The notes under the pieces: model-generated
Seen by the model: only the letters and a program-made list of their open reading frames with translations
What the model was told of the DNA's origin: nothing
The model's database searches: none
In this document: positions 1-64,000 of the stretch, piece after piece
Numbering within the stretch: the stretch's first letter is position 1
How the letters are laid out: each line of letters begins with the position of its first letter
Made by a program: the position numbers and the translations under genes
Assembly: GCA_029204225.1 (NCBI GenBank)
Contig: CM055099.1
Location: 59,625,510-59,689,509 of the forward strand
Origin: Diphasiastrum complanatum
Taxonomy: Eukaryota; Streptophyta; Lycopodiopsida; Lycopodiales; Lycopodiaceae
Length of the DNA stretch: 64,000 bases
Direction: 5' to 3'

Positions 1-84
1 CTACAGAATTCGGAGAGCACCGAATTGATCTTAAGGGAGATGTTGTACCTATTCGACAGAGACAGTATTGTCTCAATCCTATTA

Positions 85-284
85 GCAGCTATACATAGTA
101 GTATCAGCGTGGAAAAAGTATCATTGTATTCTCATTTTATGTGGAGAATTCATCTCTTTTGATTCTATGTCCATCTCATGTGTATTTCTCAAGATATCTT
201 GATTTCTAGTGTGTAAAATGTGATTTTTCTTGTTGAGCTTCAATCCACACGTGTGAAGTACTGAGCTTTGAGTGATGAACTAGC
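85..284 (+). repeat. Partial 5' LTR (R-U5) of copia element A
   Basis: This stretch matches the downstream part of the 3' LTR at about 3843-4010: both carry the same run from a TATA-like GCTATA box through TTCTCATTTTATGTG and ATCTTGATTTCTAGTGTG. The U3 half seen at 3563-3840 is absent here. The matching sequence is followed almost directly by mid-gag coding sequence, so the primer-binding site, leader and gag N-terminus have been deleted. A CCACACGTGTGAAG palindrome lies at 245-258. Confidence 0.75.
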
Positions 285-3200
285 ATGTTAGTGAAAGCAT
301 TAAGGATGTGGAGCTTGTTCAAGTTATTCGTAATGGCTTGTTGGATGATCATGCTGATTTGGTGCAAAGTTTTGCTATTCAAAACACATTGCCAAGTATG
401 GAGGACTTGCAAGAGGTCTTGGTGGCTAAGGAGTTTAGACTCCAAGCAAGAGGAGGATCATCTTTTACATCTCAAGTTGGAGAGGAGGAAGCTATGTTCT
501 CAAAAGGCAAGTTCAAGAGCAAAGGAAAAAGCAAATGGTCAAAAGGGCAAGATCAAGGTGAGCCTTCTACTTTTGTTGGCAAGAAGAAATATAGATCCAA
601 GCTAAAATGTTTCTATTGTGGAGTCAAAAGGACATTTTGCTAGTGATTGATTCAAGAAGAAGAGAGATCAAGGTGAGAAGTAAACCAATCTAACTCTTGA
701 TGAAGATGGCGTTGATGACAACTTTCAAATGATGCTTTTGTTGTCATCTTGCTTGTTGGCTAATCATGGAGATATTGATCCTTGGTGGATTGATAGTGGA
801 GCTACACCATATATGACATTTCATGAGGAGTATTATTCATCATTGATGGCATTTGAACGTGACAAGAAGGTGATTTATACGGCGAATGATGGTGAGTATG
901 CAATCAAAGGGATTGGCACAATTCCTATTTTTCTCTCTATTAATAGGAATGTGAATTTGAAGGATGTTTTGTTCGTTCCATCTATCACTAAGAATCTAGT
1001 GTGATTCAAATTCTTGATAAGAGATTCAAAGTGGAGTTTATTGGTGATGTTTGTTTGATCAAGAAGGAGGATGAATTGATTGCAAAAGGGAAGAGGCAAG
1101 GTAAATTGTTCAAACTTGATTCTTGTGTTCTTGCTAACCAAGTTGGATGTATGGCAAAGGAGAAATTGTCAATGAAAGAAGTATGGCACAACAGATTGGA
1201 GCATCTAACCTACGAGTCATTGGAGGTAATGACAAAGAGACAAGTTGTTTTTAGTCTTCCCAAGTTTCTAACTAGCATGAATCATGTTTGTGAGCAATGT
1301 GCTTTATCAAAGTCACATAGGCTACCTTACAAGAGATCTACATCCGGATCAAGTAAGCCTTTTCAACTTGTGCATTCGAATATTCATGGTGTGTCTACAA
1401 TTAGCAATGGAGGTGCTAAGATGTATGTGACTTTTATTGATGATTTTAGTAGATTTTGTTGGGTGTATTTACTAAAGAGCAAAGATGAGGTGTTTGATGT
1501 CTTTGTCAAGTTCAAGATTGCAAGGGAAGTCCAATTTAAGGCCAAGATCAAGTGCTTGGGGAGTGACAATGGTGGTGAATACATTTCTACCAGGTTCAAA
1601 GCATTTTGTGATGCAAATGGGATCAAGAGGAGTACACAAGCCCAAGGACACCACAACAAAATGGAGTGGCCGAGAGGAAGAGAAGAACCTTATGTGAAGG
1701 AGCCAAAGCAATGAGGTTAGGTGCAAATCTTCCTCAATCCTTTTGGGATCAAGTTTTGTTGTGTGCCAATTAGTGTCAAGTTTTTCCAAAGAACCTTATG
1801 TGAAGGAGCCAAAGCAATGAGGCTAGGTGCAAATCTTCCTCAATCCTTTTGGGATCAAGTTTTGTTGTGTACCAATTAGTGTCAAGTTTTTCAAAACTTT
1901 TGGATGCATTTGCTATATCAACATTACTCTTGATAATAGGACAAAGGATGATCCATCTTCAAAGAAAGGTATATTTCTTGGTTATAGTGAGGTGAGCAAA
2001 GCTTACAAAGTTTATATCCTTCAACTGAGAAAGTGGTCATAGGGAGAGAGATCATTTTTTATGAAGGAAACTTTCCAAAGGTTTCTTCAAGTGGTGGTGT
2101 GGACATTGGATCTAACATTCTTGATGTTGATGACATTGTTGATGATACTTTGGATGTTGATGGTGAAGAGCCTTCTTCAAGCCAAAAGCCAAGGAGGACA
2201 TCAAGGCAGCTCACTTATGATGAAAAGAATAAACAAGTTGTTGGTAGTACAAACTATGCTTTCCTAACCTCTCTTGATGAACCTACATGTGTAGATGAAT
2301 CAAGAAAAAAAGAGGAGTGGATCCAAGCAATGCATCTTGAGTATCAAGCTCTTATGAAAAACAACACATGGAGATTGGTGGAACTTCCAAAGGACAAGAA
2401 GACAATTGGATGCAAGTGGATCTTCAAAGTGAAGACAAACCAAGATAGATTAATCAACAAGTACAAGGCAAGGTTGGTGGAAAAAGGATATGCACAAGAA
2501 CATGGTATTGACTATGACACCCGTGGCAAAGATTGTAAGCATTCAGGTCATCATATCTCTTGCAACACTTTTTGAATGAGATCTATGACAATTGGAAATC
2601 ACTAATGCATTCTTGAATGGAGATCTTGAGGAGGAGGTGTTTACGGAGCAACCCGAGGGCTATATTTCATATGGCAAGCCTAATCATGTGTGTTTTTTAC
2701 AAAAGAGTTTGTATGGACTTAAGCAAGCACCAAGGAGTTGGTATGCTAAGCTTAATGCATTTATACTTTCACAAAACTTTATAATGAGAGAGTATGATCA
2801 TTCACTTTACTACATAATTGTTGAAAATGATTTACCATTTTTCTAATCTATGTCGATGACACCAATGGAGTTAAATGTAAAGCTCACTATAAGAGGTAAT
2901 GAAAGATCCTTCGAGCACATTACTCTCTATAGGAAGCTAGTTCATTCACTCATTTATCTAAACGTCACAAGACCTGATCTTAGCTATTGTGTTGGTAGAT
3001 TAAGTCAATTTCTGCATGATCCTAGTGTGGAGCATTGGAAGCTAGGCAAGAGAGTATTGAAGTACATCTCGGGTTCTAGAGATTTTGGCATTGTTTATAG
3101 AGGATCATCAACTAACTTGTATGGATTTTCATATTCGACTTTGTTGGAGATCAAATGGATAAGAAATCCATAAATGCTCATGGTATTTTTATAGCTGACG

Positions 3201-3545
3201 GAGCTATCTCATGGATGCCGAAAAAACAAGCAACAATCTCACTATCATCTAGTGAGGCCGAGTACAAAGCCTTGACTTCATGCACAAAGGAGATGCTTTG
3301 GATCAAAAGGATGGTAAAGGATCTTAACTTGCTGGATTTTTTAGAGAGTCCAATCATCTTTTGTGATAAGCTTTCAGCCCAAAGTTTGGCAAGCAATCCT
3401 ATTTTTCATGCATGAAACAAACATATTGAAGTGGCTTATCGTTTTGTGAGAGAACTTGTCATGGCAAAAGAGGTGGAGCTTCAACATGTCTCATCAAGAG
3501 AGTGTGTGGCTGATATCTTCACCAAAGCATTGGGAAAAAGCTAAA
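285..3545 (+). pseudogene. Decayed Ty1/copia polyprotein (element A)
   Basis: Remnants of a copia gag-pol occur in the usual order but in several frames. Gag C-terminus (308-640) has a damaged zinc knuckle (CFYCG but no intact CX4HX4C). Protease (780-1003) keeps WWIDSGAT and then hits a stop. GAG-pre-integrase and integrase core (1001-1714) have HSN where the first catalytic Asp of the family (HSD) is expected, although SDNGGEY is intact. RT (2200-2840) keeps CKWIFKVK and YGLKQAPRSW. RNase H (3000-3540) keeps SLSSSEAEY and a terminal HVSSRECVADIFTKAL block. It is most similar to element C at 44105. Stops, frameshifts, a 106-bp duplication and a deletion next to the RT active site make it non-functional. 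Confidence 0.92.
1683..1894 (+). repeat. 106-bp tandem duplication inside element A integrase
   Basis: Two head-to-tail copies (1683-1788 and 1789-1894) begin AAGAACCTTATGTGAAGG and run to GTGTCAAGTTTTTC, with only a few differences. The period is not a multiple of three, so the integrase-to-RT linker is frameshifted. Confidence 0.85.
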
Positions 3546-3546
3546 A

Positions 3547-3562
3547 CTAGTTGAAGAGGGAG
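3547..3562 (+). other. Polypurine tract of element A
   Basis: The purine-rich run GTTGAAGAGGGAG directly precedes the TGTGGAAAATGTC start of the 3' LTR. This is the normal priming site for plus-strand synthesis in LTR retrotransposons. Confidence 0.7.
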
Positions 3563-4020
3563 TGTGGAAAATGTCAATTAGTTTAGTTGATTTATCTTGG
3601 CAATTTTCAGGCCAACATAAAATTTCAACTTTGAGATAGATTTATTTTTGTCAATAAAGGCCTAAATAGTATTTGTACTATTTTTGGCAACTACATTTGT
3701 GGATGAGGTCGGATTTGGACCCATTCTAATTGGCTGATATAGATACATTGCATTGAGACTAGAATTTCTATGATTTTTGATGAAGTACTGTAGAAGTTAT
3801 CATTTAGAGCAAGTTTAGGGAAATTGGCCAAGTGACATTTTGGAAGCTATAAATAGCAGTACTTGCATGGAGAAAGTGTCGTTTTATTCTCATTTTATGT
3901 GAAGAATTCATCTCTTTTGAGTCCATCTCATGTGTATTTCTCAAAATATCTTGATTTCTAGTGTGCAGAATGTGATTTTTGTTCTTGATTTTGCATCCAC
4001 AAGTGTGAATGACTGTAGAC
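3563..4020 (+). repeat. 3' LTR of copia element A
   Basis: It starts with TG immediately after the polypurine tract. Its second half is homologous to 85-284 and its first ~173 bp reappear inverted at 22481-22653. A TATAAATA box lies at 3848-3855 and would mark the R/U5 promoter. The 3' boundary is uncertain because the two LTR copies diverge after about 4010, and no target-site duplication could be identified. Confidence 0.75.
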
Positions 4021-4204
4021 TGTTGTTGTTGTACGAACATGAACAATAGGACCTAAGTGCTTATGATCAGATCTTCATGCATTTCCAAATTCTAGCATGT
4101 GTAAAGTGATGATTTCTATCTTGTAACTAAATCTAGATGTGCAACCAAATTTGGCTAAAGATCTTAGATCCATCACGTGTGTTTTGGATCTGATTTTCTC
4201 ACAA

Positions 4205-4410
4205 CAGGTGCTTGTTGTTAGGTTCATTCAAGCACAGATCGTCCAAGAAAATCTTCGAAAAATTTTGCAGATAATCTTTGAATGTCGTTTGCATCACTCT
4301 CTGAAAAGTGATTGGGGCATTGCAAAGTCTGAACGACATCACCTTATAGGCATATGTTCTCCATTCAATGGCAAATGCAGTCTTATGCTGATCTTCAGGC
4401 TCAATCTTTA
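4205..4410 (-). pseudogene. Ty3/gypsy reverse transcriptase fragment
   Basis: On the minus strand this segment encodes a gypsy-type RT core with PEDQHKTAFAIEW, RLCNAPITFQRVM and FLDD, the last being the catalytic (Y/F)xDD box. It is open across the fragment but broken on both sides. It lies downstream, in the minus orientation, of the gag remnant at 4887-5783, so it is probably the same insertion with protease and the N-terminal RT lost. The open frame on the other strand here is a shadow. Confidence 0.82.
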
Positions 4411-4886
4411 GCTAAAAGAGATTTATGAGGAGGTCTGGTATTTTTGGTGTGCCATGACGCGTAGGATCCATGTATTGCAAGATCTGATCGTCGGTCAGCT
4501 CAATTTCTTAATTGTAAGAAATTACATGTTATCATGGTACCAGATCGTCTTCAAACCATGCAACATTCATCGTGTTCACTTCGTATGCAATTATCGTGTC
4601 TAGGGTATATCCAATTAAATGTTGGGTTCTGAATCTGAATTTGGTTGACATGGGGTCACTTGATTGTTGTTTGGCCCTGGTGGTGTTGGTAATGTCATGC
4701 GTTGTGGATTCATCGGTGCTCCAAACCGCGGTGCCCCATTTAGTGCCCCTTGATGATAAGGATAAGAGGTCTAGAATTGTGCCCTTTTTTGTTGTATGAT
4801 CTTGGGGTTAAATGGACAAAATGCAATCTTGTGTGAAGATGTGTTATACAAATGGCGCTAGCTATGTGTCAGCTTGAGGTTTTGCT

Positions 4887-5783
4887 TCAAGACTGGACAC
4901 TAAATTGGCAGTATGGTTCTGGGTGCAAACCGGACACCATACATTCTCTCTTCTTGGATATTGTTGCTAATTGAGTTTTGGCGGATGATGATGATACAAT
5001 AGCTCTTTGTAAGGCCTTCAGTTTCTGGTCAAATTGAGCTGCTGTAAGTTTTTCCATCCGTTGTTTGTGAAGTTTGGTAATCTGTTCCATCATCAGCTCA
5101 TTGGAATTGGAAGCGTTGGAGGTGGATGCAACTGAAGGAGTGATATGGTGGGTGTATAATTCTTGCTTGTGTCATCATCAGAGCCCTCATTCTCTCTTCC
5201 ATGATCGCATCTTCAATTGCTTCATGTAGTGTAGTGTGTTGCTCCCGTCGTTTAACCTCTCTTTTGATGTTGTGTGGTAACTCAGCGAGGAACCACATTA
5301 TCATCGCATGATCCAGAGTCAGGGCTGTATTGCACTCGAATCGAAGATGTTTGATTCGATGGATGTAATCATGAACCATTTCTTGTTTGCCCATCTTGAT
5401 CTTGCTCAACATGAGAAACGGGTCTTCCAAGAATTTTCTTGATTTAAACGGAGGATGAAGGCCACTTTATCCACCTCCTAGATTGTCTTCTCTTCGGCCA
5501 ATTGGCTAAAAGACCAATCTTGCGCTGCTGCTACTAGTGACATTGGAAACGACTTCAATTTCTCGTCTAGAGTCTGTTCTCCGTAGATTTCACATGCTTG
5601 TATAAAGATCTGGAGGAACCTGATAGGATCTGTCAATCCATCATATTTTGGAATTTCCAAGCGTGGTTTCCTCCAAATTGCCTGCAAGGATACGACAATT
5701 ATCGGTTGTCCCGTTGGATCCATTTCAGCAGGTCTTACTTCAGCTTTGATCAGTGGAGCGACAATTTCTAGTATGCTTGGCAT
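4887..5783 (-). pseudogene. Ty3/gypsy gag remnant
   Basis: Three consecutive minus-strand open segments (about 5478-5783, 5098-5430 and 4887-5093) give a retrotransposon gag domain. KPRLEIPKYDGLTDPIRFLQ starts the domain, followed by an AAAQDW block and by KMGKQEMVHDYIHRIKHLRF, and then a basic coiled C-terminal part. The first ATG is near 5783; the frame upstream opens with GTG. Stops separate the three parts. No zinc knuckle is recognisable. Gag would form the particle core in the cytoplasm, but this copy is dead. Confidence 0.82.
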
Positions 5784-5815
5784 TGTGTTTTCTCTTCCTC
5801 TTGGCACTGATCGTC

Positions 5816-6500
5816 CAGATCTGAGATTTATTCACTTGTTCAGTCTAGGGATGCAAGATCTTGATGGATATGGTGAATTTTCTTTAGATCTAATAGGATA
5901 TGATCAGGTTTGGTTGGCTTATTAGTGTGATTTTAGCCTTTTTTCTTGGTTTTTTCCAAATATCTCTGTAATCTTTGTTCAAATTGACCTGAAATTCTCA
6001 TTGTAGATGGATCTGATTCAGATCTACCTATTAATGACTGTTGTGAAGGTTACTCTTGCGAAGGTTCACTGGTGAGGGTTCTTTGTACTGTAGGATAGTC
6101 AAAATACTTGAATTCTTGCAATCTATTGGAAATGATCTCTCACCCTCTTAATTGTAGTAGGATCTAGGTTGGATCTTGCTTGGTTCAGACTGGCGAAGGT
6201 TAATTCTCGCATATGTGAAAGTTATTGATGTCTGAAGGGATTTTTGATCACTTTTTGACTTACAGATTGATCAAGACTTCATCTTAACTCTCACAGACTC
6301 ATTCGTAAGCTACACTCAGAGTGAGGAAGCTTCGGTAGGAGTGGCGAAGGTTAGTTGCAACAGAAAACACAAAATGAGAATTGGCACTTCTGGAGCTTAC
6401 GACCTCTTGCAGGACTTCTATACTGCTAAGGAATTCTCATAGACTCGTCCGTAAGCTTGTCTCAGTGAGAACTAGCTTCAACATGAGTGGCGAAAGTTAC
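5816..6500. repeat. Degenerate repeats around GCGAAGGTT, probable gypsy leader/LTR
   Basis: The motif (G)GCGAAGGTTA recurs about every 60-140 bp (near 6054, 6190, 6343 and 6490 as a variant). Two ~70-bp blocks, 6288-6356 and 6429-6500, are alignable (CTCATAGACTCGTCCGTAAGC-type). The stretch lies upstream of the minus-strand gag and may be its leader or LTR, but no LTR pair is visible. Confidence 0.4.
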
Positions 6501-9290
6501 AAAGCAATATTTCAAAAAAAAAAATAAAGGTTTTTTGGATAAATCAAAATAGAGCTAAGAGTTTTGCAACAAATACGCTGGATTAGTCGAAACGTATATT
6601 TTTACTTAATAAAAGTGCTAATTATGCTTGACCAAGGCAATTATGTACTATACGTGTTTTGGTTCATTATGCCTTGTTGTGAATGCTTGAAAAATATATA
6701 GTTGTAAAGCCAAAACTTGTCTTTTGCGTAGATATTTAAAGATGTGAAGAAATATCAAACGCAAAGACATAGAGCAGTAATTCAGATTATAGAGCAAGCA
6801 TGAAATAAAAACATTGATGCTATATTTGACATAATTGATGATGCAAGATCTAAGATGTACAAATCTTCTTAAATATTAATATATTTCACTTTTTTGAGTA
6901 CATGAATATTGAAAAAAATTCAACTATTTGTAATTTTCTAAAAGCCATTTTCTATTCATCGGGCAATATTATATGAAGATGTATATTCTACTTACTTTAT
7001 CTATATTCTTTACATCTCCATCAATACTAACACATTTGTATTCTCTATAAGGCAAAATTAAGCAATGAATTGTTTTTCAGTTGAAGATCCAAAAATGGTC
7101 TTCTGTGAGTGAGAAGAATATTTAGCGTCTCTTGTCAAAATTCGTATATATCATTATATGTGGGCATTGGAATTGTAAACCAAAAGCATTGACTTCATGC
7201 AACTAACCAATACGTGATAATAAAAATATATATCACTACTACAACAACATCATACTAGAATCTGATATATTTACTTGATGTATGGAAATTGCATAGCGCA
7301 CCACTCCAAAAAAGCTTGGACGTTACGGATGCAAAACCATCCACAACTGAATGCATTGTCTTGTTGAGATGACTAATACAAAGTGTAATTGATAGTTTAA
7401 CATTTAGCAATATGTAGCCAAGCCTCCGAAGATCATGTCCAAGCAATCCTAGCATTGACTACCATTGTAATAACTCCCGTAATCCAACCTGCAATAATCA
7501 ACAACACGCAATGTGAAAACACCCAAACCATAGACACACAATCACCCTCGTGCTATGAGGCCTCCTCTCTTAAGAAATCCATGAACACACACTGAACTTT
7601 CATCAAGAGTCGAGCCCTCAAAAGGAAGACCCCCTCTCCTTGTAGGCGCGCCCTTCCTACATGCTCTCTCCTCCCTAGGATTCTCATGCAACTGCTCTAG
7701 TCATGCAAGCATGATGTGTTTCAATCCCCATGCAATGGAATTACAAGGTCCCTAACTCAAGTATAAACTTCCTTACTCAGCACCAAGGCTTTCCTCACCC
7801 ATGACACAGACTGGTTAAGTCCATAACCAAGGATGTAATGTCGATGGTTCATAGAATGAGCAGCACACTAAGCTAGGGTTGCTCAAACCCGCCCCCGCCA
7901 TATGTATCTTTCTTGTCTTGGAGCAACTATTGAGAGTAAATATCACGTTGAGATATTGGTTTCTAATCATTGGATGCATTGGAGCCTGGAGGCCATCAGA
8001 AAAGCCCAAATCCAAGAAATCTAAGCGGCAAATTTAAGTGCCGACTTTTGGGATGATGCACAATGCATTGTCGTGGGGCTACAGCCTATGTACAACATCC
8101 TACATTGTGGGCACTAGGCACTGATTTTGTTTTTGCAACTTTGCTATAAAATAATTGCCAAACTTGTTGAATCTTTTCAACGTGCATTGTGCACAATTGA
8201 CATGTGTCATGTGATCCAACGCGATTGAGAGAAATTGAATATGCTTTCTATGATTTAGACTAAGAGGAAGAACATGCTTTTCCCACACCAATGTGCATGC
8301 CAACCTACAACTTCTAAAAAAGCTATAGGAGTCAAAGGAGCCCCCCACAAATTGTGTTTGAACTTTGAAGATTTGTTCGAATTCACTATAGTATGCATCG
8401 TGTACACTATAACGTATAAACTATAAGCTCCTTAAATGTTATTTTACATATTACATACTAAACCCTAAAGTCTTCTCATGAGAGTCTCATCATTAGCAAT
8501 CAAATTTCATGGAACTCTGGGTCGATTTTCTCAACGTGACCAAAGTTCCTGACCTACCACCAAAAGCGTAGGCTAAGAAAGATGAGCATGCAATCCTCCA
8601 TAGTAAGGTCACAGCAAAAATCGAAAAATTTATCCCAATCTTCCACTCTAGAATTTCTAGTGTCTTAAGGATTTTGATTTTTAGCCTTTCGAGCTAAGTG
8701 AGTTAATTGACAAAGTTCAACGTTCAACTTTAAATTGATACTTAATACTTAACAAAGTACAATGTTTGTTGTGAGTTCGTAACCCTTGTGAATCCTTGCG
8801 CATATAGGACCTGTAACTCATACTTTTGCAAAGTCATGTACCACCAATGGAAGCGACATGGCTTACACTCACAAAATAGACAAAGAGACAGTGATGAGAG
8901 TACAAGCTCTCCTGCTTCCATGAGCGAGGAGCTAGCTTTGTGAGAGTCCTCAGATGATACAGACACGTAACTTGATGAAAATATGATAATTGGGGATGAT
9001 GATGATGATGATCAAGAGGAGGCTGAGGCGAAGGCTTCATTGATATTTACATTGGTCACCATACGTCGTTCATAAATATTATCATTGTATCATAACAAGT
9101 TCCCCCATCCAAGAAGAGCACAGGGGTGGTGGAATTGCTTAGCAAAAGGCCTACTTTCACATTCCCCACCTTGCCTTCAAAACTCCAATTACCTAAGGGG
9201 CTACAAGATAAACCTAAGGAAGCAAGCGTGCTCTAAGATAGTCAGAAAGATTCAACAAAACTATTGCAGGAGGCAGTAGATATTATCATT

Positions 9291-9294
<4 letters not shown>
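6501..9294. other. AT-rich intergenic stretch, no gene seen
   Basis: Only short open frames without recognisable motifs occur on either strand. Codon structure is not convincing anywhere. There is a short GAT/ATG-rich run near 8996-9012. It may be old, unrecognisable repeat. Confidence 0.5.

Positions 9295-9351
<57 letters not shown>
9295..9351. repeat. (GA)n microsatellite
   Basis: Perfect AG dinucleotide run of about 57 bp. It lies roughly 730 bp beyond the poly(A) signal of the thioredoxin gene. Confidence 0.98.
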
Positions 9352-9354
<3 letters not shown>

Positions 9355-9850
9355 TTGAACTTAGGGTGCTTTCAGACTACGCTCTCTAGAAACTCCCAAA
9401 TTCATAATGGAGTTCTCTTATTGGTCCATGGAGGAAAAATGGCTCGCCCCCTTTCATATTTACATTGAGTTGCCATTATGCGGCAGATGAGGTGACATGA
9501 GACCCTTGCAACATACGGACAACTCAAGCCCATTTTTTGGACCTCGGGATCAACCTCTCAATAGTGGAGCACAAGTCTACTCTTCATCTCTTGAGGGGCA
9601 AACTTCCTCTCTAGGCTTGATGGCAGCCAGCAGGAGATTCTCTCAAATACCCACAGCCAGCAACAACCAAAGCGTTATATTACAAGGAACTTCTAACCAT
9701 TTTCTACGTAGGAGAAAAGAAGGGTGGTCTATGTAATTCCCTAAAATGAAATACACATAACCAGAACTATGCACACTAGGAAAAGTGAAACGGTTCTAGA
9801 TAACAATTTAGAAAAAAAAATCTAAAGAAAAATTTGACCAAGAAATTCCT

Positions 9851-9932
9851 AGAATGAGTTTTCCTATATAGGAAGTGTGATCTTGGTGAAGAATTTCCTA
9901 TATAGAAAGTATTATCTAGGAGAACTCATTCC
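9851..9932. repeat. Imperfect inverted repeat
   Basis: GAATGAGTTTTCCTATATAGGAA (from 9852) is answered on the other strand by GGAATGAGTTCTCCTAG (ending 9932), with a second TTCCTATATAG block between them. It could be a MITE-like remnant or only a hairpin. No target-site duplication was identified. Confidence 0.4.
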
Positions 9933-10077
9933 TTCCAAGCACAGCTGAACATTTGAAAGTAATTTGTAGATTCAAGAGTGATTGATGGTACTAAGTAGTA
10001 ACTGCTCACAACATTGCTAGGGTGACAGCAAAACTTTTCATCAAAAAACTGATATACTTTGCAGAACGTAGCCCAAT

Positions 10078-10083
10078 TTTATT
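10078..10083 (-). terminator. AATAAA polyadenylation signal of the thioredoxin gene
   Basis: AATAAA occurs on the minus strand about 365 bp after the stop codon at 10447-10449, in AT-rich sequence. A 3' UTR ending near 10060 would be normal for a plant gene. The assignment rests on position and motif only. Confidence 0.45.
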
Positions 10084-10446
10084 TGAGGTTCCATATAATT
10101 AATATACACATAATGAAACCTTGTAATACCTACTTGTAAAAAACTGGAAACTGCATCAGACAACTAAGCAAGATTCTTATCCCATTCTTTGAATAGGTGC
10201 TTGAGAAAATATGCTCATGGGTTATACTTTTGCAGGACCGAGTTTCCATTCTCTCTGTCATACAGGGACATTTTGCAAAATGACATGCCTTTTTGCATAA
10301 TATGAGCCGTCAACATAAGAATAATCCCAAAAACATACCCAAAAAAGGCCAGTGTGAAGATGCCAAAGCTCCTACTTTGGCAACACTGGCTGCAAGAAAA
10401 TGGAAAAGAGAATTTTCTCGTCTGTCGATCTCGTTTTCCATGGAGA

Positions 10447-11800
10447 TTATGTTTCAAGGTATTTATCCACTGTTGCAGCCAAAGTTGACTTAGGGACTGC
10501 TCCCAGAACAGCATCCTTCTTCTCACCTCCCACGAAGATCATTATAGTTGGGATGCTACGAATGGCATACTCTGTTGAAATATCAGGATTCTCGTCAGTG
10601 TTAAGCTTAAAACACTTAAGCTTCCCTGCATACTGCCGTGCGAGATCCTCAATCACAGGAGCAATCATGTGGCAAGGTCCACACCAAGGTGCCCAAAAAT
10701 CCACAAGCACAGGAATGTCACTATCAAGCACAAGCTCCTTGAATGTCAGATCGTCTACTACGCCAACTGCATCCATGAACAATCGAAACCGTGATAATCT
10801 ACACTTCTGCGCTATACAAGTGACTAGCAACCAGTATCTTTTTCAAAGAATAAAATTCAAAATACTGTTTATAAAAAAGTGAAGATATCTCCCAAACAGC
10901 GCCTTGTTATTTCATCACTCGAAAAAAATAATTATCTCATATCACATGCAACTAGCTAAATCAGATTTCCTCATTCACGTTCATGTTCTGCAAAATTCAA
11001 AGCAGGCTGGCAGAAAGGAACCAGTCACACAGCAAGCAAGCAAGTATTTCCATGTAGCGGTATTCTTTAGTAAAGTCAAATATCAGAATGAGTTACTTGT
11101 TGAGGAAACTCGAATGAATAGTTCTTCAGAATGATAAAGCCCCATTCCAATGTCAACATTGTAAAAACAGCAGAATCAAAATAGTGTCCCCTGCCATCTA
11201 CTTCACAAGGACAGAGAGCCAGATGATGAAACCAGAAAGGCTAGGTTTGGAGGCAATTTCCTCGTAGTCTTTTCGTTCTATTGCAATGGGACCCCTATAC
11301 TGCAGCGACCCGGGACTCAGGCCTCCGTCTTCGTGGACGCATCAACCACCCTCACTTAAACTAAATGCCGAAATGCACACACATGGGATTTTGCCTGATT
11401 TTCGTTTGACCTAAAATATATAAGGAGAAAGAAACTGGCACTAACAGATGAATCTGATATTGGCTAAAACATTATCAGTGCCCTACAAGAAAGGAGGCTT
11501 TGTTTGAGGAAAACCTGCAGCAGAAGTGGTTTTCTGAGCATCGCTTGCAAATCCTTTGAGATACCAAGCACTGCAATTTAGAGGTGAGTGCGGAAGCAAC
11601 CTGGTGAAAATACTCATTTCAAATTGCGAGTAGACGGGTAGAGCGGATCTGACAGCCACAGGAAACCCTAGTCCAACAGAAGAAGCGGAAGAAGATGCTG
11701 CTGTGCTTCTTGTTGTTGCAGCGACTGATGAGAAGGCCAAGCGCATTCCTCCGCAGCCGCCTAGAGCCCTCCTCCCTGTGTTCGCCATCGCCATCGCCAT
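10447..11800 (-). CDS. Chloroplast m-type thioredoxin, two exons
   Basis: Exon 1 is 11515-11800 and exon 2 is 10447-10766. The 748-bp intron has CTGCAG|gtttt at the donor and atgcag|TTGG at the acceptor and is phase 1 (the split codon gives V96). The joined product is 201 aa. Residues 1 to about 90 are Ala/Ser/Arg-rich and look like a plastid transit peptide. Residues 97-201 form the thioredoxin fold with the redox site WCGPC at 123-127, cis-Pro168 in RSIPT, and a C-terminal [15 protein letters not shown] block typical of m-type thioredoxins. The family reduces Calvin-cycle and other stromal enzymes with electrons from ferredoxin-thioredoxin reductase. The residue after WCGPC is His, where Arg or Lys is usual. 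The ATG at 11800 was chosen because it opens the transit-like sequence after a purine-rich leader. No damage is visible, so this is probably a live gene. Confidence 0.93.
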
Positions 11801-11920
11801 CTCTTCTTCTTCTTCCTCCTCGGATCTTCAGCTTTTTCTGTTGTAAATGAAACTCCAACAGCGAGCTTTCCCCCTTTCTTTCTTAATTCGCTTCTTCATC
11901 TAGCCTCGATCAAAACTCGA

Positions 11921-11937
11921 CACGTGTCTGCCACGTG
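11921..11937. promoter_or_regulatory. Double G-box upstream of the thioredoxin gene
   Basis: Two CACGTG palindromes (11921-11926 and 11932-11937) lie 11 bp apart, about one helical turn, and 121-137 bp upstream of the ATG. G-boxes bind bZIP and bHLH factors and are common in light-regulated plant promoters. A TATTTAAA-like box on the gene's strand at 11989-11996 is farther upstream, so the sites could be in the promoter or the 5' UTR depending on the real start. Confidence 0.55.
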
Positions 11938-12090
11938 GCAAATATTGATTCACTGGGAGTGAGGCCAAATTACTCCTTTTTTTTTTTCTTTAAATAACAT
12001 TTTTAAGGAAGGGTTTATATGTTCCCACAATTTTGAAAAAATTGTAGTCCACCAATTTGCGCTTGACACGGAGACGGTGTACACACCATT

Positions 12091-12271
12091 GGCCAGTATG
12101 TGCACGACATGTCTCGCCACATCAACATGTTTTAACACATGTTGCACGACACGTGTCTAAATTTTTTGTCAGCACACTATCGGCCAGTATGTGCACGACA
12201 TCTGTCTCGCCACATCAGCATGTTTCAACACATGCTGTGCGACACGTGTCTAAATTTTTTGTCAGTCATAC
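12091..12271. repeat. 91-bp tandem duplication rich in ACGTG
   Basis: Two copies (12091-12181 and 12182-12271) both begin GGCCAGTATGTGCACGACAT and end with ACACGTGTCTAAATTTTTTG. Each contains an ACACGTGT core and a short inverted repeat around CATGTTT(T/C)AACACATG. The pair lies 290-470 bp upstream of the thioredoxin ATG. More ACACGTGT cores follow near 12275 and 12342. Confidence 0.85.
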
Positions 12272-12359
12272 TAACACGTGTCCGGCAAAGCGTATGGCCC
12301 ACATCTGGCCATGCATTGTCACGTTGCAACATGTGTCAATACACGTGTCAATTGGGCCA

Positions 12360-12363
<4 letters not shown>

Positions 12364-12422
<59 letters not shown>

Positions 12423-12486
12423 GGTCTCCCTCACTCTCTCTCTGTCCCTCGGTCTCTCTTTGTCCCTCTCTTGCTCCTGGGCTGCT

Positions 12487-12550
<64 letters not shown>

Positions 12551-12664
12551 GGGCTGCTGCCTCTGGCTGGCGCGTGCTCTCTCCCCCTCTGTCTCCTCTC
12601 GCTCCCCTGGGCTGCTGCTGCTGCGCTCTGCCTCTACTCCGTCTTCTTTGCTGCTGTTGCTCCG

Positions 12665-12739
<75 letters not shown>

Positions 12740-12856
12740 GGGCTGCTGCCTCTGGCTGGCATGCGCTCTCTCTCCCTCTGTCTCCTCTCGCTCCCCTGGG
12801 CTGCTGCTGCTGCGCTCTGCCTGCTCTGCCTCTACTCCGCCTTCTCTGTTGCTCGC

Positions 12857-12912
<56 letters not shown>
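12364..12912. repeat. Higher-order (CT)n array
   Basis: Four pure CT tracts (12364-12422, 12488-12548, 12668-12737, 12861-12912) are separated by spacers. The last two spacers (12549-12667 and 12738-12860) are ~120-bp near copies starting CCTGGGCTGCTGCCTCTGGC, giving a tract-plus-spacer unit of about 190 bp. The long open frames here (Ser-Leu or Arg-Glu repeats) are artefacts of the dinucleotide run. Confidence 0.95.
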
Positions 12913-12915
<3 letters not shown>

Positions 12916-14331
12916 TCACATTATTGCTATTTTTTGGTATAGAAACCCTAAAAAATTAACCTAACTAATCTAACCCAAATTTTGCATTTCATACAAGCTA
13001 AACAAAACATTGCATTTCATAGAACAAAACCACATCCAATTTGATTGCAAAACAAAAGTACGTAATTTTGCATCTTCCTTTTGATTCCAAAACAAAAGTA
13101 CATAGTTTCGCATTCATATCTCATGAAAGTTGTTTACAAAACAACAAAATTCTATTCCAAAACAGCATAGCATATTGTTGAGAGTCTTCCAAAACAAGAG
13201 TGTTTGGTGCTGACAATCTTCCAAAACAGCAATGCTCGCATGGCTCACAATTCCTCAGATTCGCACTCACTCAAGCTCACATACCCAGATTGCACATCAT
13301 TTCCACCAAGTCCATCATTTCCACCATCATTCTATAGAATAGGCTCAAAAGATTTGAGCCCCCTAGCCTCGTCCTGCATCTTCAAACCATACAAGTTATC
13401 AAACCTCGGAGCACAACTTTTAACTCGAAAATCTACATCTTTTGGAAAAAAGATTGCCATCACATCATCCATGGTCAGAAGGCTTGGTGCCTTCATAGCC
13501 TTCCAGACTGCAGCAGCTCTCACCACGTCCATTCCTTTTCCCTAGAATGGTGTCACCCATGTGGCTGCTGGATATTACTTGTCTGTCCTTAGCATAGCCA
13601 ATAAAACCTGAGGAATGATTGAACTAACTCTACTTTTCATATGATAAACTGAAAATATAAATGCTCACTCAAACAGATTAACAGGGGTTAAAGATACACG
13701 ACTTTTAATCTCAGAAGCACCATACTTAATGTACTCTTCACGACCTTTATCTGTATCACTCTGATCTACACCATACATAGCGCATTGAAAATGATCCTTT
13801 CCAAAATCCTTCAAACAGTATCCGATCATTCCATGCCAAGTATGAATACCCTTTTGCCTCAGGTACCTACACAACACCAAGTTTCCAGGTGGATCTTCTT
13901 TTGTCCAACCCAAATATTGCTTCAACAAGTGATTGACCTTTAGTACAGAAGATGCAAAGCACTTACAAATCATTTGAAAATGCAGATCAAAACCTCCTCT
14001 CTCAAGCCCACATAAACCAGCAATGCATTCATTCCTCAAGAATTTCTCAATCACACCTATAAGCTTTGGATCAACATCACAACCAGCAATCCCCATTGTT
14101 ACACTTAGTTCATGCACTTTTTTGGGTTTCTCATACCGCTTCACAAGCTTGAAGTCAGCACACTTTTTTACCTTCAATTTCTCACTACCTGCAGGAATTC
14201 TAAACTCATCATTAGCATGTCCATTGATTCCACACTCTAGAACTCCCTCATTTGCCTGCTTTTGAACCATTGTCAATCTGCCAAACACATTTCAGTCAAA
14301 AACACATCAGAAAGGTGAATCTGTAATCTGG

Positions 14332-14334
<3 letters not shown>
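12913..14334 (-). mobile_element. Candidate HUH/HUQ Rep-like transposon relic between (CT)n tracts
   Basis: This ~1.4-kb segment is bounded on both sides by (CT)n in the same orientation (left tract ends 12912, right tract begins 14335), as expected if a mobile element had inserted into a CT microsatellite. It carries one recognisable reading frame (13332-14288, minus). No helicase domain is seen, unlike in Helitrons. The 3' flank (12913-13320) holds short near-repeats such as TTGCATTTCATA (near 12983 and 13012) and CCAAAACAAAAGTAC-type units (near 13045 and 13088). The ends are inferred only from the microsatellite junctions. Confidence 0.5.
13332..14288 (-). pseudogene. Rep-like HUH/HUQ endonuclease gene with three in-frame stops
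   Basis: A single frame runs 957 nt. It opens at a GTG (14288); the first ATG is codon 7 (14270), and a possible splice acceptor (TTTGGCAG) lies just before, so the true 5' end may be missing. Visible motifs, numbered from the GTG: HELSVTMG (59-66, motif I position), H103-F104-Q105 in GGFDLHFQM (motif II, HUQ type), and Y157-x-x-K160 in GYCLKDFG (motif III, candidate nucleophile Tyr). A C-terminal block follows with YPAATWVTPF, MDVVRAAAVWKAM and DDVMAIFF. TGA (13665-13667), TAA (13575-13577) and TAG (13542-13544) interrupt the frame without shifting it. Such proteins nick and join single-stranded DNA. Related single-Tyr HUH proteins are, as I recall, described in Replitron transposons; that assignment is inference. 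Confidence 0.65.

Positions 14335-14412
<78 letters not shown>
14335..14412. repeat. (CT)n microsatellite
   Basis: Pure CT run of about 78 bp, immediately upstream of the Rep-like frame (minus strand) and in the same orientation as the tract ending at 12912. Confidence 0.98.
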
Positions 14413-14416
<4 letters not shown>

Positions 14417-14647
14417 TGACATTCTCTCTCTGCTGACTTGACATTCTCTGACTGTCTATGTGGTTGTGGCTGTTGCGCTGACAGCAATTGCAGATTCTCA
14501 TAGGACTGAAGCTTAATTTTGTGATTCCTCTATCAGTACACTGAAAGTAATGACTCCATGCTACCATTTCACCTGAGAGGTTGCAAAGTATTATTTCATG
14601 TTGTTTTACTTGCAACTCATGTTATCTCTGTAACAGCCTATCCATCA

Positions 14648-14649
<2 letters not shown>

Positions 14650-14684
<35 letters not shown>

Positions 14685-14758
14685 GCTCACACACGCACAC
14701 CCACATGTCAGCCCACACACGCACACACACACACGTCAGCTCACACATGCACATACAT
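14650..14758. repeat. (CA)n microsatellite with GTCAG interruptions
   Basis: A pure CA run at 14650-14681 is followed by about 80 bp of CA-rich sequence broken by GTCAGCTCACA-like units (three occurrences). No coding potential. Confidence 0.95.
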
Positions 14759-15575
14759 GCCTGCTGGCCTCACTCCACCTCCTGATACCATATCTGGATT
14801 ACAATCACAGTTTGATTGATGGTTAGACTTAGTAACAAGCTAAAATTCTCAACGATACCACTGAAGGCAGATTTCAACATATGCCAGTCATCGCGACATT
14901 CTTGCTCTTCTAAGTTTAAGTACGAATCTCTATTCGTTGTGAAGAAAGCTTTTTGATTTCACTTTATAGAACATAATGCTAATGGTATGCTACTTCAAGA
15001 GGCAAAGAGATAAGGGCTACAAGTGTGGTTAGAGGGTACTAGTTATTGTATTGTTTCTTCAATAGCAATCACGGTAAATCATGAGGGGCTCATATGAGTA
15101 CTAAGCATAGATTGATGTCATGTTTTGCTAAGCACAATGAGCCATTTGAGATTAAAAGCGTATATTCTCCTATCCTTAGTAGTCACTGTTTGCCATTTTT
15201 CTACGCATTAATATCATGCACACCAAGAACTAGAGTGCTTGATAACTAACATAGGTTAGAAAATGGAAAAATATTTTAATTAGCATTTACACATTTCATG
15301 TACATGCAAGAATAAGTTGTATTTGAGTCCTTTTAGAGATTTATTGCATACTCACTCGAATCTACATCCAACTTTGAATTGTTGATGTTTAGCATTACAT
15401 TTCTCCAAAATTGTTAGAAGAAAGACACATGTTAGTAAATACTAATCTAAAGATTGTGTACTTAATAAACGGAAGACATTGGACCGATACATTTTACTCT
15501 ACCATTAGTAAAAGCCTGAAAGGCTAGGAGTTAACAAACGAAGTCCTATTTCATCACAAGGTTCATATTTGTAAG
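14759..15575. other. AT-rich spacer, no gene seen
   Basis: No frame with recognisable motifs is present on either strand. The right edge abuts gypsy RNase H coding at about 15576. Confidence 0.5.
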
Positions 15576-16050
15576 AGGCACTGGCAATGATATATGCGAT
15601 TAAGAAATTTTGTCACTATTTGATGGCCACTCATTTTGCCTTTTATACGGACCATCAACCCTTGCTCTATCTTGTTAACAAAACCTGCAACACAAGAAGA
15701 ATCACTCGATGGCTACTTCTGTTGTTGGAGTTTGATTTTCGGATAGTAGTTCGCAAGGGAAAACAACACTACATGGCGGATCATGTATCGCGAATCAAGG
15801 GGAACGAAATTGCAACCCAACCTGATGATGAGCTACCCGATGCTGCCTTATTTTACGTTGACACAGTACCGGAATGGGCTGCCGACATAGTTGAATATCT
15901 AATGAGGGCCAACTAGACAAATCACTACCAAAGCTGGATCAACGAAAAGTGATCTTGAAAGATAGACCTTATCAGCTGATTGCTGGCCAATTGTACCGAA
16001 GAGGGTCAGATGGGATTCTTCAGCGATGTATTCTTCCTCGCGCTCATTAG
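15576..16050 (+). pseudogene. Ty3/gypsy RNase H to integrase-linker fragment
   Basis: From EALAMIYAIKKF the frame gives a gypsy RNase H C-terminus: FYTDHQPLLYLVN (TDH is the catalytic Asp context), RRITRWLLLLLEFDF, and ADHVSRI with its Asp, then the linker to integrase. After the stop at 15914 the sequence continues in another frame as LIAGQLYRRGSDGILQRCIL, so there is a frameshift. It stops near 16050, just before a T-rich run. Nothing recognisable lies between there and 16346. Confidence 0.85.
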
Positions 16051-16346
16051 CATCTGATTTTTTTTTTTTTAGAATTAATACTATCTTCTATTGCGTTCAG
16101 TATATGTCAGAATGCATGCATCTCTGTATTGCTTTTGTAACTGATAAAATTGTTTGAGAGTTCAAAACTTTATGTTTGGCTACGTAATCACTTAGTATCT
16201 AGCGATTTCAAAGTTAGTTGCTAAAGATTGAACGTGATTTTCATCACTACTGCTTCTGCTAGCATCAATTGATCTTGAACTCTAGGTCAGTGGCTCAACT
16301 ACTGCAATGTGACGTCTATCAAAAGATAGCCCAATAAGGTGGAGGT

Positions 16347-16946
16347 TTGCTTATTCTTGATACAGTCATGGAGGCAATTTTAAACAATTTGGGCCCAATC
16401 ATAAAGACTCTGATTGTGCAATCGGGAGTCAGCCATCATGTGGAAAAGTGTCATGGGGATTCGCATGATTTTGGACCGATAGCGCTGTGTATACTTTGTC
16501 AAATATGCGCATGCAGCTGCCAAGGGCTTATCATTGATGGCCTCAATACGGTAACCATCGTTGTTTTTTCATTTATCCATTTAGGGATCTATATATTTGA
16601 AGTACGCAATGGATTTAATCTTTTTGAAGTGTTCGGTGATCGTGTTTGGTCCTCTAGGGAAACAAAACATGTGGAGGTCAGCTCCAGAGAGAGGGATCAT
16701 AAAAACATGAGTTTTGTTAGGAGGAAACATAAATTGAAAATATTTGTGTGTGTTTATAAGATGCATAAACAATATGCAATAGAAAGAGGCTCTGATATCC
16801 ACTGAAAGGAGGAATCTAGAACTCTATGTGCTCAGGAATTGGTGTGCCTCCTGGTTTTTCATTTCAGAGATATCGAGACTACCCATGTTCATCTCAATTG
16901 TGCCAGAATTTGGATCATCAGAACCAGAAGAGATATTGTTAGACAT
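16347..16946 (-). pseudogene. Unrecognised gag-like repeat protein, N-terminal copy 1
   Basis: The minus strand from an ATG at 16946 starts MSNNISSGSDD and matches the start of the longer copy at 61723 (MSTNPASSSDD). Farther on, GFPRGPN-type (here CFPRGPNTITEHFKKIKS) and YFKYIDP blocks match GFPRGPNAVTRTLNKIEQ and YFKFIDP, and the homology continues with stops to about 16380. Only the first ~200 codons survive. I do not know the family. Because it is repeated in the window and next to gypsy fragments it is probably a retroelement gag or extra ORF. Two minisatellites lie upstream of its ATG, as in the other copy. Confidence 0.6.
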
Positions 16947-16992
16947 GTTTTGTCTCGGCTGATGTTTCTAGTGTAGGCTTTGTTAACAGTGA

Positions 16993-17326
16993 ATGGACTC
17001 GGTTTGGTCAATTATGGATGGACTCGGCTAGGTCAAATTTGGATAAACTCGGCTCGGTGAAAAGTGGTGCAGACTCGGGCTCGATGAAAAGTGGTGCAGA
17101 CTCGGTCTCGGTGAAAAGTGGTGCAGTCGGTGAAAAGTGGATGCATGCGGCTCGGTGAAAGGTGGATGCAGACTCAAGCAAAATGTGAATGTAGATTCGG
17201 GCTCGATGAAATGTGAATGTAGTCAGCTCGGTGAAATGTGAATGCAGACTCGGGCTCAGTGAAATGTGAATGCAGTTGGCTCGGTGAAATGTGAATGCAG
17301 TCGGCTCGGTGAAAGGTATATGCTGA
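16993..17326. repeat. Minisatellite, ~25-28-bp units (GCTCGGTGAAA type)
   Basis: About a dozen degenerate units such as GCTCGGTGAAATGTGAATGC, spaced 25 or 28 bp (for example at 17226, 17254, 17279 and 17304). The array starts about 50 bp upstream of the ATG of the minus-strand gag-like copy at 16946. Between this array and the next (17327-17977) I see no gene. Confidence 0.9.
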
Positions 17327-17977
17327 CTAGAAAGATGTGCAAAAATTTTGGGGCGTCTACTCGTTCAAAAGGGCAACTTGATATTCGTATAGAACTTGGT
17401 CGATCGGGATGCACTAGTTTTCTTGGTAGAGCCGTCGGTTAACAAGCTCATAAGTAGAAAACAGTCTTTTGATGATTTGAGAACAAAGGATAATTTGTTT
17501 CTCAATAGTGTACTAGTAACAAGCACACAACCAAAATCGATGTGAAATGTGTGGTGTTTTATAAGCTCCAGTAGCACTACCCGTCAACGACTTTGTGTTT
17601 GCAAAATCTTGACGATGTTTGGAATGTGACAAACTTTGGCAACTTAGGTTTTGTGAAAATGGAAAATGATGGCACTCTAGATCCGTGGTGGATGTCTGCA
17701 TATGGTGTCCAAAAATTCGAAAGAGTGATCAAGAGTGGTCGTAATGAGCTGAAGATTGCAAAAAGTGAGCTTCAATGCACAAAGATCGCCATAACTGGTC
17801 GCTAGAAATATCAAAGAAACTTGCACTTTGTCGAGGTACAAATGAGTTTGATCGGGGATATTTTATAGTCGTAGAACCCCTAAATTTGAAGACTCGGTGT
17901 TAGCAGCCATCGGCTCGGTCCGGTTATAAGGACTCAGTGTCGTGGATGCAACACTCAGCTCGATGAAGACGTCAAGT

Positions 17978-18396
17978 GGAGACTCAATTGAGTGGTCATT
18001 CGAGCTGACTTGGCTAAGTGGTCATTGAAACTGACTCGGCTAAGTGGTCATTGAAACTGACTCGGTGAAGTGAGTATTTGAACTAACTAGGCAAAGTGAG
18101 TATTCAAACTGACTCGGCTAAGTGCTCATTAAGACTGACTCAGCTAAGTGTTCATTGAGACTGACTCGGCTAAGTGCTCATTGAGACTGACTCAACTAAG
18201 TGAGTATTTGAACTAACTAGGCGAAGTGAGTATTTGAACTAACTAGGCGAAGTGAGTATTCAAACTGACTTGGCTAAGTGCTCAATGAGACTGACTCGGC
18301 TAAGTGTTCATTGAGACTGACTCGGCTAAGTGGTCATTGAAACTAACTCGCTCATGCATATTGACTCGGCTAAGTGCTCATGGATACTGACTCGGT
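17978..18396. repeat. Minisatellite, ~26-bp units (GACTCGGCTAAGTG type)
   Basis: About 15 degenerate units such as GGCTAAGTGGTCATTGAAAC separated by GACTC, in tandem. The unit shares the GACTCGGCT core with the array at 16993-17326. It lies about 1.03-1.45 kb upstream of the ATG at 16946. The following stretch to about 18940 is AT-rich and shows no gene. Confidence 0.92.
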
Positions 18397-18944
18397 TTGA
18401 GAACTTAGTAACTGAAGTAGAAATGACAAGTGTTCAAGTATGAAGAAGTTATCAGTTGGACATGTGGTCTCTATTACTAGATTAATCTGTTGAAAAAATG
18501 AAGTCTCAGAATGTCAGAAGGAATGTGGACTCTAAAAGTTTGAAAATCTATCCTCTAAGGCTATACCATGTGATGTTGACCCAGAACACGGAAAATAACA
18601 CAAGAAAGGGTAATCAACAAAATAAGAGATTCAATACTAAAAAACAACTAGAAAATGAAATGTAATTAAAAATGGTATAAATTTACCACAAAAGATTGCC
18701 AACAACTAGATGACAGTAGATAGATCTGGATCATGTGAACCTATGCAACGTGAATTAGACAAAGGTTCTTTTTCTGTAATTTTTAGGGTTTTGGTGGTTT
18801 TTAGGTGTTTTCTGATGGTTTTTCTGATGTTTTTGCAAATCTACTAGGAAATAGCCTTCACCCTTTAATATGAGGGTTCTGTGAATGAACCCAGAGATTC
18901 TTGAAACTCGGCGAAGGTTTCCTGTAAGAGGGTACATCAGAAAT

Positions 18945-21900
18945 CCGCTTGATCAACAAGTTTAATGGTGATGACTTCCACATGTGGAAGTTCAATATGA
19001 AGATGATACTCACTAAAAAAGAGCTCTAGGGATACGTCAATGGTTCAATAGCCAAGCTGGCTGAACCTGACATGTTGACCACCTGTAAAGCTAAGGATGG
19101 CAAAGCTCTTGCCATTATATCTCTGAATCTTAAAGATTCACAAATAGCTTATGTAGCTAATTGTTCCAGCTCTAAAGTGGCATGGGACATTCTTACTGGT
19201 CTATACGTGACAACAGATGTATTGACTCGTCTCTTCTTGAGAAAGAAGTTCTTGTCGCTCAATATGAGTGAAGGGTCCTCAATCACTGATTATCTAAACA
19301 AATTCAAACATCTACTCAATTAGTTAGCTGCAGTAGGTTTGCTAGTGTCAGGACGAAGATGCTAACATGTCTCTTTTGTCCAGTCTTTCTCCCTTTTATG
19401 ACAATCTAGTATTGCTACTTAGCAATGCTCTTGCCTGTCTCTGTAAAAGGTGACAACAAGTTTATTGCAAAAAGAATTAAGAAGGAAAAGCTTATCCACG
19501 TCGAATTCGAAGACAGTCGCTCTCTATTCGAATAAGCAACAACTCTAGAAGAAGAAATCTTCAAAGGACAAGAAGACAAAAGCTGAGCAAACTGATTTAC
19601 ACCAGCAATCACAATAGCACAATCGACATCATCAAAAGCCCAAAACTAGACTCTTTTGCAAGTATTGCAAGAGAACCAACATCAAGGATTGTCGAGTTCT
19701 CAAGCATAACGAAGCAAAGAAGAAGATGCAGCAGGATGGAGAATCTGATTCTACCAGAACTTTCCTCAAAGATCCAACACTGCTAATGATACAAGATGAA
19801 CCCATTAAGGGAGCCATGGATTGGTACCTCGATTCTAGTGCTTCTCAAAACATCACTTCATGTAAGTCCTTATTCGAAGACCTCACACCAGCAGATTCGA
19901 AGTATGTCTACTTCGGTGACTCAAGTACATTGCAAATTGAAGACAAAACAGCAACAAGATCACTGATTAGGACTACAGAGCCTTGTGCAATTCGAAGCAA
20001 TTTACCATTTTGGACAAGAATGATAAAGAAATCTTTTCTAGAAACAGAGAAGGTAATTTGTACATTCTGGATCACGAATATGCACTTTCTACTAATGTGA
20101 GTACTTTAAATGCCCAATCATGGCATCGAAGATTATGACACTTAAACATGAGATCAATTTTGCCATATGCATCATAATAGCATGGTCAAGGATTTAAACT
20201 TTAATGTTGCATCCACTGACATTCGACATGTCTGTGAGATGTGCCGACTAGGCAAACATCCTAGATCGAGATTCCCAAGGGGACAAGCTACTAGAGCTAA
20301 GTCCATTCTAAAATTGATACATGGTGATCTGTGTGGCCCTGTGAGTACTCCATCTCTGGGCTCAGCACTATATTTTATCACTTTTATCGATAATTATTCA
20401 AGATTTACCAAGATTATGTTCATTAAGAACAAGTCTGAGACATTCAACTGTTTCAAAGACTTCAAACAGTTCGCTGAGACACAGACTGGTCAACGACTTA
20501 CCTTTCTTACAAACAGTGGTGGAGAGTTCTTGTCAGATGACTGATATCTGACATCATTCGGCATTCATCATCAGTTCACCACTAGCTACACACCACAACA
20601 GAGAGTACCGATGTAGTCAACTCAAAGACGCTCTTCAAAGCTTTCTATGGCTAGAAACCGAGTCTAAGACACTTTCGAGTATTTGGCTATCTTTTTTATA
20701 TACACATTCTCTCTGATCTGAGAATTAAGCTTGACCTTGTCGGCTGAAGGAGTATCTTCATTGGATACTCAACATCACACAAAGCATATCGAATTTTTGA
20801 TGTGGAGTCAAGTCGAATCTCAGTTAGTTGAGATGTTATCTTCCTCGAAGATAAATTCTCCGACTTCAAGCAAAAGCAACCAATGCAAGAGTTCGTTCCA
20901 ACGACTCCCATCACCATCGATAGGCCTCAACTTGCGACTGTTCTGACGAACACCGAAAATATCCTTGTCGCATAGCAAGGAGAATCATTATATCAGCAAC
21001 CGACTATTGTTTGAAGATCTACATGACATCGACAAGAACATGATTGTTTGTACAAGAAGATATCCACATCTATCAACCTGAAGTTTACGTCCTTCAAGGC
21101 CAAGAACACAAAGTATGTAAGCTGCAGAAAGCTCTCTATGGGCTAAAGTAAGCTCCAAGGGCCTAGTTCGATAGAATCAATTGATTCTCATTGCAGCATG
21201 ACTTCATTCTTAACTCTGCTGACTTGAATGTTTATCTCAAACACAGAGGCTCAAGCTATGTCATAATAGCTCTATATGTTGATGACTCATTGATCATCAG
21301 CAATTCGAATCAGTTACTTCATGAGACGAAGACTCTTTTGTCGAAGGAATTCGAAATGACTGATTCAGGCCCTGTGCATTACCTTCTGGGAATCGAGATA
21401 ACTAGAGACAGAGCAAAGAGATGTATCACGTTAAGTCAAGAAAGGTATCTAACTAGTGTACTCTACAGGTATGGCATGGAAAACTACAAGCCAATAGACT
21501 CGCCTATGGACCCAAGGTTCAAACTGTCAAAGGATATGTGTTTGAAAACTAAGGCAGAGAAGAAACAAATGTGCAACTACCCCTATCAGTTGATAGTCGG
21601 ATCGATCATGTATGCCATGGTTTGCACTAGACCTCATCTAGCATTTACAATCAGCACATTGTCATAGTTTATGTCAAATCCTGGCCTACCTCACTGGAAG
21701 GCTCTACTCAGAGTACTAAACAAAGGGATTGGGTGCCTCGATTTGATCCTCCCACCTCCCTACAGTACATTAAAAAAAAAAAGCATTAAAATTGACAAAT
21801 CTAACACTGAACCTCCCTAATCTAAACACAAAATCCGAGTTCCAGTTGAAAAATGGAAGCATAGGAGAGAAAAAAGAGAGAGAAGAAGAGAGTGCAAGAA

Positions 21901-22475
21901 GAATAAGAAAGCTATGCGGCGAGGCGAGTGTGTGGTGCTCCCTGGCAACAACGCCACTGTTGTGTCGTTAATGTAGCATAGGGTCCAAATGCTAGGAGCG
22001 TCAACCCCGCCTTCGCCTGCATAGCAAAAAAGGAGAGAGAGATACAAGACTGCACTTAGTTCCTCTTGACAAGCAAGACTGAAATCTTTTAAAGCCTTTA
22101 TTCATAAGCCACCAAGCACTATGTTTGTGTTATAATGGAAATACAGAGAATGCTTTGATATTACTTACTTATTCTGACTCTGATTGGGCTGGTAATGTGG
22201 ACACAAGAAAATCCACATCTAGCTATCTTTGCTTTCTAGCAGGAGGACCCATTTTCAAGGAATAATTGAAAGCAGAAATGCATTTCCTTGTCTTCCATAG
22301 AATCCGAATATGTCACAGCTACCTCTGTAGTAAAGAAAATTATCTAGCTCAAAAGATTACTTCATGATCTTATGATTTCTCAAATGAATCCAACTATACT
22401 CTATTGCGATAGTCAGAGCTGCATTGCTCTATCTTTGAACCCACGAACTCACTCTAGTCTAGATGCAATGTATCA
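18945..22475 (+). pseudogene. Decayed Ty1/copia polyprotein (element B)
   Basis: Gag (18945-19700) opens with FNGDDFHMWKFNMKMIL and has a UBN2-type domain. Protease (19810-19940) reads LDSSAS where the family has DSGA, so the motif Gly is lost. GAG-pre-integrase and the integrase N-part (20110-20545) keep CEMCRLGKH, HGDLCGPVS and TFIDNYSRF, but the second motif reads TNSGGEF instead of SDNGGEF, losing the catalytic Asp. A large deletion removes the rest of integrase and the first half of RT. The RT palm (21190-21660) retains LYVDDSLII. RNase H (21700-22475) keeps YSDSDWAGN but is interrupted by a ~370-bp insertion and several stops. No LTR pair was found. It is closest in style to element E. 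Confidence 0.9.
21745..22110. other. ~370-bp insertion inside the RNase H of element B
   Basis: RNase H homology stops near 21745 and resumes near 22115 (YNGNTENAL). The intervening DNA has an A-rich run at 21771-21782, GA-rich sequence, and no copia coding. It may be a small non-autonomous element; its ends and target-site duplication could not be fixed by eye. Confidence 0.5.
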
Positions 22476-22480
22476 ATATT

Positions 22481-22653
22481 AGCCAATTAGAATGGGTCCA
22501 AATCCGACCTCATTCATTTATCTACTTGCCAAAAATATTACAAACATTATTTAGGCCTTTATTGACAAAAATAAATCTATATTCAAGTTGAGATTTTATA
22601 TTGGCCTCAAAATTGCCAAGATAAAGCAACTAAACTAGTTGACATTTTTCACA
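22481..22653 (-). repeat. Inverted fragment of the element A LTR (U3 end)
   Basis: Reverse-complemented, this segment reads TGTGAAAAATGTCAACTAG and so on, and aligns without large gaps to 3563-3735, ending at AATTAGAATGGGTCC-type sequence. It is about 85-90% identical by eye. It begins where element B's RNase H breaks off at about 22475, so it marks a rearrangement or truncated insertion there. Confidence 0.85.
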
Positions 22654-22938
22654 AGCGAGTGTTTAACTCATCGGTCAGAATTGAAAAAGAAAGATATAGG
22701 CATTCTAGAAATTCTTGTCTTCACACGTGTTGGGTGCGTATTTGTAGGAGTGCCAAAAAATAGATGATTGAATTAAAAAATCATCAGCCATCTCACAAAA
22801 ACCCTCTTCACGGTAGAAAAGATCAGTGGGTGAGTGTTTTAGACTACGGACAAGTATTCTTGGAGAACTTTGAAAACGCTTGTTACAGAGTGTTAAACAC
22901 TCGTCTGTTGAGAAAAAAACTTGCCTAATCAGAAATCA

Positions 22939-23448
22939 ATGGAGCCCATACTAGACCTGATTGAAGATGAACTCATTCTTGTGAGTCATGCCTTGACTTA
23001 TGATGACAATGCAGAAGTTATTGATGAGCAAATTCTAAATCATACGGATCTGATTAGATTTGGAGTACGTAATATTTCTGATGAACCAACAATAAAATCT
23101 CCAAAAGTAGTTATATTGAAGGAAGACAGGATCATAGAATCAATGAAGAAAAAATAGGCTAAATGACATTATAATACAGTTCTGAAATGGAAAACTCCAT
23201 CTCAAAAGACTGATTTAAATAATGTGCCACCCCTACTAGATAAAGGCAAGGGAAAAGTTGACAAAGATTCTTCAAGTCAGAGTTCTAGCAAGACATCACC
23301 ATCCAGGAAGTCTTCACCTACAAAGAAGAGTCTATCTTCTTGGAAGTCATCACCTCCACGATCAATTCCTGCTAAGAAGGCTAAGCAAAGATCCAGGTCT
23401 AATCCTTTTGATAAAGAGAAATCAGAGGATATTTTATTTTGCAACTGA
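22939..23448 (+). pseudogene. Unrecognised reading frame with two in-frame stops
   Basis: From the ATG at 22939 one frame gives an acidic segment (LIEDELILVSHALTYDDNAE) ending KK-stop at 23157. After two close stops (TAG and TGA) it continues in the same frame into a Ser/Lys/Pro-rich tail (KSSPTKKSLSSWKSSPPRS) ending at 23448. No domain is recognised. The composition suits a nucleic-acid-binding or gag-like tail, but this is only a guess. It starts ~290 bp after the inverted LTR fragment and ends 150 bp before a CT microsatellite. Confidence 0.35.
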
Positions 23449-23595
23449 ATAATCATTTTTTTCCAACTTTGTCACCACAGCATTCTACAGGATTCAAGCG
23501 TTGAGACAGGTGTCATAGGACAGCCACCAGTTATGGATACTTTGTAGACATTAACAGCGATGTGTTTAATGGTCCTACGGGTACGTCGTAGATGT

Positions 23596-23710
<115 letters not shown>

Positions 23711-23750
23711 ATGTGATATTTGCTAATAAATTTCAATTTCAATTTCAATC

Positions 23751-24202
<452 letters not shown>

Positions 24203-24266
<64 letters not shown>
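24203..24266. repeat. (GA)n microsatellite
   Basis: Pure GA run of about 64 bp, directly joined to the end of the triplicated unit. Confidence 0.98.
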
Positions 24267-24270
<4 letters not shown>

Positions 24271-24477
24271 TGATTAGCATCATATTCATCAAAACCATTA
24301 TCTTTAAAATTTATTTTTGGAGAATTGTCTCCTATATTCACATTATAAATAACATGGAATAAAAATATGCAACAATACCAAATAAGCATAGGGAGTGCAA
24401 AAACTATCTTGGATAGTTTAAGGAAGCTCAAAAAGAAAAAAAACATGATGCAAATTATACAATGGTTGAATGCAAAT

Positions 24478-24600
24478 CTTCAAGGAGCACCTGTGTTTTG
24501 AGGAGATGCAAACCTCGGGTCATTGGGAGTTCTTGGTTGAATTCTTGAGGAGCGCTTGTGTTTTGGGGAGATAAAATCTCGAGTCATTTGGAGCCACGCT
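24478..24600. repeat. Degenerate ~64-bp tandem duplication
   Basis: Two adjacent blocks share CTTGAGGAGCGCTTGTGTTTTGGGGAGAT-like sequence followed by CTCGGGTCATT(T/G)GGAG. From here to 25274 no gene is recognised. Confidence 0.7.
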
Positions 24601-25272
24601 TATTCCATCAAAGCACTGTATGGTATCCATGTCTGAAGCCACCTCAAGCAGTACTTCGATCTTCAGACTTCCTCAAGCGAACCTAAGTCATCATGTGTGC
24701 ATGAGCGATGGTGAAGCAAGCCATGAGCTACGTGACTCGAGAGAAACGAAGACACAAGAGAAGCTAAATCGTTTTCTTTGCTCTGAAGACTACCTTGTTG
24801 AATACTGCGTCCATTCACACAGTGTTGAGGTATACCTGCGTTATCCGATAGACAGAAACCTTCTTCAAGAAAGAAAGTTTTCCTGTAAAATTCCTTTGCT
24901 TTGGTGAAGTATAGCAGATGAGGTAAGAAGATGATAGAAACCTTGTTAAGATCGATGCTAACCTGTTGGAAGATTAAGGAAGAAAAGGTTTCAAATGCTT
25001 CCATGGAGATGTGAAGAGGTGATGGTGCAAGTAAGCTACTTCAGAAGTCAGGAATCTAAAGAATCGTTGTTAGTAACATGTTAGTAACATCACTCTTTCA
25101 ATACACAACCGATTGTTTCTTAGCAACAATGATTGTGCCTTTTTGCAAAGTGGTTGTGAATCTGCTCGGCTCTGCAAAAAATCAATTTAAAAAAAAAGCA
25201 AAAAAGGTCTACGATTAACAAATGCGTTGCACATATCAGATACATTGCAATTGATGCATGCAAAAGGAGAGC

Positions 25273-25274
<2 letters not shown>

Positions 25275-25329
<55 letters not shown>
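25275..25329. repeat. (GA)n microsatellite
   Basis: Pure GA run of about 55 bp. The sequence from here to 26025 has no recognised gene apart from the AT repeat at 25657. Confidence 0.98.
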
Positions 25330-25330
<1 letters not shown>

Positions 25331-25653
25331 AAGAGCCAGACCGAGATAGAGATACACCATGCACAAATAGCAAGCAGGGAGGCGGCGGGCAAAGACGGCG
25401 AGTGTGAGGAGATGTGCAACAGGTAACCCACCCTACTCTATGCATTACATTCGAGAGTAGAGTGGGTTACACACGCCCTACCAAATGGATGTAAAAAAAA
25501 AAGGCTTCATTGTGTTGGTTTTTTTTACCTTATTTTCAAAAACGTTTTTTAGCTTTTATCTTTGAAGAATGGGTCACATTTTTTGCAGGTAGAGTGTGAC
25601 ATTTTTGGCGGCACTAGATTAATTTTTTTACGACAACCTTACACTCTCTCTCT

Positions 25654-25656
<3 letters not shown>

Positions 25657-25686
<30 letters not shown>
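25657..25686. repeat. (AT)n microsatellite
   Basis: Pure AT run of 30 bp following a short CT run. Confidence 0.97.
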
Positions 25687-25688
<2 letters not shown>

Positions 25689-26025
25689 TTAGTTTAAAGA
25701 TAAGACCTTAAATAGATGGATTTAAAAATTGCATACGTGTCATATACTTTCAATAGTTTGAATAGTCAATGAATAAGGTTCGATAGACTATGGAATCTAA
25801 GGATTGTCAACAAAGGTGAATGAAATTAAGTCTAAGTCAACAATTGTCCTCGTAGACAACAAATTTCCTTTGAGATCCTCTAATTGTATGTATGTAATTT
25901 TCTTGGAAATTTGATGTGTCTAATAGAGCAAAGTCTCATTCCTTCAGAGTTACCAGCTTTATGTTATCATCAAAAGTTTTCTTTTGCTTTGCTTGAATTT
26001 GTTTCATATTTATCATTTCTTGGTT

Positions 26026-26217
26026 TCAATGTTCTTTGAGTTTGTCAATAGCATGGAATAAGAAGTCTGCGACTATCTTCGCATAATTTTTTTTCATTGT
26101 TTTAGCTTCCACCATCTTTGTGGCATAATCTATTGCTACAAGAGTATATCTTCTCTTTGTAGACACATTCTCCACTTTCTGAATGGTGCTAGTGGTAAAA
26201 TAGGTGTCAGAGTCCAA
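26026..26217 (-). pseudogene. Ty3/gypsy integrase fragment
   Basis: The minus-strand frame contains KRRYTLVAIDYATKMVEAK and KIVADFLFHAI, matching the start of the gypsy integrase core (first catalytic Asp in AIDYATK). Sequence on both sides is unrelated, so it is a ~190-bp remnant. No gene is seen between it and the array at 26911 other than a tandem duplication. Confidence 0.8.
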
Positions 26218-26701
26218 TTCATAGAAGTTGTGGGCTTACCAACTCTTTGACAAAAACATGCTCTCAACATTCCACACTAAATCTGGTGGTAGATCACTGG
26301 TAGGACAAATATCATGGCATTGATAGGATAGTCAACAAATCATTGATAGGACAACCATTCAATAATCATCATTTGTACTACATATATGCTTTTTGTAAAG
26401 CAAGCAGCAAGAGTAAAATCATTCAATCAAATGTACATTCAAGCTGAGGACCAACGTTGTCATGTCAAAAAAGCCAAAAAAATTGCAGTTTCAAATCATT
26501 GGTAGACTACACAAGTGAAAAGTCTGCAGGTTGTTCTCTATAGCAGGTTCTCATGTAAATAACCAGGTTTGGGACTCTATCGTCGATACCTAAAAGATAT
26601 AGCTGGTAGCTAGTACAGTGCAACTGGATTGAATGGTTGAAGTGGAATTAGATTTCCAACATAATTGTCAAGCGAGGAAGTAAAAGTTCACCCATTTGTT
26701 T

Positions 26702-26891
26702 TGGTTGACAAGGTGGAGTGTAAACAGTCCACACAATAAGCATTGAAGTTGTAGAAGGCATGATCAGTGTGTATGGAGCCTTATTCATCCATGTGATAGT
26801 CCACACAACAAGGTGGAAGGTAAACAATCCACACAATGAACATTGAAGTTTTGGAAGGCATTGTTGTGGACAAGGCCTTATTTCATCCATG
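26702..26891. repeat. Degenerate ~103-bp tandem duplication
   Basis: Two copies both contain ACAAGGTGGA, TAAACA(G/A)TCCACACAAT, CATTGAAGTT and CTTATTTCATCCATG-like blocks. They adjoin the copia array without being part of it. Confidence 0.75.
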
Positions 26892-26915
26892 AAATTGGAG
26901 ATTTGGACACTGAAC

Positions 26916-27560
26916 TGTTAAATTTTAGAGTTTAAGGACTGAAATTGATCTACAAATGATCACAAAGAGTGATTGGTAGCTTGGGATCTCGATCTATATC
27001 AAGACTAGCTTCCAAATCTAGCTTCTACTTGACAATCTTTGTGATTCCAAGCAAGAACAATAAAAAATGATGATCCACGGCTTCACATGTGTGAAGTACA
27101 GCTACTATACGGCCTGATAACAAAGAAATAGTTTACTTATCATTTACTAAGCATTCATCCACAAAGAAAGTGCTTAAGAGAGTCAAAACACAAAGATTGC
27201 TTCACAAACCAAGATTTCTCATCATTAGCTCAGCAATAAATCCATCATAGATCAAGTACCAAATCACCATAATCTCTCTCTAAGCTGCATCCAGCATGTG
27301 TGGGACAGCTCATTGTACTCATCCATATCCACTTTGGATAAGATCTATCAAGTTTGTCACATCATCCATTGGTGGTTTGTGTTGACCTTCTAGATTCCTA
27401 CAATCTAGGACCTAACTCCTATAATTTAGGAGATGTCATATTAGACTCAAATGAAAGCTAATCAAAATGGATCTGAATATTAAAAGTGTCATTTCACACG
27501 TGTGGATCCACAGATGTCAAAATACATCAAAAACCATGTGAAAATTGCTTAATTCTAACA
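26916..27560 (-). repeat. LTR-a of the array (3' LTR)
   Basis: Runs on the minus strand from TGTTAGAATTAAGC to TTTAACA, with short TGTTA/TAACA inverted ends. It carries the CTTCACATGTGTGAAG palindrome at 27081-27096 and TTCACACGTGTGG at 27493-27505. Confidence 0.93.
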
Positions 27561-27575
27561 CTCCTCCTCAATTTT
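27561..27575 (-). other. Polypurine tract of array unit 1
   Basis: Minus-strand AAAATTGAGGAGGAG directly precedes the TGTTAGAATT LTR start. An identical tract lies at 29611-29625. Confidence 0.88.
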
Positions 27576-28549
27576 TACATGATACAACTATAATACATCT
27601 ATCTAAAACTCCTAAGACTGATCTTAACTTGATAGATGAAGCCTTTGGCAAGGCTTTAGTGAGTAGATCAGCAAGGCAATCTGAAGAAGACACATCATGT
27701 AGTTTGATCTCCTTTGCTTGAACCTTTTCCCTCACAAAATGGTGAGCAATCTCTACGTGCTTGCTCCTTGCATGGAATGTGGGATTGGTTGCTAATGCTT
27801 GGCTTGATTGGTTGTCACAAAATATTGTTGGCTGCTCCTTGGCCTCTATGATTTGCAATTCCACCAAAAGCCTCTTCAACCATAGGATTGGTTGCTAATG
27901 CTTGGCTTGATTGGTTGTCACAAAAGATTGTTGGATGCTCCTTGGCCTCCATGACTTGCAATTCCACCAAAAGCCTCTTCAACCATAGGTTCTCCTTTGT
28001 TGTGGATGTTAGTGCCGTGTATTCCGATTCGGTTGAAGATAGAGAAATAGTATCTTGCTTTTTGGAAAGCCAAGACACTATGTCATTGCTAAGGAAGGTA
28101 ACAAAAACACTTGTGGACCTCCTATCCACCTTACCACCTGCAAAATCAGCATCCGAATATGCCCTTAAGGCAAGATTAGATCCATCATATAAAATGCCAA
28201 AGTTCTTGGTGGCCGAGGTGTACCTCAACACCCCTTTTGCATTTTTCCAATGACAAACCAATGGATTTTGCATAGATTCACTAAGTTTGCCTACACTATA
28301 ACTTAGATCAGGTCTAGTTATAGTAAGATAGATCAAGGAGCCTACAAGTCTCCTATATAGTGTGATGTCCTCAAAGGATGCTTCATCATCACTATTGGAA
28401 ACTTTTACATTTTGCTCCATAGGAGTTTCTACTCCTTTACAATCTTTCATTTCAAACTTTTCTAAGATAGAAGAAGCATATTCGGATTGACAAATAAAAC
28501 TCAAATCCTTGCTTCTTGAAACTTCTATTCCTAATTTTGGAAGTGCCAA
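27568..28549 (-). pseudogene. Copia RT end and RNase H, array unit 1
   Basis: The frame from 28549 encodes the RT C-terminus (GIEVSRSKDLSFICQSEYA, then ETPMEQNVKV, then TRPDLSYSVGKLS) and RNase H with AYSDADFAGG, SLSSTESEYTAL and IFCDNQSS, which carry the expected acidic residues. A 103-bp tandem duplication (27784-27886 and 27887-27989) repeats the region encoding MKRLLVELQ to NQSSQALATNP and shifts the frame. The terminal part (HVEIAHHFVREK to LLTKALP) therefore lies in a second frame, 27568-27879. The opening codon at 28549 is not an ATG but TTG in deletion-junction sequence, so no normal start exists. Confidence 0.9.
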
Positions 28550-28948
28550 TGCCTTCCTATGGTGTTTAGAATTGGTTTTAGTTTCACTCTTGAACTAAAA
28601 AACATAAGCCTCAAACTCTCTCTCAAGGATCTGTAGGTTTAATAACATTCTAACACCATTCACTCACCAAATCTATAATGGAAACAATGGTTTTTCATAA
28701 GCACAACACTAGTTTCACTCTACACAACTTGTTTGAAACTCAAATATTAAAAAAACACAAAGTTTTGGTGAAAGTACAACTCCAGCAGCCTCTCACACGT
28801 GTGATAAGTACATCTGAACTTTACACACTAATCTAAACCTCAACATCACAAGTAAACCACTAGAAAAGGTCGCCCTCCTTCAAAGTGAATCTAGCACCAA
28901 TGCTTTCACCAAAATGAAGATCTTTGGATCATCAACTAAGCTCTTTGA

Positions 28949-28964
28949 CTTGGCTCTGATACCA
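28949..28964 (-). other. Primer-binding site, array unit 1
   Basis: Minus-strand TGGTATCAGAGCCA begins directly after the LTR-b end (TTTGACA). This sequence is complementary to the 3' end of plant initiator tRNA-Met, the usual copia primer. Confidence 0.92.
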
Positions 28965-29610
28965 TGTCAAATTTCAGAGTTTAAGGACTAAAATTGATCT
29001 ACAAAATGATCACAAAGAGTGATTGGTAGCTTGGGATCTCGATCTATATCAAGACTAGCTTCCAAATCTAGCTTCTACTTGACAATCTTTGTGATTCCAA
29101 GCAAGAACAATAAAAAATGATGATCCACGGCTTCACATGTGTGAAGTACAGCTACTATACGGCCTGATAACAGAGAAATAGTTTACTTATCATTTACTAA
29201 GCATTCATCCACAAAGAAAGTGCTTAAGAGAGTCAAAACACAAAGATTGCTTCACAAACCAAGATTTCTCATCATTAGCTCAGCAATAAATCCATCATAG
29301 ATCAAGTACCAAATCACCATAATCTCTCTCTAAGCTGCATCCAGCATGTGTGGGACAGCTCATTGTACTCATCCATATCCACTTTGGATAAGATCTATGA
29401 AGTTTGTCACATCATCCATTGGTGGTTTGTGTTGACCTTCTAGATTCCTACAATCTAGGACCTAACTCCTATAATTTAGGAGATGTCATATTAGACTCAA
29501 ATGAAAGCTAATCAAAATGGATCTGAATATTAAAAGTGTCATTTCACACGTGTGGATCCACAGATGTCAAAATACATCAAAAACCATGTGAAAATTGCTT
29601 AATTCTAACA
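28965..29610 (-). repeat. LTR-b of the array (shared middle LTR)
   Basis: 646 bp, TGTTAG to TTTGACA on the minus strand. It is almost identical to LTR-a and serves as 5' LTR of unit 1 and 3' LTR of unit 2. Confidence 0.93.
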
Positions 29611-29625
29611 CTCCTCCTCAATTTT
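29611..29625 (-). other. Polypurine tract of array unit 2
   Basis: Same AAAATTGAGGAGGAG sequence as at 27561-27575, next to LTR-b. Confidence 0.88.
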
Positions 29626-30599
29626 TACATGATACAACTATAGTACATCTATCTAAAACTCCTAAGACTGATCTTAACTTGATAGATGAAGCCTTTGGCA
29701 AGGCTTTAGTGAGTAGATCAGCAAGGCAATCTGAAGAAGACACATCATGTAGTTTGATCTCCTTTGCTTGAACCTTTTCCCTCACAAAATGGTGAGCAAT
29801 CTCTACGTGCTTGCTCCTTGCATGGAATGTGGGATTGGTTGCTAATGCTTGGCTTGATTGGTTGTCACAAAATATTGTTGGCTGCTCCTTGGCCTCTATG
29901 ATTTGCAATTCCACCAAAAGCCTCTTCAACCATAGGATTGGTTGCTAATGCTTGGCTTGATTGGTTGTCACAAAAGATTGTTGGATGCTCCTTGGCCTCC
30001 ATGACTTGCAATTCCACCAAAAGCCTCTTCAACCATAGGTTCTCCTTTGTTGTGGATGTTAGTGCCGTGTATTCCGATTCGGTTGAAGATAGAGAAATAG
30101 TATCTTGCTTTTTGGAAAGCCAAGACACTATGTCATTGCTAAGGAAGGTAACAAAAACACTTGTGGACCTCCTATCCACCTTACCACCTGCAAAATCAGC
30201 ATCCGAATATGCCCTTAAGGCAAGATTAGATCCATCATATAAAATGCCAAAGTTCTTGGTGGCCGAGGTGTACCTCAACACCCCTTTTGCATTTTTCCAA
30301 TGACAAACCAATGGATTTTGCATAGATTCACTAAGTTTGCCTACACTATAACTTAGATCAGGTCTAGTTATAGTAAGATAGATCAAGGAGCCTACAAGTC
30401 TCCTATATAGTGTGATGTCCTCAAAGGATGCTTCATCATCACTATTGGAAACTTTTACATTTTGCTCCATAGGAGTTTCTACTCCTTTACAATCTTTCAT
30501 TTCAAACTTTTCTAAGATAGAAGAAGCATATTCGGATTGACAAATAAAACTCAAATCCTTGCTTCTTGAAACTTCTATTCCTAATTTTGGAAGTGCCAA
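29618..30599 (-). pseudogene. Copia RT end and RNase H, array unit 2
   Basis: The predicted proteins match unit 1 with at most one residue difference (RCTIVV against RCIIVV near the C-terminus). It has the same 103-bp duplication (29834-29936 and 29937-30039) and the same deletion junction upstream of the RT end. Both defects therefore existed before the unit was doubled. Confidence 0.9.
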
Positions 30600-30998
30600 T
30601 GCCTTCCTATGGTGTTTAGAATTGGTTTTAGTTTCACTCTTGAACTAAAAAACATAAGCCTCAAACTCTCTCTCAAGGATCTGTAGGTTTAATAACATTC
30701 TAACACCATTCACTCACCAAATCTATAATGGAAACAATGGTTTTTCATAAGCACAACACTAGTTTCACTCTACACAACTTGTTTGAAACCCAAATATTAA
30801 AAAAACACAAAGTTTTGGTGAAAGTACAACTCCAGCAGCCTCTCACACGTGTGATAAGTACATCTGAACTTTACACACTAATCTAAACCTCAACATCACA
30901 AGTAAACCACTAGAAAAGGTCGCCCTCCTTCAAAGTGAATCTAGCACCAATGCTTTCACCAAAATGAAGATCTTTGGATCATCAACTAAGCTCTTTGA

Positions 30999-31014
30999 CT
31001 TGGCTCTGATACCA
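30999..31014 (-). other. Primer-binding site, array unit 2
   Basis: TGGTATCAGAGCCA on the minus strand adjacent to LTR-c, as in unit 1. The leader from here to about 30600 is non-coding and holds the TCTCACACGTGTGA palindrome near 30841 (28791 in unit 1). Confidence 0.92.
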
Positions 31015-31682
31015 TGTCAAATTTCAGAGTTTAAGGACTAAAATTGATCTACAAAATGATCACAAAGAGTGATTTGTAGCTTGGGATCTTGATCTATATC
31101 AAGACTAGCTTTCAAATCTAGCTTCTACTTGACAATCTTTGTGATTCCAAGCAAGAACAATAAAAAATGATGATCCACGGCTTCACACGTGTGAAGTATA
31201 GCTACTGTATGGCCTGATAACAGAGAAATAGTTTACTTATCATTTACTAAGCATTCATCCACAAAGAAAGTGCTTAAGAGAGTCAAAACACAAAGATTGC
31301 TTCACAAACCAAGATTTCTCATCATTAGCTCAACAATGGATCCATCATGGATCAAGTACCAAATCACCATAATCTCTCTCTAAGCTGCATCCAGAACGTG
31401 TGGGATAGCTCATTGTACTCATCCATATCAACTTTGGATAAGATCTATCAAGTTTGCCACATCATCCATTGGTGGTTTGTGTTGACCTTCTAGATTCCTA
31501 CAATCTAGGACCTAACTCCTATAATCTAGGAGATGTCATATTAGACTCAAATGAAAGCTAATCAAAATGGATCTGAATATTACAAGTGTCATTTCACACA
31601 TGTGGATAGGTCCTCACATGTGTGGATCCACATAGATTTCAAAATACAACAAAATCTAGGTGAAAATTGCTTAATTCTAACA
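31015..31682 (-). repeat. LTR-c of the array (5' LTR)
   Basis: 668 bp, longer than the other two because of a local duplication of a CACATGTGTGGAT block near 31598-31630. It differs from LTR-a and LTR-b at more positions than those differ from each other, and it has the exact CTTCACACGTGTGAAG palindrome at 31181-31196. Confidence 0.92.
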
Positions 31683-31687
31683 TGAAC

Positions 31688-34600
31688 CACATACGTACAA
31701 ACATACTTTTACATGAAAGGAAGGAAACTATAGTGCGAATTGCCATACCTTTTTGTCAAATAGAGATCCATTCCTATACAATAACCTCCTTGGAGTCTAT
31801 ACAATATGTGCCAAATCACTTGAATTGCTTAATATTGCCCCAAGCTATTGTTCTTGATTCATGACCTTCCATGCAAAGCTCGATTCTCATTCGTATTGCA
31901 TTTCTAATGAATGCCACCAATAAGATTGCTTTAAATTGATTGTAAAGATGACATGAATGAGGTGTTGCATCATGTGTGGATGCAAAAAAAATATTGCACT
32001 GGAAAATAAATGGAGCAAGTCATATAAGACATATGTTAGTGATGTTGAAGATGAATTGCCTAAGAATTCAGTGACTCTTCGTAAATTAGACGAATACCTT
32101 GTTAGAATTTCATATAACCTTCTGCTGCATAATCTTCTTATTGTGTGATCTTTGTGCTTCTTTGCATATGCTATTATGCTTGGGCTCCTTCTCTGATGTG
32201 CAAAAATTTTGACTTTCAAATTTGCAAGTTATGCGTATCTATACATTTGTTTACCATGCAAAAGAATATATTGACACTTGCAGAAGAAATTGTAAGAGGG
32301 ATTGCATATATGTGGGATGCATTGTATTTGAGGTTGAAATCTCAACCTAAGGGGCTAAGGATGAAGAAGGCACAAGCTTTAAATACCAAGTCAAAGGTAA
32401 ATACCAAGTCAAAGGTCCAGGTTTAGTGACACAATGACACTCTCTCACGAACTTGGACCTTCAAATGGGCACCCGACATTTAACGCATGTGCATGATCTA
32501 ATGAAAGGCAATATTAGGGAATATTTTTCAAAACGTTGGCCTAGTACTTGATGAGCTAAAATGACAACATCACATCTGCATGTCATTCAAGTACACCTTA
32601 AACAATTTTTTCTTGGCTTGTCTTTAAATTAGAAAAAACACAGTTTAGTCTAATTTTTTTAGTTCTCTTGTATGTCCTAATTTGTGCAATGGATTGGAAT
32701 TGAAATTTGGACCCTCAACGAAAAGAATTGAAGCACCAACCAACTCACTACTTACCTATTTAAATATATATATTCTTATTTTTGTCAACTTTTCTTTTAA
32801 AGTGAATGTGTTTTCAACTTAATTTTTTCTCAGATGTAAATTTTTTTTAACTTGATTATAATTTTTTTTTTTTGTCTTGTACGATTGTAGCACAACTTTA
32901 TTGACTGTAAATTCACCAAATTTTATTTTATGGAATTTTATCTTGGCCAAAAATGCACAAATTTAAAATCATACAATTTTGCTGGCAAGCTTGCAAAACA
33001 TATGGTAGCGATCCCCCCACATGTGGTGAGGTGGTGTGTTGCGCTTGAGTTGGGCTCGCCTACCCAAGTTTGATTTTCTATGATCCCATGGGTTGATAAA
33101 TACCAAAAAGCAAAATATATGGTGGTGAAGTAAGCAAGGTGACAATAATTGTCTTATAGATACGACAAAAAGGTCTCATGTTTGGACATAATTGTAAAGT
33201 CTTCATTAGATGTCGTCTCATTTCAAGATAAGACAATTTTTATTTCTTTTGCTTTTACTAAAATTGAATTTCTTTTTGAAGATTGGATCTTTTTTCTTCC
33301 TTTTACTCGAGCTAGATTAGAGCATTCTTGTGGCCAACCTCAAATCCAAATCAAAACCCACAAGCTCCAAAAATTGGAGAGCTTTACGCTCCATATTGTG
33401 GCTATAACTTGGTTTAAAGTGTAAATATTGTAATAGTCATGCTAGTGCAATTAAGTTTTTTAAAAAATCTATTCGGTATGTCCAAATTTGTGATGACGAA
33501 TCCTTGACCTCATGGAGTGGGAAGGAAGTCTTGACTACCTCACTAGTTATTGGCGAAAAATAGAGCTAATTGTTGCAATATAAAAATAAATATCAAAATA
33601 AAAATAAAGATTCTTTGAAACAAAACAAAAAATTTCACCTGGTTATCAAACCTTGAATGTCAAGATGTAGAGATAGATATGACTACAATGCAATTTTCAA
33701 AGTCATATGTGGACTTGGTCCTTTCATGATAAGCTTGGATGGAAAATGATATGGTGATGAAGAGGACAGAAATACTTTAAAAGTGTTGATATTATGATGT
33801 GTGAAGAATTTCCACCTTTATTGGAATAGGTTGTCAATGTGGGGTCAAGAGACAACTCGTTGTCCTTGGGGAACCAAGATTGAAAGTTGGACATGCCACT
33901 AACCAAGTTACTTTTCATGTACAATCCAAATACCTTGAACAATTAAGGGCATGAATAGGGAGAAGTGACCTTCAATCATGATAGGATAGCTCATGGTTGA
34001 GCTTTTGTGATATGATTGAATTCGATTGAGTTGGTTCTTCAACTCACTTGTACATCTTGCTCTTAAATAATTACATCAATGGGCAGATATTCGATTGGAA
34101 TGTTTTTCAAATGTTGTATTTATTTTTTGTACAACATAACAATTCCTAGTCAATAACCATATGCAACAATAGAAAAATATGTTTTGCACTTATTTGAAAG
34201 AAAACCATACCATTTGATGACTTGTAGGACATTCTAGTGGTTGCAAAATATATCAGAAAGGAGTGCAGAAACAATGAGAAATGGAGAGCTAGTAGAGGAT
34301 TTATGATTATGGCACCATGGTACAAAGCAAACAACAAAAAAGATAGGAAAAAGGACAATTGCAAAGAGATCAAGCCAACAACCACAACCCAACACACAAA
34401 CCAAAGGAATCTGTGATGAGCATGGAACAATTTGTGGCTAGTCATGACATCATCAAAGATTGTGAAAAAGAGAGGACTTGTGATTGAACAAAAGTTGAAA
34501 GCCTTGGCAAGGAACAAGAGCAAAATGGAAAAAATGCAGATTGCAAACCTTGAGTAAAAAAGGACACTCAATTTTGTGAAACAAAGGTTGCTACATCCAT

Positions 34601-36263
34601 TCAGACAAAATATGCTTTTGAAGTATCAAATATTCTATGTCACTTCCTCACCCTCCTAACAATATGTCATTGAGCACAATAAGTAGTTTCAAGGTTGGTC
34701 CTCAAGCAGGGATCAGTCCTTTTCTCAGCTATGCCAAAGTAGCTCGCCCTTGGGCTCCCCCAACTTACTCAAAGAAAATCCTATTTCGATCATAGTATGG
34801 TTGATACTTGACTTTAGAACAAGTATCAACCATAATATAGAGGTTCATAAGAAGGAAGGAACTTGGCTTGATGGGCAACTCATTGTCTTATTTAAACTGG
34901 ATAGGGACCAATTATGGACTTTCCAACAAGGACTATATGATACCTTGATCATATCCTACTTTATGGAAACCTTAATTATAAGGGAAGGCTATTTGAGAAC
35001 CGTATATATCCATTTACTAGTGCAACTGGATTTCAATCTTGATAACATAAGTGGAGGCATCAAGATGAGGCTTCTACTCTTTCTAACTTGAATAATGCTC
35101 ATGGTCCCACAAAGCCCTGACTTTTGTCCCATATGAAGCTATAAGATCTAGTGATAGTGTTGTAGCATTCTAATAGATTCTCATTAGAGGACATAACCAA
35201 TTATTAGTATCAGCATGTCTTTCTAGACTTGAACAAGTTCTTCATGGCTTTAATTTAGGGCCAATTTTGGACATTCAATAATGTTGAAAAATATAGTATT
35301 TTTCCCACATTGACACTTGTGTATTTTGGGTCTTTAGGGAATGAACAAGGATTGAGCAAGAACAATGTTTTCTAGTTTCTCACAAACTTGCTCCAAATGC
35401 AAGAAGATCTGGCACACTTCTAAAGGCTACAAATAACTAGGCTTTACTCACAAACCATACATGATGGGAAAAGAAAAAAGTAAAGGAAGAAGTGACACAA
35501 AATATAAATAAACAAGAAAAAGACAAAGTGAAGCTTTCTTCTTTGAAAAAAAGGTCAAGGTTTGAGGGAAGAAAAACTCCATGATGAAGCTTAAAATTAG
35601 GAGGAGATTCAAGCATTGATATACCAAAAGTGCACAATAACTACCCAATGCACCCTACAATTGAGAGACCTATAATCAGTCAAGGGACAATGACTAGGTA
35701 GAGAAGGGGGTTGTAAATATAGATAGCAAAATGTTAATTTATCATAGGAATGGCTAGAATACAAGAAAAAACTAGCTAAAAGATATCAGAAGATAGATTT
35801 TGATAAAGACCTGTTTGGAATGAGAGCACAATGACAATGAGAGTCCATTTGAAGGTACTTTAGGATCATGGATGCTACCCCCCTTTCCTTTAAATGACAC
35901 ACAATCTTACTAGAAAAATTTGTGATAGAAATTGAGCATGGGAGTGATGAGAAAGCAACACAATACTGATAATTCAAAAAAAAATTAACTACTTGACAAA
36001 ACCTCATCACATGAGTCAAAATTTAGTAATAGCTCCACACAGAAATAAACCTTACCCTCAACTTGATATAACGTCATTTACTCCTAGTTATAGAGTCAAT
36101 GAGACTCCTCCTAGAAATCATGGACAGGGAGAGGCACAAGCATCAAAAACTATAAATTACCCTTGATTAGATTAGAGCATGAATAATGGTCATGATTTAA
36201 ATTATACCTTGCATAAGCACACGAGTAACTTAGTTTAAAAATAAGTGAGTTAGGCATTAAAAC
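31688..36263. other. Long AT-rich stretch, no gene supported
   Basis: Open frames here (for example 31887-32219 minus, 34146-34571 minus hydrophobic, 34750-35091 plus) show no recognised motif. A plus-strand segment near 34695-34785 reads ISPFLSYAKVARPWAPP, vaguely like the start of a LINE ORF1, but it is too short to call. Poly-T and poly-A runs near 32810-32870 fit decayed retroelements. Confidence 0.5.
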
Positions 36264-36289
36264 TCAAATAAAAAAAATTAAGCGTTTGT

Positions 36290-36425
36290 AATAAGTGCAA
36301 GTAGACCCCTCATAGAAAAGTAGAGTGAGCCATCTTTTGATGGTGACCTCTAGTGGAGAGGATAATTCCACTTGTAATTTGTGTAATTTGGAATTGCCAG
36401 TAGGATGCCACCTAAGGAGCACTCT
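36290..36425 (+). repeat. Dispersed repeat, copy 1
   Basis: The segment containing AGTGAGCCATCTTTTGATGG, then TGACCTCTAGTGGAG and AATTCCACTTGTAATTT, matches the reverse complement of about 57800-57935. The surrounding DNA (to 37190) has no recognised gene. Confidence 0.7.
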
Positions 36426-37190
36426 TGGAGGCTTTCCCTTTGTAGAAGGGAGCTTTTTATACATTGTATCTACTCCATGTCCAAATGAGGAGAGCCTCCA
36501 TGAGTTCGATACAACACTAAGCTCCTTGATCATTCTTGTTTTCTTGAGTGATGCATTTATGATCGTGCCCTTCCATTCCTTGTGTGTGGTTGTGGATTAA
36601 ATTTAGTTGTGGAATAGAGTAGCACATATTAGATTTCTTATTTTGTGGATCACAGTAGGATTCAGCAATCAAGTAAACTATATAGGCTAGAAATGTGATT
36701 TAGGTCTTGCACATTCTTGACATTCTAGTTCTTGATGTTCTTGGGATGTCCAAGAAATGTGTGTTTCTTGATTCTTGGACTTTCAAAATGCTGTGTTTTC
36801 TTGTTTCTTGTCCCTTGCTTTTTGTGGAATGTATGTTAGCTTAGTTTTTAGTTTGTAAGGATCTTCTCATTTGATTTTGCAGCATTAGAGTAGGATTTCA
36901 TTGTTGTACCGCACACTAATTTCCTGGTTGAATGCATTGGCTTGCATATTTGGTTGTTTATGCATGTGCACACAGTTCAATAGTGACCCATCCGGATGTC
37001 CTCTGACAGGCATGGCAAGCTACAATGATATCAGACCCTTCTGTCTGATCTGGGCATGAAACAAGAAAGGTAAAACAAGAAATGCCCATAGACTCTACTC
37101 ATAGGCAGAAGTAGGAACAGAAAACCTGTTAACAATATGATGAAAGAACAAGAAGTAAACCAACAATAGACTGTAACTACTAACAAGATG

Positions 37191-37775
37191 CTAAGAAAGA
37201 TAAATCAGTAGACAGAGGCACAATCTCTCTACAAATGTCCTATTCCTCCTCTCAGCCACTCCATTTTTTTGAGTGGTATAGGGACAAGACAACTCTTTTT
37301 TAATCCCTTCTTGATCACAAAAATCCTTAAATTCATTGGAGAAATACTCTCCACCATTATCGCTCTTAATGTTCTTGATTTTGTGACCATGATGCTTTTC
37401 AACAAAGGCTTTGAACTTTAGAAAACTTTCAAACACTTGTACTTTAGATGTAAGCAAGAAAACCCAAAAAAAACCTTGAGCAATCATCAATAATGTAACA
37501 AACATGGTGGCACCTCCATTTGTCTTTGTATTTTCAAAGAGTACATCCGAGTGGATCAACTCAAGTGGGTGAGTTGACTTTGTGATGGAGCTTGAGAATG
37601 CCTTTTTGTGTGCCTTGGAAAGGGCACATGCTTCACATACCTTCTCCTCTCTTGATAAGAACCTTGGAAGACCTAAGGCAAGCTCCTCCTTTCTCATGAC
37701 CTCAATTGAGCTTGAGTTGATGTGTCCAAGACTTTTGTGCCACAAATCAAAGGTGAAAATCCAAGAGATATGCAT
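37191..37775 (-). pseudogene. Copia GAG-pre-integrase/integrase fragment (F)
   Basis: The frame encodes LWHKSLGHINSSS, CEACALSKAHKKAF, LIHSDV (first Asp), IKSDNGGEYFSNEF (second Asp) and QKNGVAERRNRTF (Glu), so the three catalytic residues survive. It is clearly related to element C (45420-45960). The FIDDYSR motif is corrupted to LLMIAQG by a local frameshift pair, and homology ends near 37200. No other domain or LTR of this copy is seen. The stretch 37776-38640 shows no gene. Confidence 0.88.
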
Positions 37776-38654
37776 TTATGGAAGCCATCTCTCCTCTAAT
37801 CAAGAGCTTGATCACAAAAATGGATGCAAAATAGAAATGATTGAAAATATAGCTATCCCAAAATCTAGGGACTTAAGAAAGCTCAAACCTTGACCTCTCA
37901 ACAATATCCTACCTAATCTTGAGCTAGATCAAATCTATTTGAAACAATAAAAATGGAAACTAGCTTGAATTGGAATGAAATTTGGATGTAGAATTGCTCC
38001 TTCTTGATCTCGACATCACAAGGTACTTGGATCCACCTAACCTAAACCAAAAGGAATCAAATGCACATAAATGCCTCTTCAAATCATTCCTATAAAATAA
38101 AGTTGAATCGCTATGCAATAATCAATCAAATTATTTCACCAAAACAAGCAAAAATGAACACAATCTCAACTAGAATTGCATTCTATGATGAGTACTTGCC
38201 AAAGTCCTTGGGCTGACCCTAAAAATGACTTTCAAAGACCTTAAGAAGCCTAATAATGACCTACTACAACTCTAAGAATGATGATCTACCTTCCTATTGA
38301 ATGATTGTAGTGGGTTTCTTTCCTATCCTAACCTCAACCCAAGATTTAGCATCAAAGAGTAGAAGTTAGTCGTCACGCAGAGGTTCGTTCCCATGAGAGC
38401 GATAGCATATCTCAAAATTCAGCATGAATGGAAGATTTAGATTTAACTCTAAGAATTAACACTACAATCATTAACACCACATCCATAATGAAGAAAGCTT
38501 ACTCTTTCTCTCTCTCCCTTTCTCTTTGACAAAAAGTATAAGAACATGCAATCCCAATAACAATCAGATCCAACAATTAGCAAATACAATGAAAAGCATG
38601 AGAGATGGAGGAAAAGTGATAGAGATTAAGGACATTCATGTAAAGGTGCCCTTA

Positions 38655-39160
38655 GAAAAATGCGAAGGTTGTTGACCTTCGACTTTTGCCCAACTTCTAA
38701 AAGAATGCGAAGGTGTCCTTCAAAATGCAAAGGTAGCTTTAAGATTGCGAAGGTGCCTTTAGGTAAAATGCGAAGGTCTCTCATGCACAGGGCAGCTTTC
38801 TGCCCTCCCAAAAAATGTGACACTCCCCCTCCCAAAAAATGCGATGCTGGCCCTCCCCTACCAAAAAATGTGACACTTCCCTCCTGAAAAATGCGACACT
38901 CCCTTCGGCCACCCGTCAACAACCATCAGCCCTCCCCTTTGGCCACCCATCAATGACCATTGGCTTTTCTCCTAAACCATCGATCGCCATCCAAATCATC
39001 AGTGGTCACTCAGATTGCCACAACCGCCCGTCAACGACGGGCATACCCACTAGGTCATCGACCGCCAACTAGATCAAAAAATCATCACTTGTCAATGACA
39101 TACTAAATTTTCAAATCATCACCTAAATCGGCCGCCATTGCCCGTCAACGACGGGCACTC
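38655..39160. repeat. Cluster of short tandem repeats and hairpins
   Basis: Three repeat types follow each other: AATGCGAAGGT units (5 copies, 38658-38778), CCTCCCAAAAAATG(T/C)GA units (4 copies, 38805-38895), and GGCCACCC(G/A)TCAA units. Two perfect hairpins, GCCCGTC-AAC-GACGGGC, lie at 39026-39042 and 39140-39156. The segment is GC-richer than its surroundings. Confidence 0.85.
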
Positions 39161-39167
39161 ACAACTA

Positions 39168-39168
<1 letters not shown>

Positions 39169-39203
<35 letters not shown>
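39169..39203. repeat. (TA)n microsatellite
   Basis: Pure TA run of about 35 bp next to the hairpin cluster. Confidence 0.97.
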
Positions 39204-39205
<2 letters not shown>

Positions 39206-39480
39206 TAAGTTATTTACGAGTTATTCACATGGAATGTAATGCATGACGGAGGAGTATCCTACGACTAACACTTGTCATCTTAAAATGTTGTACCACCACA
39301 CACCACCCTTAACTTCATTTCGTCTTTACCACTATAGACTTAAACCTTGTTTCACTTCCACATTTTATTTTCTATGCTCTTTCCATTCTCTTGCACTCCC
39401 GCTCTTGTGTTCAAGTTGTCATTCTTGTTCATTTTGCTTTCAATCATTCAAAGAATTCAAAACAAGAAATCTATCAACAA

Positions 39481-39837
39481 TGGTAACTGACAACACACCA
39501 TTGGCACACATCAATTGGAAGGTTCGAAGTTAGATGGACTTCGGTCAAATAAATTACTAATTAGTGCCGATTGGGAGAATTGCTGGTTGTAGGCCCATTA
39601 ATTGTATTGATTGAAGTGAACAACGAGTTTGTGAAAGAAATCGTAGGTGTGACCGACACTACGATCCAAGTCCATTTGCAAAATATCCCCATACAAGTTA
39701 CTGAAGCCACATTCATAGCTACCTTGAATCTACCAATTGGCGAGACAATGTCCTTAATTACCAAAGTGGAGTTCAATGAAGAGTCTTTGTTCCAAGGAAA
39801 TTTTTATATGCCTACTAAAGGATATAAAAATCAATGA
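39481..39837 (+). pseudogene. Unrecognised decayed coding region
   Basis: An ATG at 39481 gives MVTDNTPLAHINWKVRS. After a frameshift and stop, the segment 39571-39837 is open (VNNEFVKEIVGVTDTTIQV, then IPIQVTEATFIATLNLP, then KVEFNEESLFQG). This looks like real former coding sequence, but I cannot name the family. The pattern resembles N-terminal parts of plant retroelement ORFs only loosely. Confidence 0.35.
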
Positions 39838-40909
39838 TTTTTTACTCCGCATTCCGTAACTTTTGTAGATATCCAATCATGTTCTGTTTGGTACTAATGT
39901 AGATTGTTATGTCCACATTGTGCATATAGGATTTGGCATAATCCTAGAATTGGATACACATTACTCCAATACTCAAGATTGTTGGTTATGCCTTGTTCTT
40001 TTGAACTAGGCCATAAATGTAATTAATAAACTTGTGAGGACCCAGTCACACATATTATGACATGTGGAGCTATTGCATGGGTTAGGACGACTATTGGCAT
40101 GGTGTAGAGTATCATAGTAATGGATTGCATGTATGGGAATACTATAGGCATAGCTGGGTGCATGCACAGATAAAGCAAGGCCTATATACAAAAGGGAAAA
40201 CTTACCCTACTCTCATTTTAGTTATGTGAATCCCAGTGTCATGTTTCTCTCTCTACACCTACATCCTATCATATGGCACGAGGGTGATGTTATTGGAGAT
40301 TGATCAATGGCATTTGCATGGTTGGGCGGTTAGGATCCACTGTCATTCCTTTGTGTGTTATTGTAAGCAAGATCTTGGAGGTGCTTCTCCTTACAGTGGT
40401 GTGAGAGCAAGGCTTACGAAGATTGAAGGGAGTTGTGAATTTTTTTGTCGACTCTATGGTAGAGATCAATCAAATTTTCTCTTCCTAGTGGAGAACAAGA
40501 TTCCAAGTGGGTGCTCTCTTAGTATTGTCACTTGCATATCACTAAGATCCATCTTTGTCGATAGATTATTGTTGATATTAGCCACTATGATGGTTTTTCA
40601 AGATTTTGTTTGTATTTCTCATAACTTATTGTAGATATAAATTTCCAGTAATTGTAACTTTATTTAGTGTTTCATTAATTGCTAAATTAATAATTGCATG
40701 CAAACAATTTGCGAGATTTACGGTTCTAGGCTATAATTTAGTCAAAAACTACTTGTTTTTTTTTTTGTATTGTTGACTAGAAACGGATAGGAAGAGCTGC
40801 TTTCTAGCAAAATTAGAACAATTTAAGGCTAAGATAGGCCTTTTTGAGTTGCTAATGATCAATGAGTAGTTGCATGAGGGTTTTATGTGTAAATTCTAAG
40901 TGGATGGAT
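39838..40909. other. No gene seen; possible retroelement leader
   Basis: AT-rich sequence with no recognised frame. The open frame 40236-40634 lacks motifs. Position just upstream of gypsy pol remnants suggests leader or deleted element sequence. Confidence 0.4.
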
Positions 40910-40914
40910 GAATA

Positions 40915-42668
40915 GAGAAAGGTCTTCTAAGAACTCAAACACGCCTTGACAACTGTTCCTATCTTGTGAGCTCTAGATTACACAAAAGAGTTTCACGTCC
41001 ACACTGATGCACGAAGTTTGCCATCAGTGCAGTGCTAACTCAACCCAGAGAGTACAAGAAGGACTATTTAATTCGTTTCCTTAGTAGGCAATTGACGCCA
41101 TCAGAGATGAACTAAACCACAACTGAGAGGGAGGCATTAGAGATGATTTACGTTGTCCAGAAGTTTTGACATCAAGCTTTACTTTACCTTTGTGAAAAAA
41201 AATTTGCACAACAAGTAGAATCACACGCTAGTTGTTATTACTACAAGACTTCAAATTTTGTATTGTTGTGCACAAGGGTTTGCAACATTTTGTTGCTGAT
41301 CATCTATCTTGAATACTGAGTGATGAGAAACCAACGAGGGACATCACTGATGACCTACTCGATGCAATACTCTTTCAAGTTGAATGTACCCCCATGTGGG
41401 CCAATGATATCATAGGGTTTTTAACGACGGGGGTGATAGATCTGAAGATGTCAAAACCCGCCCACCAACGTGCACTTATCTACAAGGTGGCACCCTATTA
41501 ACTTATAGTGGAGCAACTTTATAAAAAGGGTGCAGATGGTGTGGTTAGACGATGTTTGACTAAGCGCGAGTTATTCCCATCATATTCTTGATACACGAGG
41601 GAATTGGTGGTGGACATTTTGCCTTAGAAAACATAGCTAGAAAGACATTGCTAGCTAGGTATTGGTGGCCCTCGCTATTCAAGGACACTCATAACTTTGT
41701 AAAGGCTTGTGATGTGTGCCAAAGAGCCCAGAGGCCACAATATTCAAATTACATGCCTTTAACCGCAATCTTATCTGAACAAGCATTTTTCAAATGGGGT
41801 ATTGATTGTGCCACCGCGCGATTCACATAGGCAAGATATATTATCATGGTGACAGATTATTGCACGAAGTGGGCAGAGGCTTGGGCAGTAAAGAATGTCG
41901 ATGCCAAGACCACTTCTCGGTTCATTTATGAGCAGATCATTGTACAATCTGGTTGCCCAGTAGAAATTGGTAACGACAGGGGTACGCACTTTTTGAACAC
42001 GGTAACTGAACACTTTCTATCGACCTTCTTAGTTGTTCACCGCAAAAGTTCCCCATATTACCCAAGATGTAACGGGTTCACGAATAAAGTTCTATGTGAA
42101 GTTTTCACGAAGACGGTGGAAGTCAGTTGGTCAGATTGGGAGTTCAAATTACATGCCGCTCTATGGGCATATCGGACAACATCCAAGAAGGCCACTGGCA
42201 CAACACCATTCCAACTAATGTATGGACAAGAGGCCATGATGCCTGTAGATAGCCTACGATTTGAAACTGGACAAAAGTCAAGTCTTTCCCCATAGGCTAT
42301 TCCACCTCCATAAGCTTTGCGAAACAAGAGTCGTCAGTGTGCATGCACAACAAGTGTACAAAAGACGTCAACAAGATTGGCATGACCGCCATATTAAGCT
42401 GAAGGAGTTTAAAGCAGGAGATACAGTTCTTCTCTATCAAATCAAGGTACATAAGGAAAAACTTAAGTTTACTGGCCAAGTCCCCTATATCATTGATCAT
42501 ATCTTTACCTCGGGCTACGCTAAACTTAAGACCCTCGAAGGAATCCCTCTAGACATGGTAGTGAACGAGAGTAGATTATGGCGAGATCATGAGCCCTACT
42601 ATTCCTTAGACATGTTAAAAATTCACAATTCTAGCTTGACTAGTTTTGGTCATATGACTTGTAAATAG
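40915..42668 (+). pseudogene. Ty3/gypsy RNase H-integrase remnant
   Basis: 40915-41320 is a heavily broken RNase H (ELKHALTTVPIL, then HVHTDA). 41588-41830 holds the integrase zinc finger (HEGIGGGHF, then CDVCQRA). 41846-42295 is the core (VTDYCTKWAEAW, IGNDRGTHF), in which the family's NGQAES segment reads NGFTNK, so the catalytic Glu is missing. 42261-42668 overlaps in another frame and gives the C-terminal domain (HDRHIKLKEFKAGDTVLLYQ, then YYSLDMLKIH). A stop after CATARFT and a frameshift near 42270 confirm decay. It ends 83 bp before the 5' LTR of element C. Confidence 0.9.
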
Positions 42669-42750
42669 TTAGATGGTCATGATGTGGCTTGTCACACATT
42701 CCAAATAGCATAGGATTCCATTCATAAGGATGTTCTCAAGTAGACCTAAG

Positions 42751-43294
42751 TGTTAGAAACTTTGGAATGAGTCCAAATTATGCTTAGATACAAGGGAGAA
42801 AAAATAGGAGCTATTTTTGGTAGTTTTTGCATTGTTGAGGGATCTCCAAGATTCCAACCCTAACTTGGTAGGGATGAAAGATCCACCAAAATTAGCATTT
42901 GGGATAGGTTTAGGGCTACTCATACCTGCCCAAAACCGTGATGGATCATGTATATATAGGTGATGATATCTCACCAAAATCAATCAAGCAATTTCATGTT
43001 TTTTCTCTCATAATGGTGCAATTGCTCTCTATGTTCATAATTGTTTGAGTACTTGTGATTACTAATGATTATAGGATTGAATGTAGGTCTGGTGTACAGT
43101 ACTCAGACTGTGGGAGGCCGTACTTTCACACGTGTGAAGCCTTCTTCAAGGATTTGGGCCATTTAGTGAGGTTCAAGCATTGTTTTTTGATAAATTTTGA
43201 TGGTTCAACTTGTGCTAATCTTATGAAATCATAATCTATTGTTTCCCTCATCATTTCAAGTGTTTTAGGATCCTTATTTGCTGTAATTTTTACA
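42751..43294 (+). repeat. 5' LTR of copia element C
   Basis: It runs from TGTTAGAAACTTTGG to TTTTTACA directly before the primer-binding site (544 bp, TG...CA ends). It contains TATATATA at 42951-42958 and the palindrome TTTCACACGTGTGAAG at 43124-43139. No matching 3' LTR exists in the window, so the start is set by the TG and the usual TGTTAG opening. Confidence 0.85.
42951..42958 (+). promoter_or_regulatory. TATA box in the element C LTR
   Basis: TATATATA lies 336 bp before the LTR end and would set the U3/R border for element transcription. Confidence 0.5.
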
Positions 43295-43307
43295 TGGTAT
43301 CAGAGCC
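43295..43307 (+). other. Primer-binding site of element C
   Basis: TGGTATCAGAGCC follows the LTR end with no gap; it is complementary to initiator tRNA-Met. The leader from 43308 to 44104 is non-coding. Confidence 0.93.
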
Positions 43308-44104
43308 TAAAGGCTGAAATGAGCTAAATCCTTGGTTTTCATTCAATTTGATCACAATTTTTTATCTAAATCTTGTGTAGATTGGATCTTAGCATCTAGT
43401 ATTGATTCTAGAACTCAAAGTGAGTCAAATACATTGGAGATTGGTGTTGTGTGACTTCATTTGCAGGTGTTTAGGTGTCTAAAACCAGAGGCAAAGTTGA
43501 ATTCAATTCACATTACCAAGATAGCAAGTTTTGCTTGCTCCAAGCATTGATTTCTAAGCAAGTTTTGGAGGTGATTTCATAGAGGAGGCTTTCTAGCATT
43601 CAAGGAGAGGGAAGATCAGAGTTTTGGGGACTCTTCAAGGCTGTTCTAAGTTGTAGTAGACACCTCCTAAAGTGATTTAGGTTCAGTCCAACCATTGCTT
43701 GACTTATGCACCAAATTAGATCAATTTTTCATCAATTTTGATCATTTTTTGCTTGTGATTGGATAGTAGATTGTGTTGCATCCTCATTAAGTTCCATTTA
43801 GATCTTTTACAAGTGATTTTGGAAGTATATTAGGTTGCTGAAATTCACTCTTGATCAGATCATTTGGAAGCTTTAATGTTCTTTATAGAAAGAGGGGCAA
43901 TTCTACTAGTATTGTCTACTTCAATCAAGCAAGTGCATTGTTTCTAGTATTCTATGATTTGATTTTGTTAGAGATCATTCTTAGATCTTTATAGGAAGTC
44001 TATTAATGATCTTTTCAGGTCCCTAAGAAGTGGGATAAGGTAGACCTTCATTAAATCAATAGAAGTAACCTTCATTTGTGTCAAGTCCTTGATTAGGAGA
44101 CTAG

Positions 44105-47100
44105 ATGGCATCTATAAATGCATATCTTTTGGATACTAATGAAAGGCTCAACAAAACTAACTATTCCATATGGAAAGTTAGAATGGAATCTATCATGATC
44201 ATGCAAGATCTGATGGAAATTGTAAATGGTAAGGAGGGTGAACCTATTCATCCTCAAGAAAAAGCCAAATACATCAAGAGGTGCAATGTTGCACTACATT
44301 GCATAAAAATGAATGTTGCAAATGAACTCTTAAGAGAGGTAGGAGATTGCACTTCAGCTCAAGATGCTTGGGAGACTTTGCAAAAGGTCTATGAATCCAA
44401 GAACCAAACTAGAATGTTAGCTTTGAAGAATCAAATCTATAGAAGCTATCAAAAGAAAGGAGAGAGTGCACATACTTTTGTCCTAAGAGTAAAGGAATTG
44501 AACAAAGAGCTAGCCTTTATAGGTGACCCTATCAAGGATGAAGAGCTTGTTCAACTCATATTGAATGGACTAAGCTTTAAATTTGACAATTTGGTTCAGG
44601 GATATGCAATTATGGGTAAGCTACCCATACTTGAAGAACTCCAAGGCACACTCATGGCCGAGGAATCAAGAAGGAGCCAAATGCAAGAGAGGATGGATAG
44701 GCTTTCCATCCAAGGTGGAGATGACCAAGCTCTCTTCACCAAAGGCAAAGGCAAGTCCAAAGGCAAAGGATCAACATTCAAGAAGTCTACAAAGCTTGAG
44801 GATCAAGAAGGACCCCCAAAGGCATCTCCATCAACCACCAAAGTCAAGAAGGACAAATCAAAGGTGAAGTGCTACTATTGTAGCAAGATGGGGCATTATG
44901 CCTCGGAATGCTTCAAGAGGAAGCAAGATCAAAGCCAAGCCAACATGAGCAAAGAGGAGGAGGAGGAGAGTTCACATGAGGACTCTCTCATGATGTCCAT
45001 ATTTTCTTCAACAAGCTTCAAAGGAGAATATCCTTGGTGGATTGACTCGGGTGCTAGTTCACACATGACTAGTAAAAGGGAGTTTTTCTCTTCTCTCTTA
45101 TCTTATGATGGACCTATAAAGTCTATCTATACAGCAAATGATGAAGCTTGTAAGATTGAAGGAGTTGGTAGCATTCCCCTTTGCTTAGGATCTTCCAAAA
45201 AGATCAACATAGAAGGTGTTTTGTACATTCCTACAATAACAAAGAATCTACTAAGTGTTGGCCAAATGGTGGACAATGGTTTCAATGTTGACTTTGCTTC
45301 AAATGAATGTTTCATCAAGAAGAAGGGTAAGATAGTGGCTAAGGGCACTAGACTTGGCAAACTTTATAAGCTGGATGCATTTGTGGATACTAATGTTGTC
45401 ATGTTGGCCGAGAAGGGCAAGATATCTACCTTTACTTTATGGCACAAAAGACTTGGACATGTCAACTCGGGTTCCATGGAGGCTATGATCAAGGAGGAGT
45501 ATGCTTTAGGCCTACCAAGGTCTATTGGGAAGGAAGACAAGGTTTGTGAAGCTTGTGCCTTATCCAAGGCACATAAGAAGGTGTTTCCTAACTCCATCAC
45601 AAAGTCATCTCATCCTCTTGAACTCATACACTCGGATGTGCACATTGCTAGCACCAAATCTAATGGAGGTTCATCCATGTTTTTAACCTTCATTGATGAC
45701 TACTCAAGATATTGTTGGGTGTTCTTACTTTCCTTCAAGTCTCAAGTATTTGATACTTTTGTAAAGTTCAAGTTGTTTGTGGAAAAGCATCATAATCATA
45801 GCATCAAGATTCTTAGAAGTGACAATGGTGGAGAATTCATCTCCAATGAGTTCAAGGCCTTTTGTGAGGAGGAAGGGATCAAGAAAGAGACTTCTTGTCC
45901 TTACACTCCTCAACAAAATGGAGTTGCTGAAAAAAGGAATAGAACATTATGTGAATGTTCTAAGGCTTTAAGATTAGATGCTTGTTTGCCCAAATCCTTT
46001 TGGGGTGAGTCTCTTGTATGTGCAAACTACTTGATGAATAGGGTGTCTTGCAAAGCCATTGAAGGCAAAACTCCTTATGAGATGTTGTATGGAAAGAAAC
46101 CCAATCTTAATCACTTGAAAGTTTTTGGGTGTATATGTTATGTGCATGTGCCATTGGAAACAAGAACCAAGGAGGATCCATCTTCCACAAGAGGGATCAT
46201 GCTTGGATATGCAAGCTCAAGCAAGGGCTACAAAGTCTATCTCCCATCCTTGAACAAATTTGTTGTTTCAAGGGATGTCATCTTTGATGAACATCATATG
46301 CATATGCTTGAAGAAGGCTCAAGTGCTCCAACAATCAAGAAGAAGATGGCCGAGGAGCAAGATCTTGGTTTTGAAGAGGAGCTCATGGAGGAGCAAGCAC
46401 CAAACCCACCTATCACACCAAGGAGATCTTCAAGGGCAAAAGTGGAGCCATCAAGGCTCACATATCAAGGCAAAGGACAGCAAGTTGAGGGTATCTCATC
46501 CACTTCTTATGCTTTATCTAGTTTTGAAGAACCGTCTAATGTTGAAGATGCATTGAACTCCAAAGAATGGTATAAAGCTATGTTGGATGAGTATGATGCC
46601 TTGATTGAGAATGAAACTTGGTTGCTTGTTGAGAGACCTCAAAGGAATGTAATAGGATGCAAGTGGGTCTTCAAGCTTAAGTTGAATGCAAATGGGAGTG
46701 TTAACAAACATAAAGCAAGATTAGTTGCAAAAGGTTATGCTCAAGAGAGAGGGATAGACTATGAGGAAACTTTTGCACCCGTGGCCAAGATGGTCACAAT
46801 AAGACTAATCATTGCACTTGCATCACATTTTGGATGGATTCTATGTCAAATGGATGTCTCTAATGCTTTCTTGAATGGTTTTTTGGAAGAGGATATCTAT
46901 ATGGAGCACCCACAAGGGTTCATCAAGCATGGAATGGAGAACAAAGTATGCCATCTCCAAAGAAGCATCTATGGCTTGAAGCAAGCCTCGAGATCTTGGA
47001 ATTCAAGACTACATTGCTATCTTATTTCACTTTCTTTTGTTCAAAGTGAATATGATCCCACTCTTTACATTAAGTTTGATGATGTTGGTATTGTACTTTT

Positions 47101-47740
47101 ACTCATTTATGTAGATGACATCATCATTAGTGAAAATAGTGTTGATGGTATTGAAAAAATCAAGATAGATCTATCCTTAGAGTTCAAGATGGTAGATCTA
47201 GGGTGTCTTCACTTCATCTTAGGCATAGAAGTACTTAGAGGGTCTGATTTTATCTTTATAAGTCAAGTAAACTATGCTCAAAGTCTTTTGAAGAAGTTTA
47301 AGATGGAAGTATGCAAAAGTGTTGACACACCAATGGAGCAAGATGTAAAAGTGCCGAATGAAGATGATGAAAGATCCTTCATGGACATCACTTTGTTTAG
47401 GCAACTTATAGGTTCCTTAATGTGGATCACTATAACTAGACCAGATCTTAGCTTTAGTGTATGTAGGTTGAGCCAATCCATGCAAAAGCCATTGAATATC
47501 CATTGGAAAAAGGCTAAGAGGATTCTAAGATACATCTCAGGTACATTGGATTTTGGGATTCTATATAGAGGAGATGTGATTAACCTTCATGCATTTAGTG
47601 ATTCAGATTTTGTAGGGGACAAGAGGGATAGGAAATCAACAAGTGACTATTCAACTTTCATAGGAGAAGGTGTGGTTTCATGGCTTTCAAAAAAGCAAGA
47701 AACTATATCTCTATCTTCAACCGAGGCCGAACTAGAATGA
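44105..47740 (+). CDS. Ty1/copia Gag-Pol polyprotein (element C), 3' truncated
   Basis: One uninterrupted 1,211-codon frame from an ATG. In order: UBN2-type Gag (1 to about 240), zinc knuckle CYYCSKMGHYASEC (256-269), protease DSGA (314-317), GAG-pre-integrase (LWHKRLGHVN and CEACALSKAH), integrase with D511, D573 and E609 (DX35E spacing), and RT from about 830 with CKWVFKLK, then AFLNG and YVDD (1002-1005). RNase H follows from about 1150 with SDSDFVGD and SLSSTEAE. The frame stops at AELE; normally ~100 more residues, including the last catalytic Asp region, follow, and no PPT or 3' LTR is found. One polyprotein processed by its own protease is the copia norm. Gag to RT look intact, so the insertion is young, but the cut RNase H and missing LTR prevent autonomous cycling. 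Confidence 0.95.
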   Translation: MASINAYLLDTNERLNKTNYSIWKVRMESIMIMQDLMEIVNGKEGEPIHPQEKAKYIKRCNVALHCIKMNVANELLREVGDCTSAQDAWETLQKVYESKNQTRMLALKNQIYRSYQKKGESAHTFVLRVKELNKELAFIGDPIKDEELVQLILNGLSFKFDNLVQGYAIMGKLPILEELQGTLMAEESRRSQMQERMDRLSIQGGDDQALFTKGKGKSKGKGSTFKKSTKLEDQEGPPKASPSTTKVKKDKSKVKCYYCSKMGHYASECFKRKQDQSQANMSKEEEEESSHEDSLMMSIFSSTSFKGEYPWWIDSGASSHMTSKREFFSSLLSYDGPIKSIYTANDEACKIEGVGSIPLCLGSSKKINIEGVLYIPTITKNLLSVGQMVDNGFNVDFASNECFIKKKGKIVAKGTRLGKLYKLDAFVDTNVVMLAEKGKISTFTLWHKRLGHVNSGSMEAMIKEEYALGLPRSIGKEDKVCEACALSKAHKKVFPNSITKSSHPLELIHSDVHIASTKSNGGSSMFLTFIDDYSRYCWVFLLSFKSQVFDTFVKFKLFVEKHHNHSIKILRSDNGGEFISNEFKAFCEEEGIKKETSCPYTPQQNGVAEKRNRTLCECSKALRLDACLPKSFWGESLVCANYLMNRVSCKAIEGKTPYEMLYGKKPNLNHLKVFGCICYVHVPLETRTKEDPSSTRGIMLGYASSSKGYKVYLPSLNKFVVSRDVIFDEHHMHMLEEGSSAPTIKKKMAEEQDLGFEEELMEEQAPNPPITPRRSSRAKVEPSRLTYQGKGQQVEGISSTSYALSSFEEPSNVEDALNSKEWYKAMLDEYDALIENETWLLVERPQRNVIGCKWVFKLKLNANGSVNKHKARLVAKGYAQERGIDYEETFAPVAKMVTIRLIIALASHFGWILCQMDVSNAFLNGFLEEDIYMEHPQGFIKHGMENKVCHLQRSIYGLKQASRSWNSRLHCYLISLSFVQSEYDPTLYIKFDDVGIVLLLIYVDDIIISENSVDGIEKIKIDLSLEFKMVDLGCLHFILGIEVLRGSDFIFISQVNYAQSLLKKFKMEVCKSVDTPMEQDVKVPNEDDERSFMDITLFRQLIGSLMWITITRPDLSFSVCRLSQSMQKPLNIHWKKAKRILRYISGTLDFGILYRGDVINLHAFSDSDFVGDKRDRKSTSDYSTFIGEGVVSWLSKKQETISLSSTEAELE

Positions 47741-48311
47741 TTGCAATCTAATGGTTCAATAAGAAGAGGACCAAACTCACATGATTCATGTGAGTCTCCC
47801 TCAACTTAGAACCATGTAATTTGACTTTGGAATTTTTTATTATTTTATTCTATTTAGACCCAAGTCTTTTTAATCAAGTTCTACTTAACCATTTTGTGTG
47901 CTCATTGGGTTGGGCTTATACACGCAAGAAGCCAGTGCCCTCGCACTTTATTAGTCCTAACTGTACAGTGTTGGTGGTGGGACCCACCATCACCCTACAC
48001 ACTGCCACTCACCATGACACCATCTATCAAACCCACCGCCACTCACCCTGACACCTGATGGAATCCGAATGAGAGAGAAAGGGAAAAATGAAAATGCACC
48101 AGTGTATCAGACTATCTGAATCCACTCTTTGAGTGTCAGATAGTGCGCTCTCCACCCTTATTCCTATTCTACCTAGATAGAGTTGAACTCTCAACTGTGA
48201 CTACTACTGCACGTTTGAGATCTATCCTCTTCCAAGGTGTAGACAAACACTGCTGATCTACTATTGATTTATAAAGCATTTAGACAAGTGGGCCTTAGTG
48301 CGGAATGTAGA
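47741..48311. other. Junction after element C; hairpin at 48112-48143
   Basis: No gene is seen. Just after the truncation comes a CACTCACC(A/C)TGACACC-type short duplication (48005-48056). A strong hairpin follows: CTATCTGA (48112-48119) pairs with TCAGATAG (48136-48143) and CACTC with GAGTG around a TTT loop. Confidence 0.55.
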
Positions 48312-49028
48312 ATGAACATGAACAAGGTGCAACAACAAGTCAAGGGTAGAGCGGGTAGGAACAACAAGCGTCCACCTCCCAAGGGTCTCGCTCAATATTC
48401 GTTAGCCACGCTTTCCGCAAGCCGAAGATAATAGAGGATGAAATCAACGCCTATCTAGTCCAATACTCATACGAATCCTCACGCGGCGGCTGGCAAATAT
48501 CGTTCTCCATAAAGGATATCAAAGGCAATGAGCTAGCCTACCTTCCAGCATCGAGGCCCCAGTCTGAATGGCGCCAACGAGTGTTCAAGAAAGATCCAAA
48601 GGATATGTGGCCAGCCCCACAAACCCACACTTCGTTTACTGCCCACGAAGATCCAAATGGGTAGAGTGTGGTGCACCATTGGACCAGATGACCTTAATGA
48701 CATTGAACTGGCCAGTGATTCACTCAAAGCATAGATGGGGCATGGATCTAGATGCCAAGAGGGCCCTCATCTAGTTTTTGACCTCTTATCTCAAGTGCCT
48801 AGACCTATGGTCAGCGCGGCAGTAGCATTTGCTCTGGAACCCACAACATTGAGCATTCAAGATTATAGACCACACAAAAATGCGCAAAATAGCATCTGTA
48901 TTACATCAATGATCCTTTGGGCATTGTGTGGCATACCACGCAGCGCGTTGACGCAAGAGAATCTATCTCTTATGAACACAATTGATTGGTCTCACTTACT
49001 ACCAGACACTTTGACATCAAATGCTTAA
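48312..49028 (+). pseudogene. Unrecognised decayed coding region with basic N-terminus
   Basis: Three open segments in different frames follow each other. 48312 to about 48390 is basic (KGRAGRNNKRPPPKG). About 48389-48663 continues (FVSHAFRKPKIIEDEIN, then YESSRGGWQISFSIKDIKGN). About 48670-49028 ends it (VPRPMVSAAVAFALEP to a stop after TSNA). Base composition is visibly more GC-rich than the flanking AT-rich DNA. A basic, Arg/Lys/Pro-rich start followed by a globular part would suit a nucleic-acid-binding structural protein. I do not recognise the family, and a viral or retroelement origin is only a possibility. Frame breaks make it inactive. Confidence 0.4.
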
Positions 49029-49505
49029 CCCACGCAACACTATACATCGGTTCTCCAACCTTCTCTCTCTCGTTCATTCTCTTTATATAGAAACAGAGAA
49101 AAGAGGGGTTTATGCTAATCATTTGATTACAAGAACTGGTTATTCACATTTTTAACGGCTTCCGGTTAGTTGTCGTTGTCCTTCGTGGAGCTTGTTCTCC
49201 ATGTTGGTACATCCTTGATTTTGCCAATACTTGGATTGTGAGGATCCATCGTTTCTCCAGTCGTGTGTAACTACAATCGTATCTTTGTGGTTCTTTGTGG
49301 TTGAGCCATATCATGATTCCTATTGTGATGGCCTTCGATCAACTATTTTGTGCTGAACCGTATGTGAGGCCTTGCAGTTCTTCCCTGGCATTTTTGGTTT
49401 CATTTCATGCTGAATATTATGTGAGGCTTTGTGAATCTTCCTTGGCAGTTCGGTTTTGCTTCGTGTTGAACTATATGTGAGGCCTTCCGGTTCTTCTTTG
49501 GTAGT
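49029..49505. other. Degenerate ~63-bp repeats, no gene
   Basis: Units containing GTTGAAC(C/T)(A/G)TATGTGAGGC and TTCTT(C/T)(C/T)(T/C)TGGCA recur near 49362, 49424 and 49466, giving a degenerate tandem array. No coding motifs are present. Confidence 0.55.
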
Positions 49506-51170
49506 TCAATTTGGTTTCATGTTGAGCCGTATTTTCTGGATGTACCTTGACTGGTGAAGATACAGCTTCCCTTTGTCAAGACCTTTGTCGATCTGCAATC
49601 CTTGGTAGCATCTTGTTTCCCCTAGGTCTGATATTTCAAAGTGTCTCAAAATATCACTCTTCACTTGCGCAATTAGGTTGTCACTTTTGGACCGAATCAA
49701 TGTGTCATCTACATAGACACCGATGAGTATGATTTCTCCATCTGTAACCTTTACATAGACGCAGTCGGCCATCAATAGTTGGAAACCCAAGGATCTGAGA
49801 GTGTGATCCTTCTTCTTATACCACTGTCACGCAGACTACTTCAGTCTATATATGCTCTTGTGCATTCAGCAGGCATAATTGGCAAAGGATTTGCAAATAA
49901 ATCATGGCCTCTTCATTCAATTTTCCATGTAGGAAAATGATCTTCTCATCTACTATGTGGATCTTGAGATTGTATGCTGCTGCATATGCAAATAGCAAGC
50001 GTATGGATGCATGCTTCACAACTGGAGAGAAGGTTTCAGTGTACTCAACACCATACTTTTGAGAGAAACCTTTTGCCACCAATCTCACCCATCTTTTGAT
50101 ATGTTGTCATCAGGTCCATACTTGTACTTGTAAACCCATTTGTATTTTATAGTCTTCCTCTTGTCTGTCTGGTATGGGTTGAAGTGTCCACACCTGATTC
50201 TGGTGCATGGAAGTTATCTCTTCTTCCATAGCCTATATCCACTTGTCTTTATCTAGATAGCTGATTGCTTCCTCGTATGCTTGAGGTTCTCCACCAAATC
50301 CACAAAATTCTTTTGTAGTAGATGCTAAACCATACTCTCCATATCTTAAAGGCGGTCTTCTCTCTCTGGTAGACCTTATTGGAGATTGTACAGGAAGTGT
50401 TATGGCCTTGTCTTTGTCTTTTTTATTGCATTATGTGTTCCAAGCCTTGTCACCATTGGTTGCTTCATCCTCTGTTTATCATCCAAATCGTTAGCTAGTG
50501 TGGTATGTGAACATCCTTATCTAGGTGCTCATGGTTTGCTCCCTCTTGTGTGGGCAGATCATAATAGCTCTTGCTAAGGATCTCATAGGCGATTGGATCT
50601 CTGTCAACCATTGTTCTTGATTCATCAAATTTGACATCTTTGACCGTCTTTATTTGTTTGCTGGCAGGCATGTAGATCTTGTAGTATGATGAGTGCACAT
50701 CATATCCTACTAGGAATCCTTGCTCCACTTTTTCATCCAGCTTCTTCTTTTTCTTATTTGGAACGTGGGCGTATGCAACACATCCAAAGATGCGCACATG
50801 TGTCAGACTCGGCTTGTTACCCCCCACCATACCTCATGTGGTGTAGTATGGGGAACTCCAGACTTACGTGTCATGTTCTATAGGTAGTTGGTTGTGGCTA
50901 TTGCCTCAGCCCATAACCATTTTGATGCCTTCAAGTAGGCCATCATGGATCTTGCAACATCCATGAGAGTCCTGTTCCACCTTTGCAACACCATTGTGTT
51001 GTGGTGTGTATGTTGCTGTCTTCAAGTGAAGAATGTCTCGACTGGTGTAGAACTCTGCAAAATGCTTGGAGACGTATTCTCCACCTTTGTCTGTCATCAC
51101 CTGCTTCACTTTCTTGTTAGTCCATTTTTCAGCCCAATTCATGAACTTTGTGAATTTATCCAGAGCCTCT
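49506..51170 (-). pseudogene. Decayed Ty1/copia integrase-RT fragment (D)
   Basis: Minus-strand order: integrase (51142-50906) with VMTDKGGEYVSKHF and TPQHNGVAK, where a Lys replaces the expected catalytic Glu and the frame then slips. Next is the integrase/RT linker (50830-50495) with IFGCVAYAHVPNKK and GFLVGYD. Then comes RT (50260-49506) in broken frames, with MRLVAKGFSQKYGVEYTETF, FLHGKLNEE and GVYVDDTLIRS. No Gag, RNase H or LTR is visible. Its RT differs clearly from elements A and C, so it belongs to another copia lineage. Confidence 0.88.
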
Positions 51171-52295
51171 AGCTTCTACTTTAACACTACCCAACCTTGA
51201 CTCTACTTCCACTAACTCTAAACTCATACATTCATCTTGATTGAGGGTGAAGAGAGAAAGAGAGAAGAAGAGATTTTGATAGAGAAAGAGAGTAGAGATG
51301 GAGGTTAGCTCAAATGCTCAATGTCAACCACAACTAGCAAAAAGCAAGAACAATGGAAACTAGAACAATAAGCAAATCACACAAAAAGCATAAGCAAGAT
51401 TGATTAGCAAATGAGGATGCTTGAGCTCACGAAATAGTAGATTCTCCTCCTCTCTATTAAGCATGAAAAATGGTTACAAATGGTGCCTTTCTATCTTTGG
51501 GGTGGCCCTTGCCTCTTGCTTCCTATTGGCTACTTGCAAGAAGGTGGGATTGAAATCCACACTCTTCACAAGAAGCACAAACGAATCTATGGTGTAGGAA
51601 AAAACACACTCCACCTACTACCATTTGACCTTTGACTCTTTCGCAAAATTTAGAACTTAAGTTTAAGCTTAACTTTGGTCTTCTAATATTATATTTAATT
51701 ACATGGCCCAAAGTCAAGTTTATGTCCAAAATTATTTATTTACAAGTGCTCATTGGGCCAGGATGCCACGACCCACCTCGTAACTATATTCAACCAATTT
51801 ATTTATTCACACTATAATACTCTCAACAAGACCTCCGACCCGAAGTAGTGCCGGTCCCTCGGCACTATGGAGCTTAGTAGACACTCCGTCTCACATGTCA
51901 TTGTTGAATCATGTAGCCAGTCACTTCTTCCATGAAGTCCAGTCGCTTTGTACTCTTCTTGTCCTTAGGAGGTAGAAGGACTTATGCACGTCGGTCAACC
52001 AAAATTGGTCGATCCAGAGTTGGAATCTGCTTATCCATGGATTGCCTAGGAGGGCTACTCTAAAATACACTCGCGCCACTGGTAGTTGACCTTCATTTTT
52101 TTTCGAAACCAGGGAGGTATTGGGATAAAAAAAAGAAGGGCGACAAGAAATCGTCCCAATTTGGCAGGGACTCTCATAAAAACTCTAAGTCCCGGGAAAT
52201 ATTGCGGCCGCGCAGACTGTGGGGTTAGGCAAAGATTGATCGAGAGCCTCAGGATGATAAAGCTGGGGGCTCTGCTTGGCTTTGGCGCTAATCAA
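51171..52295. other. No gene seen
   Basis: Purine-rich and AT-rich sequence. Open frames have no motifs. CCGGTCCCTCGGCACTATGG near 51850 is a local GC-rich patch. Confidence 0.45.
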
Positions 52296-52740
52296 TTACT
52301 TGGCTCGTATCCAAGCCTTGGTTTGAGCACTTGTCTCGGCTACATCTGAGCCCTGATCTTGGAAATCTTGCCCTTTATCTTGGCTGGAGTTTGTCATTGC
52401 AGCATCTAGCATGGGTGGCATTGGAATCACCACCGAGACTGGTTGTGGTTGTTGTTCCATGTGCCTCTGGCATGTCTTGAGAGCGCTCTTTGCTTGTGCC
52501 AATTCTTGTAGGGCGCTCCTTCAATAGTTGTCGAAATTGGCCTAGTAGCCATCAAGTCTGCACTGGTGGACATTCACATGTTGTGTGAATAGGTCCATCT
52601 CTGCTTGGCTGAGAGGATGATTGGCAGGGATCGACTGGGCTAGCCAGACGGCCTTCTCATCTTGCAGGTTCTGCACTTCCACTCCCAAGCATGTGTTCTT
52701 AGTTTCAAGCACTAAAAGTTGTGTCTAGAGTGGGGCAAGG
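52296..52740 (-). pseudogene. Decayed coding region, coiled-coil-like, retroelement-type
   Basis: On the minus strand one frame from about 52700 reads NLQDEKAVWLAQSIPANHPL, later AEMDLFTQHVNVHQC, and after two stops LQELAQAKSALKTCQ, then a Gln/Pro-rich tail to the stop at 52296. Heptad-like leucine and alanine spacing suggests a coiled coil. The style resembles the middle of the gag-like protein at 58342-61723, but I could not align the two. Confidence 0.35.
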
Positions 52741-53149
52741 TGTTGTGTTGTCTGCTCTTCTTTGTGGTTCTAGTACTCAACTGTCCAATATGGTTTGGGC
52801 CACTGCCGCTTCTAGGACTAAGGTGCTACGTGCTGGGGATTGATGAGATTTGCCCAGACGAGATCTGCACATCGTCGTGGTCACCTTCAATCAGCTTTTC
52901 TGGCGTTGTCATGCCGTCAGGTTTGGTGGGGTGTCAACATGGTCAGGCGATGCTGCATATATTGTCTGCACAAATGCGTCATCAGGCAATGGTTTGTCGC
53001 CCTCGGCAGCTTGTTAAACTGAATCTAGAGGTGTGAGAGGTATGGCAACGATGTGGAGAGGTGTGAAGATGGATTGCTCGAAAGATGGGATGATAGGAAC
53101 AGAGGAAAACTGGGGAGTGGTGTCGAGGATGGAGATAGATGTAGGAGGC

Positions 53150-53650
53150 GTGAGATTAATGATATTCATCCAAGTGAGGGTGGAGAAAGCTGTGAATCGA
53201 GGGGGTTGATATTGAGAAGTGGGGTGAAAGTGGATGTAGGAGGTATGGAAGATGCGATGGTGATGGTAGGAGTGGAATATGTAAGAGTGGTTCTAGAAGG
53301 TGGAGGAATGGAAGTGATAGGAGATTAAGCAATGCCTGTAGTAGACGGTTGAATAGAAGTGGAAGTAGTGGTTGTGGAAGAAGCAAATGTAGGACGTGAT
53401 GGTGTGGTGCATTGTTGGGTGGTAGGAGGGCTAGCTGAAGTGGAGGCAACGCCACGCATTCGTTTGTGGGCCGGTGAGTCAGTAACAGCTAGAAGAGTGG
53501 AAGTAGATGCAATGGAAGGGGGATAAAGGTAAGTGTGTGGAATGGTGGCGATCACCAGAAACAATTTCGATGGTGACCATGAAGTTAGCGTTGACTCATA
53601 CCCGGTACATTGTACCCTGGTACAGTATGTGGAAACAAGACTTGTTCTCA
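53150..53650 (-). pseudogene. Low-complexity Ser/Thr/Pro-rich former coding region
   Basis: The minus-strand frame 53325-53651 is Ser/Thr/Pro-rich (SASPPTTQQCTTPSRP and similar) and is followed after a stop by more such sequence in overlapping frames. It probably belongs with the broken frame at 52296-52740, as the same kind of linker separates blocks in the 58-61 kb protein. No function can be assigned. Confidence 0.25.
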
Positions 53651-53664
53651 TCCCACATCGCGTA

Positions 53665-55191
53665 TGTTGGAAATTAAGCCCACAGTTGTCTCCTTGGTGA
53701 CTGACTGATTTCTATTTCATGATTCTTCCTACACGTTTATTGATCATTGATCTAGGGTCAGGTGAAACCAACTTTGGTTCTATGTCTGCTCATCTGATAC
53801 ATGCAGGAATCACAAACTTAGACAACCAATTTATTTGAGAACGTCTACAACAGGCTTCCGGATGATTCCAACAAAAGGGTAACCAATCCTATCATAATTT
53901 CAAGTTCAGATGTTAAGTTCAATTACTTGAAGTCATTGAAGATTTGGCCATCTTCAAGGACTTCCAAGAACTAGCATTTAAAACAAGTCTACAGATTTAC
54001 ATTACTTTTTCAACAGTCTATAGAGATACACTAAGTGTCGAAATAGTCTGCAAAAATACACTAAGTGTCACAACAGTCTACAGAAATACACTACGTGTCG
54101 CACAATTTGCATTTTTTGCACTTTTTCAAAAACTGCAACACTTGCCTTTGGCTTCTTCCGTTTAATTATTTTGAAGAAGTCAACTTATGCACAGTTCAAA
54201 AGTTTAACTGTTTTCAACACCTTCGACTTTTTTGCAAAAAAGCAAAGAGAGAGAAAAATTTTGAAGGTCATCTACTTTCAAGAATTGAACTGTTTTGGGC
54301 ACCTTCGGCTTTTTCACAAAATCCCGAAGAGAGAGAAAATGCCGAAGGTCGTCTATTTTGAACGAGGGACATTCCCATCCACTTCCCAGAATTTGTGAAG
54401 TGAGAGAAAGCCACTTCACGTAAAATGCGAAGTGAGAGAATTTGCGACGTCCTCGTCCGCGTCAACATTCCTAATTCATTGACAGTATACACTATGTATA
54501 GTTGTCACAAAAGCCATATACTTCCAAGTACAACGACTTACCTAATTAGGTGACAAACATTTATTGTAGTTAATACATGGATGCAATCTATAAATAGATC
54601 ATCCCAGCACAAATTACTTGATGCTCCATCCATGAGACGTATTATTTGAGCCTCCCAGTTACGCTGCCATTTTGGTTGTAATTGTTATTTTATTGTGCTT
54701 CAGTGTTATATAGCAGCAGCATGTTTTTCTATCTATGTATAACATCAATGAATGCTTGTTGTGATTGAATGCACTTTATTGTTGTTTGATAACACTTGTT
54801 TTCTCACTCTGACCAGAGCACGGACATCTACGACTCCTCAGTTTCTGATCAAACGATGGATGTCTTTGACACCTGAGGAACTTGTGCTATCACACTACTA
54901 TTTCAATCTATTTCTGAACTAAACTTCATATTGAATCTGATTTCTAGTAATACCACACACACACAAACCATTTCTAATCTCTTCGGTGGACTATACTCTT
55001 GTTTTTGTGAGTATGAACTAATTTTAAAGATCCTGTTGGGCAATTAGAACACTTAAAGCTGTGACTATATTTAGCATAAGCCTTCTATTAGATTGTTTTT
55101 GCATCTAGCAGTTGATTATAACGCGAGAGTTGTTCCGCAATATTCCTTCTCTCTTCTCTGTTCATGTTCTTCTATCTCCCTTGCCCCATCA
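53665..55191 (+). repeat. Putative 5' LTR of copia element E
   Basis: Sequence from TGTTGGAAATTAAGCC to CCCCATCA ends three bases before the PBS-like TGGTATCAAAGC. It contains TATAAATA at 54589-54596, about 600 bp before the end. A 1.5-kb LTR is large for copia, and without a second copy the start is a guess. GCGAAG/CGAAGGT(C/T) motifs recur at 54225-54445. Confidence 0.5.
54015..54104. repeat. Three 30-bp tandem units in the element E LTR
   Basis: AGTCTA(T/C)AGA(G/A)ATACACTA(A/C)GTGTC-type units start at 54015, 54045 and 54075. Short arrays like this in U3 are often enhancer-like in LTR elements; here that is inference. Confidence 0.85.
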
Positions 55192-55194
55192 GAT

Positions 55195-55206
55195 TGGTAT
55201 CAAAGC
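55195..55206 (+). other. PBS-like sequence of element E
   Basis: TGGTATCAAAGC differs from the canonical TGGTATCAGAGC by one base and lies between the putative LTR and the Gag ATG at 55260. Confidence 0.7.
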
Positions 55207-55259
55207 ATAACTCATATAAACCGAGAGATTAAGTGTGTTCTATTTGTATTATTATTAGT

Positions 55260-57690
55260 ATGTCTCATATAGATAGCTCTTCGTCTTCATCATCCAGTGA
55301 AGCCAGAATCATTGACAAGTTCAATGGTTCTAACTTCTACATCTGGAAGTTAAAACTTTGGTTGATGTTGATAGATAGAGATCTTTGGGATGTAGTAGAA
55401 GGTGCTGACTTGAAACCAAAGATGGTGATCAAGCGAAGGCATGGAAGATCAAAGATCAAAAGACCTTAGCATGCATCACACTCAATCTGGCCGACTCCCA
55501 AATATCTCACGTTACCACATGCAAAACCTCTAAGGATGCATTAGATTTGTTATCAAATCTCTATGAGACTCATGATGTAACCACTAGATTACATCTGAAA
55601 ATGAAGCTCTTTACTCTTAGCATGTGTGATTCTACTGACATCACTTCTCACATCAACAACCAAGTCTTTATTGGACCAGTTATCAGCTGTAGGATGTTCC
55701 ATTCAAGATGATGATGATGTTATGACTTTGCTTTCTTCTCTTCCAAAGTCATATGAACACTTTGTGGTGATGATCTCCACACAACCCGGCCTCACTCTTC
55801 AAAAGGTGATCGGTCATCTTCTTCAAGAAGAAATGCAGAGAAAGACTAGCTGCCTGTCCATCAAAGACAAATCCATGGCCCTATATACCAAGAAGAAAGA
55901 CTATTCCAAGGGCAAGAATCAATTGTAGCAGCAACAACAGAAGCCTCACACTCAAGGTGAGCATGGTGGATCGTGCAAGAAGCTTTTCTGCAGATATTGC
56001 AAAAGAGCCAATCATGACGTCAAGGAGTGTCGCCTCCGCATCTACAATGAGGCAAAGAAGCAACAACAACAACAACAGCCAGACTCCTCCAACACGGCAG
56101 AATTCAAGGAGCAAGATACACATTTCTTAATGGCTTACAGCAATAGCAACAAAGATTGTGGTAGCTGATACCTAGATAACGGTGCTACCCAGCACATGAC
56201 CTCTTGCAAGGAATGATTTACCAAGTATGCAACTTACAACAGAGATCAATTCATCTACCTCGGAGATTCAAGCACCATATATGTTGAAGGAAAAAGGACA
56301 TTCAAGATCACATTCAACAACAATCTATCTATTTGTGTTTCCAACGTCCCTCACGTTCCTCAACTATCAAAAAATCTATTATCAGTCTCTAAGATAATTG
56401 ATGAGGGCTACACTGTTACTTTCTCATCTGAGCAGTGTACAACATTCAAGGAAGATACTACTCTGACTACATGCACTAGAGTCAGAAATCTTTATGTACT
56501 CTCTAGTTCAGTTGCATTAGCTAGTATCTCTCATGAAAATGTAAACAATAATGCTATTTTGTGGCATAGTCGATTTGGACACATGAATACAAGATCACTT
56601 TCCTATATGCGTTGTAATAACTTAGTTGATGGATTGTATTTCCCTTCTTCATTAGATAGGAAATATTTTTTTTGTGAATCATGCGTCTGTGGCAAACACT
56701 CTAGAAGCAAGTTTCTTAGATCACATTCCATCAAAACAAAGCATGTACTGGGTCTTGTACATAGCGATCTTTGTGGTCCAATGCCAAATCCGTCCTTAGG
56801 AGATGCAATCTATTTTATCACTTTCATAGATGATTATTCTAATGCTTCAAGAGATTCAAGGACATGGCTGAGACACAAACATCTATAAAAGTGAAAGCAC
56901 TTTGAACTGGTGGTGGCAACGAATACCACTCTAACGAGATGTCCGACTACATGGCTGAACATGGCATTAGAAGACACTTCACCACTTCCTATTCATCTCA
57001 ACAAAACGGGATTGCAGAAAGGAAGAATCGAACTCTTCTCAACTTAGCCAGATCCATGCTACAGCAAGCACACCTACCTGCAAAGTTCTGGGCAGAAGCT
57101 ACTGCCACAACTTGTTACGTGCAGAACAGATCCAGCACCAATGTTGTCAACAACAAAACTCCTCATGAAGTTTGGCATAGACACAAGCCTAGTGTCAGCC
57201 ATTTAAAAAGTCTTGGTTGTATATATTTTGTTCACATTCCTAAACAACTTAGGAAGAAGCTGGATCATAGGACAAATAAATGTATTTTCATTGGCTATCC
57301 TGATGAACATAAAGCTTATAAAGTTTATGATCCATCCACCAATGTAGTATTTGTCTCTAGGGATGTAATATTTCAAAAACATACATACGATGATTTCAAA
57401 CAACCATCAATAAACGATGCTATGTCATTTCATCTTATTTGACGTAGCATGGAATCTTCCAACGATAATGTTTCTTCTACAGAACCTGCAGCTACAACTA
57501 TAGAAGTCGAGTAGCTGACACTACCTGTCAAAAGACCAGACCAAGCCAGCTTGAACAAATCTGAAAAAATTCAAGAAGGAGCATCATCGCATCTTGGTCA
57601 ACCAAACAAGATCCTAGTTAATCCACAATACAAGGAAATCAAGCATGCTCATAGAAACTTCACTCAAGAACATTTCCATGAACAAGGAAC
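55260..57690 (+). pseudogene. Decayed Ty1/copia Gag-integrase (element E)
   Basis: Gag starts at the ATG 55260 (KFNGSNFYIWKLKLWLML) and continues in broken frames to 55928. A zinc-knuckle segment (CRYCKRANHDVKEC) lies at about 55990-56033. Protease reads LDNGATQHM, with Asn for the usual Ser of DSGA. GAG-pre-integrase (56559-56700) has LWHSRFGHMN and CESCVCGKH. Integrase has HSDLCGPM (first Asp); the SDNGGE region is garbled (GGGNEYH), and NGIAERKNRTL (Glu) is intact at about 57007. The linker 57200-57430 is normal for copia. Homology stops near 57690 before RT. It is related to element B. Confidence 0.9.
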
Positions 57691-57799
57691 TTAGCAATTA
57701 TCAAGAACTCATGGAGGATCCTCTTTACTTGCTCAAGAGAACTTGACAATACATTCAAAAGCTCCCTCACAAGAGTGGGGAACCCTTAAATAAGCAAGA

Positions 57800-57935
57800 A
57801 GGCTGCCCATGTGGAGCCCAAGTGGCAATTCCACCAAATTAGAAATTACATGTGGAATTTGCCCTTCCACTAAAGGTCACCATCAAAAGGTGGCTCACTC
57901 TAACTAATTTAAGGGGGGTCTACATCTATTTACAA
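57800..57935 (-). repeat. Dispersed repeat, copy 2
   Basis: Read on the minus strand, AGTGAGCCACCTTTTGATGG, then TGACCTTTAGTGGAAG and AATTCCACATGTAATTT match 36325-36390 closely. It begins about 100 bp after element E breaks off. No gene is recognised between 57690 and 58341. Confidence 0.7.
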
Positions 57936-58341
57936 GGCCTAAAAAATATGACTAGCTCCTACATGGTCGTTCCTTCTCTGGGATACACCATGTAGGCTCA
58001 CATAGATATTTCACTGTCATCCTAGCTAGTAATTTCTCGGCTCTCATGCTCAGCTCTTAGCTTCTTCTACTCTCCTCCTTCTGAAACCTCCTCGGTCATG
58101 GGTGAAAAGTATTCTGTGTCTTCAGCTTGGCTCGACATCTGGGGATTCTCTGGAATCTGCTAACATTATCCACCCCTAATCTGTTGCAGGACCCACTGCA
58201 ATACCGGTGATGTCTTTCGCTTGGCACTTGGAAAAGCATGGATCTTCGTTCGTTTCTGTAAAAACAGGTGCTTATTATCCGCAAAACTTATTATTATTTT
58301 TTTCTTTTTTTTTTCAAAATTGGAAGTCTCTCAATTGGCCG

Positions 58342-61300
58342 CTACATTCCAGCCTTCTGGAGAACTTCTTGCGAGTCTTCCTCGCCTCGTCGTCGTGCCG
58401 TTTGCTTTCTCTCACTCATCTTTCGCCCCCAAGGCTTCAAAAACTTGGAAGCGGAGCTTACTTTCGAAATTGAGAAGCCCATTTCTTGCCAGTCTTCCAC
58501 CATTGTCACATAGCGTGACGACATGAAGGCCGCTCTGTAGTATAGCATGGCCATCATCTCATGGTCTTCTTCCGACTGAAGGGCTACTTTGGGTTGATTT
58601 TGATGGGCTCCAGGCCTCGATCCCAGAAACAATCTTGTTGCATCAGAATGGCCATGGATCTGCAATACTCGGCACTTTCTTGCACGCAAAGATTGGCACT
58701 TGTTTTGTATTTATGCCCGAAGTCGAGTAACTGCAGCCTCAGATCATCCAGGGAGGTTCTCTCTGAAATTCTCGGAATGACTGGCCAGTTTACCAACTCC
58801 ACTCGTGGCTTTTCTTTCGGCCATGGGTTTCTGCGTTTGAGTGGCATGTAGAAGGGATCCACTCGCTTCCATGTCGGTGCCTTCAGATACTCTTGGAGTC
58901 GCATGCTATCCTTCAAGACTTTATTCTGCCATTCTGGTTGCGGTTGTAACGCGACAATGATCTCGGCCCTGGTGGAGTATTGGCTTTCATCGATGTCTTC
59001 TTTGCCTCCCCTCATGTTGGGAGGGTATTTCCTCTCAAATTTCTTTGACTCTCTTGTGTCAGCCAATTTGCCTCTGGGCCTGGTAGGGGAAGTTTTCCTA
59101 CGCGGTTGGGATGGCCTCGCTAGATAATCATCTAGGGCCTTGGTTCCCATATCTTTCTCTTTAGCTTGCTCGCTTGTCGACGGCTCAGCTGCGCCCGTGT
59201 CTTGCCTGGGCGAGAATCATCTTGTCTCTGTTGATCTGCCAAGAAGTCATCGTCACCCCCCATGTCGGTGTTAGTTTTTGGAAGGTCAGGGATGGAATGA
59301 TCTGGAGAGAGGGGTGAGGGGGTGATAGGTTTAGGAGGAGGTGGGATCAACAAGTTATACGCTGCACCGAGGGAGTGGAGTTGTTGGAGGAACTCGTCCC
59401 GTCGACCTTTGTAGGTGGTGGTTGGGCCTTTTGATGGGCCTATTATTTTGCTAGGAGGTGATGGAGAGAGGGAAGATGAAAGAATCGGGTAAGTTGGAAT
59501 GAATGTTTCAAAAAAGTTGAAAGCAGAGTAGGAGGAGAGGTTAAAAGTGGGAGCGGGTCGGAAAAAAGTTCTAGAAGCAGCCTCGGCTCTCTGGCCACCC
59601 GATCCCGAGCTACCGCCTGAAGGGTGGGTTTGCCCACCTTGATTCCTTGCTCCATCATTCACATCATCGTCCCATGGCTTCGTTGATTGAGCGCCTGCTT
59701 GGGCCTTGCACGTCGTGTCCCATAATTGGTTCACCTTGTCCAAGACTTGCTGCAGGGCCTTCGTGGTGTCTTTCAGCTGCTTTTGGGACTCAAGGATGAT
59801 CTTCTCTTGCTTGGCCACAATGTTTTGAATATTTTTCTTTTTGGCTTCTCGTTCTTGGATAAGCCGCACGTATTTCTCCATCCGGATGCCTGAGGCCTGT
59901 GGGGCCTGAAATTGAATGTCCTCGGGCTTGACAAGGACCATCGACTATCATTGCACTCGATGATCTGTCTTGTACTTGGTCGATTTGGACCATCTGGTGC
60001 TTCAGTTGTTGCTGGACTTCTTCTAGAGTAGATTTCTGCCCGGCCATCACGAATCCGACTTCCATTGTCTCTTTTTTTTTCTACTCGGCCAGCCTCTGAT
60101 ATTGCACAATTTCTTGGTCTTGCTGTTGGACCTTGCTCTCGATCATTTGATACTGGCTCACCAACCAATGCATGTGGTAGCTTGTTTTGAATAGGCCTAT
60201 CATCAAGCGCTTGGCTGCTTCAATGAACTTTTCAGGATTAGTAAGGGTTGGGTACTGTTCTGGAGTGTGAGATGGTGAGGCTAGACCAAAAAATAACCGT
60301 TGTATTAGAGTTGAAAATGGAGGTGGAGGTGGAGGGATGATGTTAGTAATTATTGTGGTGGTGGTGGTTAGTGGAGGGGTCAGACTTCTTTCTGGCTGCT
60401 CCACCTTTTTCGGTTCGGCGTCGCTTATTTCCATCAAGTCCACAGCATCAAAATATTGCGACATGTCCAATGTATGGACTTGCTGGGCCTGTGGTTGTTG
60501 GTCGTGTGGTTGTTGAGCCGCTTCCGTGTCTTGGGGACTAGATATCCCCACTCATCCCCCCTCCAAAAACTTGTGCCGATGGTGATGTTGGTGGCGTTGG
60601 CGTAGTAATCAGTGTGGGTGGGGTGGTGACTTGATCTGGCAGACCTGTGACTTAAGATATTGTCGTGTCAGGTGATGGTGTAGAGGTAGTTGCTCCATCA
60701 CCCCCGTCGATGACATGTGAGGGTGATGAGTGTGGTTGTGAGGACGTGGAAGAGCTTCCATCATCTGAGGTGGAACCATCTGAAACTGATCCCATTGGTG
60801 ATGTGCTTCCAGCTTGAAGCTTCTTTTGCATCCTTTGTTGCCTTGTGTTTGGCAATTGGGCTTTGGAGGTATCGGCCTCTTGAGCTCCGGAGGTTGCAGC
60901 TGCTTGTGAGTCTGGTTGTGGGCTTCTTTGCTTCTGTACCAGAAGGAGACTACTGGTGTTTACTCGTTTAGGCTAGGATGCCGATGGTGAAGTTGCTCTT
61001 GATCGTGCATGCTTGGACTTTGTTGACTCAATGGGAATTTCCCATGCCTTGTCCGCAAGCTGCAAGTGTTGTTGAAGCTTTGGCCCATTCTGGACTTAGT
61101 GGGGGTGATATCTGTCAAGAGATATCCGAGTATTGTTATCGGCTGCTTGTTCTTAATGCACTCATGAAGGCATTTTGAAACAAACTGTGCCCAATTATAG
61201 AGGTTCTGGGCATGCAGTCATGAATCTGCCATAATGTGAAATAGGGACATGGGTACCCTCTGTAACATGGTTCTTGGTTGTTGTGTGCACTTTGTCAAGT

Positions 61301-61723
61301 ACGCACATGCCGCTTGTAATTGTGGATCATTGATTGCTTCAACTCGATATCCGTCCTTATTTTTCCACTTGGCGACGGATGGGTCAATGAATTTGAAATA
61401 TGTTGTTTGCTCAATTTTGTTAAGTGTCCTGGTGACAGCATTGGGTCCTCTTGGGAACCCAAAAGGTTGCAAGTCGGCTAGTGAAAATGATGTGCTGTAA
61501 ACATAGTTTTTCACAGGAGGAACTATGAGCTGGCACGACCTTGTTGTAGTAGGTACGGACTTTGATACCCGGTCAGGACTGGCATCTGGAACTCAATGGC
61601 TTGAAAGAATGATGCTGCTTGTTGATACCAGTGTTGCAATTCAGTCATATCCAATTTGGACAATTGGATGTTGAGCTTATTGGCATCAAGGTCATCAGAA
61701 CTGGAGGCAGGGTTAGTAGACAT
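58342..61723 (-). pseudogene. Unrecognised gag-like repeat protein, long copy
   Basis: Successive minus-strand open segments cover 3.4 kb in shifting frames. 61723 begins MSTNPASSSDD; 61514-61218 has GFPRGPNAVTRTLNKIEQ, YFKFIDP and ACAYLTKCTQQ; homology continues past a stop with NLYNWAQFVSKCLHECI. 60855-60652 is a Ser/Thr-rich linker. 60551-60081 has a Pro-rich patch then a helix (LVSQYQMIESKVQQQDQEIV). 59941-59132 has a long Lys/Gln-rich coiled coil (KNIQNIVAKQEKIILESQKQ) and a Pro/Ser linker. 59150-58342 is a basic C-terminal part ending in a Lys/Arg-rich tail, with a frameshift near 58590. Coiled coil plus basic tail, and a second copy at 16347-16946, suggest a retroelement structural protein. 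No known domain is recognised. Confidence 0.5.
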
Positions 61724-61757
61724 GATGAAAAAACTGGGAAATAAGAATCTGGAAAAA

Positions 61758-61968
61758 GGGTGTCGGTCAAGATTTCAGACAGGGTTAACAGGCGTCGGTT
61801 GAGATTTGAGAGGAGGGTGTCAGTTGAGTTTTGATTGGAGGGTGTCGGTTGAGATGGGAGCGGAGGGCATCGGCTGAGATGCAATGGAAAAGCGTCGGCT
61901 GAGATGCAATGGAAAGGCGTCGGCTGAGATGCAATGGAAAGACGTCGACTGAGATGTAATGGAAAGTC
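61758..61968. repeat. 25-bp minisatellite (GTCGGCTGAGATGCAATGG type)
   Basis: About eight units, the best at 61871, 61896 and 61921 (exact 25-bp period). It starts 35 bp upstream of the ATG of the long gag-like copy. The segment from 61969 to 62629 has no recognised gene. Confidence 0.93.
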
Positions 61969-62629
61969 TGGCGGAAGGGAGTGATGGCAAAAAAGGAATG
62001 GACTGTGAGGATTTGAGGTTGGGAAGGAAGGTGTGTGAAAGTGGAGGTGTTGTGGATAGAAGGGTATGGAGGATGTGTGGCAAACAAAGTATGGTGTGAA
62101 CAATGGAAGGTAGAAGTTTCGAAAAAAAAGATGTTGGTATATGGTTGTGACTAAGCGGAAGGGATGAAAATAGTGGGAGATGTAAAGAAAGTAGCTTTTG
62201 GTTAAGATGGGTGTTTGGAGAGGATGAAAGGAAAGTGTGTAAGATTAAAAGGTGATGCTCAATAGTGTAACGGAAGTGTTTTGAATGCTTGCGTGACACT
62301 ACCCCTCAGCATGCAAAATGTTTCAAATGCTTTGTTCTCCACTGGCGATATTAGGTCTGGAGATTGTTGGTGATGGCGCTCTCAATGGAAAACACACTAG
62401 GATGGCTGATACTGGGTGGAGATGGTGTGGAAGCAACCACGGATGCACAGAATGAGAGAGCGCCAAGATTGTGTAGGAGAGCTAGAAAATCTCCAGTAGA
62501 TCGTCACTAGAGAGCTTCAGAGTTCGCACTTCGCTGACGTGAGAATGGCATCGAGGTGATGGCATTTATGGACGTCGTCGGTTGGGTTCGAACGCGATGG
62601 GTCGTGTCTGTTCGTTGGATTTTGAATGA

Positions 62630-62908
62630 GAAGCGTCAGTCAAGATTTGATGGAGTTGCGTCGGTTGAAATCTGAGAGAGTCACATCGGTCGAGATATGA
62701 AAGAGTCACATCGATCAAAATCTGAGAGAGTCGCGTCGGTCGAGATCTGATAAAAATCCATCGGTTGAGATCTGAGCTGATCCTGTCGGTTGAGATTTGA
62801 GCTGATCCCGTCGGTTGAGATTTGAGTGGATCCCGTTGGTTGAGATTTGAGCTGATCCCATCGGTTGAGATTTGAGCTGATCCCGTCGGTTGAGATTTGA
62901 CAAAATCC
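62630..62908. repeat. 25-bp minisatellite (GTCGGTTGAGATTTGAGCTGATCC type)
   Basis: About eleven units with an exact 25-bp period (62761, 62786, 62811, 62836, 62861 and 62886). It shares the TCGG(T/C)TGAGAT core with the array at 61758. It lies 0.9-1.2 kb upstream of the ATG at 61723. Open frames across it are artefacts of the period. Confidence 0.95.
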
Positions 62909-63300
62909 CAATATGTAGGAATGGATTTGTGTGATACTAGTGGAGAACTTCAAGCTGAAAATATGATTGTGGCCCAGGGTAGAAGTTCTTATGAAAAGAG
63001 TGTATCCCCAGAAATGTTTGTATGTTTGAGATACCAGTGAGACATAGATGAGGTGGCTAAAGTGTGAGAATCATTTTTGATGGTGTAGCCTATCATTTGT
63101 TGATCTAGAACATCCATGATCCAGGAATATGTATAGGAAGAAGAGAATGCATAAAAAGTACATAAGTAATGGTATGAAGTATAAACAAGGAATGAGGTGA
63201 AAAATAGGCATGGAAAACTAGAACTACAAGCAAGATCATAAGAAAAATAGAAAGAAATAAATAAAAAATGTAAAATTTATACTGGGGAAAAGATGTTAAA

Positions 63301-64000
63301 TTGGGTCAACAAAAAACAACTCTTCGTAATATCGCCTTAGACGACCACCGTTTACGACAGTGTCTAGGAGGATTCCATCAAGTGTTTGCAACTGACATTA
63401 GGAAAGATTTTGTTAATAACATACGACCCCTCACTTCTGAATTTCAATTTGTCGGGGTGCTTCTTGGATGTATAAAGAAGCACCTAGTCACCTAAATGTA
63501 GATCTTTATTGCGTAGGTGACGGTCATGCCATGCCTTTTGTGTCGTTTATTAACCAGTTGTGCATGGTAAGATATAAGTCGTGTCTTGCATAACTGGGTT
63601 AACGTAAATAGCTTGGTTTTGAGTTGTTGTTCGATTGCAGCTTTTCACAGAGATCTGTTGAAAAAGCTTCCATGACTCGCATAATTGGATTAACGTAAAT
63701 AGCCTGGTTTTGAGTTGTTGTTCGATTGCAGCTTTTAGATCTGCTGAAAAAGCTTCCATGACTCGTAATGATGGGACTAAGAATTCTACTGGCATTACCG
63801 CCTCTTGACCATATACTAAGTGGAAAGGGGTAACCCACCCAGTGGCTTTCTTCGGGGTGGTGCAGTAAGCCCAAACAGCTGAGAAAAGTTTTGTTTCCCA
63901 ATCTAAACGACTGGTTTCAACTATCTTGGTCAAAATTTTACATATCATCTTGTCAGTTGATTCAGCCTGGCCATTACATCCAGGGTAGTACGGTGTACTT
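63301..64000 (-). pseudogene. Ty3/gypsy integrase C-terminal part, cut by window end
   Basis: From the window edge the minus strand reads YYPGCNGQAES (catalytic Glu context intact), then WAYCTTPKKATG and HLVYGQEAVMPVE (63948-63780). A disrupted stretch with a tandem duplication follows, then WHDRHLRNKDLHLGD, KKHPDKLKFRSEGSYVINKI and a degenerate end near 63301. It is related to the gypsy copy at 40915-42668. The upstream domains lie outside the window. The segment 62909-63300 has no gene and could hold the following LTR, but no second copy is visible. Confidence 0.88.
63588..63760. repeat. ~85-bp tandem duplication in the gypsy integrase
   Basis: Two copies contain GGTTTTGAGTTGTTGTTCGA and GAAAAAGCTTCCATGACTCG. 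The second lacks a short CACAGAG piece. The duplication repeats integrase coding and breaks the frame. Confidence 0.85.

Follow-up and report, generated by a model that had tools for sequence, protein, structure and literature searches.

In the present study, a minus-strand frame at 14288-13245 of a 64-kb stretch of Diphasiastrum complanatum DNA (64,000 nucleotides, hereafter the window) was found to encode both Pfam Replitron domains, and the locus, taken as a whole, is very probably best explained as a decayed Replitron copy in a land-plant genome, for which a mechanism is proposed below. First, the broken frame is a member of the Replitrons. Second, open-framed paralogues are present in the same genome. 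Third, the copies have common ends, and the junctions were read at two paralogous empty sites. A sequence-only reading had suggested the relic of a plant single-Tyr HUH transposon or a close unnamed relative of one; this interpretation is supported, the first part by both Replitron domains, whereas the second falls away, the element being a Replitron itself.

The transposase frame and its protein relatives

The open part of the frame (13665..14288, minus strand) comprises 207 codons, with an ATG at codon 7, and holds the HUH endonuclease. Counted from 14288, HELSVTMG occupies residues 59-66, followed by the HFQ metal-binding motif (H103 and Q105; 13974..13982, minus strand) and the catalytic YCLK motif (Y157 and K160; 13809..13820, minus strand), just where the sequence-only reading had placed all three in one minus-strand frame. 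In a Pfam profile search, residues 64-186 (13731..14099, minus strand) matched positions 3-127 of the 128 of PF21859 Replitron_HUH (48.5 bits against a cut-off of 28.5, E 1.4e-12). When the frame was read through its stops, residues 227-281 (13446..13610, minus strand) matched positions 23-77 of the 77 of PF21860 Replitron_C (41.5 bits against a cut-off of 27, E 1.8e-10), and this match is crossed by two stops. The remainder of the frame, broken by stops, was traced over 13245..13667 (minus strand) by homology to proteins of the liverwort Riccia and by open paralogues; the extent proposed earlier, 13332..14288, was right at the start of the frame and too short at its other end. Stops lie at codons 208, 238, 249, 319 and 348. 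Because open relatives stop at the place equivalent to codon 348 (13245-13247), the four others are premature. The region between codons 208 and 249 was also considered as a possible intron, an idea that was dropped because the Riccia proteins and the open paralogues are continuous there. The observed-to-expected CpG ratio of the frame is 0.25 compared with 0.41 for the window, a depletion that would fit methylated, decaying DNA.

The only scored protein relatives were three proteins of Riccia sorocarpa that carry the label Replitron HUH (E 9.3e-24, 5.1e-22 and 2.9e-14 among 86 candidates), obtained when residues 40-207 of a 400-residue read-through query were scored. The counterparts of H103 and Q105 lie in HVQ and HLQ of P0122 and P0123, the third protein, P0124, being without that stretch; all three proteins have GYCLKD unchanged, and the window frame has a single catalytic Tyr. 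H59 of HELSVT is not conserved and is replaced by M or L in Riccia. The C-terminal block that had looked conserved from the sequence is real: besides its Replitron_C match, when its 145 residues alone were compared with just the three Riccia sequences, each of these was recovered (E 3e-7 to 1e-5). Moreover, tblastn of the three proteins against the 64-kb window found this single locus (E 4e-36, 1e-34 and 7e-26) and otherwise noise at E > 1, indicating that the Replitron homology is beyond chance. A protein search with the 207-residue query, whose length limits left longer proteins outside, gave 34 candidates and none with E <= 1; viral contigs, genome contigs, PHROGs and Rfam (at gathering scores) gave no match, and sequence searches of solved structures gave no meaningful match.

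Copies in the same genome

The genome searched comprised 1,744,706,496 bases (1.74 Gb) in 5176 contigs. A first look returned 344 candidates, of which 150 were scored, and all 150 matched. The search of the host genome for intact paralogues, proposed from the sequence alone, thus has a positive answer in open-framed copies: locus L004 has a single frame of 350 aa and L006 one of 346 aa, each with Replitron_HUH and Replitron_C and nothing else, and further open-frame copies occur among the scored matches. The original transposase was about 350 aa, with Replitron_C behind a HUQ, single-Tyr HUH nuclease.

One copy, on contig C2025, encodes a protein identical to that of the window copy, and its surroundings align throughout the 3.7 kb compared; it is probably the other haplotype of the window locus. 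The core DNA of L010, L012, L015 and L017 shows 97.6-98.3% mutual identity, and the C2025 copy is 93.5-93.9% identical to these four. L014 and L016, found on two contigs, are 99.7% identical with the same flank and represent a single insertion. Between shared ends, as in L010, the element measures about 2 kb. More distant Replitrons, at 49-51% protein identity, were also observed (L035, L038, L043, L045 and L046), and in these five CT tracts, opposite in strand, directly precede the HUH frame.

Extent of the window copy and its surroundings

By blastn homology to paralogues, the window copy covers approximately 12860..14962 (minus strand). Its 3' terminal motif, ATGTGAGTT, lies at 12913..12921 (minus strand), as identified from the sequence and from paralogue ends, and is followed by a (GA)n tract (12860..12912, minus strand) past which the flanks differ among the copies read; this 3' end agrees with the family. 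The 5' part is truncated or rearranged, homology ending at about 14962, outside any GA tract. Upstream of the frame stands an (AG)39 tract (14335..14412, minus strand), internal in the window copy and in L013. A tract of this type forms the 5' limit of L014 and L016, as if the internal GA tract had been used there as an alternative end, and the segment holding it (14291-14598) is absent from the type A copies described below. The arrays abutting 12912 and 14334 had suggested a 1.42-kb element inside a single (AG)n array, a candidate that was dropped because the paralogues show the 14335-14412 array to be internal (window copy and L013) and homology to continue to 14962.

Six copies of TGTTTTGNAA, an iteron-like repeat, lie in the 3' untranslated part (13045..13228, minus strand). 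This pattern was chosen after the repeats had been seen; six of its seven matches in the window fall in 13045-13228, where 1.9 are expected from shuffles, and none of 1000 Markov shuffles reached five copies. Among 768 window segments of 332 bases, 11 hold at least six copies of any such word, two of them falling on the Replitron array and the other nine within tandem arrays. L018, the twin of the window copy, also has six copies of TGTTTTGNAA. In the 3' part of the 37 other loci, two to four copies were found in eight (L010, L012-L017 and L032) and one in L020, and 28 had none at all (among them L024, L029, L030 and L034), so the repeats are not a general family feature. DNA folds of the 3' end piece and of the piece before the frame were no better than shuffles in the window copy; the fold of 13013-13130 was beaten by 4 of 200 shuffles (z -2.0).

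Other features were observed in the window. A Gypsy-type RNase H fragment (PF17917) lies near the Replitron at 15569-15733 (plus strand), and 12364-12912 consists of CT tracts, partly within a 189-bp tandem unit with CTGGGCTGCTGC; this region is open in several frames, probably from low complexity alone. A Copia polyprotein frame of 1211 codons, with gag, integrase and reverse transcriptase domains, occupies 44105-47740. It is 36% identical to its best-scoring named relative (P0001, Rhynchospora) and at most 43% identical to the best 120 proteins listed, and several broken Copia pieces occur elsewhere in the window. A tandem duplication of about 2.64 kb spans 26916-31607, its two copies (26916-29557 and 28965-31607) being 98.9% identical and overlapping by about 590 bases.

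Element ends across copies

Near copies start at GA|ATGTC and finish with ATGTGAGTT and a GA tract, past which the flanks differ. In the type A copies (L009, L010, L011, L015, L017 and L019), ATGTCAACAGTGAT or a close variant directly follows GA, and the 3' end is ATAGCAATAATGTGAGTT, then a GA tract, then differing flanks, L009 being without such an end. In L012, L013 and L029 the element starts after a GA tract at bases other than ATGTC, the start of L012 being slightly internal, after (AG)20. Even distant copies, namely L024 (50% protein identity), L034 (56%), L029, L030 and L032 (65%), are closed by ATGTSARTT and (GA)n.

The 3' ends were counted over 34 loci, i.e. the 38 fetched minus four recognised duplicates. 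The 3' motif followed by at least five GA units was observed in 11 of them (twice in L013), corresponding to 12 of the 18 motif occurrences in the expected range. The other 23 loci, truncated and diverged copies included, are without it; one of these is L017, whose GA tract is short and then interrupted. Elsewhere in the fetched DNA, GA follows the motif in 2 of 17 occurrences, and in the window in one of eight, the one being the Replitron copy.

At the 5' ends, the GA run measures 18 bp in L009, 5 in L011, 2 in L015, 8 in L017, at least 60 in L019, 16 in L024, 15 in L034 and 8 in L035. The left flank of L015 is (GT)20 ending in GA, and L010 has a bare GA at its junction. Matches to the 5' motif excluded as non-end were an internal GT-rich site near -80 in L009, L010, L011, L015 and L019, one L023 site and a second L035 site (GA run of 9). 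The short sequence GAGAATGT occurs at 5' ends, when the flank GA is counted, and in the 3' ends of L024, L029 and L034, where the type A 3' ends carry ATAATGTGAGTT. Within 12 bp past the tracts, the two flanks share at most 4 bp at eight loci, a measure in which a GA or GAGA duplication would be masked.

Empty sites and GA tracts

Two insertion sites, those of L010 and L011, were resolved via paralogous empty sites. For L010, the joined flanks gave 31 matches, eight of which cross the junction, and three of these eight were read (L056, L057 and L059, the last about 3 kb past the L010 element on the same contig); on the left, the similarity to these paralogues is short, covering just the final 41 bases of the flank query. 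The empty sites read GAAGCGC, an AG tract, then ACTTGA-AGTAAC, the tract being (AG)8 in L056 and L057 and a 14-base interrupted one in L059. The filled site reads AAACGC, (AG)24, AATTTGA, the element, (GA)28 and AGTAACG. From this comparison, the cut fell after GA, six bases beyond the AG tract, and the 3' (GA)28, absent from the empty target, was therefore brought in by the element or generated on insertion. This absence also weakens another candidate, namely that both GA tracts are the halves of a split target. For L011, 3 of 10 joined-flank matches span the junction (L060-L062) and read GAAGAGAAAAAAGAGA-AGAGACCCGAGAGAGAGA-CAGATATG; in the filled site, GAAGAGAAAAAAGAGA is kept before the element, and (GA)28 and then CAACAGATATG stand after it. 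The left cut was therefore also after GA, in a purine-rich GA tract, and some target bases were lost or replaced on the right side.

The 3' flank of L012 is itself a repeat. Seven other copies of it were fetched, three passed the anchor test (L048, L049 and L054), and in all three GA tracts precede the repeat with no Replitron there. This repeat family, starting ATTAGAATTATTATATTAATG and lying beside GA tracts in these loci, gave 2140 first-look candidates, of which 40 were scored.

The GA tracts may, however, not reflect target preference. The 3' GA end would then be the element's own, and the 5' tracts would be due to chance or to microsatellite slippage after insertion, an account that we regard as possible and somewhat doubtful. 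It draws on the lengths of the tracts: the 3' (GA)28 of L010 is absent from three empty paralogues, the 5' tract of L010 is (AG)24 compared with (AG)8 or the 14-base interrupted tract in empty sites, and the 3' tract of L011 has 28 units compared with five in empty sites. Nevertheless, the empty targets of L010 and L011 are both GA-rich, and a GA run of at least 8 bp was found at six of the eight recognised 5' ends, against a background outside elements of 0.158 GA-oriented arrays of at least five units per kb (16 in 101,192 bp of the fetched loci).

Discussion

Herein, we propose a mechanism for the movement of these elements. The nuclease would nick single-stranded DNA after GA via Tyr157, with a 5'-phosphotyrosine link, and the element would be copied or peeled as a single strand from GA|ATGTC to the 3' ATGTGAGTT-(GA)n end and joined to another GA-rich site. 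The GA retained in the left flank may form part of the next cut site, like TTAC in IS608. In the weakest step of the proposal, the TGTTTTGNAA repeats near the 3' end are a putative binding site. In other words, GA simple repeats would mark the ends of a recently active Replitron lineage and also its landing sites, a eukaryotic counterpart of the IS608 rule, with a (GA)n tail carried or made at the 3' end and internal GA tracts serving as alternative ends; this joint proposal stands in even balance. Several observations count against the mechanism, including the 23 of 34 loci without the 3' rule, the non-ATGTC starts of L012, L013 and L029, the (GT)20 flank of L015, the bare GA of L010, and the 5' limit of the window copy outside a GA tract.

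Other explanations concern the nature of the window frame itself. All four premature stops lie 3' of the HUH domain, and the open HUH part, with 207 codons and all catalytic residues, might be viewed as a domesticated nuclease gene. This is improbable, as an asymmetry of only four stops is weak, the frame is CpG-depleted as in silenced DNA, and the segment immediately ahead of HFQ lacks two residues relative to L004 and L006. An endogenous Rep of a CRESS-DNA virus, a protein with a HUH domain and then a superfamily 3 helicase, is highly improbable. Structure prediction, suggested as a check on the sequence-only reading, gave the HUH order of strands and helices at moderate confidence, with HFQ placed within a strand and Tyr157 within a helix, and the best structural matches included Rep domains from circovirus and from Faba bean necrotic yellows virus. 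However, these matches were not specific, being tied with other, unrelated folds; Replitron_C stands in place of the Rep helicase, and the locus belongs to a multicopy family with common ends and empty sites. A Helitron fragment that has lost its helicase, likewise a eukaryotic HUH transposon of which a relic may have shed domains, is just as improbable, because Helitrons have two catalytic Tyr and a fused helicase, whereas the Pfam match is to Replitron with Replitron_C behind it, there is one Tyr, L004 and L006 carry just those two domains, and, as the sequence-only reading had it, a six-frame read-through Pfam scan of 11000-15997 contained no helicase (its matches were the two Replitron domains, the Gypsy-type RNase H piece and low complexity).

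The locus is thus read as a Replitron, a kind of element reportedly described by Craig in 2023 in the founding paper. Replitrons have a single catalytic Tyr with an H-U-H/Q motif and no helicase. The present family resembles them in Replitron_HUH and Replitron_C, the single Tyr, the helicase not found, the small element, the liverwort relatives and perhaps the short repeat GAGAATGT with which some copies begin or end. In the available part of PMC10741241, Replitrons are elements of 0.9-4 kb, a range that includes the roughly 2 kb of L010, with short direct repeats of 5-11 bp and no inverted repeats at their ends and a target-site duplication of 2-8 bp. The group is described there as lacking in hornworts and seed plants. 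Compared with what that part and general background tell of the group, the 3' (GA)n tract, the GA-rich targets and the lack of a separable target-site duplication are apparent differences. HUH nucleases in general form a 5'-phosphotyrosine link, according to an excerpt of PMC13231165. As far as the accessible text of PMC5934647 goes, IS608, a member of the IS200/IS605 family with a HUH transposase and one Tyr per monomer, leaves TTAC, its target, behind in the left flank, where it is required for the next round. The Replitrons studied here likewise have a HUH transposase and insert 3' of a short sequence retained in the left flank (GA instead of TTAC); on the other hand, IS608 is bacterial and has another protein family, and the guide-hairpin pairing described for it there was unsupported by the fold of the 3' piece in the window.

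Insertion into simple repeats has precedents in other transposons. For example, Coates et al. 2010 reportedly describe Lepidoptera in which (GAAA)n microsatellites are disrupted by Helitron-like elements, also a case of eukaryotic rolling-circle-type transposons within simple repeats, and PMC4486113 reportedly describes MuTAnT, Mutator-like elements that target TA microsatellites in Medicago; MuTAnT is likewise a plant DNA transposon with a microsatellite target, but is not HUH. The Lepidoptera elements differ in being Helitrons, with two Tyr and a helicase as generally understood, in animal hosts. No mention of GA targeting by Replitrons was found in those parts of the Replitron literature that were searched, a scope outside which the founding paper lies, and nothing on a microsatellite insertion preference of plant HUH transposons was found in literature from 2021 on. 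The Replitron kind is already known, and the window copy adds a new, broken example to it; whether the GA rule is novel, we cannot say.

As a group, Replitrons are young, and those portions of the literature that were searched say little about how they choose targets. The near-identical copies, open frames, common ends and empty sites described here allow in vitro tests of the rule by which a eukaryotic single-Tyr HUH transposase cuts, and as the hypothesis for that rule we offer that a simple repeat may be the landing site.
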